A stretch of DNA of 64,000 bases from Candidatus Electrothrix aarhusensis (GTDB lineage Bacteria; Desulfobacterota; Desulfobulbia; Desulfobulbales; Desulfobulbaceae). The notes below the pieces were generated by a model that searched no databases, was not told the DNA's origin, and saw only the letters and a program-made list of their open reading frames with translations. The translations under genes were made by a program, and so were the position numbers. Where the stretch lies: positions 1 to 64,000 of the forward strand of contig MTKO01000137.1 of NCBI GenBank assembly GCA_004028505.1, in the 5' to 3' direction. Shown here piece by piece: positions 1 to 64,000 of this stretch (the first letter of the stretch is position 1; each line of letters begins with the position of its first letter).

Positions 1-88
1 ATTACAGCTTGTTCCGGCAGAAGCCTAGGGTATGTTACTTAGAAGAGAGTTCCTATTACTTATTGATATACAACAAAGGGGAACATAT

Positions 89-1624
89 ATGATATTTGAA
101 CTGAATCAGAAAGAACCAGAGATGTTCAGCGGAGATCTGCTGGTCTATTTCATCCGAGAAACCGAGGGCAAAACCGTGCCGTGTCTGTCCAAGGTCGTAC
201 GCAGAGAGTTGAAACAAGCCTGGAAGAGCGGCGATTTTACAGGAAAGAAAGGACAGTCCTTTTTGTTTTATCCTTCAGCAACAGCAAAACATTCTGCGGC
301 CTACCGGGTGCTGGCAGTTGGTTTGGGGAAGGCGGCTGATGAGAGCGATAAAAACGCCCTGCGTGAGCAGATCAGATTGGCTGCCGGAACAGCTGTCCAG
401 CAGGCCGCAGGCCTAAAGGTTACAAGCTTGATGGCTGTCCTGCCCGAAAAGACCGGATTGGAGGATAGTGAGGTCGCGGAATGCCTGACCGAGGGCCTGA
501 TTCTGGGAAGTTATCGTTTTGATAAGTACAAGAGCAAGAAAGAAGACCAAGAAGAACAGCCCACGATAGAGGCCTTTTCTCTTCAGGTCGGTACGCTGAA
601 CCCTAAGGCCGCACAAGAGGGGATGAGCCTTGGCAAAAAGGCAGCCACTGCCGCTTGCCGGGCCAGAGATATGGCCAATGAACCGGGCAACGGCTGGCCG
701 CCAGCAAAATTTGCTGAATTTGGCCAGCGGTTAGCGCAGAAGCATAAACTCTCCTGCGAGATTATTGAAAAAGATGCCATGAAAAAACTGGGCATGGGCG
801 GTATCTTGGGCGTGAATCAAGGCTCTGCTCTGCCGCCCAAGTTGGTTATTCTGAAATATGAGGGTGGCAAAAAAACAGATCCGACCCTGATGCTGGTGGG
901 CAAGGGGCTGACCTTTGATTCTGGGGGGATTAGCTTGAAGCCGGGCCTGGGGATGGAGGACATGAAGTATGATATGTGCGGTGGTGCCGCAGTTATTTGC
1001 GCTATGCAGGCCATTGCTCAGGAGCAGCCCAAGGGGATTAATGTGGTAGCCTTGGTGCCGTCCACGGAAAACCTGCCCGCTTCCACCGCGCTCAAGCCCG
1101 GTGATATCATCACCCATTATAACGGCAAAACCTCGGAAATTATTAATACCGATGCGGAAGGTCGTTTGATTTTGGCTGATGCCCTGGCCTACGGGATTGA
1201 GAAATATACACCGGATGCTGTGATTGATCTGGCAACCCTGACAGGGGCGGTCATTGTCGGGTTGGGACATCATCGCACCGGGCTGATGGCTACCGACGAC
1301 AGCTTGGCGGATCAATTGCTGGCTGCCGGAGATCGGGCCGGGGAACCCCTCTGGCGTCTTCCACTGGGACCGGAATATTCCGAGCAGATTAAATCTCAGG
1401 TGGCGGACGTCAAAAATATCGGGGGTAGGGGGGCAGGGAGCATTACTGCTGCGGCCTATCTTCAGGAGTTTGTCGGGGATACGCCTTGGGCCCATCTTGA
1501 TATTGCCGGGACAGCTTGGAATTTTACGGAAAAAACCTATATTCCCAAGGGGCCGTCCGGGATTGCTGTGCGCACCTTGGTGGATCTTGTCCGCCATTGG
1601 CAGGGGAAAAAGAAGGAAGTCTAA
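89..1624 (+). CDS. pepA: Leucyl aminopeptidase, M17 family
   Basis: Cytosolic metallo-exopeptidase that removes N-terminal residues from peptides using two divalent metals. The 511-residue product has the usual family length. The C-terminal catalytic half carries the M17 signature NTDAEGRLILADAL near residue 350 and the metal/substrate region FDSGGISLKP near residue 275. I place the start at 89 rather than at an upstream in-frame start at 32, because AAGGGG lies just before ATG at 89 and the protein then begins MIFELNQ. It stands alone; fbp follows after 136 bases holding a palindromic repeat. Family assignment is secure; the exact peptide role is not visible. Confidence 0.95.
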   Translation: MIFELNQKEPEMFSGDLLVYFIRETEGKTVPCLSKVVRRELKQAWKSGDFTGKKGQSFLFYPSATAKHSAAYRVLAVGLGKAADESDKNALREQIRLAAGTAVQQAAGLKVTSLMAVLPEKTGLEDSEVAECLTEGLILGSYRFDKYKSKKEDQEEQPTIEAFSLQVGTLNPKAAQEGMSLGKKAATAACRARDMANEPGNGWPPAKFAEFGQRLAQKHKLSCEIIEKDAMKKLGMGGILGVNQGSALPPKLVILKYEGGKKTDPTLMLVGKGLTFDSGGISLKPGLGMEDMKYDMCGGAAVICAMQAIAQEQPKGINVVALVPSTENLPASTALKPGDIITHYNGKTSEIINTDAEGRLILADALAYGIEKYTPDAVIDLATLTGAVIVGLGHHRTGLMATDDSLADQLLAAGDRAGEPLWRLPLGPEYSEQIKSQVADVKNIGGRGAGSITAAAYLQEFVGDTPWAHLDIAGTAWNFTEKTYIPKGPSGIAVRTLVDLVRHWQGKKKEV

Positions 1625-1631
1625 TTGGGCT

Positions 1632-1700
1632 GTAGGGGCACGGCGTGCCGTGCCCTACCGCAGGGAACGGTCCAGGGCGAACACAGGGGTTCGCCCCTAC
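1632..1700. repeat. Dispersed palindromic repeat pair (GTAGGGGC family)
   Basis: Two adjacent palindromic units lie between pepA and fbp: 1632-1658 starts GTAGGGGCACGG and ends CCGTGCCCTAC, and 1675-1700 starts GGGCGAACACAG and ends TTCGCCCCTAC. Each folds into a strong hairpin. Related copies occur at 12008-12035 and 41076-41149, always between genes. They look like REP-type intergenic repeats and may also stop transcription after pepA. Confidence 0.75.
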
Positions 1701-1760
1701 GGCACCCGGTTTAAAAAATTAAAAATTACAACGTACAGAGATACTCTAACGGAGATATAT

Positions 1761-2780
1761 ATGCCAAAAAGAAAAGGTATTACAGTCAGCAGGCAGATCA
1801 TGGACAGCCAGCAAACCCACCCGGAGGCAACAGGAGAGCTCACCGGTTTACTCAGTGAGCTTATTGTAGCGGCAAAGATCATCAGTGCCGAGGTCAATAT
1901 GGCCGGTCTTGCCGGTATCTTGGGCCAGTCGGGCAAGACCAATGTGCAGGGCGAAGAGGTGCAGAAGCTTGATGATTTCGCCAACCGGACCCTCAAACGG
2001 CGAATGGAGCAATGCGGTTATGTCTGCATTATGGGCTCGGAAGAGGATGATGGAGTGATTCCGGTTCTGGATGGTTATGAGGGTAAGTACACCCTGGCCT
2101 TTGATCCCCTGGACGGCTCCTCCAATATTGATGTCAATGTCAGTATCGGGACGATTTTCTCTGTTCATCGCCGGAAAAGTGAAGGCAAACAGGGTGAGAT
2201 GTCTGATCTGCTGCAAAAGGGGAGCGAGCAGGTAGCAGCCGGTTATATCATTTACGGCTCCAGCACCGTCTTGGTCTACACCACCGGTCATGGTGACGGG
2301 GTCCACGGCTTTACTCTTGATCCCAGCGTGGGTGAGTTTTTTCTCTCCCATCCAGATATCACCATCCCTGAGAAGGCCAAGTATTACAGTGTCAATGAAG
2401 CCTACTCACGGTATTGGCATGACGATACCACTGCCTACATCGACAAACTGAAAGATATGGATGAGCAGGGAGAGCGCTCTTACAGCCTGCGTTATATCGG
2501 TTCGCTGGTGGCTGATTTTCATCGCAACCTGATCCAAGGCGGTGTCTTCCTTTATCCTCGGGATAAAAAGAGTACGGATAAGCCGGACGGTAAGCTGCGT
2601 TTGCTTTACGAGGCTGCGCCGCTTGCCATGATTGCGGAAGAGGCCGGGGGGATGGCCATTACCGATGACGGACGTCGTATCCTGGATATCGAGCCGAAAG
2701 ATTTGCACCAGCGGGTGGCTTTGGTTATCGGGTCCCGTGATGAAGTTGCTTTGGCGGAGGAATATTTTAAGAAGGGCTGA
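1761..2780 (+). CDS. fbp: Fructose-1,6-bisphosphatase, class I
   Basis: Hydrolyses fructose 1,6-bisphosphate to fructose 6-phosphate, the committing step of gluconeogenesis. The 339-residue product has the class I active-site motif DPLDGSSNIDVNVSIGTIFS near residues 113-132 and the later motif KLRLLYEAAPLAMIAEEAGG. The start at 1761 follows GGAG at good spacing; an open frame further upstream overlaps pepA and is not needed. Gluconeogenesis by this route fits an autotrophic or sulfur-cycling lifestyle, but that is inference. Confidence 0.95.
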   Translation: MPKRKGITVSRQIMDSQQTHPEATGELTGLLSELIVAAKIISAEVNMAGLAGILGQSGKTNVQGEEVQKLDDFANRTLKRRMEQCGYVCIMGSEEDDGVIPVLDGYEGKYTLAFDPLDGSSNIDVNVSIGTIFSVHRRKSEGKQGEMSDLLQKGSEQVAAGYIIYGSSTVLVYTTGHGDGVHGFTLDPSVGEFFLSHPDITIPEKAKYYSVNEAYSRYWHDDTTAYIDKLKDMDEQGERSYSLRYIGSLVADFHRNLIQGGVFLYPRDKKSTDKPDGKLRLLYEAAPLAMIAEEAGGMAITDDGRRILDIEPKDLHQRVALVIGSRDEVALAEEYFKKG

Positions 2781-2793
2781 TGGTTGGGGAAAA

Positions 2794-2851
2794 GGGGATA
2801 GGTTTATTTTTGGTCATCTGACGTAGTTTTTGTCGAAAATAAATCTGTCCC
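2794..2851. repeat. Inverted repeat with AAATAAATCTGTCCC arms
   Basis: Left arm at 2794-2811 (GGGGATAGGTTTATTTTT) and right arm at 2836-2851 (AAAATAAATCTGTCCC) are imperfect inverted copies of each other. A closely related and better preserved element lies at 23054-23139. Both sit immediately upstream of a plus-strand gene. They resemble small REP-like or miniature mobile elements; no transposase is in the window. Confidence 0.6.
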
Positions 2852-2902
2852 ATTTTTGGCCCGTTTTTGTAAACGTGTCTATTCTATAGAAGGAGTTGTT
2901 TC

Positions 2903-3664
2903 ATGATGAACATCGATAAAGATGAGAAAATTATTTTATGGACTGGTGGTTGGGATTCTACTTTTAGAATTTTATCTACTCTATTAACGCAAGATGGCCC
3001 AAATATACGCCCACTTTACTTATTGGATACATCTCGTGCATCAACTATAAATGAGCTTGAAACTATTCATAAGATAAAAAAACAAATTTTTAAAAAGGGT
3101 AAATATTACAGCGATAAATTAAAACCAATGTTAATTATCGATTCAAGTGATATACCTGAAATATCAGAAATTAGAGAAGCATATTGCAAAATAAGACAAA
3201 CAAATTGGTTGGGAAGCCAGTATGTACAGTTAGCAGAACTGATAAATCATTTTAAATTGACTTATCCTGAAATATCAATAGAGGCTGATGTTACGGGGCT
3301 TAAATTTTTACATGCTTTCCTGCGATCCAACGTAACAACTTATAATGGAATGAAAATTTTATCATCCCCAATGCAGGATAATATATCTAAAAGTTATTGT
3401 GAAATATTTAAATATTTTTCTTTTCCTTTAATTTTTAAGTCTAAACTTGATATGCATCAAGAATCCTTGTCCTTTGGAATTAGTGAGGAATTACAAATGA
3501 GTTGGTTCTGTCACACCCCGAGAAGGGGGCAACCGTGCGGTTTGTGCGGACCTTGCCAAGATATAGTAAAAGCTGACATGGCGTGGAGGCTGCCTTTTTT
3601 GTCTCGTCTCATATGCAAAACAAAAAGAAATTTAAATAAAATGAAAGAAAAATTAAACCTTTGA
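2903..3664 (+). CDS. QueC-like PP-loop ATPase, AT-rich
   Basis: A 253-residue protein with a PP-loop nucleotide-binding motif near the N-terminus (WTGGWDST, residues 13-20; QueC normally has SGGxDS) and a C-terminal zinc-binding-type cluster CGLCGPC near residues 213-219, as in 7-cyano-7-deazaguanine synthase. The start follows AGGAGTTG; ATG at 2903 or 2906 are equally possible. Base composition is much richer in A+T than all neighbours and codon use differs (many AAA, ATA, TTA), which suggests recent transfer. No other queuosine genes are near. The product may use another substrate: distant QueC-like ATPases are often annotated near polysaccharide or phage genes. Function is therefore uncertain; the ATPase fold is fairly sure. 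Confidence 0.7.
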   Translation: MMNIDKDEKIILWTGGWDSTFRILSTLLTQDGPNIRPLYLLDTSRASTINELETIHKIKKQIFKKGKYYSDKLKPMLIIDSSDIPEISEIREAYCKIRQTNWLGSQYVQLAELINHFKLTYPEISIEADVTGLKFLHAFLRSNVTTYNGMKILSSPMQDNISKSYCEIFKYFSFPLIFKSKLDMHQESLSFGISEELQMSWFCHTPRRGQPCGLCGPCQDIVKADMAWRLPFLSRLICKTKRNLNKMKEKLNL

Positions 3665-3695
3665 TGCCCTTCCGCTAATACTTTCAAGGGGAGAA

Positions 3696-3720
3696 AGCTC
3701 GGTTAGCTCGGAACCGAGCT
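3696..3720 (+). terminator. Hairpin after the QueC-like gene
   Basis: A perfect 9-bp stem (AGCTCGGTT / AACCGAGCT) with a 7-base loop lies 32 bases after the stop codon. No T-run follows, so it may be a weak terminator or an mRNA-stabilising hairpin. Confidence 0.45.
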
Positions 3721-3800
3721 CTCTAACTCCGAAGCATGAAACATCATTATATCATGTGCTTGCCGGGTGCTTTTGAATAAGGAAAGCCCGGTACCTAAAA

Positions 3801-3841
3801 AATAAGCGGAGAGAAAGCATAATGCTCTCCCTCCGCTTATT
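3801..3841 (-). terminator. Rho-independent terminator of leuD
   Basis: Long near-perfect hairpin: AATAAGCGGAG at 3801-3811 pairs with CTCCGCTTATT ending at 3841. On the minus strand the stem is followed by a T-rich stretch (complement of the A-rich bases before 3801). It lies downstream of leuD and closes that operon. Confidence 0.75.
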
Positions 3842-3901
3842 GTTCAATGAACCGGCAATGCCGATTCCGATCTGCTCAGCAGGTCAACTCAGTACGTAAA
3901 A

Positions 3902-4441
3902 TCAATACTTCTGATCCGCATAGGCCAACCAACCACCAGCAGCCACCAGCTCTTTGTCAAAGGAGTTCATGGAAAAGCTGCACTCCGCCTTCTCCCCCTG
4001 ACCGTTCTCTGCAACTATGGTATCTTTTTCCAGCTCAATACCGATTTTGATCCCGTCATCATCGCCAGCAAGGGCGAAAAGCTGATCAATATCCGCTTTG
4101 GAAAGCTCCACCGCCAGAATGCCGCAGTTGAACATATTTTGGCGAAAAATACGGGCAAAGCTCTCGCCGATCACCACGTTGATGTCATTGACTTCTAAGG
4201 CCCAGACCGCGTGCTCGCGGGAGGAACCGCAGCCGAAATTGGACCGGGTCACCAGCACAGAGGCCTGCTGAAAATCCTCTGCCTGGGTATCGAACTCCTT
4301 TCCGTCCAGGAACAGGTCTTCCAGCAGATGAGGCTGTAAGGCCCGCTTGGTGATCTCGGTGAGGTATTTGGCTGGAATAATCTCGTCCGTATTGATATCG
4401 TCTCTATCTATAAAAAAGGCTGAACCGCCGAATTTTTTCAT
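3902..4441 (-). CDS. leuD: 3-isopropylmalate dehydratase, small subunit
   Basis: Swivel-domain subunit of isopropylmalate isomerase, which with LeuC converts 2-isopropylmalate to 3-isopropylmalate in leucine synthesis. The 179-residue length matches the short LeuD/HacB type. The substrate-loop motif SNFGCGSSREHA is present around residues 67-78. AAGGAG precedes the ATG at 4441. It lies 16 bases downstream of leuC, so the two are co-transcribed, and a strong hairpin follows at 3801-3841. Confidence 0.93.
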   Translation of the reverse strand: MKKFGGSAFFIDRDDINTDEIIPAKYLTEITKRALQPHLLEDLFLDGKEFDTQAEDFQQASVLVTRSNFGCGSSREHAVWALEVNDINVVIGESFARIFRQNMFNCGILAVELSKADIDQLFALAGDDDGIKIGIELEKDTIVAENGQGEKAECSFSMNSFDKELVAAGGWLAYADQKY

Positions 4442-4457
4442 GTCCTTCGTTGCTCCT

Positions 4458-5774
4458 TTAATTGATAAACTGGGCAGGATCTGTGATCTCTCCGGTGACC
4501 GCTGCTGCTGCGGCAGACAAGGGGCTCATCAAGTGTACCATGCCGCCTTTGCCCATACGCCCGTTGAAGTTCCGGTTGGTGGTCGAGGCGCAGGACTCGC
4601 CCTCAGCCAGCACGCCGCTGCTCATGCCGAGGCAGGCACCGCAGGTGGGGTTGAGCACGCAGAAACCCGCATCCATGAAAATCTTGATTAATCCTTCGTC
4701 CAGAGCCTGGGAGTAAATCGCCGGGGTGGCCGGGGTCAGGATACCGCGTACCGAATCGGCAACAGTCCGTCCCCGCAGGATAGAGGCCGCTGCCCGAATA
4801 TCTTCGATGCGACCGTTGGTGCAGGAACCGATATAGACCTGATCAATCGTGGTACCGACCAGCTCATCAATATCCTTAACCTTGTCCGGCTTATAATCAT
4901 AGGTCACCTGGGGACGCAGGTCAGACACGTCAAGGGTCATGGTCTCGGCATATTCAGCATCAGGATCAGAATGCCATGTGCTGAAATCCTCCACAGCCGC
5001 TTCTATGGATGCGTAATCCTCTTGAATAAAGGGCCAGAGGTATTCAGCCGTCACCTTGTCCGGCAGACAGAGGCCAGAGGTTGCCCCGGCTTCCACTGAC
5101 ATATTACAGAGGGTCATCCGGGAGGACATGTTCATCTCCTCCACGGTTGGGCCGCAGAATTCTATAACCATATCAGTAGCCCCGTTCACGGTGAGCTGCT
5201 TGATGATCTTAAGAATAACGTCCTTGGCATACACACCAGCGGGCAGGGTACCGGTGACCTCGATCTTCATGGATTTCGGTTTACGAAAGGCGCAGACGCC
5301 TTTGAGAATCCCGACCTCCAGATCCGTGGTGCCAACACCTGCGGCAAAGGCCCCAAAGGCCCCGTGGGTACAGGTATGAGAGTCGCCCATGATGACAGTG
5401 TTGCCCGGTCGGATAAAGCCTTTTTCTGGAAACAGGGCATGGCAAACTCCGTTGCGGCCCACGTCAAAGAAATCCTTAATCTCATGACGCCTGGCCCACT
5501 CGCGCATGATCTTGGCCTGGGTTGCGGTCTTGGAATCCTTGGCCGGGGTTACATGATCAATAACCGCCTTGATTCGGCTCTGGTCAATCACGCGGTCCAT
5601 ACCCTTGTCCACCAGATCCATGATGGCGATGGGGGTGGTTATTTCATGGCACATGATCACGTCGATATCAAGGACCATGTTTTCCGGGGTGGGGGAATCT
5701 CGCAGATGGGCTGCGAAAATTTTTTCTGCTATGGTTTGTCCAGCTATAGTTTGTTCAACTGTGGTATCTCCCAT
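4458..5774 (-). CDS. leuC: 3-isopropylmalate dehydratase, large subunit
   Basis: Aconitase-family subunit that carries a [4Fe-4S] cluster and dehydrates/rehydrates isopropylmalate. The 438-residue product contains the cluster cysteines in IGSCTNGR and CGACLG, plus the aconitase-type MGDSHTCTHGAFG segment. The start at 5774 is chosen because GGAG lies 5-8 bases upstream and the protein then begins MGDTTVEQ; the frame stays open 81 bases further without a ribosome site. Part of a minus-strand run dnaJ-wecB-leuC-leuD; the gap of 136 bases from wecB could hold its own promoter. Confidence 0.94.
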   Translation of the reverse strand: MGDTTVEQTIAGQTIAEKIFAAHLRDSPTPENMVLDIDVIMCHEITTPIAIMDLVDKGMDRVIDQSRIKAVIDHVTPAKDSKTATQAKIMREWARRHEIKDFFDVGRNGVCHALFPEKGFIRPGNTVIMGDSHTCTHGAFGAFAAGVGTTDLEVGILKGVCAFRKPKSMKIEVTGTLPAGVYAKDVILKIIKQLTVNGATDMVIEFCGPTVEEMNMSSRMTLCNMSVEAGATSGLCLPDKVTAEYLWPFIQEDYASIEAAVEDFSTWHSDPDAEYAETMTLDVSDLRPQVTYDYKPDKVKDIDELVGTTIDQVYIGSCTNGRIEDIRAAASILRGRTVADSVRGILTPATPAIYSQALDEGLIKIFMDAGFCVLNPTCGACLGMSSGVLAEGESCASTTNRNFNGRMGKGGMVHLMSPLSAAAAAVTGEITDPAQFIN

Positions 5775-5910
5775 TCTTTTTCTCCGTGGGATAAGGTTGA
5801 GTTTTCCACCTCGTATAAAGACAGATAAATACAGCTCAGGGAAAGATGCATGCACCTCCCCCTGAAAAATAACTGGTATGTAAGACCTCAGGAAAGATCA
5901 TCAGAAAAAA

Positions 5911-7044
5911 TCAGAGGCTGTGGCTTGCTTGGAATGTCTTGAGGACCTCTACAATGCGTGCTGCGGCCTGACCATCACCGTAGGGATTGCTCTTACTCGC
6001 CATGCTCTGATAGGCCTTCTCGTCGGTTAAAAGACGTTCTGTTTCTCGAATGATCAATTCCTTATTTGTCCCGACTAGGCGGACCGTTCCCGTCTCTACA
6101 GCCTCGGGTCGCTCCGTGCTCTCCCGCATGACTAGAACCGGTTTACCCAGCGAAGGGGCCTCTTCCTGTACTCCACCGGAATCGGTCAGGATCAGGCGGG
6201 CCTGCCCCATTGCCTGGATAAAGGGCGCATAGTCCAGCGGTGAGATCAGATGGATGTTTTTTTTCTTTCCGAGCAGGGCATTCACCGGCTGCTGAACATT
6301 GGGGTTCAGGTGCACAGGATAAATAAAACCGATCTCTGGATGCCTGTCCGCCAGCACTGCAATGGCCTCGCAGATATTTTGAAAACCATCGCCAAAGTTT
6401 TCCCGGCGATGACCGGTGATCAGAACATAAGGTCGGCCCTCCTGAACAAGAGACCCTGCCGGGCCAAAGGGCTCAGGATTGATTTCTGTACCTGTTTGCT
6501 GTCGTACCCAAAGCAAAGCGTCGATGACGGTATTGCCGGTTAGATGCACAGTATCTTTTGCAATACCCTCGTTATACAAATTGTTGCAGGACTGTTCTGT
6601 GGGCGCAAAATGGAGTGCTGCCAGTCGCGAGGTCATGGCCCGATTAGCCTCTTCCGGGAACGGCGCATAAATATCAGCCGTCCGCAGACCCGCCTCTATA
6701 TGGCCGACAGGAATTCGGAGATAAAAAGCAGCCAAGCTGCCGATAAAGCAGGTGGTGGTGTCTCCCTGGACAAGAACAAAATCCGGTTTTTCTCGCTGCA
6801 AAACTTCGCGCAAGCCGATAAGAATCCGCGAGCTCAGATCGAAGAGATCCTGATTGTTCTGCATGACGTCTAAATCATAGTCCGTCCTGATGGAAAAAAG
6901 CTCCAGTACTTGGTCCAGCATCTGGCGATGTTGGGCCGTGACGCAGACCTTGACCGTGAATTCCGGTGCAGCAGTAAGGGCGTGGATGACCGGAGCCATT
7001 TTAATGGCTTCCGGTCTGGTTCCAAAGATGGTAAGAACCTTCAT
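5911..7044 (-). CDS. wecB: UDP-N-acetylglucosamine 2-epimerase (non-hydrolysing)
   Basis: Interconverts UDP-GlcNAc and UDP-ManNAc in the cytosol, supplying ManNAc-type sugars for surface polysaccharide. The 377-residue protein opens with the family motif FGTRPEAIKMAPV and has HIEAGLRT near residue 115 and TDSGGVQEEAPSLGKPVLVMR-type UDP-binding residues near 285-305. An alternative TTG start lies 24 bases upstream; I use the ATG that places FGTRPE at residues 6-11, as in the family. It starts 32 bases after the restored end of dnaJ, suggesting a shared transcript. No other glycan genes are adjacent. Confidence 0.93.
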   Translation of the reverse strand: MKVLTIFGTRPEAIKMAPVIHALTAAPEFTVKVCVTAQHRQMLDQVLELFSIRTDYDLDVMQNNQDLFDLSSRILIGLREVLQREKPDFVLVQGDTTTCFIGSLAAFYLRIPVGHIEAGLRTADIYAPFPEEANRAMTSRLAALHFAPTEQSCNNLYNEGIAKDTVHLTGNTVIDALLWVRQQTGTEINPEPFGPAGSLVQEGRPYVLITGHRRENFGDGFQNICEAIAVLADRHPEIGFIYPVHLNPNVQQPVNALLGKKKNIHLISPLDYAPFIQAMGQARLILTDSGGVQEEAPSLGKPVLVMRESTERPEAVETGTVRLVGTNKELIIRETERLLTDEKAYQSMASKSNPYGDGQAAARIVEVLKTFQASHSL

Positions 7045-7076
7045 CGCGTATCCATCTGGTGACAGCAAGGGTTTGG

Positions 7077-8020
7077 CTATAAACCTAATTTAGCCAGTTT
7101 CTGGATCGCTTCTTCCTGTTCCTCGGTCAACTCTCTTGGAATGTCGACAAAAATTTTAACATAGATGTCTCCCCGTACCCCTATGGGACCGGACGGCAGG
7201 CCATGTCCTTGATACGCAGTTTGGCTTCCTGCTGCACCCCGGCAGGCACCTTGAGCTTGAATTTTCGTTCGTCCAGCGAAGTGATTTCCACAGCTGTTCC
7301 CAAACAGGCTTGGCTGAAGGGCACTTTCTTTTCCGTGATCAGGTTGTCGCCGTCACGGGTGAAACTGCTGTGGGGCTGAACAGTCACTTTGAGGTAAAGA
7401 TCACCCGGAGGCCCGCCGGAAGGAGAGGGTGCTCCTTTGCCGGAAAGGCGCAGGCGTTTCCCGGACTCAATCCCCTTGGGTACTTTAACCGCAATATTCT
7501 GGTTGCCGCCATCACGGCGCAGGCTGATGTTTTTTTCCGCACCGTGCAGCACATCCTCAAGGGAGACAGCCAGTTCGTAGGTCTGGTCCTGTCCTTTGAC
7601 CGGCTGGGGGCGACATCCGCCGCCACCGCATCCACCACCTTGAGCTCCTCCTCCCGCCTGGCTGAAAAAATCAAAGGGATTGCCGCCAGCAGCGCCTCCC
7701 TGACCGCCAAAACGGAAGCTGGTACGCCCACCGCCACCGCCGAACTGATTAAAGATATCATTGATATCAAACCCACGAAAGATGTCTTCCTGGGAATAAC
7801 GCTGCTGAAATCCGGCTGATCCGTAGGTGTCGTATTCCTGTCGTTTCTTTTCGTCGGAAAGAACAGCATAGGCCTCGCTGATCTGCTTGAATTTGTCCTC
7901 GGCCTCCTTGTTGTCCGGGTTTTTATCCGGATGATATTTCAAGGCCAGTTTACGGTAGGATTTTTTTATTTCAGCTGCGGATGCTGCTTTTTCAACACCG
8001 AGAATTTTATAGTATTCCAT
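7077..8020 (-). CDS. DnaJ/CbpA-type co-chaperone, frameshifted
   Basis: Hsp40 that stimulates DnaK ATPase through its J domain. Residues 1-70 form the J domain with HPDKNPDN; a Gly/Phe-rich stretch follows ([16 protein letters not shown]); the C-terminal substrate-binding domain begins near residue 150. Only two cysteines occur in the Gly-rich linker, so there is no DnaJ zinc finger and this is a class II (CbpA-like) protein. The uninterrupted frame stops at 7181, but the next frame carries on in register ([18 protein letters not shown] then a helix ending LAKLGL) to a stop at 7077. One missing G near 7200 (GGGCC read as GGCC) explains this; the whole protein would be 314 residues, the usual length. 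Confidence 0.88.
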
Positions 8021-8244
8021 ATATTTTGTTGTTTTTCAGTCTTCTCAAAATGCATTAAACGTAGAGTTACGCTTCATGAATGAAAGGAGAAGTTGTTATA
8101 CACTGATGTTTCGAGTTCTGAGACGTTTTTTCCAATGCCAAAGAAAAAATAAGAACAAAATGAAATTTGTCCAATGAAATTTTTCTGGTTACGGAGGTGC
8201 CGGTTGGAAAACTGAGTTATCTCAAGACGGAGAAAATAAAAATG

Positions 8245-8270
8245 GCGAAGAGTCGCAGGTGACTCTTCGC
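8245..8270 (-). terminator. Terminator of ssb
   Basis: Perfect 10-bp stem GCGAAGAGTC / GACTCTTCGC with a 6-base loop, followed on the minus strand by a T-rich tail (complement of AGAAAATAAAAAT at 8231-8243). It lies just downstream of ssb. Confidence 0.85.
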
Positions 8271-8302
8271 CCTTAAGACAGAGGAGGCAGAGAAGTATCC
8301 GT

Positions 8303-8830
8303 TTAGAACGGTACGTCGCTCCCCGTACCCCCGCCTGTCTGGCCACCGGATTGTCCGCCAGCAAAATCGTCATAGCCTGATCCTGCCGGAGAATTTTTGT
8401 TACTACTACTACTACTGCTGCCGCCAGCAGGGCCTGGATCGTATCCTCCTCCTCCACCACTGCCACTCGTGCTGCCACCACCGCTATAACCTCCGCCACC
8501 TTCGCCACGCGGGGTCAGAAACTGCACATCCGAGGCAACAATTTCTGTTGTGTAGCGATCATTACCGCTCTGATCCTGCCATTTTCTGGTCTGGAGCCTG
8601 CCTTCTACGTAGACTTTTGAGCCTTTATGAAGGTATTCGTTGCATATTTCTCCAAGACGTTGCCAGGCAACAATTTTATGCCATTCTGTTTCTTCCTGTT
8701 GTTGTCCTTCCTTGTCTTTCCAGCGTCTGGTCGTGGCGACATTAAAGCTTGCCACTGCTACTCCGCTTTGGGTGTACCGCAGTTCAGGATCAGCTCCGAG
8801 GTTGCCTATTAACATCGCTTTATTCAGCAT
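8303..8830 (-). CDS. ssb: Single-stranded DNA-binding protein
   Basis: Binds and protects single-stranded DNA in replication and repair and recruits partners through its tail. Residues 1-108 form the OB fold ([41 protein letters not shown]). Residues 110-165 are a low-complexity Gly/Ser-rich linker, and the protein ends in the conserved acidic tip DVPF, so it is complete at 175 residues. Single gene with a strong terminator at 8245-8270; the 282-base gap to dnaJ holds only that terminator and presumably the dnaJ promoter. Confidence 0.96.
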
Positions 8831-9019
8831 AATTTCATCAGTTCCTGTATGTTGGAGTTGGCGTCAACACGAACTCCTTTTCGTAGTTTCCATTCTTGAT
8901 ATAAATACACAACTGGCGGGTCAAATTTAACTCATGTAGAGTAACCTTCTTTTTATCTTTCTTCCCTAAAAAGTCAAGAGGAAAAGGTGGCAGCGGTCTT
9001 GGATGAGAGGAGAAGAATT

Positions 9020-9044
9020 GCCGGTGTGCTCCGGCTGTTTTTTT
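9020..9044 (+). terminator. Orphan plus-strand terminator upstream of birA
   Basis: GCCGG (9020-9024) pairs with CCGGC (9031-9035), followed by a run of seven T. No plus-strand gene ends nearby: the 315 bases 8831-9145 between divergent ssb and birA hold no open frame I can support. It could end a small RNA or act as a leader attenuator for birA. Confidence 0.5.
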
Positions 9045-9145
9045 GGGTTACGCAATCCATTGAAATCAAGTACTATGACAGGATGAATTTTGCCCTTCAC
9101 GTTTAAAGGTAACGATGATGCAAGAGAAAAACGAGAAAGTCAGTT

Positions 9146-9925
9146 ATGCATAATCAGCAGGAGCAATTACATCATCGCTTGTATCATTACTTTCCGACCA
9201 TTGATTCCACCAATACCCTTGCCGTCAACATGGCGGAACAGGGTGCGGAACATGGCACCGTCGTTCATGCGGGCAAGCAGACTGGCGGGAGAGGGCGAGG
9301 TGGACGACAATTCGAGTCTCCTGCTGGCGGACTGTATTTCTCTTTGATTCTTCGCCCGGAGCTTGATGTCAGCGTTCTGCCACTCATCACGCTGGCTGCC
9401 GGAACAAGCCTCTGTGCAAGTATTCGGGAAATTGTAGCCGTGCCTGTTATGATGAAGTGGCCCAATGATCTTTATTTGTATGAAAAGAAGCTTGCCGGAA
9501 TCCTCACAGAATCAGGACCTATTCGCAGAGGACGAGCAAGCTTTGTTGTTATCGGGGTTGGGCTCAATGTGACCACAACGCCGGAACAGTTTTCTCCGGA
9601 ACTGCGTCGGAAAAGTATTTCCTTGGTTTCTTGTTCTGTCGATTCTGCCAGACCGCAGGAGGTGGATGCATTACTTCCTTTGTTCGTCAAGGCGTTGCAC
9701 AAGGCCAGCCAACGACTGGCTGAAGATAAAGAGCAGTTGCTCGCCCAGTGGCGTACATTTGATTATCTCCGAGGCAGGCAGTTGCACTATGTCCGGCATG
9801 AGAAAGAAATTCCGGCAACAGGGATAGGGCTTGCCGAGGACGGACAATATATTATACTTGATGACCAAGGGATTGAGCATCGGGTAACAGCCGGTGACTT
9901 AAATCCTGTCAGGCCGGTATATTAA
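9146..9925 (+). CDS. birA: Biotin--[acetyl-CoA-carboxylase] ligase (no HTH domain)
   Basis: Activates biotin with ATP and attaches it to a lysine of biotin carboxyl carrier proteins. The catalytic motif GGRGRGGRQFESPAGGLYFS is at residues 47-66 and the ATP/biotin pocket motif MKWPNDLYLYEKKLAGILTE near 102-121. At 259 residues it lacks the N-terminal helix-turn-helix of E. coli BirA, so it is a group I ligase that should not act as a repressor. The C-terminal SH3-like domain is present. The next gene starts 38 bases on. Confidence 0.92.
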   Translation: MHNQQEQLHHRLYHYFPTIDSTNTLAVNMAEQGAEHGTVVHAGKQTGGRGRGGRQFESPAGGLYFSLILRPELDVSVLPLITLAAGTSLCASIREIVAVPVMMKWPNDLYLYEKKLAGILTESGPIRRGRASFVVIGVGLNVTTTPEQFSPELRRKSISLVSCSVDSARPQEVDALLPLFVKALHKASQRLAEDKEQLLAQWRTFDYLRGRQLHYVRHEKEIPATGIGLAEDGQYIILDDQGIEHRVTAGDLNPVRPVY

Positions 9926-9962
9926 AGAGAAGAGAGAAGAAGAGGCGGAAGAAATAAGGAAT

Positions 9963-10979
9963 ATGTCTATGGAACAGAAAAAGTTTAAGGCTCTGGTGGT
10001 TCGTGAAGATGAAGAACAGCAATTTCATCGGGCACTGGAAGAATGCACGGTTGCCGAGCTTCCGCCCGGTGATGTCCTGATTCGAGTTTGTTTTTCATCG
10101 CTGAATTATAAGGACGCCCTGTCTGCCAGCGGTAATCGAGGGGTAACAAAGGCCTATCCACATACACCGGGTATAGATGCCGCAGGGGTAGTAGTTGCCT
10201 CGGCAACGGATCAGTTCAGCGAGGGAGATGAGGTCATCTGTATGGGCTATGATCTCGGTATGAATACCTCTGGCGGATTTGCTGAATATATTTCGGTTCC
10301 CAATGGCTGGGTGTTGTCCAAACCCGCTGGACTGTCTTTGTACGAGGCCATGCAGATCGGCACAGCCGGTTTTACCGCAGCCCAATGCGTGGAACGTTTG
10401 ATTTCTTTAGGTGTGCGTCCAGATCAGGGGCCTGTATTGGTGACCGGCGCTACCGGCGGTGTGGGTTCCACAGCTGTTGCTCTGCTGAGTAAGCTTGGTT
10501 TTCAGGTCACAGCAGTAACCGGTAAAGAAAGCGAACATGCTTTTTTAAAGGAATTGGGTGCTGTGAACGTTCTTACGAGAAAGCAGGCTGCTGGTCGTGT
10601 CGGTGCAGCTCTATTAAGAGAACGGTGGGCCGGTGTGGTTGATACTGTCGGTGGCGAACTCCTCGCCGGTGCTGTGAAAGCAACCCGATATGGGGGCGTT
10701 GTGGCCTGTTGCGGTAATGCAGCGTCCGGTGACCTCCCGCTGACAGTGTATCCCTTTATCCTGCGAGGGGTCTGTTTGATCGGCATTGACTCTGCCAACT
10801 GTCCCATGATACGCCGGGAAGAGATCTGGCAGGAGCTTGCCGATGGTTGGCGTTTGAGCATGCTGGACGGACTGACCACCCGTATTTCTCTTGAGCAGCT
10901 TGATCAATATATTGAGGCCATGCTTGCTGGCAAGACAACAGGTCGAATCGTGATTGATCTCGGAGGGACAGCGGAATGA
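9963..10979 (+). CDS. YhdH/AcuI-family NADPH-dependent reductase
   Basis: Medium-chain zinc-independent dehydrogenase/reductase of the YhdH/YhfP (acrylyl-CoA reductase, quinone oxidoreductase) group. The 338 residues have the N-terminal GroES-like fold (FSSLNYKDALSASG, conserved in AcuI) and the dinucleotide-binding motif VTGATGGVGSTAVALL near residues 161-176. Zinc-ligand cysteines of alcohol dehydrogenases are absent. AcuI reduces acryloyl-CoA to propionyl-CoA; whether that is the substrate here cannot be read from sequence. The stop overlaps the kdsD start (ATGA), so the two are translationally coupled, although their functions look unrelated. Confidence 0.85.
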   Translation: MSMEQKKFKALVVREDEEQQFHRALEECTVAELPPGDVLIRVCFSSLNYKDALSASGNRGVTKAYPHTPGIDAAGVVVASATDQFSEGDEVICMGYDLGMNTSGGFAEYISVPNGWVLSKPAGLSLYEAMQIGTAGFTAAQCVERLISLGVRPDQGPVLVTGATGGVGSTAVALLSKLGFQVTAVTGKESEHAFLKELGAVNVLTRKQAAGRVGAALLRERWAGVVDTVGGELLAGAVKATRYGGVVACCGNAASGDLPLTVYPFILRGVCLIGIDSANCPMIRREEIWQELADGWRLSMLDGLTTRISLEQLDQYIEAMLAGKTTGRIVIDLGGTAE

Positions 10980-11981
10980 CCCTAGAGCAGGCACGGGAAG
11001 TGCTAACAGTGGAGGCAGAGGGAATTACTGCTGTCCGGGATGCATTGGGCGAGGAGTTTGTTCAGGCTGTGAATTTGATCATGACTTGCCCAAGTCGGCT
11101 GGTGATCAGCGGGATCGGTAAATCCGGGCTGGTGGGGCAGAAGATTTCTGCCACCCTCAATTCAACCGGCACTCCGTCGTTTTTTCTTCATCCGGTGGAA
11201 GCCATGCACGGTGATTTGGGCATGGTTAGTCCCACAGATATTGTCTTGGCAATCTCGTACTCCGGTGAAACATCTGAGCTCAATGTATTGCTTGAAAGCT
11301 TGAAAAATCGTTCGGTGCAGATAATCGCCATGACAGGTAATCTTAACTCTACCCTTGCTCATGCTGCTGCGGTCACCCTGAACGTTGCTGTGCCTCGGGA
11401 GGCCTGTCCGCTTGGCCTGGCCCCGACCTCCTCCACGACGGCAACCCTTGCCCTGGGAGATGCATTGGCGGTGGCTCTTCTTAGGCGTAAGCGGTTTCGG
11501 GAAGAAGATTTTCGCAGGAATCATCGGCGGGAGTTTGGGAGAGCGATTAAAAGTCGCTGTACGGGAGGTCATGCTGACCAGTGATAAGGTTCCTCTGATC
11601 AGACAAGAAGAGACTTTGAAACAGGCTGTGGCCGAACTGAATAAGAAGAACATAGGGGCGGTGCTGGTGGTCAAGGAGTCTCATAAACTCTGCGGGATTA
11701 TTACCGACGGTGATATCAGGCGCCATCTGCTTGAGGAAAAATGGCTGGGCGGAGAAGCCAGTGGGGTTGGGCGATCCGAGGAGAGCAGGAAACAAATAAC
11801 CGAGATCATGACCCCACATCCCGTTACCATTTCTGGTGAGCTTATGGCTGCTGACGCCCTTAGCCTTATGCAGAGTAAGGATATTACTGTCCTGGCAGTG
11901 GTTGACGAGGATCATAAGGTGGAGGGGATCCTTCACCTTCACGACCTGTTGGGTAAGGGCGAGTTTCGTTTTCTCATCTGA
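10976..11981 (+). CDS. kdsD: Arabinose-5-phosphate isomerase, frameshifted
   Basis: Converts ribulose 5-phosphate to arabinose 5-phosphate, the first step toward Kdo for lipopolysaccharide. Residues 1-185 are the SIS sugar-isomerase domain (SGIGKSGLVGQKISATLNSTG; SYSGETSE); two CBS domains follow. The first frame stops at 11584, but family homologs continue NHPGGSLGERL, and SLGERLKVAVREVM is present in the next frame. The break is at about 11526, where NHPGG should be encoded; two missing bases restore a 335-residue protein, the usual size. A conserved Kdo enzyme implies a Kdo-containing outer membrane. Sequencing error is more likely than decay because both halves are intact. Confidence 0.88.
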
Positions 11982-12007
11982 TCGCCCCCTGTTTATTACC
12001 GGTGCCG

Positions 12008-12035
12008 GTAGGGGCACGGCGCGCCGTGCCCCTAC
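12008..12035. repeat. Palindromic repeat (GTAGGGGC family)
   Basis: A 28-base perfect palindrome: GTAGGGGCACGGCG (12008-12021) followed by its reverse complement. Same family as 1632-1658, and placed between kdsD and cooT, where it can serve as a strong hairpin after kdsD. Confidence 0.75.
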
Positions 12036-12072
12036 GATACTCTGCATACAAAAATAAAAAACGAGCAAGAAA

Positions 12073-12279
12073 ATGTGTCAGTTAAATGTGGTGATGGAGC
12101 GAGAGGGTAAGCAGGAAACCCTAATGGAAGCTGTCACGGGCCTAGAGGTTACGGAGCAGGGCATTGTCCTTCGTACCTATTTTGAAGAGCCCATGACGAT
12201 CGGCAATGCCTCTGTTAAGAGCATTGATTTTATCGGAGGTTCCGTGGTATTGGCCTCAGATACCTCCGGTAAAAGCTGA
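12073..12279 (+). CDS. cooT: CooT-family nickel-binding protein
   Basis: Small 68-residue protein beginning MCQLNVVMEREG. CooT proteins are ~65-residue dimers that bind nickel through Cys2 and help mature Ni-containing carbon monoxide dehydrogenase. Length, the N-terminal MCQ and the pattern of short beta strands fit. No CODH gene is in the window, so the client enzyme is elsewhere or another nickel enzyme. The next gene 53 bases on encodes a His-rich protein, which supports a metal-handling pair. Confidence 0.85.
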   Translation: MCQLNVVMEREGKQETLMEAVTGLEVTEQGIVLRTYFEEPMTIGNASVKSIDFIGGSVVLASDTSGKS

Positions 12280-12332
12280 GAGAGACTAAGAGCATAAAGA
12301 GAATAACTTGAAAAGAACCTGAGGGCTCTGCA

Positions 12333-12623
12333 ATGAACGATATTGATAAATTACGAGTAATGCTGCCGCACTGGATTGATCACAACCAGGGGCATGGAGG
12401 AGAATTCGCACAATGGGCGGAAAAGTTGACAGCTGATTCTCCAGAGGTGGCCCAGTTGCTTCGTGATGCTGTTCAGTCCCTGCAAGAGGCACAAATCCGC
12501 CTTGAAGAGGCCCTGGATAAGGCAGGCGGACCTCTTGAGGCACCGGGCGGTCAGAGTGGGAGTGGACACGAGCATAATCACAAACATAATCATGAACACA
12601 GTCATGAGCATGAACACGGATAG
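12333..12623 (+). CDS. Small protein with His-rich C-terminal tail (DUF8180-like)
   Basis: A 96-residue protein. The N-terminal ~65 residues are helical (LRVMLPHWIDHNQGHGGEFAQWAEKL), a pattern I associate with the uncharacterised DUF8180 family. After a Gly/Pro linker the last ~22 residues alternate His with Glu/Asn/Lys (HEHNHKHNHEHSHEHEHG), a metal-binding tail like those of nickel chaperones and storage proteins. It follows cooT in the same direction, so a role in nickel storage or delivery is a reasonable inference. A hairpin at 12640-12669 ends the unit. Confidence 0.75.
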   Translation: MNDIDKLRVMLPHWIDHNQGHGGEFAQWAEKLTADSPEVAQLLRDAVQSLQEAQIRLEEALDKAGGPLEAPGGQSGSGHEHNHKHNHEHSHEHEHG

Positions 12624-12639
12624 AGTCATTCATGACAAT

Positions 12640-12669
12640 GATGGCGGTCATCACCGATCAACCGCCATC
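12640..12669. terminator. Bidirectional terminator between cooT unit and E2-like gene
   Basis: GATGGCGGT (12640-12648) pairs with ACCGCCATC (12661-12669), a perfect 9-bp stem with a 12-base loop, placed between two convergent genes. T-rich bases follow on the plus strand (ATAACTTTTATAATTTT). Confidence 0.65.
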
Positions 12670-12680
12670 AATCATAACTT

Positions 12681-15058
12681 TTATAATTTTCCGTGGTAAG
12701 GACTCCAGTTTCCTGTTTCCAGGTCGTATTGGTAGGTCAGTTCCAAGGTGAGCTTGATGCCTTTCTTTTCCGTGCATTGAATGGTGTACAGTAACCGACC
12801 GTTTTTGACCTTTATAAAATAGATTCTCGGGTTGCTCAGCGGGGCATTGCGGGAAGAGGGGAATTCTTTTTTGAATATTTTTTCATAGTTTTCTTTCCAC
12901 CATTCTTGATTGCTGCTTTTTGCCGCTTCAAGGCTTTGCTCCTGAATTTTGGAGCGGATGTACCTCTCTAATTTTTTGAGATTATCATCCTTGCCACTTG
13001 AGAGGTACGGATGGTGCGTAACGTTTTCTTGTAATGGGCTAATGAGCTCCTTAAGTCGTTATTTTCTGCCTTAACCGCTTCTCTTAATTCCAGACTGACG
13101 GACAGCATAACAACAGTTTGCCCTACTTTAAGAACGGCATCATTATATATTGCATCAAGTGCTGAGCGCTCCTCCTTCAGCAGACGCAAAGCACCCTGAT
13201 ATTCGCTGATTGCATTCTCAAGCTCTCCTCCTTCATAGGCTTGACGTGCTATCTCTAGCTTTTGGTAAAGACGTGAATAGGCGACGAGGGATTGTAATTC
13301 TTTCTGTCGTTCCGGAGAGTCAATTGCTGGGTATTTACTGAGTAGCCTTTGAGTCTCATACGATCGCTCAGCACATCCCCCCCACTGATCAGCAGTAACG
13401 TCCTTATCTTCCGGGTTTGAGGGGTCAATTTCCTTTCTTTTCAATTCTTGAAAGAACGCTATGGTCTCTTGATATCTTTTTTCAGCTTTTCTTCGCTCCC
13501 TAAGCCGTTCTTCCTGTCCAGCTTGTGTTTGGAGTGTAGCAATTTTTTCCTGAATTACCTTAATCCGTTTGTCCAGTTCCGAGTTTGCTATCTTGGAGTG
13601 CGGTTCTAAAGCACCAGGTTTTGCTATCTCAGCCAGAGAAAGTGCTTCCTGGTACAAGGATAGCGCCTCAGTAAATTGTTCCTTTTGGATAGCAGAAGCA
13701 GCTTGATTGATTTTTTTGTCAACAGGTTCAAGTTTTTTGATGACCGATGCAGGGAGAGTGCTTCCTTTATATTCCTCATCACCAGTTTCTCCTTTTTTGA
13801 AGTCAGGAGAGGTGAGAATTTCATGAATTTCTGCCTCAAGTTTTTTTTGGCCGAGACCAGGAACGTAAATAGATTTAAGGTTGACCAGAAGTTTCTCTGC
13901 CTGGATTCGTTTTTTTCTGAATTGGTCAGGAGTCGTGCAGGATTGGTACTTAACTTCAATCCAATTTCGATTTGCCTCTGTCATTTTATCCATATCATTG
14001 GTGTACAGAAGGGTACAACCGCCTACTGCTGACAGGAGAACGATTCCTGTCAGGATCGGTTTTATGGGGATTACAATCGGAGCTCTGTTTTTGTTTCTTG
14101 ATATTTTTTCTTTCTCTTTTTTTTTCTCAAGAGGTTTTTTTTCTTTCTTTTTTGCGCCTTTTTTGCTCTTTATTGCGGTGGAATTCTGTTTATCTGCCGT
14201 TGGGTTGGGCTGGGAAAAGGTATCCAGCATGGCTTGGGATTGCTGTAAACGTTCTCCTATATCGGACAAGGCTGGTGTATCTATAGCAATTTCTCGTACT
14301 TTCTTGAAAATTGCATATGCTTCGGTGAATCTATCCTCGTTTTCAAGTTCTTCCAGTTTTTGAATGAGTTTGTCTCTTTTTGAGAGAGTTGAAGAAACAA
14401 TTTTTTCTAAACGTTGCGCTTCTGGAGAAGATGAGGAAAGGGTTGTGAGGAGTTTTCCGGCAATGACGACTTCATTTCTATCAATATGGCTTTGAATTTC
14501 CTCTAATTGTTCGTCAATATTTTCTTGCTGATCATCTATTTCCAAGCTCAGGCCAAGATCGCTGTCGTCTTCTAAAGAGAGCTCGTCGACTTCAAAGTCT
14601 GTACTTCCTTGTTGGATTTCATCCAGTGGAAACTCACTCGAATGTTCGCTATACCAGTCTGCTGCTTCCTGGTTGAATGGCTCTTCCAGATTATAGCTCT
14701 TTGCACAGATCATTTCTCCCATATGAACCATAAGCTCAGCCAGCGAAGGGTTCTGTTGCCAGTACGAGGCAATGCGGACCGCATCTGGATCAACGTCCGG
14801 GTGAAAAATAGAGGTTAACGGTTTAACCGTAGGGGGGAAGTGGGGGTATCCAAACGGGAGGCTGATACGCAAAAGGTGGCGGGAACCTTGACCGATACTG
14901 CCGTCTGTCTGGCGTATCAGTCCGGTAAGCTGGTATTCCACCTCATAGGCAGCAGGTGGGTCACCCTCCGTTTGCGCCACATGTATTTGCGGATATTGGG
15001 TTAGAAGTTTGTTGACTTCCTCAAAATCACGCGTAAGTTGATCTGTTTCTGAGGCCAT
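12681..15058 (-). CDS. E2/UBC-like domain transmembrane protein, frameshifted
   Basis: Residues ~1-146 match the ubiquitin-conjugating E2 core: LRISLPFGYPHFPP corresponds to the E2 FP..YP..PP strand, SIFHPDV to the HPNI turn, and EEPFNQEAADWY to the C-terminal P.N..AA..Y helix. Where E2s carry the active-site Cys (G-S-I-C-L) this protein reads V-R-I-A-S, so it should be inactive in conjugation, like UEV proteins. An acidic linker (150-180), a coiled-coil/TPR-like region (180-290), a Lys-rich stretch (297-325), one membrane helix (~328-352) and a long helical repeat region follow; positive charge suggests the E2 part is cytoplasmic. The first frame stops at 12968, but after one missing base near 13015 the next frame continues HPYLSSGKDDN to 12681, adding ~100 residues (about 792 in total). 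No E1, JAB or ubiquitin-like gene is adjacent. Function unknown. Confidence 0.72.
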
Positions 15059-15448
15059 GTGTACAGAGGAGTATAAGGTTGAGATCAGATGTATTACATA
15101 CGCAATGGTGCAAATTATCTAAGGGGCAGAAAAAACATAATAGAATATGCATAATGTATGCCATTGTGTACTTCTTTTTTTCAAGAGCAGAGTATAAAAA
15201 ATATACTGTATTTTATTTGTTGAAACAAGTTGATTTCTTCTCCTTGATATTGAAGGAGTGTTTGAGGGTACCGTACGGCCTCTATCGTTATAGAGAAATA
15301 CTCGGACGAAAGAAGGCAACGGAAAGTGAAGAGTATAGGTCGTAGTGTAAAATAAGGCAAAATAGGTCACCGGGTGTCATAAAATGTCAAGGGGGAGGCA
15401 AGGAGAACAGAAAAAGGAGGGAACAGAGCAAGATGCTTGTCTGATGAC
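15059..15448. other. Non-coding stretch
   Basis: About 390 bases between the divergent E2-like gene and the next small open frame. It is AT-rich and presumably holds both promoters. Frames in it (for example 15079-15345) have no ribosome site or family resemblance. I see no clear structured RNA. Confidence 0.4.
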
Positions 15449-15553
15449 ATGATTCCGGGTACAATCGGCTCTTTTTTGATCGGCATGATGATTATGCTGG
15501 CTTGTTGTATGGTCCTGAAGAACCGCAAGATTACTTTATTCGGTGGGAGTTAA
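15449..15553 (+). CDS. Possible 34-residue membrane peptide
   Basis: ATG at 15449 opens a 34-residue frame with one hydrophobic segment (TIGSFLIGMMIMLACCMVL) followed by a basic end (KNRK). Its stop lies 4 bases before the next gene's ATG, and its 3' end contains that gene's GGTGGGAG ribosome site, which suggests coupling. No good ribosome site precedes its own ATG. It could be a small membrane protein or a chance frame. Confidence 0.4.
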   Translation: MIPGTIGSFLIGMMIMLACCMVLKNRKITLFGGS

Positions 15554-15557
15554 AAAA

Positions 15558-16175
15558 ATGGCGAAACATATTGAAATAAATCCTGATAATCCCCAGCCCC
15601 GGCTCATCAGTATCGTGCTTGACACGCTGCGAAAAGGAGGAATTGTCTGCTATCCCACTGATACTATGTACGGTATCGGCTGTGATATCTTTAATCAGAA
15701 GGCGGTTAAGCGAGTTTATCAGGTCAAAAAACGTCCCAAGCTGAAACCCTTCTCCTTTATGTGCTCATCATTGAAGAATATCAGTGAATATGCTCATGTG
15801 GGTAATACTGCCTATCGGCTTATGCGTAAGCATCTACCGGGCCCCTATACGTTGGTCCTGCCTGGCTCTAAGTTGGTTCCTCAAATTATGTTGACTAAAC
15901 AGAAAACGGTCGGTATCCGAGTGCCAGACTCGCCTATCTGTCTTGCCGTGATTGAGGAGCTTGGGAATCCGCTGCTTAATACCAGTGCCATGCGGGATGA
16001 TTATGACGAGCCGGTCATTGATGCTTTTGATGTTGAAAAACTCTTTGGAAACGATGTCGATTTGATTATTGATGGTGGCGAAGTTTATCCCAACCCGTCA
16101 ACCGTCATTTCCCTGATTTCCGAACAGCCGGAAATTCTTCGTGAAGGCAAAGGAGATATTGCCCCCTTTTTGTAA
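15558..16175 (+). CDS. YrdC/YciO-family protein (threonylcarbamoyl-AMP synthase-like)
   Basis: A 205-residue protein with the YrdC fold: KGGIVCYPTDTMYGIGCD near residues 27-44, KKRPKLKPFSFMC near 57-69, and PGPYTLVLPGS. TsaC/Sua5 members make threonylcarbamoyl-adenylate for the t6A modification of tRNA. The length, without a Sua5 domain, fits TsaC or its paralog YciO, and the KPFSFMCSSLKNISEYA wording is closer to YciO, whose role is less settled. The start at 15558 follows GGTGGGAG; an alternative GTG-type start 15 bases earlier is less likely. Confidence 0.8.
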   Translation: MAKHIEINPDNPQPRLISIVLDTLRKGGIVCYPTDTMYGIGCDIFNQKAVKRVYQVKKRPKLKPFSFMCSSLKNISEYAHVGNTAYRLMRKHLPGPYTLVLPGSKLVPQIMLTKQKTVGIRVPDSPICLAVIEELGNPLLNTSAMRDDYDEPVIDAFDVEKLFGNDVDLIIDGGEVYPNPSTVISLISEQPEILREGKGDIAPFL

Positions 16176-16192
16176 AAAAGAGGTGATTTCGT

Positions 16193-18007
16193 TTAAAGAT
16201 CCGCTCCTATGGTCAGATGAATGCGCAGGGGGTAATCAGCATCCGAGAGAGCGCAGGCCACATCGAGCCGCACCTGCCCAAAGGGAAGATTCATCCGGAC
16301 TCCGAGGCCTGTACCTACCTGAAGGTCGGCATCAATATTGTCATAGGCATTGCCCAAATCATAGAAGGCAGCTGCACTCCAGGTGTCGGTAATTTCTCGC
16401 TCAATTTCAATGCTGGCCTCGGTCAGATATTGACCACCAACTATTTTTCCTGAAGAATCCTCCGGCCCCAATTCTTTATACCCATAGCCGCGTACCGAAT
16501 GGTCACCGCCTGCATAGAAACGAAGTGAGGGCGGCAGTTCGTTAATAGAGTCCATCATGATTGCACCTATTGATAATCTGCCGAGAAGACGCCAGCTTTT
16601 CCACGGTGTGAGGATGATTTTGCCATTGGCCCGCGCTTGAAGAAAACTTGTGCTCGAGAGGAACGCAGTATCTCCTCCCTTAAGACTGGCGCTCAGGCGA
16701 ATACCATGCTCTGTTTTGACGCGATTTTCAGTAAATATGAAGGTGATGTAACTACTTGGAATCAGTAGGTTTGCAGAGCCGCTGGTGGCCCCGACAGTAT
16801 AGTTTTCATGCAGATACTCTAGGCCGACCCCGTACTGGTGTTTCGGAGCGTTATGATTGACCGATCCACTGATAGAAAGTTGTTTAATCCAGGTGTCGTC
16901 CCAAGTTTCGTCAAAAAAAAGTGTACCAAAATTCACGGAGTCGTAGCGGAGGTCAAAAATCGGAATTTCATAATCTGCATTGGCTCGACTACCGTTTTCT
17001 GCCACTTGAATATTAAATTCAGGTTTATGGCCGTGTCGATTGATGATGTGATTTTTCCAGCCTATGTTACCACGGGCTCCGGTATCACTGCCGTACCCGA
17101 CACCAAAGCTATAGCGATTTTTTTTGACCGGCTTCAGCTCGACTTTAACCGGAATCACCGGTTCCTCATTGTCAGCCCCTGGATATTGGGGTTCTACAAA
17201 GACTTGGCTGAAATATCCAGTGGCGTAAAGATCTGTCTGGAGCTGATTCAGGGCACTGAAGGAATAGACATCACCAAGGCTGTAGGGGAGGTAACGATGA
17301 AGCATCTTCGGCATGATGATGTCCTGAATACTGGTGGTCTCCCCGAAAAAGAAAAGGGGGCCTGTGTCGAGGGTGAGCTGTATTTCGGCCTGATGCTCCT
17401 TGTGCCGAACAAGAACGCTACTTGTGGTGAAGCCTGCCTTAATATAGCCATTGCGCAAGGCATCAGACAGGATGTTTTTTTTCCCTTTTTCGTACAGTGT
17501 ATCCTTGAGGCGTTCACCCTTTTGGAGGGGGAAGTCTTTTTTCAGGTTTTGAAAAATATCTTCATCTTTCCCCGGTCCTGTTACTTTTATATTGACCTGT
17601 TCAACAAGGACAGGTTCTCCAGGAATAACTTCATAAACAGCATGCCAGCCTGTATCGTCCTTTGTTAAGGACCCGTCATTTTTTACCTCGACAGAGTAAT
17701 ACCCAAATGGTGCCAAGGCCTTGACGATCTGTTCAGGCGCGGCCTTGTGCAATCTGCGAATATGTCGTAAGGTCAAATTTGTTTTTTTTTGCTGAAGAGC
17801 TATTTTTATGCTGGCCATGATATTTCTATGCTCTTCCCCTTCAACGCCGTGAACGGCGACGGTTAGCGGGATCGCCTGCACAAGAGCGGGCAGCATGAGG
17901 AATACGAGGAGGACTAGGGTGAAGAAAACCTGGATGGGGATTCCGCTACGATACCTGACGGGAAAATATTTTTTCTCCGGAAGCGAAAAAAATACTCTAA
18001 AAAACAT
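16193..18007 (-). CDS. tamA: TamA-like Omp85 outer-membrane assembly protein
   Basis: About 604 residues. A signal-anchor-like hydrophobic segment (FFTLVLLVFLMLPALVQA) ends near residue 45, then three POTRA-like domains (to ~residue 270), then a 16-strand barrel with the Omp85 lid-lock motif VRGYGYKELGPED near residue 515 and a C-terminal aromatic-poor strand ending LTIGADL. TamA with TamB moves phospholipids or inserts certain outer-membrane proteins; no tamB is adjacent in this window. The start is uncertain: neither ATG 18007 nor GTG 18076 has a good ribosome site. BamA is excluded by having three rather than five POTRAs. Confidence 0.85.
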   Translation of the reverse strand: MFFRVFFSLPEKKYFPVRYRSGIPIQVFFTLVLLVFLMLPALVQAIPLTVAVHGVEGEEHRNIMASIKIALQQKKTNLTLRHIRRLHKAAPEQIVKALAPFGYYSVEVKNDGSLTKDDTGWHAVYEVIPGEPVLVEQVNIKVTGPGKDEDIFQNLKKDFPLQKGERLKDTLYEKGKKNILSDALRNGYIKAGFTTSSVLVRHKEHQAEIQLTLDTGPLFFFGETTSIQDIIMPKMLHRYLPYSLGDVYSFSALNQLQTDLYATGYFSQVFVEPQYPGADNEEPVIPVKVELKPVKKNRYSFGVGYGSDTGARGNIGWKNHIINRHGHKPEFNIQVAENGSRANADYEIPIFDLRYDSVNFGTLFFDETWDDTWIKQLSISGSVNHNAPKHQYGVGLEYLHENYTVGATSGSANLLIPSSYITFIFTENRVKTEHGIRLSASLKGGDTAFLSSTSFLQARANGKIILTPWKSWRLLGRLSIGAIMMDSINELPPSLRFYAGGDHSVRGYGYKELGPEDSSGKIVGGQYLTEASIEIEREITDTWSAAAFYDLGNAYDNIDADLQVGTGLGVRMNLPFGQVRLDVACALSDADYPLRIHLTIGADL

Positions 18008-18198
18008 AAGGGTTATGAGGCTGGGGTGAGAAGTATAGAGTTTGAAACAGTGCTTAATATCTCTTTGAAATAACACAAGTAAATAATAGCATCGCCGTTT
18101 TTGTTTGGCAAGCCATAATTTTTTTTGTTTATTTTTTGTATGAGCGAAGAAAATTTAGGAGAGAATGCGGCTCCGGCCGGGCCTCTGCTATGAGTTCA

Positions 18199-18224
18199 CT
18201 CCCCACTTCATATGAGGTGGGGAG
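18199..18224. promoter_or_regulatory. Near-perfect 26-base palindrome between tamA and tolC
   Basis: CTCCCCACTTCAT (18199-18211) and ATGAGGTGGGGAG (18212-18224) are inverted copies with one mismatch. It lies in the 417-base gap between divergent tamA and a TolC-like gene; no T-run follows. A regulator-binding site or RNA hairpin is possible. The rest of the gap shows no gene I can support. Confidence 0.5.
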
Positions 18225-18424
18225 AATAAACATTTTGCAAAATATTTATGACAGTGTTTCAATAGGAGAAAAAAGATCAGAGGAAGAGCCACATTGTGTC
18301 TCCTTGGGAGGCGGGTATTTGGTGGTTAAAAGTACTTCAAGAGTAATGCCGAGCTCATGCTGGGCAAGCTCCAGCAAAGCTCCATTTTTCTTAATAACGC
18401 AGTGCTAGGAATATAGGATACCTT

Positions 18425-19831
18425 GTGAAACAGAGTATAATTGTCTTTATCGTATGTTTCCTGCTGGCTATAACATGGCAGGCAGGGCAGGGAAAAGAAA
18501 CGGCGCAAACAAAGCACTATGATCTGACGCAGGTCGAGTTGCTTAATGTGGAAATCGCGCAAAAGATAGCCTTGCAGGAAAATCCTAATATAGGTGCTGC
18601 TCAGGCTCGTCTAAAACAGGCAAAGGCCGCTTTGGAAAAGGCTGTGGCAGCAGATAAACCCCGTGTGGATGCCAGTGCATCAACCGGCCTTGCCCGATAC
18701 TCTGATACTACGTATGACGTGGTCAGTCTGTCAGATCCGTCCGCTGACCAAAACTATGCGGTCGGCTCTCTGGGCTTACAGGCATCATGGCTTCTCTTTG
18801 ACGGCTATGCACGCAAGTTCCGAAAGGAACAGGCGCGATACGGGGTGCAATCCTCTGCAGCGAGCAGGGATAATACGCAGCGTATTTTGGCCTCTGCGGT
18901 TGCAGATACCTTTTTTAATGCTCAGCAGGCCTTGGCCGCTATTGAGATTGCAGCCGCAAATAAGGAGTTTTATGAAAAGCAATTGCAGGATGCAGAGAGC
19001 CGTCTTGAGGTGGGTAGTGGCTCATTAAGCGATGTGCTGAACATTAAAGTGCAACTTAATTCGGCTAAAAACAGTCTGTTGACCAGTGGGAGAGATTATG
19101 AGGTGGCCCGCTATGCCTTGGCAGCCCTCTTGGGGCTTGCCGATTCTGTCCTGCCAAAAACAGTAAAACTGGCTGAGCTAGACAAGGATTGTGATATTGC
19201 TGCTGATAATACCTCGGCTGATGGAGAAAAGTTGATTGCAGAGGCATTGCAGACACGTCCTGATCTTACTGCCCTGGATATGCGGATCAAGGGGGCGGAC
19301 TCCGGTATTGAACAAGCCAAGGCTGGTGACTGGCCGACAGTGCAGCTTGTCGGGAAGATAGACGGTAATACCCAGGACAGTCCGGTCCCTGCTGGTGAGG
19401 ACTTCGGCGCTTCACTGGGGGTGAGCGCCAGCTGGAATCTCTATTCCGGCGGGGCTGTGGATGCGGCTGTTCTTGAGGCACGTCAGGCGAAAAGAGAGGC
19501 GAAATATGCCTATGCTGAATTGCGTAACAGTATTGCTGCCGAGGTTCAGCAGGATATCACTCGCTTGACTGCGGCCCGAGAACAAGTTCGTCTGCAGCGA
19601 GAGACGCTTGAGTTGGTGGAAGAAAACCGTAAACTGGCAAAAAGTGAATATGAGGCTGGATCAGCTTCGTTGGTCCGCCTGAATGAGGCCCAGCGGGACT
19701 TGACAGCCACCTATGGCAGATTGGTGCAGGCCCTGGTTTCCTATCAGCAGGCCCGGCATCAACTGCTGGCTGCTGTTGGTCGTAATTTGGAGTCTTTTCC
19801 CTGTGCTGACGAATCCCGAGCAGCAGAGTAG
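18425..19831 (+). CDS. TolC-family outer-membrane channel protein
   Basis: A 468-residue outer-membrane efflux protein. GTG start at 18425 after AGGA; signal peptide to about residue 23 (IIVFIVCFLLAITWQAGQG). Two homologous halves of the OEP family follow, each rich in Ala/Gln coiled-coil helices (AQARLKQAKAALEKA near residue 60; EYEAGSASLVRLNEAQRDL near 405), forming the trimeric barrel-tunnel for efflux or type I secretion. No membrane-fusion or inner-membrane transporter gene is adjacent, so the partner is elsewhere. Confidence 0.9.
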   Translation: MKQSIIVFIVCFLLAITWQAGQGKETAQTKHYDLTQVELLNVEIAQKIALQENPNIGAAQARLKQAKAALEKAVAADKPRVDASASTGLARYSDTTYDVVSLSDPSADQNYAVGSLGLQASWLLFDGYARKFRKEQARYGVQSSAASRDNTQRILASAVADTFFNAQQALAAIEIAAANKEFYEKQLQDAESRLEVGSGSLSDVLNIKVQLNSAKNSLLTSGRDYEVARYALAALLGLADSVLPKTVKLAELDKDCDIAADNTSADGEKLIAEALQTRPDLTALDMRIKGADSGIEQAKAGDWPTVQLVGKIDGNTQDSPVPAGEDFGASLGVSASWNLYSGGAVDAAVLEARQAKREAKYAYAELRNSIAAEVQQDITRLTAAREQVRLQRETLELVEENRKLAKSEYEAGSASLVRLNEAQRDLTATYGRLVQALVSYQQARHQLLAAVGRNLESFPCADESRAAE

Positions 19832-19929
19832 GGGCTCATTCTCTTCTTCTCTTTTCTATTTTTTTAAACTGGAAGGCGTAACAGCGCCTTTTTAAAATCT
19901 GTACTATCTTTTACCTGAGAACTTGCTTG

Positions 19930-22279
19930 ATGAATCTTCTTAATCTTATCGGCAACACTCCCCTTGTCTCCTTGCAGAGAATGTGTCCTTCAGGAGCGGG
20001 AGAAATCCATGCTAAACTGGAATGCATGAATCCGGGAGGTTCGGTCAAGGACAGGCCAGCCTTGAACATGATTGAGGCTGGCGAGAAGAGCGGAGAATTG
20101 ACTCCAGACAAGATTGTTCTTGAGGCCACCAGCGGAAATACCGGCATCGGTTTAGCTATGGTCTGTGCTGCCAAAGGATACCGTTGTCAGCTCATTATGC
20201 CGGAATCGGCCAGTATAGAGCGACGACAGATCATGCGGGCCTACGGTGCTGAGATTATCCTTACCCCGGCACCCCGTTCAACGATGGTGCGATTGAGAAG
20301 GCCTATGCCATTGCCCGTGAATATCCGGAGCGTTATTTCCTCACGGATCAGTTTAATAATCCCGCCAATTGGCAGGCCCATTATCAAACGACCGGTCCGG
20401 AAATCTGGGAGCAGACACAAGGCCGGGTCACGGATGTTATCACCACCCTAGGTACCTCGGGCACGGCTATGGGGCTTTCAGTCTGGTTCAGGGAACATCA
20501 TCCCTCGGTACGAGTCATTGCCGTGGAGCCGTATTACGGGCATAAGATCCAAGGCTGAAGAATATGAAGGAGTCCTATAAGCCCGAGATATTTGATAAGG
20601 CTTTACCTCACAGTATTGTTAATGTTCAGGACGAAGATGCCTTTCGTACGGCCCGTCTGTTGGCACGGGAAGAGGGTATCTTTGTCGGAATGAGTTCCGG
20701 GGCTGCTATGGTTGCGGCTATGGAACAGGCAAAGAAGCAGAAGAACAGCTACGTGGTAGCCATTTTTCCAGACGGGGGAGAACGGTACCTGAGCACACCG
20801 CTTTTTATTCGGAAAGAGACAAAGGAAAACAAAGAGCAGCAGCTCTGTTTCTACAATACCATTACCCGAAAAAAAGAGGCCTTTAAGCCGCTTCATCAAG
20901 GAAAAGTATCTTTTTATGCCTGCGGACCAACAGCCTTTGAGCCGCCCAACCTGTCCCATTGTCGTCGTTTGGTGGTGGCTGATCTGATGATCCGCTACCT
21001 TCAGTTCAAGGGATTTGAGGTGGCATCCTTTATGAATTTCACCGACCTTGATGACAATACCATTATCGGGGCGGACAAGGCCGATGAACCACTGGCTGAC
21101 TTCACTGATAGGCATATCTCTCTGTTCCGTGAGGCGATCAATTTTCTTGGCATAAACGATTTTTCCGGTTATCCGAGAGCCTCGGAGTATGTCGCCGATA
21201 TGATTGAAATCGCTCATGAGTTGATTCATAAAGGCTATGCCTATGAGAAACATGGCTCTGTCTATTTTGATATTTCAAAGTTTGGCAAATACGGTCAGCT
21301 TTCCGGGGTTGACCTGAGCATGATTCAGGTGGGCCATACCGTTGATCTGGATAATTATGAAAAGGGCAATCCAAGGGATTTCACCCTGTTGAAACGTTCC
21401 ACTCTAGGTGAATTGAAAAAGGGGATTTTTTACGAGACAGACTGGGGCAATATTCGTCCAGGCTGGCATATCGAATGTACGGCCATGTCCACCCGCCATC
21501 TGGGCGAGACCATTGATATCCATACTGGTGGGCAGGAACTGCTCTTTCCTCATCATGAAAATGAAATCGCCATCGCCGAGGCCCTGACCGGTAAACCTCT
21601 GGCGAATTACTGGCTCCATTCCGGGCTGCTACTGAAAGACGGCAAGAAGATGTCCTCGGAAGCAGGAAATGCGGTCACGCTTCAGGAGGTGATGGATAAA
21701 GGGTATGGCGGTCGAGAAATCCGTTTTATGCTGCTTGGGGTGCATTACCGTAAATCCATGCATTTTACCTATAAAAAACTCGATGCCATCCGCAAGTCCT
21801 TAAAAAGGATTGATGAGTTTACCCGCAAACTGGGCTGTATGCATCCTGGGCTTCCTCACCCGGTGATAGGCTCTTTAGTCGGTGAATTAGAGGATCAGTT
21901 TGTGACAGCATTGGATGATGATCTGAACATCTCCGGTGCAATTGGTGCTCTGTTTGGATTTATCAAAAAGGTGAATCCTATCCTCTATGCAGGCAGTGTG
22001 AATCTGGAGCAGAAAAATAAAATTTTCTCTCTTCTCCGTAAAATGAACCGGGTTTTCGGTTTTCTTCGTTTGGAACAATGTGTCTTGGCACCGGAAATCA
22101 ATCGTTTGATTGAGCAGCGTGAAGAGGCCCGGCTCCGGCGGGACTGGGAAACAGCGGATAAGGCCCGAACAGAACTCCTGCAAAAGGGCATCATTGTCCA
22201 TGACACGGCAAACGGTCCGGTTTGGGAGCAGGGCGAGGCATGTAAAGTTTGTGAGAATGCTCCTAGAAATGATCGTTGA
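19930..22279 (+). CDS. Cysteine synthase / cysteinyl-tRNA synthetase fusion, two frameshifts
   Basis: One reading unit of ~783 residues. Residues 1-~305 are a PLP-dependent O-acetylserine sulfhydrylase ([16 protein letters not shown] lysine in [34 protein letters not shown]). From ~residue 325 follows a class I cysteinyl-tRNA synthetase with zinc-type residues in [14 protein letters not shown] and HHENEIA. The HIGH motif is replaced by NLSH (PPNLSHCRR) and KMSKS reads KMSSE, so the signature motifs are altered. Reading breaks near 20268 and 20554; each is restored by one added base, giving [17 protein letters not shown] and then [12 protein letters not shown]. There is no stop or start between the two enzymes, so cysteine production and its charging appear physically linked. 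Confidence 0.88.
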
Positions 22280-22343
22280 TTTATTTATCGTTCTCTTGTA
22301 TAATTCCTCTTCCTTACGAAAGTAGGTTGATATGATCACATAT

Positions 22344-22420
22344 GCGCCAATAGCTCAGCTGGATAGAGCAACGGCCTTCTAAGCCGTAGGTCGCAGGTTC
22401 GAATCCTGCTTGGCGCACCA
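22344..22420 (+). tRNA. tRNA-Arg (UCU)
   Basis: 77-base cloverleaf: acceptor GCGCCAA / TTGGCGC, D arm TAGCTCAGCTGGATAGAGC, anticodon arm ACGGC-CTTCTAA-GCCGT with anticodon TCT, TpsiC loop GGTTCGAATCC, and encoded CCA at 22418-22420. Decodes AGA/AGG. A terminator hairpin follows directly. Confidence 0.97.
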
Positions 22421-22427
22421 AATATAT

Positions 22428-22465
22428 CAGGGAGTTAAGCGATGCAGCTTGACTCCCTGTTTTTG
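22428..22465 (+). terminator. Terminator after tRNA-Arg
   Basis: CAGGGAGTTAAGC (22428-22440) pairs with GCTTGACTCCCTG (22447-22459) around a 6-base loop, followed by TTTTTG. Placed 8 bases after the tRNA. Confidence 0.9.
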
Positions 22466-22553
22466 TTTCCCCACACTATCCCCAGCAAACAATCTTGTAT
22501 ACGTGTACAGTATCCGGGCGGAACTGCCCATCTTACGCAACTCACTGAGACGT

Positions 22554-22790
22554 TTACATCCTCTTCTGCCGTACTACCCAACCCGTTTTTTTTCCTAATA
22601 TTATATTTTCTTTATGATTGGATGCTGTCGTAAGCTCTGAAAATTTAATCTTGGCATCACCTGGATACCCGCCAGCAGCTAAATGTAAAAGGAAGACAAG
22701 TCCAATTACCTTTACGATAAAAAAGACAATTTCTATCAGTATATTGTCATATTCTTTGATTTGCCCGAAATTATTTTTTATTGAGATCAT
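22554..22790 (-). CDS. Hypothetical small membrane protein
   Basis: A 78-residue frame starting MISIKNNFGQIKEYD after a strong ribosome site (GGAGGAG, 4-5 bases before ATG). It has one hydrophobic helix (ILIEIVFFIVKVIGLVFLL) and a polar C-terminal half. I recognise no family. The ribosome site is the main support; composition is AT-rich like the surrounding 600 bases. Confidence 0.45.
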   Translation of the reverse strand: MISIKNNFGQIKEYDNILIEIVFFIVKVIGLVFLLHLAAGGYPGDAKIKFSELTTASNHKENIILGKKTGWVVRQKRM

Positions 22791-23053
22791 ATCTCCTCCT
22801 CGAACAGCAAAAAATACAGGCGAAAGGCACTCCGCATTTGCCATCATAAAAAGAGAAGGATTATGCACGGGGTGCTTTGTCAATCAATTGATTGTTACCC
22901 ATATGTGTAGTTCAGAAAATTAAACGTATATATTGAGGGAACCTTAATCGTTACAACCGAAAATAAGTTCTTGCTCATTGAATTCAATTCATTAGTTCTA
23001 ATCTTACTTGTATTATATGTAAGTTTAAAAAATTGTACAATAAGAAAAATAGA

Positions 23054-23139
23054 CGAAAAAGGGGGCAGATTTATTTTTACAAATTAGTGTTTGACGGATA
23101 ACTGATTATTAATTACAGAATAAATCTGCCCCCTTTTCG
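23054..23139. repeat. Inverted repeat with AATAAATCTGCCCCC arms
   Basis: CGAAAAAGGGGGCAGATTTA at 23054 onward is matched by TAAATCTGCCCCCTTTTCG ending at 23139, with ~45 AT-rich bases between. Related to the element at 2794-2851 and again directly upstream of a plus-strand gene. It resembles a small REP-like or miniature mobile element. Confidence 0.65.
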
Positions 23140-23184
23140 GGCGCGTAGCAGACAGAAAACGAAAATCAAAAGAAAGAGGAGCAG

Positions 23185-23891
23185 ATGAATACGATCAGGA
23201 AGGTCTTGATAACAGGTGGCAATAAGGGGATTGGTTTAGCAGCAACAGAGAAGTTTATCCATGCCGGTCATAAGGTCTACGTCCTTGCCAGGGATTTTGC
23301 GGATTTCCCGCTTAAGGATCATGCGCAGGTCGAAATGATTGAGTATGACCTCAGCAATATCGCCGGTATTCCCGACCTGGTGGCTCAACTCCCGGATATA
23401 GATGTCTTGTTGAATAATGCCGGGGTGATGTTTGCGCTGCCTTACCAGCAATATCCCCAGGAAAAGATCGATCAGATCCTCAGAATTAATATTCAGGCTC
23501 CTGCTGCCCTGATAACCGAGCTGTCCGGGGCTATGCTTGCAAAAGGATATGGCCGGATTGTTAATAACGCCTCAATCGCCGGAGAGATCGGCCATCCTGA
23601 TATCTGGTACGGTATAACCAAGGCCGGACTCATTAATATGACCAAGAGTTTTGCCAAGATCCTTGGCCCACAGGGGATTGTGGTGAATGCGGTTGCTGCT
23701 GGTCCTGTGGCAACGGATATGCTGGCGATTATCCCGGAGCGAGAAAAAAGGCGATCAAAGAGGCGGTCTATACCGGCAGGTTTGCCTATCCCGAAGAAGT
23801 GGCTGAGGCGATGTTCTGGCTGGCAACGGATTGTCCTGGGTACATCAACGGGACCTGTGTTGATATCAATAATGGGGCCTTTCCGAGATAA
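23185..23891 (+). CDS. Short-chain dehydrogenase/reductase, frameshifted
   Basis: NAD(P)-dependent SDR of classical type. The cofactor motif is ITGGNKGIG (residues 9-17), NNAG is near residue 79, and the catalytic Ser/Tyr/Lys are in NASIAGE and WYGITKAG. The first frame runs to 23997 with nonsense after residue ~187. One missing A in the run at 23744-23749 restores a normal end (FAYPEEVAEAMFWLA then GTCVDINNGAF) stopping at 23891, for 235 residues, the usual FabG-like length. Substrate unknown. AGAGGAG precedes the start, and the gene stands alone after the inverted repeat at 23054-23139. Confidence 0.85.
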
Positions 23892-24131
23892 GCCCGGAGG
23901 GGGTGATTTTTTGCGACAAAATAAACGTCACTATAGGGTTAGGGCTACTGGAGGCCAATTTTGGCTGTTGCTGCCAGAAGCAGTCAACTCAGAATAAAGT
24001 TTCAATATTTGCCGAATTACAAGATGATAATTGATTGGCTTAACCGGGCCAGTGCCCAGTATTCGCTCAGTATTTACTTCAGGGATGATAACTGTCGTTG
24101 CATATCATGCTGTTATGAAGTATTTTTTTTG

Positions 24132-24161
24132 TTGACATGGTTGTCTGGAAAACGGTAAGCT
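24132..24161 (+). promoter_or_regulatory. Possible sigma-70 promoter of the pilus operon
   Basis: TTGACA at 24132-24137, an 18-base spacer, then TAAGCT at 24156-24161, a weak -10. It lies about 190 bases before the riboswitch and is the best candidate in 23892-24350, a stretch where I see no gene. Confidence 0.3.
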
Positions 24162-24351
24162 ATGTTATATGTAGTGGAAGCTGTCGATTCCCCGTGCCCA
24201 ATATTTTTTTGCCGGGCGCAGGCGATGTTCATATTGCCGTCAATATAAGGAAGACGTTGCTTCAGTTCTCAGAGGTCTTTTTTCAGGCTTCTGAACGGAG
24301 CGGGCACAAATCGTTCCGCTCGAATCATGACAAATGGCAACCGTAAAATTA

Positions 24352-24469
24352 AGCGGTTACCCTACTTTCCGATTGGAAATGGGAAGTTGAAAAGCCACAG
24401 CCGTCGCGAGGCGGTGTCGGAAAGCCACGGATCTCTATGGAGGAGATAGCCGGGTTACCTGCTTTTTTT
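24352..24469 (+). promoter_or_regulatory. GEMM-I (cyclic dinucleotide) riboswitch
   Basis: The core at 24386-24460 has the GEMM-I order: a P2 stem GCCGTC-GCGA-GGCGGT capped by a GNRA tetraloop (24400-24415), the conserved GGAAAGCC joint (24419-24426), a P3 stem GGATCTC / GGAGATAGCC, and the closing GGGTTACC. A T7 run at 24463-24469 follows. Class I members bind c-di-GMP; the GEMM-Ib variants known from Geobacter bind cyclic AMP-GMP, and I cannot assign the ligand here. It precedes the fimT-pilW-pilV-pilX-pilY1 operon, a known target type for this riboswitch. Confidence 0.8.
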
Positions 24470-24490
24470 ACCTATACCGGGAGGTATGTT

Positions 24491-24730
24491 ATGAGGGCAT
24501 TATTCCATTCAAGTGCATTCTCCAGTCGTATCGGCAAACTCATTGACTGTACTCATCTCTCGATTTCTCTTCCTTTATATAAAAGCTTCAGCTTAGCAAT
24601 CCTAGCGGTATCGAGTGCCAGTTTTTTTGGCTCAGGATTGGCTTCTTTATCTTATAGGTTATCAGAGGATTATCCCTCTCTCCAGAGAGGGGACAGTAAA
24701 AGGCTCTTGGTAATTATAATCAATGGGTAA
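24491..24730 (+). CDS. Possible small protein between riboswitch and pilin genes
   Basis: A 79-residue frame starting MRALFHSSAFSSRIG, with GGGAGG 5-6 bases before the ATG and a hydrophobic stretch (FSLAILAVSSASFFGSGLA). No family recognised. Its position just after the riboswitch means translation of it could also be what the switch controls; it may equally be a chance frame in a long leader. The following 137 bases to the first pilin gene hold nothing clear. Confidence 0.35.
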   Translation: MRALFHSSAFSSRIGKLIDCTHLSISLPLYKSFSLAILAVSSASFFGSGLASLSYRLSEDYPSLQRGDSKRLLVIIING

Positions 24731-24867
24731 TTTGACTTAATGAAGTTCACCATGTATCATGGTCCTCACGAGGATAAATATTTTTTTCTTGGATACCGTC
24801 GCCGATTTATCCTGCTGACTGGAAAAGGAAAAAAAGCCCTGATAACAGGACGGAAGATGAGAATGTC

Positions 24868-25452
24868 ATGACAAAGAAAACTTCAAAATACTCAAAGGAC
24901 GTCGCAGGGTTCACACTGATGGAACTTATGGTCACTGTAGCACTTGTGGCCCTGCTTAGCGCTATAAGTTTACCGGGCATACTCAGCGGTTTGCCGGAAA
25001 AACGGTTGAAGAGTGCAGCGAGAGATTTGTATTCCACCCTGCAGAAGGCCCGACTGCTGGCTGTAAAAATAAACCGGGAAGTACGGGTGGAATTTATTGA
25101 CGACGGAGCTAATTCGTCTTTTGTTATAGATGTACAGGAAAATGCAGGCGAAAGTTATGCAGAAGATGGGGTTCGCCTCTACCTGTCCGATTATGGAGGC
25201 GTAAGCTATGGAACCGCAGGCGCTACGGCTGACTGGGAGGACAAAGTTTTACCTCCAGCAGCTCCTACCAAGTTGGTCGTCTTTACGAAGACAGGGACGG
25301 TGGATACTTTAAAAACTGACCCATTGGGGACTTTTCCTTTAAATATCTATCTTGATAATGAGAGCCAAACGGCATGCTATGCTGTTTCCGTTGAGATTTA
25401 CGGTTCTTCAAGAATACTGAGGTATTCCCCTGGCAGCGGTTGGGGGAATTGA
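24868..25452 (+). CDS. FimT/GspH-type minor pseudopilin
   Basis: A 194-residue type IV pilus minor pilin. A short basic leader is followed by the prepilin peptidase site G/FTLMELM (residues 12-18; Glu at mature position 5) and a hydrophobic helix (VTVALVALLSAISLPGIL), then the GspH/FimT globular domain with LYSTLQKARLLAVKINREVRVEF. Such proteins prime pilus assembly and sit with PilY1 at the pilus tip. First gene of an operon with 7-base gaps to pilW. Confidence 0.88.
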   Translation: MTKKTSKYSKDVAGFTLMELMVTVALVALLSAISLPGILSGLPEKRLKSAARDLYSTLQKARLLAVKINREVRVEFIDDGANSSFVIDVQENAGESYAEDGVRLYLSDYGGVSYGTAGATADWEDKVLPPAAPTKLVVFTKTGTVDTLKTDPLGTFPLNIYLDNESQTACYAVSVEIYGSSRILRYSPGSGWGN

Positions 25453-25459
25453 GTGGGCT

Positions 25460-26173
25460 ATGGCAAAAGAATTTATTGAAAATAAGGGGTTCACATTGGT
25501 TGAACTGCTCATCGCTATGGCCATTTCAGGTATTTTGGTTACGTCGATGTATTCTGTATATACCCTGCAGCAGCGATCGTATACTGTGCAGGATCAGGTG
25601 AGCGAGATTCAGCAGAAAGCAAGGGCAGCACTTGATATTATGACCCGAGAGATACGTATGGCGACCTATGATCCTGGCAAAAACTGTGCTGCTACTATCC
25701 ATCCATCTAGTAATGAGACAAAGCTTGTATTTGATACCTGCGATCCAGGTGACGATTTGTGCCCTGAGTGTAGAGTGACTTTTGAGTGGGACGACGCTAC
25801 CGATACTTTGCAGATGACCAAGGATCAGGGCAGGGATGATGCCTCGGATCCTTCTCTTCCATTGGATAATCTGCTTCTCACCATCGCGAGAGGGGTTGAT
25901 GCTGTCGAATTCAAGTATTTTGATGAAGATGGCAAACCAGTGCTCGCTAGTATCAATGCTAGTACCGTTCGGATTTCTCTGCTTGTTCGTGCTACGTATC
26001 CGGATCGTAAATATACCAATACAACCCTGTATCAACCTGCATCAGTATTAGACGGTGGGTCCCTTCCAGACACATGGGCTAATCTGAACGGTTCGGGAGG
26101 CAACCCGGCCAATGATAATTTTCACCGTAGACTTTTGATTACGACAGTTCAAATGCGGAATGCGAGGTTGTAG
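25460..26173 (+). CDS. pilW: PilW-family minor pilin
   Basis: A 237-residue prepilin with cleavage site G/FTLVELLIAMAISGIL and the PilW hallmark segment QQKARAALDIMTREIRMATYDP after the N-terminal helix. The C-terminal domain has two cysteine pairs (CDPGD, CPEC), possibly disulfides. PilW works with PilV, PilX and PilY1 in a tip-priming complex in the inner membrane and pilus. It follows fimT by 7 bases and ends 2 bases before pilV. Confidence 0.87.
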   Translation: MAKEFIENKGFTLVELLIAMAISGILVTSMYSVYTLQQRSYTVQDQVSEIQQKARAALDIMTREIRMATYDPGKNCAATIHPSSNETKLVFDTCDPGDDLCPECRVTFEWDDATDTLQMTKDQGRDDASDPSLPLDNLLLTIARGVDAVEFKYFDEDGKPVLASINASTVRISLLVRATYPDRKYTNTTLYQPASVLDGGSLPDTWANLNGSGGNPANDNFHRRLLITTVQMRNARL

Positions 26174-26175
26174 TT

Positions 26176-26703
26176 ATGAATTTTACTAAAAAAAGACTCG
26201 GAGAGGCTGGCTTTACCTTGATTGAAGCTATGATAGCTATGGCTATCTTTGCAATAGGCATCTTGGCGTTATACGCGATGCAGCTTGCGGCGACAAAGGA
26301 GAATATCACTGCAAACAGGATAAGCACCGGATCGACATGGGCTGTAGACAAGATTGAGGAACTGCTCGCCTTGGGCTATGAAGATCTTATTGAGCCATCT
26401 AATGCTAATAGTTGTAACCCAGGGACCAGTAACGTCGATGGATGCGGAGGGGTAGGAGAGACAGGTGAGGTAATGGATTTTATCGCCAAGGCAGACTACT
26501 GCGATAAGAGGACCGATCCGCTTTATAATGTGTATTGGAATGTTGCTACAGGATGCACTCTTTCAGAGATACCGAATGCAGCCTCAGAAACAGAGGAGCA
26601 GAAACCTAAGCATCTGAAAATTGTAGTGACCAAGCTTACCGGTAATGGTACAGAAGAAAAAATCTATGCTGAGTTCAGCTATATCAAACAGAATGTCAGG
26701 TGA
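26176..26703 (+). CDS. pilV: PilV-family minor pilin
   Basis: A 175-residue prepilin beginning MNFTKKRLGEAG/FTLIEAMIAMAI with the PilV-type FAIGILALYAMQLAATKENITANR helix continuation. Conserved position between pilW and pilX. The distal part contains four cysteines. It starts 2 bases after the pilW stop, so translation is probably coupled. The 82-base gap that follows holds the pilX ribosome site. Confidence 0.87.
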   Translation: MNFTKKRLGEAGFTLIEAMIAMAIFAIGILALYAMQLAATKENITANRISTGSTWAVDKIEELLALGYEDLIEPSNANSCNPGTSNVDGCGGVGETGEVMDFIAKADYCDKRTDPLYNVYWNVATGCTLSEIPNAASETEEQKPKHLKIVVTKLTGNGTEEKIYAEFSYIKQNVR

Positions 26704-26785
26704 TGAGTTTTTTTGTAAGTATTTTTTTAAGAGCTCCAATAGCTGGACAAAAGATATGTATATAAGCAATTACGGAGGGGAAGCT

Positions 26786-27420
26786 ATGAAAGGATTCAGC
26801 GACTCCAGAGGAAATGAGGAGGGCTTTGTGTTAATCACAGCTCTGCTGATCCTACTGACGCTCACTATGATGGGTATAGCTGTTAACAGAACCACCATGA
26901 CAGAATGGCGTATTGCATGAATGATCGCCTGCAGAAAGAGGTCTTCTACGAAGCGGACGCTGCAACGGAACTGGCTTCGGAGGTGCTGGAACAGAGCATT
27001 GCCTGTCTCGGCTTTGATGAGGGAACGGGGGATGGTAAATCTCTGGCCGGTTATACAGGCGATGGCAATGATAACTACGGTGTTCATATTGAGGAGCGCT
27101 CATTGGGGTTCTGGCGGAATTATTCATCGCAATCTGGCTCCGTACCGTCAGATACCAACCGGGATATGTATTTTCCCGCAAACTACAAGTCCGGTGAGCC
27201 TCATACTAATATTGTCATAGCTGGTAACACGAAGATGACAACCGGGGCTGCGATTATGATGGCGGCTGGTTATGAAGGCCTAGCTAAAGGAATCGGAACC
27301 GGTGGAGCAACCCTTGGTTACGATATCAATGTGCAGCGGGTTGGCAGAGACGGTGCAGAGTCATTGATCTGTATCGACTATCGCCACATCCTTGGCACGG
27401 AAGGGGACTGTCACTATTAA
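26786..27420 (+). CDS. pilX: PilX-family minor pilin, frameshifted
   Basis: Starts MKGFSDSRGNEEGFVLITAL at 26786 after GGAGGGG. PilX proteins have the form G/FVLI.ALLILL with a TMMGIAVNRTT helix end, as here, and often lack Glu5. The first frame stops at 26920 after TEWRIA, while the adjacent frame continues MNDRLQKEVFYEADAATELA, the normal PilX continuation. One missing base near 26916 joins them into a 211-residue protein. In Pseudomonas-type systems PilX is needed for pilus biogenesis together with PilY1, which follows. Confidence 0.83.
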
Positions 27421-27536
27421 TTTGCTCCGTGTCGTGATTTAGTATGGCTCAGTCCGTTTTTTTTGTGAATATTTTGAGTCGTGCTGTAAAATACAATACG
27501 GAATAAATGTAATATGTTGAAAAAAGAGGGAAAGTG

Positions 27537-30500
27537 ATGCAAAAAACAAGATATATATTTACATCCCTGCTCGCAGGGATGTTTTTCGTCCCCTTGAACT
27601 GGTTATATCCGGTGTCCGGTTTTGCCGATGTATGTAATGAGGGAATAGGTATTCCCCCATTTTTATCTTCTGGTACAAAGCCCAACCTACTTATGGTGCT
27701 GGATAATTCCGGTTCCATGCTCGATATGGCCTACAGTAGCAGCAGGGATGATGCACGCTGTTTGGATGGGGATTATGAAATAGTTTCGTATGATAACCAG
27801 GGAAATAAACAGATTGCAGAGGTCGTGACCGGTTACGATAGTGCAAAGACCTATGGTGGCTATTTTGAGAGTGAAACGTGGTATAATTGGGCACAGACAG
27901 GGTATACTACCTGGAAAACAGATACATCCTATACTGAGGGTGATCGAGTTTATGCCTACGGTAATATCTATGTAGCAACATCAACAGGTACTTCAAGCGG
28001 CACAACCATTGATAAGGATACGCAGGTTGACTGGGAGCGAATCTTTTCAATAAAGAAATGGGCGAATAATACATTATATCCTGCTAAGTCTTTTGCTTGG
28101 GACGGCCCACGGCTTTACTTGACCGAACAGGGCGGTACCAGTAACGATCCTGATCAATCCAACGGCCTACAGTTGAGCGACGACACCGCTGTTGCCTGGA
28201 CGGCTGTTGATTCTACTTGGCAGAATAACTCCGTCTATAATAAGGGGGACATTGTAACATACAAAGGTGTGTACTATGAATCAACCAGTGCGAACGGCAC
28301 AACGTCCAGCGGAACAGGCGTTGATGACGACAGCGGAGTGAATTGGACGAGTTTGAGGCAGGGAGAGTTCCGACCTACAGATGAAACAACTGCTCTGGCC
28401 TTCTGCTCAGGCGCTTCCGGGAGCAGCAAATATACACATGATGATCTGTGTATCAGTCTGGATAACTCGGCCAGCCCCACTCAGGTCTCTGCCTTTGCCG
28501 CACAGGGGAACTTTCTCAACTGGGCTATGGCCTCGCGTTTTGATATTGAAAAGAAAATTCTGACCGGCGGGAAGTACAACCATGATGAAGGCGTGATCGT
28601 TGGGGAACATCGCGGATGCTCAGGTTCACGCTTTATTAAGCAGATCAAACTAAATAATGGTCAGTATCTGACTTTCGGTGTCAGAGGCTCTACCTACGAT
28701 GATGATTTCCCCTTTCTTGAGGATCGTATTGATACCACGGACGACACGGCCAGACTAGAAATTATCGCGGTGACTGCAGACGGTTTTCAACCTTCCGAGG
28801 AATGTCAAGCAGCCTTGGACTATATCCTGACGCACGGCATGACTGGAGCCAGTCTGAAGCAGGACATTGAGGCATGTTTTGAAACCTTCCCTATAACAGA
28901 TCCCGAGCTTGTGGACCAGAACAGCATGCTGAATCACAGTCTGCAGTTTTGCTCCAAAGTGGACAGTGGAAATTTACGCGATACCGGTGTTATTACCGCA
29001 GAGTGCAAAAAGCTGTATGAAGGTGACACCTACTCGACGAGTGCTTACGATCCGTCAGACCTTGTCCCAGCATACGGTGCCTATGTCTGTTACGGCATTT
29101 ATGATCCCGACCTTAGCCACTTGGAACGGGCCGGATATATAGGTCGCTGCTGGAAGCCCGTTAGCGGGGCGTTTAAGACCTGTCTCCAGAAACCGGCAGT
29201 AAGCCAGGCAAACGGAGGTTGTGATATTTCGTCCAGCACTTGCATATACCAATCCGGTTCTGACTATTTCATGAATAAAAGCGATGGATATAACTATATC
29301 TGTACTGCAAACAACCAGAAGAATTGTACTGCGAGTAAAAACAATTGGGATCCAGTCTATTACTGGCGTCTGTCTGATGGAAGTGATGGCGGTTTCTGTC
29401 AACAGGGTGATATTGCACCCGGAGCAACAGGGGCTGACTGGGAAAACGCAACTGACGCTGCTATGTAGAAGAGTGTGTTGTGCAGGCCAGTATTGACTAC
29501 TGTAATGATGCAAAGCTACCTGAGGTTATTGATCCTTCGGATCAGGCAGGCGACACTACTAACTACTGGAATGTACCTGGGTTGCTCACGGATTCTGAGG
29601 CAATTGCTCAATTAGGTGCGACACATCCTCTGGCAGTGATGAAGGGATATATCGAACAGGATGAGCGACCAGAGGGAATGCTGCACTCTGTGGCTAATGA
29701 GTTGCGTCTTGGAGCGATGGCCTTTAATTATGTAGGGGCCGCCACTGAATGCAAGCCGGAGAACCTTGTTCCTGGCATAGAACGCTATTGTCCGCAGGGG
29801 AATAGGGATGGAGCTGAGCTGATTACTGCTCTTGAGGCAGGAGACTTGGTCATGGATGCTAATGATCCGACCTATGCAAGCGGCAAACGTCGGCATGTAG
29901 ATGATCTTGCCGAATCTGTCAACAGCATTCAGGCAAACTCTTGGACCCGCTGGGGGAAGCCTTGTACACTGCCCTTGGCTACTACACTCAGAATGAAAAG
30001 TTCTGTCTGACAAAGGACGAAAACGGCGCATGCGTTACAGGAGATGATGGCAATCCTGTGGATTTTCCAGTTGATAATGATCCGGTCCAGTACTGGTGTC
30101 AGGACAACCATATTCTCCTTATTACTGAAGGTGAATCGACGGCTGATATTAATGCTGATGTTGCAGCCTTTGCTGAAAGTCCTGATTCTCATTATGTGGA
30201 GAAGCTGGCCGAGGATAATGTTGCCGGAGATGCTGCTGGCGATGATACGAACTGTGCAGATAGTCTGTACGCTGCCACCTTTCTTGATGACATGACGTGG
30301 TGGGGGCAGGAGGTGTGGCCTCTCTATAAAGACAGGTATGTAGTAGATCCAGACGGCGTCAAGACGCAGAAAAGCAATATTTTTACACATGTTGTAACAA
30401 CCGGTACGCTGAGCGCTACTGGAGCAGGAGAGTGTATTCCCGAAATTCTGATGCAGGCTGCTGCGGTAAACGGCGGCACAGAAAACTATTATCCGGGTGA

Positions 30501-33500
30501 AGATCCGGAGAAGCTGGAAAAAAATCTGTACGCAATACTTGATGATATCCTTAGTCGTTCCTCTTCCGGGTCAGCAGCCTCTGTTATCTCTAGCTCACGG
30601 AGCGGAGCCGGCGCTGTGTATCAGGCTGTGTTCTGGCCTAACTTTGAAGATGAAGATGGTAATACGGTGAGTTGGGTTGGGGACGTTCATGGCCTTTTTA
30701 TGAGATCCGATGGTAGAATGTACGAGGATACAGACAGAGACGGCATGCTTAGTCCGTCGTCGGTGACGGACAACTCAGATCCCGCAGATACGGATGATAA
30801 GCAAGTGCTGTTTTATTTCAGTGATGCAGTTAACAGAACCCGTGCCTGCTATAATATTGATGGATTTTATAGTAACGGTCTGCAGTGCCCCGGAGATGCT
30901 GATTGGATTGATACAGAATGTCCTACTCCTGGAGAAGCTTGCGAGCAAGGGAGGACATGTGACTGTGTTGAGATAACGGATATCAAATATCTTTGGTCAG
31001 CAAATGATCAGCTTCGGGATATGGATACCAGTAAGAATCGGTCAACACCTGTACAACGGAAGATTTTTACTTGGAACGATGCAAATAACAACGGAATAGT
31101 AGATCTTTATGGAAATGAAAAGGATGAATGGTTTCAGCTAAACAGCGCCACCCCTTGGAGTGCCCTGAACAGTACAGCTGCTGAGACACGGGAGTCAGCA
31201 GTCCCTGCTGGCTACGGTCCTCCGCGCGGTCCGGTAACAGAGGATTTTTTGACTTCGTTTGACTGGGGGAGTTTTGTCAGTAATGACGGCTCCGACATGG
31301 AGCAGGATGCATTGAACGCATTGGTCGAATGGCTGGAAGGGTATGATCAGCTGAACAATGAGTCGAGTGATGACAATGGAAACGACAGGCTGGACAAGGA
31401 GCTTCGCTCAAGGCAATTTAGGATTGGCGGAGATACCAAAGAGTGGCGGTTGGGTGATATAATACATTCCACCCCTCTTGTTGTATCCAAGCCAGCAGAA
31501 GCTTATCATTATATTTATAGAGACCCTACCTATAGCAAATTTGCGGACAAATGGGCCACCCGCCGTAATGTTGTCTATTTTGGCGGCAACGATGGTATGC
31601 TCCATGCTGTTAATGCAGGATTTTATATAGAAAACACGAACCAGTTTTGCTGTTCTGAACCAGTCAGTGGTACCTGCTCTGATCCTGTCGTGAATGGTAG
31701 CTGTGGAGCTCTTCCACACCTTGGAGACGAACTCTGGGCCTATATTCCCTACAATCTGCAGCCCCATCTCAAGTGTCTGGCTGGTAAATTTTACTCGCAT
31801 AAGTACTTTGTTGACCAGCGACCAAGGGTTTTTGATGTCCAGATTTTTGAAGAAGAAGCAGCCTGTACCGGCACTAACGGGCTCTTGTCAGAAGATTGTA
31901 TTCATGCTGGGGGCTGGGGGACCATCTTAGTTGGATCTATGCGCTTTGGCGGTGCTCCTATAACAGCTGTCGAACTGAACGGGTTGCCCGAGGATACACG
32001 AGAATTCAGCTCCTCTTTTTTTATTCTCGACATAACTAATCCTGAGGCTGATCCGGTTTTATTGGGTGAGTTGACCAGAACGACAGATACTGTAAACGGA
32101 GATGATACATATGCAGATCTGAACTATACGACTTCTTCTCCCAGTATGATTATCATGCGTAATAGTTTAGGTACTAATAATACACGAACAGACTGGTATT
32201 TGGCCATGGGAAGTGGGCCTACAAATCAGGACGGCAGTAATGATAATACAAGTAAGGGTGTAGGTAAAATTGCCGTATTGCCACTTGCATGGCTCCAGGG
32301 GAGCCTGCCGGATACGGCATGGTCTGCTGGCATCCCAGAGTCCGGAAAGCTTGCGGCAGACAAACAGGCTATTCGGATACCCAATACGCGTCCGTCGTAC
32401 ACCTCGCAGGCTGGTGTGTTTTTGGTGCCCCAGGTTGGAACTACCGATCCCAGCTATATTTCGGATCTGATCTCAGTGGATTTTGATGTGGAGCTCACTG
32501 CTCCTGACAATCTCGGTGCCAGATACCGCACAGATGCGCTGTATTTCGGCACAACCGACGGAACAGATTTTAGCGAATATCCTCCAACGCCGGGACTGCC
32601 GGATAACGATCAGACCTACTGGGACGGAGGCGGCAGGCTGTTTCGGCTGGTAAGCAAGGTGGTCGATTCCAGTGGTACTGAAGGAAATTCTAAGCCTTCT
32701 AACTGGGCGAGCAGATGGGCGGACAACGAGCCTATTCGTCTTCTGGCTGACGTGAAGGAACCTATGGTCGGAGCTCCGGTAGTGGGATTCGACGGCACCA
32801 GCTTCTGGGTATATGCAGGAGTCGGTCGTTTTTATGATGAAAGAGACAAAACTGATGACGGCCGCCTGCTTCTTTCAGGGGTAAATAGTAAAATAAGCTT
32901 TTTTGGGATAAAGGAGCCTATCTTTGACGCTGCCAATACTTCAGTGCTGAACGATTGGAATGACATGCTTTTCGGTGTAACCTGTGTAGACAATGTATTG
33001 ACATGGGACACAGTTGACTGGAATATCAATAATCAGAATAATGATGATTTGAATCATGACGGTATTCCTGGCAAGCGCGGTTTGATGCAGGTGGATGATA
33101 TTATCGTTGCGGAGGGGACAACTTCACGTTTGGGAAACAATATATCCTACCTTGATTGCATGCATTGTAAAAATAGCAGTACAGATCCGTCTGTCGTTGA
33201 GTGTACAGCTGCTTCAGAGTGTTTCCCTATTAATGATTTGGATCTGCTTTCAGAGGATATCGGTGGCTCAAAAGTGCAGACCTTTCCCTTGTTGCGTAGC
33301 TATATAGCCGGAAACGGCTGTACCAGTGAAGATGCTGAAGGGCTTTCAACTGGGCTTGATGGTTGGTATAGGGAATTTCATGAGTCCCGTGAGCGCAATC
33401 TTGGACAGGGCACACTGCTTGGCGGACTGTTGACCTACAGCACATATCAGCCTTTTAATGATAAATGTAAGGTAGAAGGACAGAGCTATTTGTACGGCGT

Positions 33501-33776
33501 TCATTATCAGACCGGAACCGCATGGACAGAGTCCGTTTTTGGCCTTTTTAAACCAAACGGTGGAACAAATGCAGACGAATCCTTTGTCAAAGATCGTGTC
33601 AGTTTGGGAAGGGGGTTGGCAACAACGCCAAGCCTGCATGTCGCACCGGTGATCAGGCCGCTTCCGCATTTATTCAGACCAGTACCGGTGAGATTGTTGA
33701 GATTAAACAGGACAATCTTCCTCTTGAAAATGCTAAGAGCGGAAGGCAGAGCTGGACAGACCGTTGTGAAAATTAA
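27537..33776 (+). CDS. pilY1: PilY1-type pilus tip adhesin, very long, three frameshifts
   Basis: About 2,080 residues when three one-base losses (near 29463, 29947, 33643) are restored; typical PilY1 is 1,100-1,700. A signal peptide is followed by a von Willebrand A-like start LMVLDNSGSMLD near residue 52 (MIDAS DxSGS). Three ~48-residue repeats then follow at residues ~124-270 (W...YxxGDxVxYxGxxYxAT...W pattern), resembling carbohydrate-binding modules of chitinases. The second half has the PilY1 beta-propeller (VVYFGGNDGMLHAVNAG near residue 1,345) and Asp-rich calcium-type loops (DANNNGIVD, DTDRDGM). Restored joints read VEECVVQASIDYC, NSWTPLGEALYTALGYY and HVGTGDQAASAF, all in family register. 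PilY1 sits at the pilus tip and controls adhesion, extension and surface sensing. Confidence 0.88.
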
Positions 33777-33827
33777 CAGGAAGTAGAACCAATTCTCACC
33801 TGTATAAAGAGAAGAGAGGCATTGACC

Positions 33828-34681
33828 ATGAAAAAAAAATTTTTATCTTTTACGCTGATGATATTGTTTTTATCCAGTTCATCTGTCGTTTTTGGAGAAA
33901 CGAGAGGATGGCTGCCCGCCATTCTGTACTTACTATCGAGCACACCTAATGCTCCATCAGCACCAACTAATCCGTGGCTGCTGTTTCTTCCCCCTATCCT
34001 CACCGCTGCCCGGAGCACTCCTCCAGTTGTTGTGATTGACTCAGTACCTCGCATGAACGATACCGGTATTGTTGACTGCGCAGGAGATACAGAAAAAGAG
34101 GATTGTAACTACGGAAGAGATGTTACTGTTACTGAGCCAAATCCAGCTGACGGGTATGAGGGGTTCAGTTTTACAAAATTAGACAGTACCGGGGAGGCAT
34201 TGGACTCCTCAAACACCACATGGTCCTGCGTGAAAGATAATACTACTGGGCTCATTTGGGAAGTGAAGACTGCGGACAACAAGGATTTGACCTACAGTTG
34301 GTATAACAGTGATACTACGACTAATGGTGGATCTGTTGGTAATGAGAATGATGGGGAGCATAATACGGAAGCGTATGTGGAGACTGTAAATAAAGCAGGT
34401 TTATGTGGTGCGAAAGATTGGCGAATGCGACGGTTAAAGAACTAGTAAGTTTGCTTTCCTTGCAGTCATTAGGGATTGCCATTGATACAGATTACTTTCC
34501 TGATATTACTGGTGATACAGAGATATTTTGGTCTGGAACACCTGCTGATCGTATCGATTATTCTGCCGAAAACCAACGAGCGTGGGGCGTTGATTTCAAG
34601 GGGGGGTATGTAGACCACACTCTTTACAAAAGCGATGCATCTACCTATCATATACGTTTGGTTCGTGCAAGTTCTAACTGA
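33828..34681 (+). CDS. Secreted DUF1566 (Lcl-like) protein, frameshifted
   Basis: 284 residues. Signal peptide (FLSFTLMILFLSSSSVVFG), a Pro-rich stretch, then a DUF1566 domain: CVKDNTTGLIWEVK, DWRMPTVKELVSLL and a closing STYHIRLVRA. The first frame ends at 34445; one missing C near 34428 (ATGCCGACG read as ATGCGACG) restores the conserved DWRMPTVKEL motif and the rest of the domain. DUF1566 is the C-terminal domain of Legionella Lcl, a secreted adhesin. First of three such genes directly downstream of pilY1. Confidence 0.8.
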
Positions 34682-34773
34682 TTGATCTTACATTTTTTTT
34701 TGCATGTGTGTATTATTAACTCATGATGTGCGTGCTCCTTTCTTTCCCTATGAACAATAATAGGAGGCATACA

Positions 34774-35328
34774 ATGCGTCTTTACAGAATTTCTTTTTTA
34801 TTATTTTTTTGGCTGACTGTCTGCGTACCATTTTCTATATATGCAGCGCAGACATGTAATTCAACAAATATGATACCCTCAACTCCAACGACTCAGTTTA
34901 CAGATAATGGAGATGGTACAGTTACAGACACCGCAACGGGTCTAATGTGGAAGCAATGTCTTGAAGGCTATACATATTCAGGCGGTGTTTGTACTTTGAT
35001 AACAGTGACAACAGTGAACTGGGAAGGAGCATTGAGTTTGGTAACAACTCATATAGGTTTTGCCGACCATACGGACTGGCGTTTGCCTAATATCAAAGAA
35101 CTCCAGTCTATAGTTGAAGAGCAGTGTTATTCACCAGCAGTCAATTTGGAGATTTTCCCGGACACTCCTGCCGCTGGAGTATGGAGTAATTCGCCTATGG
35201 CTAAGAAAGTAGCTAGCGATCCTACAACGTCTGTATGGATCATTGACTTTAGCCAAGGAGGTATGTTCCCTGTAGAGAAAACAAGTAACTACAATGTACG
35301 TCTTGTGCGTGATGATGTCATCAACTGA
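34774..35328 (+). CDS. Secreted DUF1566 (Lcl-like) protein
   Basis: 184 residues, starting at 34774 after AGGAGG (a frame open 51 bases further upstream lacks a ribosome site). Signal peptide to AAQTCN; the domain then runs through FTDNGDGTVTDTATGLMWKQC, WRLPNIKELQSIVEEQCY, WSNSPMA and YNVRLVRDD, the full DUF1566 pattern. Four cysteines may form disulfides. Likely cell-surface or pilus-associated by context; no enzymatic motif is visible. Confidence 0.82.
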   Translation: MRLYRISFLLFFWLTVCVPFSIYAAQTCNSTNMIPSTPTTQFTDNGDGTVTDTATGLMWKQCLEGYTYSGGVCTLITVTTVNWEGALSLVTTHIGFADHTDWRLPNIKELQSIVEEQCYSPAVNLEIFPDTPAAGVWSNSPMAKKVASDPTTSVWIIDFSQGGMFPVEKTSNYNVRLVRDDVIN

Positions 35329-35501
35329 TGGCGTTACTCGCTGATGCTCCATTATTGTTTTTTTTTCTCTTGGAAGGTGGACGGTATGTACAATTTATGG
35401 GATAATTGGAATATACTTGGGCTGGTATTTCGGCTGCTTCCTTGAACCGTATAAAAAATTCCAGCCTTTCAATTTCACCATATGTATCAAGCGGTGAACA
35501 C

Positions 35502-36254
35502 ATGTTGAGAGATTCAGATATAGCCAAAAAAAAGATAACACTGTTTGCTGTAGCGGTGTTGATGAGTATTTTTAGTATTTCCTCTGTCCCGTCATTTATA
35601 TGTGCAGCGGAAAAAGTTGTGGTTATTCCTCTTTTTGCTAGCTGTAAATCCACCGAAAATTTGATTCCCCCTATCAGGAGTGGTCAAGAGCGCTGTACCG
35701 CCCCTACTGGAGGCACCTGGGCCTGGGTCGATTGTAGTGATGCAGAGCCTCCAGGCCAGGATGGACAACTGCAATTAGGTAGAGACTGGCCTGATCCCCA
35801 TTTTACTGACAATGGTGACGGTACTGTGTCGGATAAACTTACCGGCTTGGTTTGGTTACAGAATGCTGATTGCTTGGAAAAGGCTGTGGCTTGGTTTGAT
35901 GCTTTAACTTTTGCGGTTGCTTTACACGACGGCTGGACCGAAGACCCCGAAGGAGGTGACTGCGGGCTGGCAGATGGCTCCTTACCTGGAGACTGGCGCA
36001 TACCGACCATAAGGGAATTGCTCAGTATTATTAATTATAATTACTATAATCCTGCATTGAGCGATGCAGCAGGCACAGCTCAGTGGACGACAGGATCCCC
36101 GTTTGTCGGTGTGGAGGCTAAAAATTACTGGACATCAACCAACTATGCCGATGGAGCAGCCTCAGCCTGGGACGTGCATCTGAAAAGCGGTGATAACGGC
36201 GTGAGTAAAAAGGCTGTCCCGCAATATGCATGGCCTGTACGTGACGACTCGTAA
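35502..36254 (+). CDS. Secreted DUF1566 (Lcl-like) protein
   Basis: 250 residues. Hydrophobic signal (ITLFAVAVLMSIFSISSVPSFICA) then DUF1566: FTDNGDGTVSDKLTGLVWLQNADC, DWRIPTIRELLSIINYNYYNPAL, YWTSTNYADGAASAWDVHL and a final YAWPVRDDS. Start is uncertain: ATG 35502 puts the signal peptide at the N-terminus but has only a weak ribosome site; the frame opens at 35406. Third of the tandem set; a hairpin at 36321-36348 ends the transcript. Confidence 0.78.
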   Translation: MLRDSDIAKKKITLFAVAVLMSIFSISSVPSFICAAEKVVVIPLFASCKSTENLIPPIRSGQERCTAPTGGTWAWVDCSDAEPPGQDGQLQLGRDWPDPHFTDNGDGTVSDKLTGLVWLQNADCLEKAVAWFDALTFAVALHDGWTEDPEGGDCGLADGSLPGDWRIPTIRELLSIINYNYYNPALSDAAGTAQWTTGSPFVGVEAKNYWTSTNYADGAASAWDVHLKSGDNGVSKKAVPQYAWPVRDDS

Positions 36255-36320
36255 CACTTTAATTTGACGTTGTTGAAAAGTTTATCCGCGTTATAGATTG
36301 TTTCCTTGATGATTCTGAGA

Positions 36321-36348
36321 TAACGCCTGGAGAAGCCTCCAGGCGTTA
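36321..36348. terminator. Hairpin between convergent pilus genes
   Basis: TAACGCCTGGA (36321-36331) pairs with TCCAGGCGTTA (36338-36348), an 11-bp stem with a 6-base loop. It lies between the DUF1566 gene and the convergent pilT-like gene. No T-run follows on either strand, so it may need Rho or act as a stabiliser. Confidence 0.6.
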
Positions 36349-36361
36349 GCAAGAACAGACT

Positions 36362-37426
36362 CTATTCCTCCACCCCATCGGGCAACGGGAACAAGCTTTT
36401 ATTCATCGCCTTTTCCCGAGCCGCCTCAACCGTAATTTTGTCTGCGTCAATTAGCTGCTGGAGATGCTGATCCATAGTCTGCATGCCCAGGGACGTACCG
36501 GTCTGGATCATGGATTCAATTTGGTTGATCTTGCCCTCCCGGATAATACTGGCCAAGGCATTGGAACCGATCAGGATCTCCAAGGCCGCGCAACGCCCCT
36601 TACCGTCCTTAGTTTTAAGGAGCTGCTGGGCAACCACACCCTTGAGCGAGTCAGCCAGCATGGTGCGGGTTTGTGCCTGCTCATCAGCCGGAAAGGCGTT
36701 GATGATTCGGTCAATGGTTTTGGCCGCGCTGTTGGTGTGCAGGGTGCCAAAGACCAATATGCCCAGCTCGGCACAGGTCAGGGCCAGAGATATGGTTTCC
36801 AAGTCGCGCATTTCGCCGACCAGAATGATGTCCGGGTCTTCCCGGTTGGCCACGGACAGGGCTTTGCCAAAACTGAGGGCATGGCTACCTATTTCTCGTT
36901 GGGAAAAGACGCATTTCTTATTGGGATGAACAAACTCCAATGGATCTTCAATGGTGATGATATGCTTGGCATGCGTATCATTAATCAGATCAATAATTGC
37001 CGCCATAGTGGTTGATTTACCGCTGCCGGTGGGGCCGGTAACCAGGACCATCCCGCGCACGTAGTCAGCAAAATTTCTGACCACATCGGGCAGGCCCAGT
37101 TGATCCACAGTGAGAATCTTGGCCGGAATAATTCGGAAAACCGCCCCGATCCCTCGCTGCTGATAAAAAAAATTACAACGAAAACGACCTACTCCCTCCA
37201 GGGCATAGGCCTTATCAAAGTCTTTGTTTTTGTCTATTGCCGCCTGTTGATCCTCATCCATGATCTCGAACAGTATTTTCCTGTTGCTCTCCGGTGTCAA
37301 CACCGGTTCATCCAGGGGGACCAGCTCGCCCCGCAGGCGCAACAACGGCTTAAAACCGATGACCATGTGGAGGTCACTGGCCCCGCGTTCCTTCATCTGG
37401 TTGAAGTACGAATCAATTATTGCCAT
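36362..37426 (-). CDS. PilT/PilU-family twitching motility ATPase
   Basis: A 354-residue hexameric retraction ATPase of type IV pili. Walker A GPTGSGKST near residue 130, Asp box (TIEDPLEFVH), Walker B region (DPDIILVGEMRDLET), His box (LGTLHTNSAAKTIDRI), and a C-terminal IIREGKINQ motif equivalent to the PilT AIRNLIREGK element. Retraction depolymerises pilin in the cytoplasm at the inner membrane. A second paralog lies just upstream on the same strand; which is PilT and which PilU cannot be settled by eye. Confidence 0.88.
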   Translation of the reverse strand: MAIIDSYFNQMKERGASDLHMVIGFKPLLRLRGELVPLDEPVLTPESNRKILFEIMDEDQQAAIDKNKDFDKAYALEGVGRFRCNFFYQQRGIGAVFRIIPAKILTVDQLGLPDVVRNFADYVRGMVLVTGPTGSGKSTTMAAIIDLINDTHAKHIITIEDPLEFVHPNKKCVFSQREIGSHALSFGKALSVANREDPDIILVGEMRDLETISLALTCAELGILVFGTLHTNSAAKTIDRIINAFPADEQAQTRTMLADSLKGVVAQQLLKTKDGKGRCAALEILIGSNALASIIREGKINQIESMIQTGTSLGMQTMDQHLQQLIDADKITVEAAREKAMNKSLFPLPDGVEE

Positions 37427-37459
37427 ATCTTTTTCCCGTTCTTTCCGGTTTCATTCTTA

Positions 37460-38515
37460 TTACGCCATAAAGGGTTTGAGCAATTCCTTTTTGTCAACAT
37501 TGGCCTGTGCTGTTTCCAAGCTAATTTTGTCGTCCTTCAGCAGCTCGATCACTGAATCATCCATCAGCTTCATGCCTAGCTTGGTTCCCATCTGCATGGT
37601 GGAACGAATCTGAAAGGTTTTACTATCCTTGATCAGATTGGCGATAGAGAGGTTGCCGATCATGACCTCGGCAGCCAAGTGCATTTTCGACCCGTCCTTG
37701 GCAGGCAGGAGCCGCTGAGTGAACACGGCTTTCAGAGATTCACTGAGCATGGCCCGAATCTGATTCTGCTCACCAGGGGGATAGGAATCGATAATACGAT
37801 CCACGGTTTTCGGGGCACCGGAGGTGGACAGGGTACCGATGACCAGATGGCCTGTTTCCGAGGCGGAAATGGCCAGAGAAATAGTATCAAGATCCCGAAG
37901 CTCACCGATCACGATGACATCTGGGTCCTGGCGCAGGGCTCCTTTAAGGGCGTTGGAATAGGAGAGCGTGTCTGTTCCCAGCTGGCGTTGATTAATAGCG
38001 CCTTTTTTTAAGGGGTGGACAAATTCAATGGGATCTTCAACCGTGAGAACATGATGAGCATGATTGGTGTTGATGTAATCTATCATGGAGGCCAGCGTGG
38101 TGGTTTTGCCGTGGCCGGTGGCTCCGGTGACCAAGACAATGCCCTGATGGTTTTCCAGGATTTTGTACATGACATCTGGGATGCCCAGTTCTTCAAAGGA
38201 GGGGATTTCTCCGGGGATCGCCCGAAAGATGCAGCTCAGGCCGTTATTATGAAACATGGCACTGCCTCTGAATCTACCTAATCCTTTAATCTGGTAAGCA
38301 AAGTCCACCTGCATGTCTCTGCCGAGGATTTTTCGTTGCTCCGGGGTGAGAATTTCTAAAATAACCTTTCTGCAATTTGCCGCTGTCAGGGGTTGGCTTT
38401 TCAGCCTGATCATTGTGCCGAGACGGCGAATCATAAACGGTTCACCAGGCAGCACATGGATGTCCGATGCCTTGAGATCCATTGCGGCCTTAAAGACCTT
38501 ATCCAGTATCGCCAT
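37460..38515 (-). CDS. PilT/PilU-family twitching motility ATPase, paralog
   Basis: 351 residues from ATG 38515, chosen because GGAG precedes it and the protein then begins MAILDKVFKAAMDLKASDIH, as in the family. Walker A reads GATGHGKTT, with VIGELRDLDT and LSTSGAPKTVDRIIDSYP as Walker B and box motifs; the His of the usual LHTNSA box is replaced by Ser. The C-terminal motif (LIKDSKTFQ) also departs from the PilT consensus, suggesting a PilU-like or divergent role. It is 33 bases upstream of the other ATPase and probably co-transcribed. The 228 bases above it, to the CRISPR array, show no gene. Confidence 0.86.
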   Translation of the reverse strand: MAILDKVFKAAMDLKASDIHVLPGEPFMIRRLGTMIRLKSQPLTAANCRKVILEILTPEQRKILGRDMQVDFAYQIKGLGRFRGSAMFHNNGLSCIFRAIPGEIPSFEELGIPDVMYKILENHQGIVLVTGATGHGKTTTLASMIDYINTNHAHHVLTVEDPIEFVHPLKKGAINQRQLGTDTLSYSNALKGALRQDPDVIVIGELRDLDTISLAISASETGHLVIGTLSTSGAPKTVDRIIDSYPPGEQNQIRAMLSESLKAVFTQRLLPAKDGSKMHLAAEVMIGNLSIANLIKDSKTFQIRSTMQMGTKLGMKLMDDSVIELLKDDKISLETAQANVDKKELLKPFMA

Positions 38516-38743
38516 ATGGGTTTCTCCGTGAAGAATGCTCCGTGAAAGAATCAATAGTTTAAGCAGAGTATACCACAAAATTTCTTTGAAAAGAAAGGAA
38601 AGTATATTTTGTCCGGGACTTCCTTGTAGAGGAGGGGGTACTCAGCATAACATGAGAATATTGAAGAGGTTTCCTTTGGTTTCTGGCCCAAGGGAAAACG
38701 GGAGGGGCTCCCGGCCTTACCTCTTGACCGATACTGCGGAAGA

Positions 38744-38908
38744 GTTTCAATCCACGCCCCCGCAAGGAAGGCGACACCTCCAGAGGTCCGCTGCAATTAA
38801 GCTGGTCGTGGTTTCAATCCACGCCCCCGCAAGGAAGGCGACAAGGCGACACCACTGAGGAGCCGCCTTGAATGTTGTTTCAATCCACGCCCCCGCAAGG
38901 AAGGCGAC
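38744..38908 (-). CRISPR. Three-repeat CRISPR array, type I-C-like repeat
   Basis: Three identical 32-base repeats at 38744-38775, 38811-38842 and 38877-38908; on the plus strand each begins GTTTCAATCCACG and ends AAGGAAGGCGAC. Spacers are 35 bases (38776-38810) and 34 bases (38843-38876). The repeat read on the minus strand ends GTGGATTGAAAC, the type I-C hallmark, so the array is transcribed on the minus strand with its leader to the right. Spacer 2 begins with AAGGCGAC, a copy of the last eight repeat bases. No cas genes are in the window. Confidence 0.93.
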
Positions 38909-39074
38909 TGTCGAGCCGCAATCATTTGATATAGCTCGATAAAATACTATGTTTACGCGAACCTCGTTTTTCGGACGCGGCTGCAAAGAACAGAACATGT
39001 CCTTTTGAATAAAAAACCTCCTGTTTTCAACGTGTGCGAACCTCCCGTGTTTTTCTGTCTGTTAGAGGTTCGCA
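38909..39074 (-). promoter_or_regulatory. Putative CRISPR leader
   Basis: AT-rich flank on the leader side of the array with two GCGAACC motifs (38957-38963, 39036-39042) and an inverted GGTTCGC (39067-39073). TGCGAACCTC at 39035-39044 and GAGGTTCGCA at 39065-39074 form a perfect 10-bp inverted repeat. GCGAACC-type elements are typical of type I-C leaders. The rest of 39075-39329 shows no gene. Confidence 0.6.
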
Positions 39075-39329
39075 GAACCTTTTTCCAAAAAATTCCTTTG
39101 CCGCCTTCTTCTTGTCATACCATTTCCTTCGGATACCGTCAATCGGACAATTCTCGGGCAATCGGCATCCCTTTCTGATCCGCTGCCTGCCCGAAACTAT
39201 TATCTATCTCGTGGCACAATAGAGAAAGAGTACAAGCCCGGAGCCTCGCGATGAACTTCCACCTCTTGCTTCTGTCGCTTGACCGATGCAACGGAAACGA
39301 ATAGATTGCGGGAATTCAGGGAAGATGAC

Positions 39330-39713
39330 ATGAGAAATACGATATTAATACATACAAAAAACAACGAGAAAACAATGACAGCAGAAGAGAAGAGAAATCC
39401 GGAAAAGGGTGAAAGAGCGATGATTGAAGGTATCTTTGAAGGCAGCCCCGATGCAGTGGGAGTGGCCGTTATCCGGCTGAATTGTGGGTGCCGCAAGATG
39501 GCAGCAGTCGACCTTGCTGGCGAACCTGCCAGTAAGATCATTATGTACCGCGATCAGGCTGAATCCATCTGTGAGCAATGCAAAAAAGATAACGGCGATT
39601 TTATGCGAGTCACGGAGCAGTTTATCAAATGGAACGAGCCAGAACCGACCGAGGAGATGAAAAAAGAGATTTGGGGCAAGGTGCTGGGTACTGCGGAAGA
39701 ACAGTCTCATTGA
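39330..39713 (+). CDS. Hypothetical protein with two Cys pairs
   Basis: 127 residues from ATG 39330 (GGGAAG 6-9 bases upstream); an ATG at residue 16 is an alternative start. The core reads VAVIRLNCGCRKMAAVDL and later SICEQCKKDNG, so CxC and CxxC pairs could bind a metal as a small zinc-ribbon. No family recognised. Its stop overlaps the end of the convergent PqiA-like gene by 7 bases. The strong N-terminal charge (many Glu/Lys) argues for a cytosolic protein. Confidence 0.6.
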   Translation: MRNTILIHTKNNEKTMTAEEKRNPEKGERAMIEGIFEGSPDAVGVAVIRLNCGCRKMAAVDLAGEPASKIIMYRDQAESICEQCKKDNGDFMRVTEQFIKWNEPEPTEEMKKEIWGKVLGTAEEQSH

Positions 39714-41056
39714 TCGTTTTCGACAGGAGCCGCCTCCGCCCCTTGGTCGCCGCTGTCCCAGAGCAGCCGAGGATCAAAGCTGATGGCGGCAAACATGGTA
39801 CAGAGGACGACCGCGCTGAAATACAAGGCTGCCGGTGCGGTATCCACCGAAGAGAGACTGCCAAAGCGCACCAGTGAGCAGAGCAGGGCAATGACAAAGA
39901 TATCCAGCATGGACCAGCGTCCGACAAACTGGATAAAGCGAAACATCAGTGCCTTGTGCCGAAGCCAGGTCGTCCATTTATTATGGATGGAAATCAGGAT
40001 GAGGCTCATGCCGATTATCTTGAACAGGGGCACCAGAACCGATGCAGTCAGGATAACCAGTCCGATACCGTAGGAACCTTCCTGGAAAAAATGGATGATC
40101 CCGTCGATGATGGTGCTCTTGCTGACGTTCCCCAGGGAGGAAACCGACATGATGGGCAGTAGGTTGGCTGGCAGAGTAAGCAGCAGAGCCGTAGTGATCA
40201 GGGCCCAGGACCGATCAATGCTGTTCTCTTTACGGAGATGCAGTCTCTCACCACAACGGGGGCAGCTCATCTGTTCCTTTTGGTTTTTCCGCTGATTTTT
40301 TTGCTGATCCCTGGGCGGAAGCAGGGTGATTTTATGGCAGCTCTGACAGAAAAGTAAACCCGCCTCGCTGCCGGTTCGCGCCGCTGTCTTGGCAGGGATC
40401 CTCGGGCGTTCGTCAGCCTTGCTCCGGTCCAGTTTTTTCCAGAACAGGCTTTGGTCAAGAGATGCCTGCGCAGCTACAGTTGTTGCCACCAAACTGATAA
40501 AACAGAAAAACCCCAGGTGATACCCTATTGCTGCGGCATGGTTCATCTTGATAATGGTGATAAACACAGCGATCAAGTAGATATCTGTCATGGCCCATTC
40601 GGTCAGATGATGATACCAGTGCAGGAAAACCTTCATCCATCGTTGCTGCCAGCCAAGAAAGAGACCCGCTGATACCCCGAAGAGCAGAGACAGGGTCATG
40701 AAGGGGCAGATAAGGCCGGTCAGTACCACCAAAATGCCGACAAGATACTCTCCTTGATCAAACATACTCAAGGTACTCTGAAACAAGGAGCTGCTTGTGG
40801 CTGCTCCCAGTATGTTAAAGGTGAGCAGGGGCGCGAAATTTGCGGGCAGGTAGAGCAGGAGTCCGGTGAGCGACAGCACCATGGTTCTGCGGGCTGAATC
40901 CGGGCGTCTTCTGTGCAGACGGCGCAAGCAACGGGGACAGACCGCTGTATGGGTGGGCGTGGGCTGAATTTCTTCCAGCAGGAGATCACAGCTCGGACAG
41001 ATGCTGAATTGATCTGTCAAGCGGCCAGCAGGAGGTTTTTTTGGGTCGATAATCAT
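39707..41056 (-). CDS. PqiA-like membrane protein, two PqiA domains
   Basis: 449 residues with two PqiA (DUF/PF04403-type) modules. Each starts with a paired-cysteine zinc-ribbon: CPSC..CPRC near residues 19-46 and CQSC..CPRC near 240-270. Each is followed by about four membrane helices (LTGLLLYLPANFAPLLTFNILG; LLTLPANLLPIMSVSSLG). PqiA works with PqiB-type MCE proteins in lipid transport across the envelope; no pqiB is adjacent. The start at 41056 (MIIDPKKPPAG) follows a palindromic repeat; a frame opening at 41116 would lie inside that repeat. Confidence 0.85.
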   Translation of the reverse strand: MIIDPKKPPAGRLTDQFSICPSCDLLLEEIQPTPTHTAVCPRCLRRLHRRRPDSARRTMVLSLTGLLLYLPANFAPLLTFNILGAATSSSLFQSTLSMFDQGEYLVGILVVLTGLICPFMTLSLLFGVSAGLFLGWQQRWMKVFLHWYHHLTEWAMTDIYLIAVFITIIKMNHAAAIGYHLGFFCFISLVATTVAAQASLDQSLFWKKLDRSKADERPRIPAKTAARTGSEAGLLFCQSCHKITLLPPRDQQKNQRKNQKEQMSCPRCGERLHLRKENSIDRSWALITTALLLTLPANLLPIMSVSSLGNVSKSTIIDGIIHFFQEGSYGIGLVILTASVLVPLFKIIGMSLILISIHNKWTTWLRHKALMFRFIQFVGRWSMLDIFVIALLCSLVRFGSLSSVDTAPAALYFSAVVLCTMFAAISFDPRLLWDSGDQGAEAAPVENDQ

Positions 41057-41075
41057 AGCCTGAGACAGGGTTGTC

Positions 41076-41149
41076 GTAGGGGCGAATCCCTGTGTTCGCC
41101 CTGTTCCATGCGGCATATAAACGGGTAGGCACAGGGGCCTACCCCTACA
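41076..41149. repeat. Dispersed palindromic repeat pair (GTAGGGGC family)
   Basis: Two units between trkH and the PqiA-like gene: 41076-41101 (GTAGGGGCGAATCCC to TTCGCCC) and 41123-41149 (GGGTAGGCACAG to GGCCTACCCCTAC). Same family as the copies at 1632-1700 and 12008-12035. Confidence 0.75.
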
Positions 41150-41167
41150 GATTCCGATACGATTTTT

Positions 41168-42625
41168 TTATTTTTTCCAGAACGAAGGATAAAAGATCAC
41201 CAAAGCGGAAAAAAGCTCCAGGCGTCCCACCATCATGTTCCAGGACAGGAACCACTTGCCGATATTTGAAATAGCGTGGAAATTCTCTGACGGTCCGATT
41301 TCGCCGAAGCCGGGACCTATGGTCATGAGGGCGGAGATCACAGAGCTCATGGCCGTGACATAATCCATATCATCCACCAGAGTCATAAAGCAGCCGCCGA
41401 TAAAGATGATAAAGATATTAACGATAAAATAGCAGATCGCCATATTGATCATGGAGATGTCTATCTGTTTGCCGTTCAGTCGCACCGAGACAATGGACAT
41501 GGGCTGAAAAAAAGATTTTCTGACCGTGCCCCAGATAAATTTACAGACAATGACGTAGTGAACAATCTTGATGCCACTGGCCGTTGAACCGGCACAGCCG
41601 CCGATCAGACAGGAAACATAGAGAAACATCTGGGCTGCCTGCGGCCATTTTTCATAATCCGCCGTGGCGAATCCGGTGGTGGTGAGCAGGGACATGACCT
41701 GAAAGGTGCCGTAGCGAACAGACTCCACGATGCCGGAATAGGTGCCGTGCCACCAGAGAATCAAGGAAACGGCAAGGCAAAAAAAGGCTATCAAAAACGC
41801 ATACCATTTAAACTCGGTGTTACGGACGATCTCCTTGATGCCGCCGTACATCATGTGATAGAGCAGGACAAAGCTTGTGCCGCCAAGAAACATGAAGAAA
41901 ATAATCACCCAGTCAAAATAGGCATTATTATAAAAGCCGATACTGGCATTTTTCGGCGAATACCCAGAGGTGGACAGGGTGCCGAAGGCGGTGCAGAGCG
42001 CATCAAACAGTTCCATGCCCCCACCGGCCAGCAGGATGACCTGGAGGAAGTTGAGTCCCAGATAGACGCTCCAGAGGCGAACCATAGTATCCTTGGTCCG
42101 CGCGGCAAATTTTTCTCCGGTAAAGGATTGGCCTGGACTGGACTCAGCCCGAAACAGGCGCAAGCCGCCCATCCCCTTGGGCATAAACAGGATAATCAGG
42201 GTGAGAAAGCCCATGCCGCCCAAAAGATGGGTTTCGCTCCGCCAGAGAAGCAGGCCGTGGGGCAATGCCTCAATATCAGTGAGGATGGTTGCTCCGGTGG
42301 TGGTGTAGCCGGACATCATCTCAAAAAAGGCATCCGTAAAAGAAGGAATGGAGCCGTGGATCATGAAGGGTAGGCCGGAGCCGGAAGAAACGATAATCCA
42401 GCCCACAACCGCGATAATAATGCCGTCACGGATATTCAGCTCTGTATGCTTTTTGGTATAGAGCCAGCTGGGAAGGCCTATGCCAACGTTAATAAGAATT
42501 GCAAGAAGGAAGGCTGTAACATCCGATTCCCCATAATACATCGCGCAAAAGAGGGGAAGAATCATTGAGCTGCCGGTTGCTGTCAGCAGCAGGCCGATGA
42601 TATGGATGATGGAGAGAAAATGCAT
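41168..42625 (-). CDS. trkH: TrkH-family potassium transporter subunit
   Basis: 485-residue inner-membrane K+ uptake channel. The four pore loops of the MPM fold are visible: GYTTTGATIL (residue ~106), TLSTSGYSP (~225), TTTGFATADY (~318) and TIGPGFGEIGP (~440), each with the selectivity glycine. About ten membrane helices are predicted by eye. TrkH needs a TrkA-type regulatory subunit, which is not in this window. Start MHFLSIIHIIGLLL places the first helix at the N-terminus as in the family. Confidence 0.93.
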   Translation of the reverse strand: MHFLSIIHIIGLLLTATGSSMILPLFCAMYYGESDVTAFLLAILINVGIGLPSWLYTKKHTELNIRDGIIIAVVGWIIVSSGSGLPFMIHGSIPSFTDAFFEMMSGYTTTGATILTDIEALPHGLLLWRSETHLLGGMGFLTLIILFMPKGMGGLRLFRAESSPGQSFTGEKFAARTKDTMVRLWSVYLGLNFLQVILLAGGGMELFDALCTAFGTLSTSGYSPKNASIGFYNNAYFDWVIIFFMFLGGTSFVLLYHMMYGGIKEIVRNTEFKWYAFLIAFFCLAVSLILWWHGTYSGIVESVRYGTFQVMSLLTTTGFATADYEKWPQAAQMFLYVSCLIGGCAGSTASGIKIVHYVIVCKFIWGTVRKSFFQPMSIVSVRLNGKQIDISMINMAICYFIVNIFIIFIGGCFMTLVDDMDYVTAMSSVISALMTIGPGFGEIGPSENFHAISNIGKWFLSWNMMVGRLELFSALVIFYPSFWKK

Positions 42626-42817
42626 AAATTTTCACCGCAAACTGCGGGGGGATTGAATTTCGGTTTTCAGTTTTACAACGAACCTGTTATGTTGCTGTTC
42701 CCCGACAGATCTTCAATCTGTTCTGAGCTTTTTGCAAAGAACTGAGGAATATTTTCCCACTTGGGGGGCGGACATGCTTATTATCCATTTTTATACATAA
42801 TACCTGTAAAAAAAACC

Positions 42818-44707
42818 ATGACTGATTTTGATATCGCCGTGATAGGAGCCGGACATGCTGGCTGTGAAGCGGCATTGGCTGCCGCGAGAATGGGTTGCAA
42901 GACCTTGGTCTGTATTATTAATGCCGACACCATCGGGGCCATGTCCTGCAACCCGGCTGTGGGCGGATTGGCCAAGGGACATCTGGTCAAGGAGATTGAT
43001 GCCTTGGGCGGTGAAATGGCGAAAAATATCGATGCCACCGGCATCCAATTTCGTCGATTGAACACCAGTAAAGGACCGGCTGTCCGTTCTTCCCGAGCCC
43101 AGGCCGACCGCCTCCTCTATCAGCAGCGGATGAAAACTGTTCTGGAGCAGCAGGAAAACCTGGAAATTCGCCAGACCGTGGTGGATGAAATCCTTACAGA
43201 AGATGATCGGGTGGTTGGTCTCCGTACCTCCTTGGACGAGACCATCTCGGTCCGGGCCGTGGTCGTGGCCACGGGCACCTTTCTGAACGGTCTTATCCAT
43301 ATTGGGCTGAAACAGTTTCCTGCGGGCCGGATGGGCGATGCCGCTTCTACCAGTCTTGCTCAATGGTATCGCCGGATAGGTTTTGAGGTCGGCAGGATGA
43401 AGACCGGCACGGTTCCTCGGTTGGACGGCAAGACCATTGATTATTCCTCGTTGGAGCCCCAGTACAGTGATGATCCTCCGGCCCTGTTTTCCTTTGCCAA
43501 TGCGCATAAGAAAAAACCGGATTTGCCCCAGCTGCCCTGTTATATCACCTATACTAATGAGCAGACCCATGCTGTCATTCGGAACGGGATTGGCCAGTCT
43601 CCCATGTACTCGGGCATCATTGAAGGCATCGGTGCTCGATACTGCCCATCCATTGAAGATAAGGTGATGCGTTTCCCGGAAAAGGGACGGCATCAGATTT
43701 TTCTTGAACCAGAAGGACTAGACACGGTTGAGGTCTATCCCAACGGGATTCCTACCAGCCTGCCTTTGCAGACCCAGGTTGAGCTGGTGCGCTCCATTGT
43801 CGGCCTGGAAAATGCCCGGATTATCCGGCCCGGTTATGCCATAGAATATGATTATATTGATCCCTTGGAGCTTAAACCCTCTTTGGAGACCAAGCGGATC
43901 AGCGGTCTCTTTCATGCCGGTCAGATCAACGGAACATCAGGATACGAGGAAGCTGCGGCCCAGGGCCTGATGGCGGCCATCAATGCGGCGCATCTGGTGC
44001 GTGAGCAGGCTCCCCTGATCCTGGATCGTTCCCAGGCCTATATAGGAGTGCTTATTGATGATCTTGTCACCTTGGGGACCAAAGAACCTTATCGCCTTTT
44101 TACCTCCAGGGCGGAATATAGGTTGCTGCTGCGCGAGGATAATGCGGATTTGCGTCTGCGAGAAATCGGCTTTCAGCTCGGCCTAGTAGATGAAAAGACC
44201 TATCAGAGTTTTCTCCTTAAAAAGGAGGCCATTGAGCAGGGATGCGCTCGGTTGGATACGATTCGCCTCAAACCCGTTTCCGCAGTCAATGAGGGATTGT
44301 CCGCCTTAGGCAGTACGCCCTTGACCCAGGCTATGACCCTGACCGAGCTGCTGCGTCGGCCGGAACTGCGTTTGAAAGAGCTGACGCCTCTGGTTGCGGA
44401 GCAGATCCCGGAATTTTCCTTTTCCGAAGAGGAGATACGCTGTCAAGGGGAGGTAGAGCTGCAAATCAAGTATGCTGGCTATATTAAACGTCAGCAGGAG
44501 CAGGTTGATCGTTTCAAAAAACTGGAGCGAACCAAACTGCCTGAGGATATGCAGTATAAGGGCATGCCCGGTCTTTCTCATGAGGTGGTGGAAAAACTCA
44601 ATCTGATCAGGCCCCTGTCGTTGGGGCAGGCCTCACGTATTTCTGGGGTTACTCCGGCAGCGGTTTCTGTTCTTCAGGTGCATTTGAAGAAGATGGGGGT
44701 ATTGTAA
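42818..44707 (+). CDS. mnmG: tRNA uridine-5-carboxymethylaminomethyl modification enzyme
   Basis: 629-residue FAD protein that with MnmE modifies U34 of several tRNAs. N-terminal FAD motif GAGHAGCEAALAAARMG, then SCNPAVGGLAKGHLVKEIDA, the GTFLNGLIHIG segment, and the C-terminal helical domain ending LQVHLKKMGVL. The start at 42818 gives MTDFDIAVIGAGHAG; the open frame extends 57 bases upstream without a ribosome site. No mnmE, rsmG or parAB neighbours are seen, so the common gid cluster is not kept here. Confidence 0.96.
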   Translation: MTDFDIAVIGAGHAGCEAALAAARMGCKTLVCIINADTIGAMSCNPAVGGLAKGHLVKEIDALGGEMAKNIDATGIQFRRLNTSKGPAVRSSRAQADRLLYQQRMKTVLEQQENLEIRQTVVDEILTEDDRVVGLRTSLDETISVRAVVVATGTFLNGLIHIGLKQFPAGRMGDAASTSLAQWYRRIGFEVGRMKTGTVPRLDGKTIDYSSLEPQYSDDPPALFSFANAHKKKPDLPQLPCYITYTNEQTHAVIRNGIGQSPMYSGIIEGIGARYCPSIEDKVMRFPEKGRHQIFLEPEGLDTVEVYPNGIPTSLPLQTQVELVRSIVGLENARIIRPGYAIEYDYIDPLELKPSLETKRISGLFHAGQINGTSGYEEAAAQGLMAAINAAHLVREQAPLILDRSQAYIGVLIDDLVTLGTKEPYRLFTSRAEYRLLLREDNADLRLREIGFQLGLVDEKTYQSFLLKKEAIEQGCARLDTIRLKPVSAVNEGLSALGSTPLTQAMTLTELLRRPELRLKELTPLVAEQIPEFSFSEEEIRCQGEVELQIKYAGYIKRQQEQVDRFKKLERTKLPEDMQYKGMPGLSHEVVEKLNLIRPLSLGQASRISGVTPAAVSVLQVHLKKMGVL

Positions 44708-44881
44708 CCGGTTTCTTTATCGTGCTGCTTCTTCTGATTTTACGCGAATCTCTGTTGATAATCAGGTTTCATAGACATGCGATAATCAGTATGGACTGCA
44801 TGAATTCGATGAAGAGAGGAAGCCTGACACCACCCGCTCAACTTTTCCTCAACAACACGTTCGACCCAATCTCTACGATCG

Positions 44882-45066
44882 TGTGACTTCATCTCACAAG
44901 CACGTATGAGATAATCTCGATAGTGCTTATGAGATAAAGTCAATAACGTTTATGAGATTCAAAGCTACCTGCTTATGAAGGAAAGAGATAAGCACTTATG
45001 AGTCTCCTTCCTAGCTGCTTATCTCCCTCCTTCATACGTAGGTACTTCTCTCTCTCCATCATACGC
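44882..45066. repeat. 23-base-period tandem repeat
   Basis: The word TATGAG or a close variant recurs at exactly 23-base steps: 44905, 44928, 44951, 44974 and 44997, with weaker units at 44882, 45020 and 45043. Flanking bases GCT before the word are often conserved (TGCTTATGAG); the remaining bases vary. 23 is not a multiple of three, so it is not coding. It lies in the 560-base gap between mnmG and the first kinase. An iteron-like or regulator-binding array is possible. Confidence 0.7.
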
Positions 45067-45267
45067 AGGAAATCAGCCCGAACGCAGGTTTCGTTGCGAT
45101 ACTGCACAACTCTTCTCATTTCTTCTCCCTCCCTCAGTATTTCTCAGCATTTTCTTCTGTCTTTATGAGGGAATGATCATTAATATACATAATCACATAA
45201 CCCTGTTTCTGCCGGATTCCGATTCGAGAATCATGCGATAAAAATCTTTCAACAGCAACAATCAGCT

Positions 45268-47577
45268 ATGCGGATAAAATCTATAACAAAAGGTTCTGTT
45301 CTTAACAAGACATTGTTGTTTTTAATCATAGGGTGGACGCTCATGTTATCCTTCCTGCTGCACTGGAATATGCGCCATATGAAACGAACAACTCAGGCTT
45401 TGGCGGAAAGTAATGCGAGGATTTTTTTACAGAAAGATATGCTTTATCGAGCGTGGAGTGTTGCCCACGGAGGAGTATATGTACCGGTTACGGAAAAAAC
45501 CCAGCCCAATCCCTATCTTGCTGTGGAACATCGTGATGTGATGATCGGTGGACAGCAATACACCTTGATGAATCCAGCATATATGTTCAGGCAGGTGGCT
45601 GAGATGGGGGAGAAAATCACCTCAGTACAAGGGAGAATTACAGCCTTAAATCCTAAAGGTCCCAAAAATAAACCAAGTCTTTGGGAGAAAGAGGCCCTGT
45701 TATCTTTTGAACGCGGAGCTGAAGAGTATCTTGATATTGTGCAGGTTGACGGGCATTCTTATGTTCATTTTATGCAACCGGTGAAAGCTGAAAAAGCCTG
45801 TTTGGTTTGCCATCACGAGAGAGTGGCAGGGCTGGGCAGTGTCGTTGGCGGGATAGGCATTGTTGTTCCCATGGATAACTATTTTAAGCAGCATAATGAG
45901 AATATATATAAACTCTGGGTGGCCTTTTTGGCAATTTGGTTTGCCGGTGTTGGCATTATTTGTGTCATGAATAGGGTTGTCCAAAAAAATATTAATAAAC
46001 TGAAACGAAGCGAGCAGCAGAAAGATGCTATTCTCAATAATATTGATAAGGTTGGGGTAGGGCTTCATATTATCGATAAAAAATTTCAGATTTGCTATGC
46101 CAATACAACAATGGAAAAATGGTTTGGCTATACAACAAATAGTTATACAACAGACAACTTATCCTGCCGGTCTTCCTGTAAAAAAAAGGAGCACTGTTTT
46201 TGTTGTTCACCAGATCAGATTTTTGAGCAAAACAGTACGGTTCGCTATGAGCTGACCTGTCAAGATAGGGTATTTGATGTTGTTTCAGCCCCGATGACCA
46301 TGCAGGACGGAACTCCGGCAAAATTGGAACTTCGGCTTGATGTGACAGATCAAAAGACGGTTGAGGCAGAACAACGGAAAACTGCTGAATTGCTCAAGGC
46401 AAAGGAATCTGCAGAGTCAGCAACTGTTGCTAAATCTATGTTTCTGGCCAATATGAGTCACGAAATACGTACTCCCATGAATGCCATTATCGGCATGTCA
46501 AAACTCGCTCTAGAAACTGAACTGAATCAGGAACAGTATAATCTTATTTCAAAAGTATATGCTTCTTCGTTATCTTTACTTGATATCATTAACGATATTC
46601 TTGATTTTTCCAAGATAGAATCTGGTAATATGCAGTTGGAGATCGTCGATTTTCATTTACAGGAGGTTTTAGAACACCTTGAAACACTCATCCGGATTCG
46701 AGCCCAAGAAAAAGGGGTGATTCTCAGTATCGAGTGTGCTGATGCAATACCCGATCTCCTTTGCGGTGATCCCTTGCGCTTGGGCCAGGTGCTGATCAAC
46801 CTTGGCAATAATGCTGTTAAATTCACATCACAGGGAAAGGTTGATATCAAGGTAGAGCCTGTCGAACTGCCAGAAGATAATAAGAATTATGAGGATAAGG
46901 CATTGCTGGTCCGTTTTTCTATTACCGATACAGGAATCGGCATGGATGATGAGCAGATGGGGAGACTTTTCCAGTCCTTTACCCAGGCTGACAGCAGTAT
47001 TACTCGTCAATATGGCGGGAGTGGGCTGGGGTTGGTTATCAGCCAGAGATTGGTGGGAAAAATGGGGGGCGAGATCTTGGCGGAGAGTCAACCGGGCAAA
47101 GGATCCTGTTTTTATTTTACGTTGCCTTTTGAGCTGGGGGACCAGAAAAAAGCAAAAATAAAAGAGGAGAAAGAGGACACTGGAAGCAAGCTGGATACTC
47201 TTTCGCTTTTGGAAGGGAAAAAAATTCTCCTGGTGGAGGATAATGCCTTTAATCGGGAGCTGGCAACAATCCTGCTCAAGAGAAAGAAGTTGGTTGTTGC
47301 TCAGGCGAAACATGGCAAAGAGGCCTTGGATTTCCTCTGCTCTAAAGAGGTTGATTGTGTGTTGATGGATATTCAGATGCCAGTAATGGATGGGTATACT
47401 GCCTGTCGTGAACTTCGCAGCCAATCAAAATTTAAAAAACTTCCGATTATCGCCATGACAGCAAATGTGATGGAAAGTGACGTGGAAAAAAGCTTGGAGG
47501 CCGGTATGAATGATCATATTGGCAAACCCTTGGACGAGGAGGAGCTTTTCAAAACTCTGATGAAGTGGATCCTCTAA
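45268..47577 (+). CDS. Hybrid histidine kinase with periplasmic DUF3365 heme domain
   Basis: 769 residues: membrane helix near 13-32; periplasmic DUF3365 (Tll0287-like) domain with a c-type heme site CLVCH at ~177-181; second helix near 215-235; PAS-like domain (~250-370) with a Cys cluster ([14 protein letters not shown]); HisKA with SHEIRTP (His ~396); HATPase with N box NLGNNAVKF and G boxes DTGIGMD and GGSGLGL; and a receiver domain (VEDNAF; phosphoacceptor Asp in [12 protein letters not shown], ~699). The heme suggests sensing of redox state, oxygen, NO or sulfide. No Hpt or DNA-binding output is attached. The 560 bases upstream hold the 23-base repeat. Confidence 0.9.
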
Positions 47578-48070
47578 GAGAGGCGTTGTATTTCATTTGG
47601 GAAAATTTCACACGGGAAAAATAGAGTCATGCTGACACCCCAGGTGGGGATAAATTTTCGGTTCCTTGTCGTTGGAAAGAAACAAAAACTTTAACTTTGC
47701 CTTGTTTTTCCGTGTAAAAAATACCCGTCATCCCGCTGTAAGTTTTTTGTACCCTTACTCATGAGGACTTTAGTGATCAGGCGAGAAGAAAATATTCCTT
47801 CTGATATCCTGATGCGGTACGAACGCTGTCTGTTTTGATACTCAAGGTATTTTTTGAATATCTTTTGTTCGGCATAATAATTGCTATTAAAAAGGTTTAG
47901 ACTTATCAGGCGGTTTTTCAGTATTTTTTACTCGGTAAGCTCGTTAAGTTTTTAATAAAAATATTTTTTATGACTATATAAAATCACTTCTCAAAGATGT
48001 TATGCCCGGAACAGTATGACTGTATGAGAGACTGTCTGTAAGACGCGCAAAGGCTTAAGCTTAAAGTATT
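47578..48070. other. Non-coding gap between the paralogous kinases
   Basis: 493 bases, AT-rich toward the 3' end. I find no supported gene and no clear terminator. It presumably carries the promoter of the second kinase, which argues for separate transcription of the two paralogs. Confidence 0.4.
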
Positions 48071-50365
48071 ATGCAGATATTTCATGTTGAAAAGAGACCG
48101 TTTGTCAGAGTACTGACGGTCTTGCTTCTGAGCTGGACCCTCTTGCTCGTTGTTTTGCTGTGTTGGAACAGATGGCATATGAGAAAGACCACTATCTTGT
48201 TAGCTGAAAATAATGCCAGAATGTTCTGGGAAAAAGACATGCTGTACCGAGCATGGAGCGTCTTTCACGGAGGAGCATATGTACCCGTTTCAGAGAAAAC
48301 AGAGCCTCGTCCCTTTCTGGAAGGTGAACACCGTGATGTGAAAATAAGTGGCCAGAAGTATGCCCTGGTTAATCCCGCATATATGTTCAGGAAGATTTAT
48401 GAGACCGGCAAGAAGAGCATGACCATTCAAGGGCGTCTTACAAGCCTTAAACCCAAGCGCCCGGATAATAAACCAACTTCCTGGGAAGAAAAGGCTCTTC
48501 GTTCTTTTGAGTTGGGCAGTGAAGAATATATAGAGCTTGCCAAGATTGAAGATAAATTTTTTCTTCGTTTTATGCGTCCTGTTAGACTGGAAAAGACCTG
48601 TTTGCGCTGTCATAAAGGGGATAGTGAAAAGGTGGGCAGAATCAGGGGGGGAGTAAGTATCATCGTCCCCTTGGAAGATCATTTTGCCTTATTTCATGAT
48701 AATGTCAATAAACTTTGGTGGGCCTTCATCTCAATCTGGCTTGCCGGTGTTGCCATTATTCTTTTCATGTATCAAATTGTTCGAAAAACTATTGGTTCCC
48801 TGATTCAAAGTGAACAACAGAAAAGTACCATCCTGGACACGATGGACAGGGTTGGTGTTGGTCTCTATATTATTGATAAAAAGTATCGGATTCGTTACGC
48901 AAATAATACAATGATCAGCTGGTTCTCCTGTGAACCGAATGCAATATGTTATAAATCAGTGCATGGCAGAGATACCCCCTGTTCTCTTTGCTATCTGGAA
49001 CAGGTGGCGGACCAAAAAGAGACAGTGCGTTATGAATTAAATTTTCAGGAACAGTATTTTGATGTTGTCGCCACCCCTATAACCTTACATAACGGGACAC
49101 CGGGTAAACTTGAACTCAGGCTTGATGTCACCGATCGGAAGACGGTTGAGCGGGAACAGGGTAAGACCATAGAGCTTCTGAAGGCCAAAGAAGTTGCTGA
49201 GTCGGCAACACAGGCCAAATCAGTGTTCCTGGCCAATATGAGCCATGAAATTCGCACCCCGATGAACACTATTATTGGCATGTCTCAACTTGCCCTTGAA
49301 ACGGGCTTGACTCCAGAGCAGTATAACTTGATCTCCAAGGTGAATATATCTTCGAGGTTGTTACTTGGTATTATTAATGATATCCTAGATTTTTCCAGGA
49401 TAGAAGCCGGGCGAATGAAGTTGGAAACGGTTGATTTTCGTTTGCAGGGTGTGCTTAATCAGCTTTCGGATATCATTCGAACCAAGGCTGAAGAGAAGGG
49501 GCTGTGCTTGAATATTGCCTCTTCTGACGATATCCCGCAAATTCTTCGTGGAGATCCATTGCGCCTTGGCCAAGTGCTGGTCAACCTTGGAAATAATGCT
49601 GTCAAATTTACCCAAGAGGGGTATGTCGATATCAATGTCCAGTTTTCTCCCCAAAAAGAAAAGGGGAGGGGGGCACGGCTGCATTTCTTTGTCCGGGATA
49701 CAGGTATCGGTATGAGCCTGCAAGAACAAACTCGACTTTTTCAATCATTCAGCCAGCTGGATAATGACGTCACCCGAAAATATGAGGGCAGCGGCCTAGG
49801 GTTGGCTATCAGCAAAAAACTGGTCAATATAATGGGTGGCGATATTATGGTGGAGAGTACACCTGGGAAAGGATCCTGTTTCCATTTTACGTTAGATTTT
49901 GAGACCGGAAAGCATAAAAAATTGCCTGAAGAACAGACAGGGGCGATAGTATCCACAGGCATCGTGCCCGGACTGGAAGGAAAAAAAATTCTTTTGGTGG
50001 AGGATAATGCCTTTAACTCTGAATTGGCGACGATCTTGCTCCGTCGCAAAAATATTGTTGTTTTTCACGCAGGCAATGGCAGAGAAGCTCTCAATTTTCT
50101 GTACAGCAAAACGGTTGATTGTGTCTTAATGGATATTCAGATGCCTGTTATGGACGGGTACACCGCCTGTCGGGAAATCCGTCATCGGCTGCATTTGAAG
50201 AAGCTACCCGTTATTGCCATGACGGCCAATGTTATGAAAAATGATATTGAAAAAAGCGTGGAGGCGGGCATGAACGACCATATAGGCAAGCCGTTTCATG
50301 AAGATGAGGTCTTTTCTACCTTGGTTAAATGGATGGTGCCGAATGAGAAAGCTAAATATCTTTAA
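48071..50365 (+). CDS. Hybrid histidine kinase with periplasmic DUF3365 heme domain, paralog
   Basis: 764 residues with the same domain order as the preceding kinase and clear paralogy throughout ([20 protein letters not shown] against [20 protein letters not shown]). Heme site CLRCH at ~177-181, His in SHEIRTP at ~391, receiver Asp in [12 protein letters not shown] at ~688. The PAS region is shorter in cysteines (CSLCYLEQ) than in the first. Differences are greatest in the periplasmic and PAS regions, so the two may sense different states. Its stop is 3 bases from the convergent tssG stop. Confidence 0.9.
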
Positions 50366-50367
50366 TT

Positions 50368-51429
50368 TCAAGATCTCCTGTTGTCGTTCTCTATGTGATG
50401 AGTTTTTTTCTTGGCCCGTAATTTAACACGTCCATTCATTGGACTTTTATTCATTGAATAAAGCCAAGTGTTCCAGCCGAGATGACCCCAAGAGCGACTT
50501 CCCAGCTGACAGGTTTCCATATCTTTCCGTCTAATCTCCAACTGCAAATCCCAGAGTAATGACTGATCACAATAGAAGCGTACGCATTCGAGCAGTAGTT
50601 GATGGTTTTCACGATCAGGAAGAAGGTTCTGAAACCGAGTGCCGATCAACGGTCCGATATGAAGGAGAAATTTTCCCATCCTATCCCGAACGAGGGAGCC
50701 GAGATGGGCATCCTCACTGAGGCGACTATTGTTCATGCCTAGTGAACAGCGTTGATCCAGTGCAATGACAGCATGATACTCTACACATTGACAGACTTCA
50801 ACACTCGGTTCCTGTAACATATCAGAGACCAGTACTCTGAGTCCTTCTGCGGATCGCGGCTTCTGAATAGCAAGTCCGATATAGGGGAGAAAGCGGCGAT
50901 CATGTTCAAGAAACTGGCGTACCTCCGGCTGTACAATTCCCAGCAGGCTGTACAACATCAGGTAGTTTTTGTTGTTTTCGTTCTCGCTGAACCGATGGGA
51001 AATATTATATTTTTCCCATCCTTGAAAATAGGTATTATAAAACTGCTGATTGATGATGTCGAGAAATTCCCGGGTGGCGTTTCTGTCTTCCCGTTTTTCT
51101 TCAAGCAGATCCTCGGTATAAAAGGTCGGCAAGGGAGAAGAAGAGCCGTAGAGCCCTAAAAAAGTAGCTGTAATCCGAAAACGTGCCTGTCCTTCAGCAA
51201 TCTCTTCAACCCTGACCACATCTGTACCAGGGAAATCCAGACTGAGATGCGGTCGAACGCGAATCAGGCGAAACAGTTCCTCATTGGTCAGTTTTTTTCC
51301 CTGCTGTTTGCTCAGGTACAGTTTGAGCAGGCGGATGACCTGAACAAAGGGAAGGCGGTGCCCCCGCTCAAGCAGGAGCTGTCTGATATCTGTCAGAGCA
51401 GGCGAGTGCTGCCGATTCTCACTGGCCAT
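50368..51429 (-). CDS. tssG: T6SS baseplate subunit TssG
   Basis: 353 residues. Baseplate wedge protein, partner of TssF and TssK, that docks the contractile tail on the membrane complex. Recognisable TssG features are FVQVIRLLKLYLSKQQG near the start, IRVRPHLSLDFPGTDV, and FLGLYGSSSPLPTFYTEDLLEE near residue 95, a highly conserved family motif. Its start overlaps the end of tssF by 37 bases, as is common, so translation is coupled. Last gene of the minus-strand T6SS run. Confidence 0.93.
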   Translation of the reverse strand: MASENRQHSPALTDIRQLLLERGHRLPFVQVIRLLKLYLSKQQGKKLTNEELFRLIRVRPHLSLDFPGTDVVRVEEIAEGQARFRITATFLGLYGSSSPLPTFYTEDLLEEKREDRNATREFLDIINQQFYNTYFQGWEKYNISHRFSENENNKNYLMLYSLLGIVQPEVRQFLEHDRRFLPYIGLAIQKPRSAEGLRVLVSDMLQEPSVEVCQCVEYHAVIALDQRCSLGMNNSRLSEDAHLGSLVRDRMGKFLLHIGPLIGTRFQNLLPDRENHQLLLECVRFYCDQSLLWDLQLEIRRKDMETCQLGSRSWGHLGWNTWLYSMNKSPMNGRVKLRAKKKTHHIENDNRRS

Positions 51430-53135
51430 ACAAAGTCTTCCCCGCTGTTGCTGTTGGTTATCTTGAGTTGAGTAAAGCTGTTCATTCCCGCGTACTCGCT
51501 GAAAAATTCGTCAAGTACCAAGCCGAAGAGGTAAAAGTCTCCAGTCCCGGCAAAATGATCCGCCCGTATACTTAGGTGGAGATGCTGACCGCGCATCATA
51601 ACCCCGCGCATAAGACGGTTCACTGACTGTACCTCATAGCTCTCTATGCCGTTAATTCGTTTTTCATTGGCCTCAACCCGGGCTCGGTCACGACCATGAC
51701 TGAAAATATAGAGGCGCAGTAATTCGCGCAGGCTGTTGACATCACTTAGGCTAAACAGGTTGAGTGAAAAATGGGAAAGAAAAGACCAGAGCGTATCACC
51801 GGCTATAGGAGGGTCAATGGGCCGGGTCGGCTGCATGAGGTTGTTAAAGTCAATGAGCTCAGGCGTATCCGCAGTGGGTTGATTAATATCTCCCGGTTTA
51901 AGTTCAGCCGAAAGGTCTCCATCAGAACAAGTGAGTCCCACTGTCAGCGTCTCCTCAATCAACGATTCAGCTCCAGAAGGATAGGCAAATCGTAAAGCCA
52001 CTTCCGGTCGATTATGCACGGCGGAAATCGAATGGAGTAGAGTATAGCTGTCTCCGCCGCTTTTTTGATCACCGAAACCGATTTGTGGGGTATAGTCTTT
52101 TTTTCTGACCGCCCCCCTGCTGAATCCGGTAACCTTATCCACGCTGTAGACTTCGGGGCGCCGTCCGTCCACCATGGATGGAGTTACTCGTATTTTGTCC
52201 AGTTGATGATCAAGCAGAATAGGTTCGGCTTCATGCGGGAACAGATTGATTGCCGGAATTGTGGCAAGAAGAAAAGAATCATTACTTATGGTTGTTGCGA
52301 TTGATTCAGGCAACCTGTCCAGTTCAAAGGTTATGCTAAAACGCCGGGAATCTCCCCTTTGCCGCCATTGCTCAAGACCAAACAGTTCAAGATAAAGAAA
52401 TTTACTCGGCAGAATAAAGTATTCCTGGAGTAGACGATAACCGTCAAAAGACCTGCCCGGATAGGGCAATAGGCTATTCTCCCTTTTCAGAGAACCGGGT
52501 TTGAGCATTGCCGAATCAAGGGTACAGGAATATTTTCCGTCACCGGAACGTACAACAATACGACGAAGATGACGGCGGAGCACCATGAAGAGGTTGCTGG
52601 CTCCGGTATAGGAACCACCGAGGAAAAAAGATAACGAATCAGGACGCCATGTAGCAAGAGAGCCTCCGGTCAGCTCAAGATGCAGGATAATAGATTGATT
52701 GCGCGACGATACATCATCTTTTTCTACGTTTATCATGCGTAACGGATTCACATCGCATGAAAAGCAGGTACGAAACAGGCAAGAGGTTCCTTGAACTTTT
52801 GCAGAACGCAGAGCTGTACTGTCGGGAATTCTGATTGTCTCCTGGAGACCGCTTTTCGGTGTAAATTGTATAAGTGTCAGAGATGGAATAGAACGCAGAA
52901 AGTGGGGAAAAACAAGTTCTGTAAGCAGATGAATGATCTCAGGTAACGAATCTTCCAATTTTTGTTTCAGAAGTCCGGTCAGAAAGGCTGTTCCCTCAAG
53001 CAATCTTTCCACATCGGGATCTGTGGACTGCCCACTGAGCATAGAAGCGATTGCAGGATGTAGCTCAGAGAATTCTCGAGCTAAACTTCTGATGTTATGC
53101 AGCTCCTGCTGGTAGTATTTTTTGAAATCAGACAC
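51393..53135 (-). CDS. tssF: T6SS baseplate subunit TssF
   Basis: 580 residues, the usual TssF length. Family features: N-terminal YYQQELHNIRSLAREFSELHP, DPDVERLLEGTAFLTGLL, and PHFLRSIPSLTLIQFTP; C-terminal LRLYIFSHGRDRARVEANEKRI and INGIE. TssF contacts the tail hub and TssG in the wedge. It begins 90 bases after tssE in the same direction. Confidence 0.94.
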   Translation of the reverse strand: MSDFKKYYQQELHNIRSLAREFSELHPAIASMLSGQSTDPDVERLLEGTAFLTGLLKQKLEDSLPEIIHLLTELVFPHFLRSIPSLTLIQFTPKSGLQETIRIPDSTALRSAKVQGTSCLFRTCFSCDVNPLRMINVEKDDVSSRNQSIILHLELTGGSLATWRPDSLSFFLGGSYTGASNLFMVLRRHLRRIVVRSGDGKYSCTLDSAMLKPGSLKRENSLLPYPGRSFDGYRLLQEYFILPSKFLYLELFGLEQWRQRGDSRRFSITFELDRLPESIATTISNDSFLLATIPAINLFPHEAEPILLDHQLDKIRVTPSMVDGRRPEVYSVDKVTGFSRGAVRKKDYTPQIGFGDQKSGGDSYTLLHSISAVHNRPEVALRFAYPSGAESLIEETLTVGLTCSDGDLSAELKPGDINQPTADTPELIDFNNLMQPTRPIDPPIAGDTLWSFLSHFSLNLFSLSDVNSLRELLRLYIFSHGRDRARVEANEKRINGIESYEVQSVNRLMRGVMMRGQHLHLSIRADHFAGTGDFYLFGLVLDEFFSEYAGMNSFTQLKITNSNSGEDFVWPVRIGSTRLL

Positions 53136-53225
53136 GTTTTTCCGGGGAAGGGGAAAGAATTGGCGGGAACAGGTTACTCCTCAACCTGTCTCATTAACTG
53201 GCATTAATACATAGTTATTAACTTG

Positions 53226-53639
53226 TTAACTGATTCCAATATGACCGTCTGTGGAGACAACGGTTTCAAAGGTAACAGGTGTATCTTCCTGTTCAGCCAA
53301 GACCGCTTCAATCCGAAAACGAAGCGCAAAGGGATCCCTTTCACTCTGGTTCATGATCATCTGAATTTTAGCCAGACGGGGCTCATATTTCTGAACGATC
53401 TTCTGCAGGAGCTGTTCAACATTTTGCCTGATTTCTTGGACGGAATCCCCCGGCACATTGGTCATGTCCGGAACCCCGTAGTCTGGCAGAGTGGACACAC
53501 TCCCTTGCCGGGTATTGAGCAGACGCGAGAGGTGCTGAAGAATTGATCGGGTTTCATCGGCTGCTGCTGGCTTTTCCCGGTTTCCTTTTTCCTCCTCCTC
53601 CAGACGCGTTATACGTTCAAGCAGACGTTCACGTAACAT
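53226..53639 (-). CDS. tssE: T6SS baseplate subunit TssE (gp25-like)
   Basis: 137 residues, homologous to phage T4 gp25, the wedge protein that starts sheath polymerisation. The conserved part is LSRLLNTRQGS, PDYGVPDMTN and a C-terminal KYEPRLAKIQMIMNQSERD then LRFRIEAVL, all in place. The gap above it (53640-53727) contains a strong hairpin that may limit read-through from hcp. Confidence 0.92.
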   Translation of the reverse strand: MLRERLLERITRLEEEEKGNREKPAAADETRSILQHLSRLLNTRQGSVSTLPDYGVPDMTNVPGDSVQEIRQNVEQLLQKIVQKYEPRLAKIQMIMNQSERDPFALRFRIEAVLAEQEDTPVTFETVVSTDGHIGIS

Positions 53640-53665
53640 AGATGTATTTTCCGATGGTCAGGAGA

Positions 53666-53706
53666 GAAGCCTGTGCGGCGATGAGAGAACATGCGGCACA
53701 GGCTTC
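53666..53706 (-). terminator. Hairpin between hcp and tssE
   Basis: An 11-bp perfect stem (GAAGCCTGTGC at 53666-53676, GCACAGGCTTC at 53696-53706). Located just after hcp in the transcribed direction. Without a strong T-run it is more likely an attenuator or 3'-stabilising hairpin giving more Hcp than baseplate mRNA. Confidence 0.55.
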
Positions 53707-53727
53707 ATTTCTATTATTCAATACTTA

Positions 53728-54216
53728 TTAAGTATTCGGGGATTTCCAATCATCTTCGGCTTCAATACCGTCCGGATTATACGTCCAGACAATTTTTTCA
53801 TACGAGAAATGCACTTCCTCCATATCATGATATGGTTTATTTTCCGGAAGAAAGGTCGTAGGAGTGTATTCCTTCATCGTTACAATAACAGCATTTTCTA
53901 GCTTAATGGTATAGTATTGTTCTTCTTGGCCTTTATCGTTAATTCGATAAAAATGCAGTTCAAAATCGGTAATTCGTTCCCCGGTACAGCATGCCTGATA
54001 AAGAAGCGGGCTGGCCTGATCTTTATGCTTGGTAACCTTCAGGGGTTTATGAACACGTTGTCCCGTTGCCAATCCGGTATGGGTGTCTGTAGGGATTTCA
54101 ACCGTATGGTCAAACTGATAGATCAAAATCATGTCTTCGCGACCAGCTTGGGCGCAATCCCCTTTGATATCACCAGTGCTTGAACCCTTGAGTTTGAGAT
54201 ACTGTGTATTAGCCAT
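53728..54216 (-). CDS. hcp: T6SS tube protein Hcp (TssD)
   Basis: 162 residues. Forms stacked hexameric rings of the inner tube and is secreted. Typical Hcp segments: YLKLKGSSTGDIKGDC near residue 6, GQRVHKPLKVTKHKDQASP near 53-70, CCTGERITDFELHFYR near 77-92, and TIKLENAVIVTMKEY. AAGGAGG precedes the ATG at 54216. Placed between tssC and tssE, as in many clusters. Confidence 0.95.
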   Translation of the reverse strand: MANTQYLKLKGSSTGDIKGDCAQAGREDMILIYQFDHTVEIPTDTHTGLATGQRVHKPLKVTKHKDQASPLLYQACCTGERITDFELHFYRINDKGQEEQYYTIKLENAVIVTMKEYTPTTFLPENKPYHDMEEVHFSYEKIVWTYNPDGIEAEDDWKSPNT

Positions 54217-54266
54217 TTGACGACCTCCTTGTTGGTGTTGTGCCTTTACCGCTTATGCGGCCTTGC

Positions 54267-55753
54267 TCACGTTTTATCCAGTTTACCCACAAGCGATAGG
54301 GTAAATGAAGCCCCCATGTATTTAAAATGCGGCTGCAGCTTCATGCCAACCCTGTACCATCCAGGTTCTCCTGCGACTTCGGATACTTCGATCTTTGCCT
54401 GACGCAAAGGGCGGCGACTTCGGACACCGGGGCCGGGGTTTTCCTGATTAGATACATACTGACCGATCCACTTGTTCAACTCGTCTTCCAGTTCACCCCG
54501 CTCCTTCCAGGTTCCTATGTTTTCCCGCTGAATTACCTTCAGGTAATGGGCAATACGACTGACAATAAAGGTATAGGGTAATTGGGTTCCGAGCTTATAG
54601 TTGAGTTCAGCCTGCTTGCCTTCTTCGGTATTGGGAAATACTTTAGGTTGTTGAATGGAGTTGGCGGAGAAAAAGGCGGCGTTATCACTGCCCTTGCGCA
54701 TGGTCAGGGCCATAAAGCTTCTTCAGCCAACTCAAATTCCTTCCGATCAGAGATTTCAATCTGAGTGGGAATTTTATTCTGCAGTTCTCCCATGGCCTCA
54801 AACTGATACAGGGGAAGATCCTCTACCGCCCCACCCCCTTGGGGGCCGATAATATTGGCACACCAGCGGTATCTGGCAAAGCTGTCCGTGACTCTGGCGG
54901 TAAAGGCAAAAGCGGCATTTCCCCAGAGAAAAGATGCATCACCATCGGCAACATCCTCAGTATAATGAAAACTCTTCACAGGAATATTGTCTGGACCGTA
55001 AGGAAGACGCAGCAGAAAACGCGGCAGGGCAAGTGCCAGATTGCGTGAGTCCTCGGACTGACGCAGTGAACGCCATTTCGTGTACTGCGGTCCCTCAAAA
55101 ATGGATTTTAAATCCTTCAGATTGGGCAGGCCAGAAAAGTCATCAAGTCCGAAAAAGGACGGACCTGCTGCGGCAGAGAACGGAGCATGAGACATGGTCG
55201 CGATAGCGGCGATATTACGCAGCACAGCAACGTCTTGGTTACCGGGGCCGAAGTCAAAATTTCCCACCATCATCCCGTAAGGTTGGCCGCCGAACTGCCC
55301 GTATTCTGCCGTGTAGGCAAGTTTATACAGGCCTGACTTAACAACTTCCGGAGAATCCTCGAAATCATCAATCAGATCCTGCTTGCTGACGTTCAGTACT
55401 TCTATTTTAACATTTTCCCGGAAGTCCGTATGATCAATGAGGTATTTGAGAGAGCGCCAAGCCGTTTCCAGCTGCTGAAATTCTTTATTATGCAGAATTA
55501 AGTTCATCTGTTTGGAAAGTTTTCGGTCCAGATCAGCTATCATTTCATCAACTAAACCTTGACTGACCTTATCTCCTTCCCGACCCGGCTGGAGCAGTGC
55601 ATCAATAAATGTCTGTAAGCCAAGTTTGGTGACTTCATATCCTTCATCACCCGGCGACAACTTGGTTTCCCGAACAATTTCATCCAACAAGGAGAGAGAT
55701 TCTCCTTCCTGCGTTGGCATTCCCAACGCAGCTTCTTGTTGATTTTCAGCCAT
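54267..55753 (-). CDS. tssC: T6SS sheath large subunit TssC, frameshifted
   Basis: 495 residues when one missing base is restored. TssC and TssB form the contractile sheath. N-terminal part: FIDALLQPGREGDKVSQGLVDEMI, LHNKEFQQLETAWRSLKYLI, and FGGQPYGMMVGNF. The first frame stops at 54704 after EFELAEE; the adjacent frame continues GFMALTMRKGSDNAAFFSAN, the normal sequence, to 54267. A lost G near 54718 (GAAGGC read as GAAGC) explains it. It begins 17 bases after tssB. Confidence 0.93.
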
Positions 55754-55770
55754 ATTATTTCTCTACTCCT

Positions 55771-56256
55771 CTATTCTTCAATACCAAGCTCCGCCAACAG
55801 CTTTGCTTTGGCGTCTTCATCGTCAATAATGGACGAGAGTTTCTTCTTAAATGCCGGAATATTTCCCAAAGGTCCTTTAACAGCCTTGAGCGCTTCCCTG
55901 AGCTCAAGTATCTGTTTCAGCTGTGGAATTTTTTCAACTATCGCATCCGGCGTAAAATCTTTGATGGATTTGAAATCAAGTTCAAGGCTCATCTCCGCAT
56001 CAGGCTCACGGGAAAGTGTGTCCGGGACAGCTGTCTTTAATTGTAATTTCTGTCCGGCAAGGACATCATTGAAATTATCTTTGTCAATATTTATGGGCTT
56101 ACGGTCTTCAACAGCCCGTTCATCCTCACGTAGGGTAAAGTCACCCATCACAAGGACCTTCAGCGGTAGCTCAACCTCTTCCTTGGCATCTCCCGTTGCA
56201 GGTCGATAGACAACATTAACCCGTTCTTTGGGTGCAACAGATCCTTCCTGCGCCAT
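55771..56256 (-). CDS. tssB: T6SS sheath small subunit TssB
   Basis: 161 residues with the TssB/VipA pattern: RVNVVYRPATGDAKEEVELPL near residue 12, LVMGDFTLREDERAVEDRKPI near residue 34, and a C-terminal helical region. GGGGAGAG precedes the start. It follows tssA after 135 bases, a gap that could hold a promoter for the sheath genes. Confidence 0.94.
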   Translation of the reverse strand: MAQEGSVAPKERVNVVYRPATGDAKEEVELPLKVLVMGDFTLREDERAVEDRKPINIDKDNFNDVLAGQKLQLKTAVPDTLSREPDAEMSLELDFKSIKDFTPDAIVEKIPQLKQILELREALKAVKGPLGNIPAFKKKLSSIIDDEDAKAKLLAELGIEE

Positions 56257-56391
56257 ATAGCTCTCCCCTTTCTTTTAAATATTTTATTTCTTAAATAACA
56301 CCGAACAAGGGTGCTGTCAACTTTATTTTTTTATGTGATTCTTATTAAGAACCACATTGTGCTACTAAGGTTGTCATTGAGATGTGAAATG

Positions 56392-58048
56392 CTATATCAA
56401 CGACAGCATCTGATCCGGTGCAAGCAGAGCGAGGCGGTCTGCAACCTGCTTTCTTTTCTGTACCGTTTCTCCCTCACTTTCCCCGTCGTCGGTTTTCAGG
56501 AGACATCGGCAAATTTGGACCAATCCCTGTGCAGCCAGTTCCGGCTCCCATTGCTCCAACTTGTGGCGATCAATCAGCATAAGTAAATTTTCTGCGAACG
56601 AAAGCGCCATATCCGTCCGGTCAGCCTGAAAAAGCAATCGACAAAACCCCACATCGTACATAAACTCCTTGCGGGGAGATCCGGCGACTTTTTTTTTGTT
56701 CTACCAACCAAGTCAGGGCTTCCTGGATACCGGAACCGGCACTGAGCCGGACAGCCTCCTCCACATCGTGAATAACGTCCTGTTTTTTTTCTCCGCTCGA
56801 TGCTGTTTCAGGGGCGGAAGAAGCTGTTCCTGTCTGTACAGCAGGGGTAGAGGCTAACCAGTCTTTGGTCTGCGGCGAGGCAAAAGGACGCTCATCGCTG
56901 AAGGATAGCGATTCGCTCCCTGTCAACCGGAGAACATGCAGTCTGGTCTCATTTTCCACAGCTTGAGCAGCAAGCATATGCCCAAGTCCTTTCAAGGCCC
57001 TGAAACTGTAATAACTCAGGTCTATCCAGAACAGATGCTCCCGAACTCTGGACTCAGCAGCCTCCAGTAGGTCTCCCCAATTTTCAGAACGATACATCGT
57101 TTCAAGAATAGAAACAACCTGCTCGTTCGGCGGCGGCACCATGGTAATATTATTTGTAGCTGGCGGCAGCTCGTCAAGTTCACTCCAGGCAACGAAGCGG
57201 TTCAGCTGATACGGCAGGGGCCTTGAAGCATCCGCCTGAAAAACATGTGTAGCGGCACGTCCAAGCAGCTCCAGACCTTGGCGAAGATAGATCTCGGCCT
57301 CGCCTGCATCTCCTGCTGAAATCGACACAGGTGGCGGAGACGGCTTAGGCTGTGGCTGAAGCTTTTTCTGTTCCTGTTTTGGCGGTTCTGCTGGAGCCGC
57401 CTTTGCAGGTTCTTCCTTCGGCTGCGGAGGTGCCGCGTCCTCCGCTTTAGAGGGAGCGGCTGTCTCTGCTTCAGGTTCCGGCTCAGGTTCCGGTGGTGGT
57501 GCCTCTTCGTCCACCAAGCGGGAAACCGCATCCTTCAGCGGCCTGAGCATGGGGCCGTCTTCTAGCTGATCGGCGATGAGGGCATCAATGCCGTCAAGGT
57601 CATCAAGCAGCTGTTGCCGCTGTTCTTGTGGCCATATGACGGTTTCCTGCTCGGCCAGCAGCTGCTGCAGCTTATCATCCCACCAGTTAAGGATATTAAT
57701 GCGCCCTTTTTTTCTTTTTTTGGGCGGGTACATTGTGTCCCACCATGTCTCCAACAGGTTTCGGAGAATATGGGCTCCGACAGCAAATCCCTGCATACCG
57801 TCGGTATAAAAAAGTGCTACATTCAGATAACAGGCTACGACCAGATTTTTGGATTCATCCCGCAGGATAATAACGCCGAGTTCAGCAACCCGCTGCCAGT
57901 TGATAGCCCCTTCGGCTGTGGGAGAGGAGAGCTTGTCAAGCTCACCGGTTAGTTCCTCGAAGCTCGGCTCATAACTGACATCGCTACCGACCGGTGAATC
58001 TCCTTCTATTGGGGTCTCACCGATATTTTTTATTTCTTCTTTGTTCAC
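56392..58048 (-). CDS. tssA: T6SS assembly protein TssA, frameshifted
   Basis: About 552 residues. N-terminal ImpA domain (SYEPSFEELTGELDKL; LLETWWDTMYPPKKRKKGR, residues ~25-125), then a Pro/Glu/Ala-rich linker (~190-250) and a C-terminal VasJ-like helical domain (YLRQGLELLGRAATHVFQAD, ETRLHVLRLTG). The frame breaks at an A run (56689-56697 on the complementary strand) and resumes VAGSPRKEFMYDVGFCRLL to the stop at 56392. TssA guides priming and elongation of tail tube and sheath. Its start is 9 bases past the tssM stop. Confidence 0.88.
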
Positions 58049-58057
58049 GATATTTTA

Positions 58058-61000
58058 TCAGTTAAAGACGGATTCTCCGTGCTGCTGCTCTGGCAGAGCA
58101 ATAACCTTTGGAACATTCGGTTTGAGTTCCAGCAATCGTAAAACCCGCTCTTGGCCTTTGATAGCATAGGTCAGAATGATTTCCTTAATATTTGCATTCT
58201 GGAGATGTCCCTCCTCTTCAGGAAAATCTGCTGGCGTTAAGCGGAGGGCACCATCAACAAAAGCAGCCAGAAAATCGGCAAAAGCCATATTGCCTTTATA
58301 ATTTTTGTGCAGTGTAGCGCCGGGGAATTCAATGGTCAAATTGACATCCCCACATGTATCCGGTGACCACGTAAAATTTTGCGTTCTCGGATAATTATCG
58401 TTTTCCAGTACAATCTCATCATCAGCACACTGGACGGTAATGACTGATGCATGAGGCTCTTCAGTGGCATCTCTGTTGACTTTCATGGGCCGATTCGTTA
58501 TTTGGACACGATAGTCTGCCTGTCTGTTGATGACCACAGAAGCGCCCTGATCGAGAAATGTATACAGGCTAGGTTCAAGCGCTAAAGAGCTACTGAAAAC
58601 ATTCCGCGACTGATATCCATGCACGGTATTCTGCAGAAAAGGTCCACCGCTCCCCTTGGCGAACTTCCAAACAACGCCATTTTCTTTTTCAAATAAAACA
58701 CCGATCAGTTTATTTTTATCCACGACTTCGGCCTGAGCAACCACCTGTTCCATCCAGTGCTCCTGAAGAACTGTAGCGCTTTCTTTGAGCCCGAATTCTG
58801 TCAGGAAGTTAAAGGGGCTTTCTACAAGCCGCCAGGCAAAAGAGTTCTCATACTTCCCTTTGGCCAGTCCATGCAGAGTACCTACAGCCTTATATGCCTT
58901 CCCGTATAACGAAACTTCCTTTTCGGGAGTGACAGCTTCACGGAACCAATTACTCATTACTTGAAAAGTTTTTTCCTGATAAGGGGTCGCAGCCTCCAAG
59001 GCAATCAATGTTTTTTGATATTGATTCCAGCAGAAGCCAGCTCGGTCTCAGAAACAGCAGAACCAGCCTGTTTCTTTCCTGTTCCTGTTTTGGTTGCGAG
59101 TCGTTCGGCTTTATTCAGCCCAAGTTTATTTTTTATCCTGTTGAATCCGCTGGTAACTTTCGCTGCCGTAGCAGAAAGTCCTTTTCCTTCTGATTTTCGA
59201 ATTTCTTCAGCCTGCTGCCGTACCTTATCAAAGGCAATAACAGACTCCGCCCAAGGCGGCAGATCAACTGAAGCAACTTTTTCCTTTTCCTCTGCTGTCT
59301 CTTCCTCGTCTGTTGCGTTTTCTACGGCTCCGTAATCCAGGAACTCCTCATCCTCGGAAATTTTTTTTATTTCTTCTGCCATCTTGCCGATCAGATTGAA
59401 ATAAGGATTAGAAGCCTTGGTCATCCGAATGGCAGCTTCCCTCCATTTTTCCGCGTAGTAGTGTCTTGTCGATAAGTCAACTTCAGCCTCATCCTGACCG
59501 GAGGGTACAGGTTCCGTTCGCAGATTTGATTCGCCACCTTCCTCTTCAGAAGGAATGTCTTCTTTAACAAGAGAGTTGCGCGCAACGGAAAAATTTTCGG
59601 CAAAGTTATACCAACGGGCAAAAAAACAGTTTCATACGACTGCCGAAAACGCCGCCGTAATGCATCAAGCATTTTTTCTCCGACCCATTCTGTTGTTGAA
59701 GTCAAAGAACCTGCATCTGGACGTCGTTTCATCGCTTCGGCAGTCATCTCGAAAAATGCATGAATTTTTTTTCGTCCCTCTCCGGTAAAGGCACCTTCCA
59801 CAAAAAAGATATTATATCGCTGCAGAATCTTATGGGACCAGAAATTACTTAATCCGATAGCATGAGTCTCTGTAATAAGAGGGTGATACAGCCAGGAGAC
59901 ATCATCAGGCCTGTGTGCCAGCAGTTTCACCACATCAGACTGCAGAATTTTCAGTCGAGATACAGCGGTATTTCGGTCTTCAGTCCAAAACAGGTAATAC
60001 TTGTTCAGGTCAGCAAAAGAACCGGCTACTTCTGAAGATACATTACCGTCCTGGAAATGCATGATACGGGCCGCTGCCGGACTGAAGCCCGAACTGATTG
60101 TGATATCTTCATCTTTGAGAGCTTGTTCGAGAGTCTTATCCAGGTATTGCTGCAGCAGGTAAATATACTCGACACTGAAGTCGGCATAGTCGGCAAACAG
60201 ATTATTTGGGGTGTTTGGAGTTACGCTGCTGATCGAATATGCCAGACGATTTTCCAAGGGCTGCTGAAGAACAGTCTCAAAGCGTTGACAGTAGCTTGTT
60301 TTCAGCTCTTGTTCGGTATTGACCGCATGGCCGAAGGAGATATTTGACAAGGTATGGGATTGGTTCAGTCCTTCCAGTTTTATTATCTCTCTCCGTAATT
60401 TGTCCAGTTCCAAGACGGTGGCATTAAACTCCCCCGGTTCAGATGGTTTCTTTGTAGAAAAGATAATTTCTTGAGTTATTCCCTCAGCACGGCCCAAGCT
60501 CTTCTGGTTATTTAAGAAAGATATTCCGATCACACCTGCACAGAAAAGACAGATGAGCCACCAGCTCATCAGGCCCAGACTCCTCGTCATTCTCCGCCAA
60601 AGCATGAACTCTTTAACAGGTTCGAGTCGTTCTCGGCCATCGGCAAGAATTCGGGAAAAAAACTCTGTCAGGAAAAAAGTTCGTCCGCCCTCTGAAAGCT
60701 TCATTCCTCGCCCGGACGGATCAACAGAAAGTGGTGCCCGTCCGCTGCCGAAATAAATACCGGCAAGATACGGCGTTTCTTGAAATCGGTTCTCTGAAAA
60801 AACAGGCTCAAGAAAACTGCTCAACCCGTTGTGCAACTGCTCAAAATTTTCCGGAAAGACAAGAAAATCAGGTTTATATTTTTTTCTGTCCAGCACGTAT
60901 TCCTGCCTGAGTTCACGGAGCCGCTCCCCGATCTCCAGCATGACCTCATTCAGCACTTCCCTCCAGAAGGGATTGCCTCTGCGGTTCCAAGACCCCATCA

Positions 61001-61832
61001 CCTGTTTGTGATCATCCGGGGCGAAACTGTCGGCAAAGCCGAGAAATCCAGGGACGAGATCCATCTTGGTGACAATGACACGAACCGGAATCCTATAACC
61101 GATTGTCCGCATCAGGTTGTCGATGCGATTGCGCAACAGCTGCGCCTGTTTTTTGAGCAGATCAGCCGCTGCTTCTCGGATTTCATCAGCACCTACAAAT
61201 AAAAGGATACCGCTGAGCGGTTCTCTTTTTCTGTATTTAGCCAGTAGGCCGAGAAAACGTTTCCATTCCTCCTGATCACCGGTTCCTTCGACAGGGACAG
61301 CATAACGTCCGGCAACGTCGAGCACGATCGCCTTGTTCAAAAACCACCAGTCGCAGTTCCTTGTCGCCGAGGACTGAGAGTTCTGTTCGGTCCCGGTAAA
61401 TGAGGCGGCCAGTGCGAAATTACTTATCGCCGTTGTTTTTCCCGTACCGGTTGCTCCGATGGCTAAGTACCAAGGAAGCACGTATACAGGATTTCCTTTG
61501 CTCCGCAGGTGAGAATCACGCAGGAGGGCAAGATTGGCATACCAGCTTTTTTCTAGCTCCTTGACCTGGAGCAGATCAGGGGCATCCTCCTCGTTAAGTA
61601 TTTGCTCCTGTTCAACAATCTGCTCGACCAGTTTTTTTCCTCTGCGCCGGACCAGATATTTTTTCAAAAACAGAACAAAGAGAAAACAACCGATAATACC
61701 GGCTCCCACAGTCAAGCCAAGCCAATTATGCCAGTCCTTATAATGGATTCCCCAAGCGGCAACAAGCGCAGCTACCAGAACAACGAAAAGGAAAAGAAGA
61801 ACCCAGAAAATTTTTTTCAGAAGTTTGCTCAT
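58058..61832 (-). CDS. tssM: T6SS membrane complex protein TssM (IcmF), two frameshifts
   Basis: About 1,258 residues when two one-base losses are restored, the usual TssM size. Two N-terminal helices (FWVLLFLFVVLVAALVAAWG; WLGLTVGAGIIGCFLFVLFL), a cytoplasmic NTPase-like domain with Walker A GATGTGKTT near residue 132, a third helix (WWLICLFCAGVIGISFL) near residue 425, and a large periplasmic part ending in the TssM C-terminal domain (VQITNRPMKVNRDA, TLHKNYKGNMAF). Breaks fall at homopolymers: 59620-59626 and 59011-59016. The joints then read ETVFFARWYNFAENF and INIKKTLIALEAATPYQEK. Three separate genes would have no ribosome sites. Confidence 0.9.
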
Positions 61833-61838
61833 CCGTCT

Positions 61839-62483
61839 CTATACTCCTAAAACTGAAGGCATCTGTAGATTAAGACGGTAAAAAAAGAAGAGGTAAATAC
61901 CGACGAGAACTGATAGGGGGAGCAGGAACAAGGCAGCTGTCCGTAACGCATATATTTTTGGGGGTTTGTAACCGTATTTATCGTTACCGCTCCGGTAACC
62001 GGCAGGAAACAGTTTGCCTGAAGGAGCCGAATCGCCGTGCAGCCTGCTGTTCAGTTCTAACCGCCGTTCTTCCAGCGCAGCTGTATCTCCGTAAAGACAG
62101 CCATGAAAGCCAAGAGCAAGACAGTAGGCAAAAATTTCTAAAAGCTGTGTATCCTGCCGGTCAACGGCATCAAGGCGATTATAAAATTCATCGCCGCCAT
62201 TATTGATGCCAAAAAGAAGACGTTGTAGCTGATAGGTGGGCCAATCCTGAGTGAACGGGAGATCGGAACAGAGTATTGCCTCATCAATCCATATGATAAC
62301 GGCGAACAAAGCATCCTCAAACTGCTGTTCGTCATATTCACGTTCTCTGCCGCATTGTCGGGCCTCCTCAACAAGTCCAAGACAGTACTCCTGGACCTGG
62401 CGAGCGTCAGTATATTGCTCTGGATTATCAGGCAGGCTGAGACTGAAGGATAAAAGATCACAGAAACAGTCAATAAGACGCAT
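61839..62483 (-). CDS. tssL: T6SS membrane complex protein TssL (DotU/IcmH)
   Basis: 214 residues. Cytoplasmic helical hook domain (MRLIDCFCDLLSFSLSL; QFEDALFAVIIWIDEAIL; LLEIFAYCLALGFHGCLYG is the conserved core) followed by one C-terminal membrane helix (AALFLLPLSVLVGIYLFFFY). No peptidoglycan-binding OmpA extension, so it is the short form. It lies between tssK (17-base gap) and tssM (6-base gap). Confidence 0.92.
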   Translation of the reverse strand: MRLIDCFCDLLSFSLSLPDNPEQYTDARQVQEYCLGLVEEARQCGREREYDEQQFEDALFAVIIWIDEAILCSDLPFTQDWPTYQLQRLLFGINNGGDEFYNRLDAVDRQDTQLLEIFAYCLALGFHGCLYGDTAALEERRLELNSRLHGDSAPSGKLFPAGYRSGNDKYGYKPPKIYALRTAALFLLPLSVLVGIYLFFFYRLNLQMPSVLGV

Positions 62484-62500
62484 GGCGTGGCACCGTTTTT

Positions 62501-63885
62501 TCAGATTCTGGTAACGACAAGTTCAATGACCGTATCATCGGGAGCATCGTCCCAGTGGAGACAGAACCGACCGTCTGTTTTCAGTTCTCTCCAGCGGGAA
62601 TGATCAATATCAAGCTGGAAGCACCAGCTGTCCTCACGGCGAGCCATCCCCAGAGGAGGAATGTCCCGGAACTCCAGAGGCACGCCGCTAAGCGCCCGAG
62701 CGACCATAACTGGCATTGCATCACAATGCCCCACCTTGACATGCCGGATCACTGTATCTTTAATCCGCTCATCACCGGAAAGCAGGCGGACCATCAGACA
62801 GTAAATATTGCGTTGGCGCAGAGTTTCAGTGGGAATTTCACAGAAGAACTGATCATCCCGCCGGACCAGGCTGATGATATTTTCAGAGCCCATGACAATG
62901 CCCTCTAGCAGTTCGCTGATAATCTGCAAGGTTTCATTGAAACATGTCTCAAGACCAAGATGGTTATAAGCAGGGAGAAGCACTGTACCGTCACGCAGAT
63001 GCCCCAGAGCGTTCATCCTGTCGCTGAAGGTGCTCAACTCTCCGATAAGCTGTCGCAGGACGGCATAGAGGTTCCAGGGATGCACCCGAGGTGTCTCGAT
63101 AAAATGCTGAAGGAGCGTCAGGTAGCGATTCAACGATTTCAGAGCAGACAGATAATTCAGATTGACAAGGGCCATGTCTTTATACGCATGGCTTCCTGCT
63201 GGTTTATAGGTTTCCAGTACCCGGCAACGTGCCTGGATGTGCTCTTGTATCTGTTTGACAATTTGGAGCAGACGCGGTGCTCCCTGAACCATGAAAACCG
63301 GCGGGATAAAGTCTCCAGCTGCCCGGATTTCCTCACCTTTCATCCGGAGCCTGCCCACAGGAAGAATTTGGTACTCGTCTTTGTCCGGAAGCTCATCTTT
63401 CCAAAACAGCTCCAATCGGTGGTTGAGGAGATACATTGATGCTGCCGGGCCGCTTTCATAGAGGTCCTCGCATTCCACCGGATCGACTTCTTTTTGGTAT
63501 CGAACGCCTTCCGGTGTTTTTTCTCCTTCAGAGGCCACATTGGACCGGAACCGGTCCCAGCGCTTCAGGCCAATAAATAAGGGGAAGGTTTCTTCCTCGA
63601 TAAAGGCTGCTTCCCGGTCGGCAAAGGAGCGGGAAGGCAGAATAGCATTTTTACCGAGCACGGTCCAGGTACCGTCCTGAAAAATCGCTTCAAAGGCAGT
63701 CAGCTCAACCACCCGGTTCAACAGGGCGGCCTCATTAATTTCTATGTTCTGAATACCCCAGAAATACGGCTGCTGGCAGAACTGGGCCGGATAGAGCAAT
63801 GACTGCTGATAGCGGTCCAGGTGTTGAAAATGTTGGGGCTGAAGAAATAAGCCTGGTGCCAGAAGATCGGTTGTTCAGGAACCAC
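62501..63885 (-). CDS. tssK: T6SS baseplate-membrane linker TssK, frameshifted
   Basis: 461 residues when one missing G near 63851 is restored. Start GTG at 63885 follows GGAGG; the N-terminus then reads VVPEQPIFWHQGLFLQPQHFQ, the conserved TssK opening (W..G.FL.PQHFQ), and joins the long frame at LDRYQQSLLYPAQFC. The rest carries family features (LFIGLKRWDRFRSN, LPVGRLRMKGEE, YLSALKSLNRYL, GVPLEFRDIPPLG). TssK connects the TssF/G wedge to TssL/M. Its start overlaps the end of the next upstream frame by 11 bases. Confidence 0.9.
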
Positions 63886-64000
63886 GCTTTACCTCCGTTT
63901 TTCGTATAACCCGTAATCCATCCCGTCCCAGGGTCAGACTGATACCGAGTACACTGATTTTGGTATTTTTCCAAATTTTGAACAGCCCGTGCTCTTCTGT
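63875..64000 (-). CDS. C-terminal fragment of a protein cut by the window edge
   Basis: An open frame enters from the right edge and ends TGA at 63875, overlapping tssK. The last ~40 residues include KIWKNTKISVLGISLTLG and RDGLRVIRKTEVKRGS. TssJ, the outer-membrane lipoprotein of the T6SS trans-envelope complex, commonly sits just before tssK and ends in similar short beta strands, so tssJ is the best guess, but the fragment is too short to be sure. Confidence 0.4.
   Translation of the reverse strand, partial: TEEHGLFKIWKNTKISVLGISLTLGRDGLRVIRKTEVKRGS

What the first reader, a model, noticed from the sequence alone, without database searches (positions are those of the whole stretch)
12681..15058. 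Bacterial membrane protein with an N-terminal E2/UBC-like fold lacking the catalytic cysteine
Residues ~60-136 follow the E2 core pattern in order: FP-YP-PP strand (LPFGYPHFPP), HPNI-like turn (HPDV), and the P.N..AA..Y helix (PFNQEAADWY). The active-site Cys position is Ala97 (VRIAS). The domain is tethered by one membrane helix to a long coiled-coil/TPR-like C-terminal part and a ~100-residue tail found only after correcting a frameshift. No E1, deubiquitinase or ubiquitin-like gene is nearby, so it is neither a CBASS/Bil-type operon nor an obvious conjugation system. It may be a UEV-like binding or scaffolding receptor, a combination I do not recognise.
Basis: partly seen in the sequence, partly recalled or inferred. 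Interest (0 to 1): 0.85.

Follow-up and report, generated by a model that had tools for sequence, protein, structure and literature searches.

The report
Membrane-anchored E2-fold protein, catalytic cysteine lost
A cable bacterium and many of its relatives carry a membrane protein whose inner end has the fold of ubiquitin-conjugating enzymes but an arginine in place of the catalytic cysteine, so a fold known for protein tagging seems to have been reused in bacteria as a binding module.

The parts
12968..15058 (-). 696-aa ORF: E2-like domain, linker, one membrane helix, most of a TPR-like region (full-length homologs of the genus are mostly about 790 aa)
14609..15058 (-). E2/UBC-fold domain, residues 1-150
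   Evidence: UQ_con; AlphaFold2 pLDDT 91.5; Foldseek and VIA-align; dN/dS about 0.09 against the two closest homologs
14792..14803 (-). HPDV, residues 86-89: HPN motif with Asp in place of Asn
14774..14776 (-). Arg95 codon, the position equivalent to the catalytic cysteine
14078..14608 (-). acidic, then K/R-rich linker, residues 151-327, predicted cytosolic, variable in length among homologs
14003..14077 (-). predicted membrane helix, residues about 328-352, N-terminus inside by the positive-inside rule
12968..14002 (-). predicted periplasmic TPR-like helical region (part that is in frame)
   Evidence: model of homolog L070; weak TPR matches, TPR_2 above cut-off in homologs L134 and L140
12681..12995 (-). 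C-terminal ~100 residues in another frame: end of the helical region and conserved beta domain
12333..12623 (+). convergent 96-aa ORF without Pfam match, with homologs beside the E2-like gene in other genomes; not judged to be functionally linked
12073..12279 (+). CooT-family ORF, same remark
15543..16175 (+). YrdC/Sua5 gene, divergent; in the cable-bacteria loci it stands where other genera have the cNMP/DUF4388 gene

Best explanation
It is a single-pass inner-membrane protein whose cytosolic N-terminal domain is an E2-fold pseudo-enzyme. The domain no longer carries a ubiquitin-like protein. It serves as a protein-binding module, as UEV and RWD domains do in eukaryotes, with a conserved Arg95 where the thioester cysteine sat. 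Binding of a cytosolic partner would be relayed through the linker and membrane helix to the periplasmic TPR-like and beta domains, which dock on an envelope partner. The leading candidate for the cytosolic partner outside cable bacteria is the divergently encoded cyclic-nucleotide-binding/DUF4388 protein. Shown by computation: fold, loss of the cysteine, architecture, conservation, gene adjacency. Inferred: membrane orientation, protein binding, identity of the partner, signal relay.
For: UQ_con match and E2 fold. Column 95 is Arg in 55 of 74 rows, and those rows keep HPD and the structural E2 residues: a fixed replacement, not drift. The E2 domain is the most conserved part: mean column identity 58% against 39% for the part from the membrane helix on, dN/dS about 0.09 against the two closest homologs. 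No E1/JAB/Ubl neighbour seen (read by eye in 16 and 29); genome G014 (99% complete, one contig; its domain is an Ala, HPA type) has no ThiF match. Partner gene beside it in 63 of 74 testable loci, and in 9 of 9 loci that keep none of eight reference neighbours. E2-less chassis loci have no such gene in 10 of 10 with at least 900 bases upstream. K/R richer before than after the helix in 63 of 78 proteins.
Against: No interaction was tested. Seven cable-bacteria loci, and L123, L126, L130 and L141, have the E2 domain without the neighbour, so the partner is not obligatory or was replaced, and this includes the window's own lineage. The loci are related, so 63 and 9 are not independent events (L131-L134, L137 and L146 are one group); six of the seven seed proteins for the neighbour came from counted loci. 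Eighteen of 74 rows keep the cysteine, so part of the family could still do thiol chemistry. In G396 neighbour and E2 domain are both absent at what looks like the same locus, but they adjoin, so one deletion could explain it without a functional link. Absence of a cognate E1 or Ubl from whole genomes was not shown: the own genome has a ThiF and a JAB gene side by side elsewhere, and beta-grasp genes were not searched. In 15 of 78 proteins the charge rule for orientation fails.
Confidence: 0.55

Rival explanations
1. UEV-like helper of a real, undiscovered ubiquitin-like or sulfur-carrier pathway: the domain binds a ThiS/MoaD-type or other beta-grasp protein and an E1 encoded elsewhere, and recruits it to the membrane.
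For: The fold is the one that binds Ubls and E1s (recalled). 56 of 57 relatives including the own genome have a ThiF match, and 27 of 57 a JAB match over the cut-off. Loop 68-76 and the HPD turn, near the places that contact partners in E2s (recalled), are almost invariant.
Against: G014 has the domain and no ThiF match; 30 of 57 relatives, among them genomes with the domain such as G008 and G012, have no JAB match over the cut-off. No ThiF or JAB gene was seen adjacent to the E2-like gene. No Pfam UEV match.
Confidence: 0.15
2. Still a conjugating enzyme in the Cys-bearing families (Desulfocapsa, Desulfofustis, Desulfurivibrio-like), with Arg forms as regulators or degenerate copies.
For: Cys95 is invariant in the 18 Cys-type rows and aligns with the E2 catalytic Cys. 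In two genera a Cys (once Ser) long form coexists with a short Arg or Pro form.
Against: HPN is HPD in all 18 Cys-type rows. No E1, JAB or Ubl gene was seen by eye within about 4 kb in the 18 Cys-type loci. One long copy has Ser (G426), and Desulfobia has Arg inside the Cys clade.
Confidence: 0.1
3. General envelope scaffold: the conserved part is the membrane-TPR-beta chassis, and the E2 domain only adds one of several interchangeable cytosolic contacts, with no link to the neighbouring cNMP/DUF4388 gene.
For: E2-less homologs with the same C-terminus exist in other families of the order. Cable bacteria keep the protein without the neighbour.
Against: The E2 domain is more conserved than the chassis. 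Nine loci that keep none of eight reference neighbours keep this one.
Confidence: 0.18
4. Chance resemblance or assembly artefact.
For: The copy in the window is frameshifted, and a second nearby gene (KdsD-like) is split too.
Against: Family-wide profile, structure and purifying selection.
Confidence: 0.01

Closest known systems
Eukaryotic E2 enzymes (UBE2C, UBE2S, UBE2D; Pfam PF00179 UQ_con)
   Same: Sequence family match and fold
   Different: Catalytic Cys is Arg, HPN is HPD, fused to a membrane-TPR-beta chassis, bacterial, no E1/Ubl partner seen nearby
UEV and RWD domains (catalytically dead E2 folds; recalled)
   Same: E2 fold without the cysteine; the model has no further helix after residue 138, as UEVs lack the last helices (recalled)
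   Different: No Pfam UEV match; the only RWD match is a weak one elsewhere in the protein (residues 627-663, below cut-off); no known ligand
Bacterial inactive E2/RWD-like domains in polyUbl operons (Iyer et al. 2006, PMC1779556, table row 6e; passages seen)
   Same: Bacterial, E2-like, cysteine lost
   Different: Those are described in operons with polyUbl, JAB-E1 and a metal-binding protein; none was seen here, and this family is spread over an order
BilB and Cap2-type E2s of Bil and CBASS systems (PMC11354881 passages; PMC10097602 listing and start of abstract only)
   Same: E2 fold in bacteria
   Different: BilB is an active E2 with E1 and JAB genes in its operon; no PADLOC model matches the window protein or two homologs
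EssB/YukC of type VII secretion (recalled, an analogy only)
   Same: Dead-enzyme domain in the cytosol, one membrane helix, helical extracytoplasmic part
   Different: EssB has a pseudokinase, not an E2 fold; not compared here

Membership tests
E2/UBC superfamily (UQ_con) | Sequence match to the family model | tested here: met
   37.5 bits against cut-off 27; 74 of 74 family rows at E<=0.01, some below the cut-off
E2/UBC superfamily (UQ_con) | UBC fold | tested here: met
Active E2 conjugating enzyme | Catalytic cysteine | tested here: not met
   Arg95 in the window; R 55, C 18, A 1 of 74 rows
Active E2 conjugating enzyme | HPN motif | tested here: not met
   HPD in the window, in all 55 R-type and all 18 C-type rows; HPA in the A-type row
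Active E2 conjugating enzyme | Cognate E1 and Ubl | tested here: inconclusive
   None seen adjacent; a ThiF and a JAB gene exist elsewhere in the own genome; G014 has no ThiF match; beta-grasp genes not searched
UEV domain | E2 fold without the cysteine | tested here: met
UEV domain | Match to the Pfam UEV model | tested here: not met
   No match at E<=10 for the window protein nor at E<=0.01 for 74 rows; HMMER filters drop most weak matches
UEV domain | Binds ubiquitin-like protein or a UEV ligand motif | not testable with these tools
   needs a binding assay
RWD domain | RWD sequence model over the E2-like part | tested here: not met
   RWD matches only 627-663, 14.5 bits, below cut-off 22.8
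Bil/CBASS/prokaryotic E1-E2-JAB operon | E1, JAB or Ubl genes in the operon | tested here: not met
   as a positive control such a cluster is seen in same-genus genome G006
Known anti-phage defence system | PADLOC model match | tested here: not met
   0 families at E<=0.01 for the window protein and homologs L134, L140. The neighbour L149 matches Pycsar models over its cyclic-nucleotide-binding part only
TPR protein (C-terminal half) | TPR model above cut-off | tested here: inconclusive

The most novel reading that the evidence does not exclude
The E2 fold was taken over, outside any ubiquitin-like system, as the receiver domain of an ordinary inherited bacterial envelope-signalling pathway: a cyclic-nucleotide-responsive DUF4388 protein docks on the E2 domain, and a single-pass TPR/beta protein carries the state to the periplasm. 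The family preserves the step from Cys-bearing to Arg-bearing form, so one could watch an enzyme fold become a receptor.
Probability: 0.3. Interest if true: 0.85.

Novelty: new variant of a known kind. Interest (0 to 1): 0.62.

Why it matters
[quoted passage not shown] Here an E2-fold domain that Pfam's UQ_con model recognises is found in 170 of 257 genomes of one order, without such genes seen beside it, in Cys, Arg, Ala, Pro and Ser versions and next to E2-less versions of the same protein. That gives a natural series for asking what the E2 fold does when it does not conjugate, and names one testable partner. Named strains of Desulfogranum, Desulfobulbus and Desulfofustis carry the gene.

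Tried and rejected
Catalytic position: pairwise phmmer with UBE2C opens its gap exactly at the cysteine, so it cannot place it; the Cys-bearing homologs settle it. Ala97 rejected.

RWD, CHAD, PRTRC_E and FliS matches to the rest of the protein: all below cut-off, rejected. MIT match in L070 (29.1 bits, cut-off 30): not pursued, likely helical similarity.

Viral and mobile origin: no match to one Cys-type E2 domain (L134) in plasmids or phages; one IMG/VR scan with A2 found no relative.

Fold of the C-terminal beta domain: no clear match. The search covered a 471-residue model in which helical matches dominate; the domain was not folded alone, so nothing is claimed about its novelty.

Operon with downstream genes: the KdsD-like, dehydrogenase and biotin-ligase genes run on the opposite strand in the loci where they were clustered and are shared only by part of the loci (KdsD in 58, BirA in 39 of 80): taken as synteny, not function.

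Literature: the ten searches listed no paper on this family; the held library lacks most subscription papers, so absence in print is not claimed. DUF4388 was found in one unrelated paper (listing only). PATAN/pilus papers were seen as a listing only and not used.

Full report

The active site. Homologs from sister families read "AICIGDFW" where the window reads "AVRIASYW", so the cysteine column is Arg95. The profile of 18 Cys-bearing rows aligns its Cys with the catalytic Cys in the three E2 alignments shown. In 74 rows the column is R 55, C 18, A 1. Seven of the 80 loci were left out of those rows because they were cut off or awkward (L086, L093, L103, L110, L116, L127, L128); one search shows R in all seven. 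HPN is HPD in all 55 R-type and all 18 C-type rows; the one A-type row reads HPA. Arg95 is thus a fixed residue of the R type. Cys78 is present in 18 of 18 Cys-type and 1 of 55 Arg-type rows.

History of the change. On a tree built without column 95 the labels need at least three changes: the main Arg clade (54 Arg rows and the Ala row), and Desulfobia (L124), Arg next to six Cys rows inside the otherwise Cys clade. The root is not known; that Cys is ancestral is inferred from its being the E2 residue. In two genera of family f12 a long form (about 830-895 aa) with Cys, or Ser in G426, coexists with a short form (about 533-553 aa) with Arg (G426, G427, G428) or Pro (G430, G431, G432).

Distribution. 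38 of 57 relatives match the whole protein. With the domain profile, 170 of 257 genomes of the order match; 70 of these are of the window's own family f1, and three f1 genomes are listed without a match (the list of misses is cut; the match in G371 is broken by stops). In the phylum sample it is 7 of 297: six of f1 and G081, outside the order, whose 1,054-aa protein has an E2 domain (HPN kept, Asp at the cysteine column by my reading), TPR-like helices by eye and one membrane helix. UQ_con itself is found in 6 of 198 phylum genomes, the five others besides G081 all f1, and in 0 of 14 control genomes; this model need not see divergent bacterial E2s. The named scan gave 82 relatives, 80 kept: mostly genera of the Desulfobulbales, some bins without a resolved name, and two labelled Desulfobacteraceae (L117, L123), of which L123 has the contig length of an f1 genome. 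So the window is most likely an Electrothrix cable bacterium. Conserved synteny and mostly single copies suggest vertical inheritance; the tree was not tested against a species tree.

Selection. Against the two closest homologs dN/dS is about 0.09 in the E2 domain, 0.14-0.20 in the linker and 0.19-0.26 after it. For more distant pairs synonymous sites are near saturation; for L031 against L032 the domain gives 0.20, no lower than its linker.

No conjugation system seen. No E1, JAB or Ubl gene adjoins the gene in the window; none was recognised by eye in the neighbourhoods or in the tables of 23 further loci, within about 4 kb (18 of them Cys-type). The own genome has one ThiF gene over the cut-off with a JAB gene beside it on another contig. 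G014, 99% complete in one contig, has the domain (an Ala, HPA type) and no ThiF match at all. As a positive control, the same-genus genome G006 does hold a separate cluster with ThiF and JAB matches, an E2-like protein with a Cys in its active-site stretch and PADLOC E1-E2 matches, so such systems are recognisable here and are something else. Beta-grasp genes were not searched in whole genomes.

A candidate partner. Divergently transcribed upstream, in 63 of 74 loci with at least 900 bases upstream, lies a protein of one family (six of the seven seed proteins came from these loci). Four of four long forms scanned have cNMP_binding and DUF4388 domains above cut-off; the one short form scanned has DUF4388 only. 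Nine loci (L124, L127, L131-L134, L136, L137, L146) keep none of eight reference neighbour genes at E<=1e-15, but all nine keep this one; several of the nine are close relatives. The eleven exceptions are seven loci of the cable-bacteria clade, where a YrdC gene is found, and L123, L126, L130, L141. Paralogs of about 30-34% identity lie elsewhere in the own genome; no remnant is seen beside the window gene.

E2-less relatives. A profile of the C-terminal part matches 170 of 252 genomes of the order. Of 13 stretches fetched for copies without an E2 match, 12 hold a protein of the same plan whose N-terminal part is helical and TPR-like by eye, or short (L270), with no E2 match at E<=1; one (L281) is a false match. 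My hydropathy cut found no membrane helix in two of the 12 (L273, L277). Four of the 12 come from genomes that also have an E2-bearing copy (G511, G521 twice, G525). None of the 13 stretches has the neighbour gene; 10 of the 12 reach at least 900 bases upstream. One (L270, G396) sits next to a HAD gene like the one that flanks the neighbour elsewhere (by eye), as if neighbour and E2 domain had been deleted together; as they adjoin, this may be mechanical.

How it most likely works. Shown: E2 fold, fixed loss of the cysteine and of HPN, membrane-TPR-beta architecture, strong conservation, no conjugation genes seen adjacent, a conserved neighbour. Inferred: the E2 domain binds a protein rather than carrying one in thioester linkage; the neighbour's product is the likely ligand where present; the membrane chassis passes the state to, or anchors, an envelope structure. 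Against it: cable bacteria, including the window's own organism, lack the neighbour, and Cys forms persist in sister families.

Comparison. It works like a UEV or RWD domain in the sense of a dead E2 fold, but is not shown to be a UEV: no UEV model match, ligand unknown. Iyer et al. 2006 (PMC1779556, passages) describe bacterial inactive E2/RWD-like domains in polyUbl-E1-JAB operons. A 2024 review (PMC11354881, passages and section 3.6) reports only single instances of human-like E2 domains, in four bacterial phyla, none of them this one. So the fold and the loss of the cysteine are known kinds; the architecture, the order-wide spread and the neighbour are new to me and were not seen in the listings of the ten searches.

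Noticed in passing
L232 (G006, same genus), 5820-13482: A separate ubiquitin-like cluster: E1-like protein of 767 aa, a 177-aa E2-like protein with Cys, a JAB protein and two further proteins that join an E2-like part (the second by eye) to a JAB domain; the last (716 aa) has a hydrophobic stretch after it by eye.
   Followed up: partly
window 10976-11981: The KdsD-like gene is split between two frames (SIS domain, then CBS domains), a second frameshift within 4 kb of the first, which suggests sequence errors in this contig.
   Followed up: partly
L221 6190-7341, L222 5866-6936 and 7048-8127, L223 7065-8159: Paralogs of the cNMP/DUF4388 neighbour in the window's own genome, with a Cys-containing N-terminal part (a Cys-Pro motif and C-x2-C); role unknown.
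   Followed up: no
L248/L262, L249/L264, L250/L263 (genomes G477, G469, G056): The C-terminal beta domain appears twice in tandem in one protein (two profile matches side by side in the same open frame).
   Followed up: no
alignment A4, residues 78 and 95: Two invariant cysteines (78 and 95) in all 18 Cys-type domains; 54 of 55 Arg-type rows lack both. A redox or metal role was not examined.
   Followed up: no
L233 3784-8418: Outside the order, an E2-TPR-membrane-helix protein (catalytic column Asp by my reading, HPN kept) lies just upstream, on the same strand, of a gene for a probable lipoprotein (by eye).
   Followed up: partly
neighbour genes of L124-L149: The neighbour is long (about 340-395 aa; cNMP domain in those scanned) in the Cys-type loci except L136 (206 aa) and L146 (cut off), also long in Desulfobia (Arg: L124, L127), and short (about 200-290 aa) in the Arg-type Desulfobulbaceae.
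   Followed up: partly
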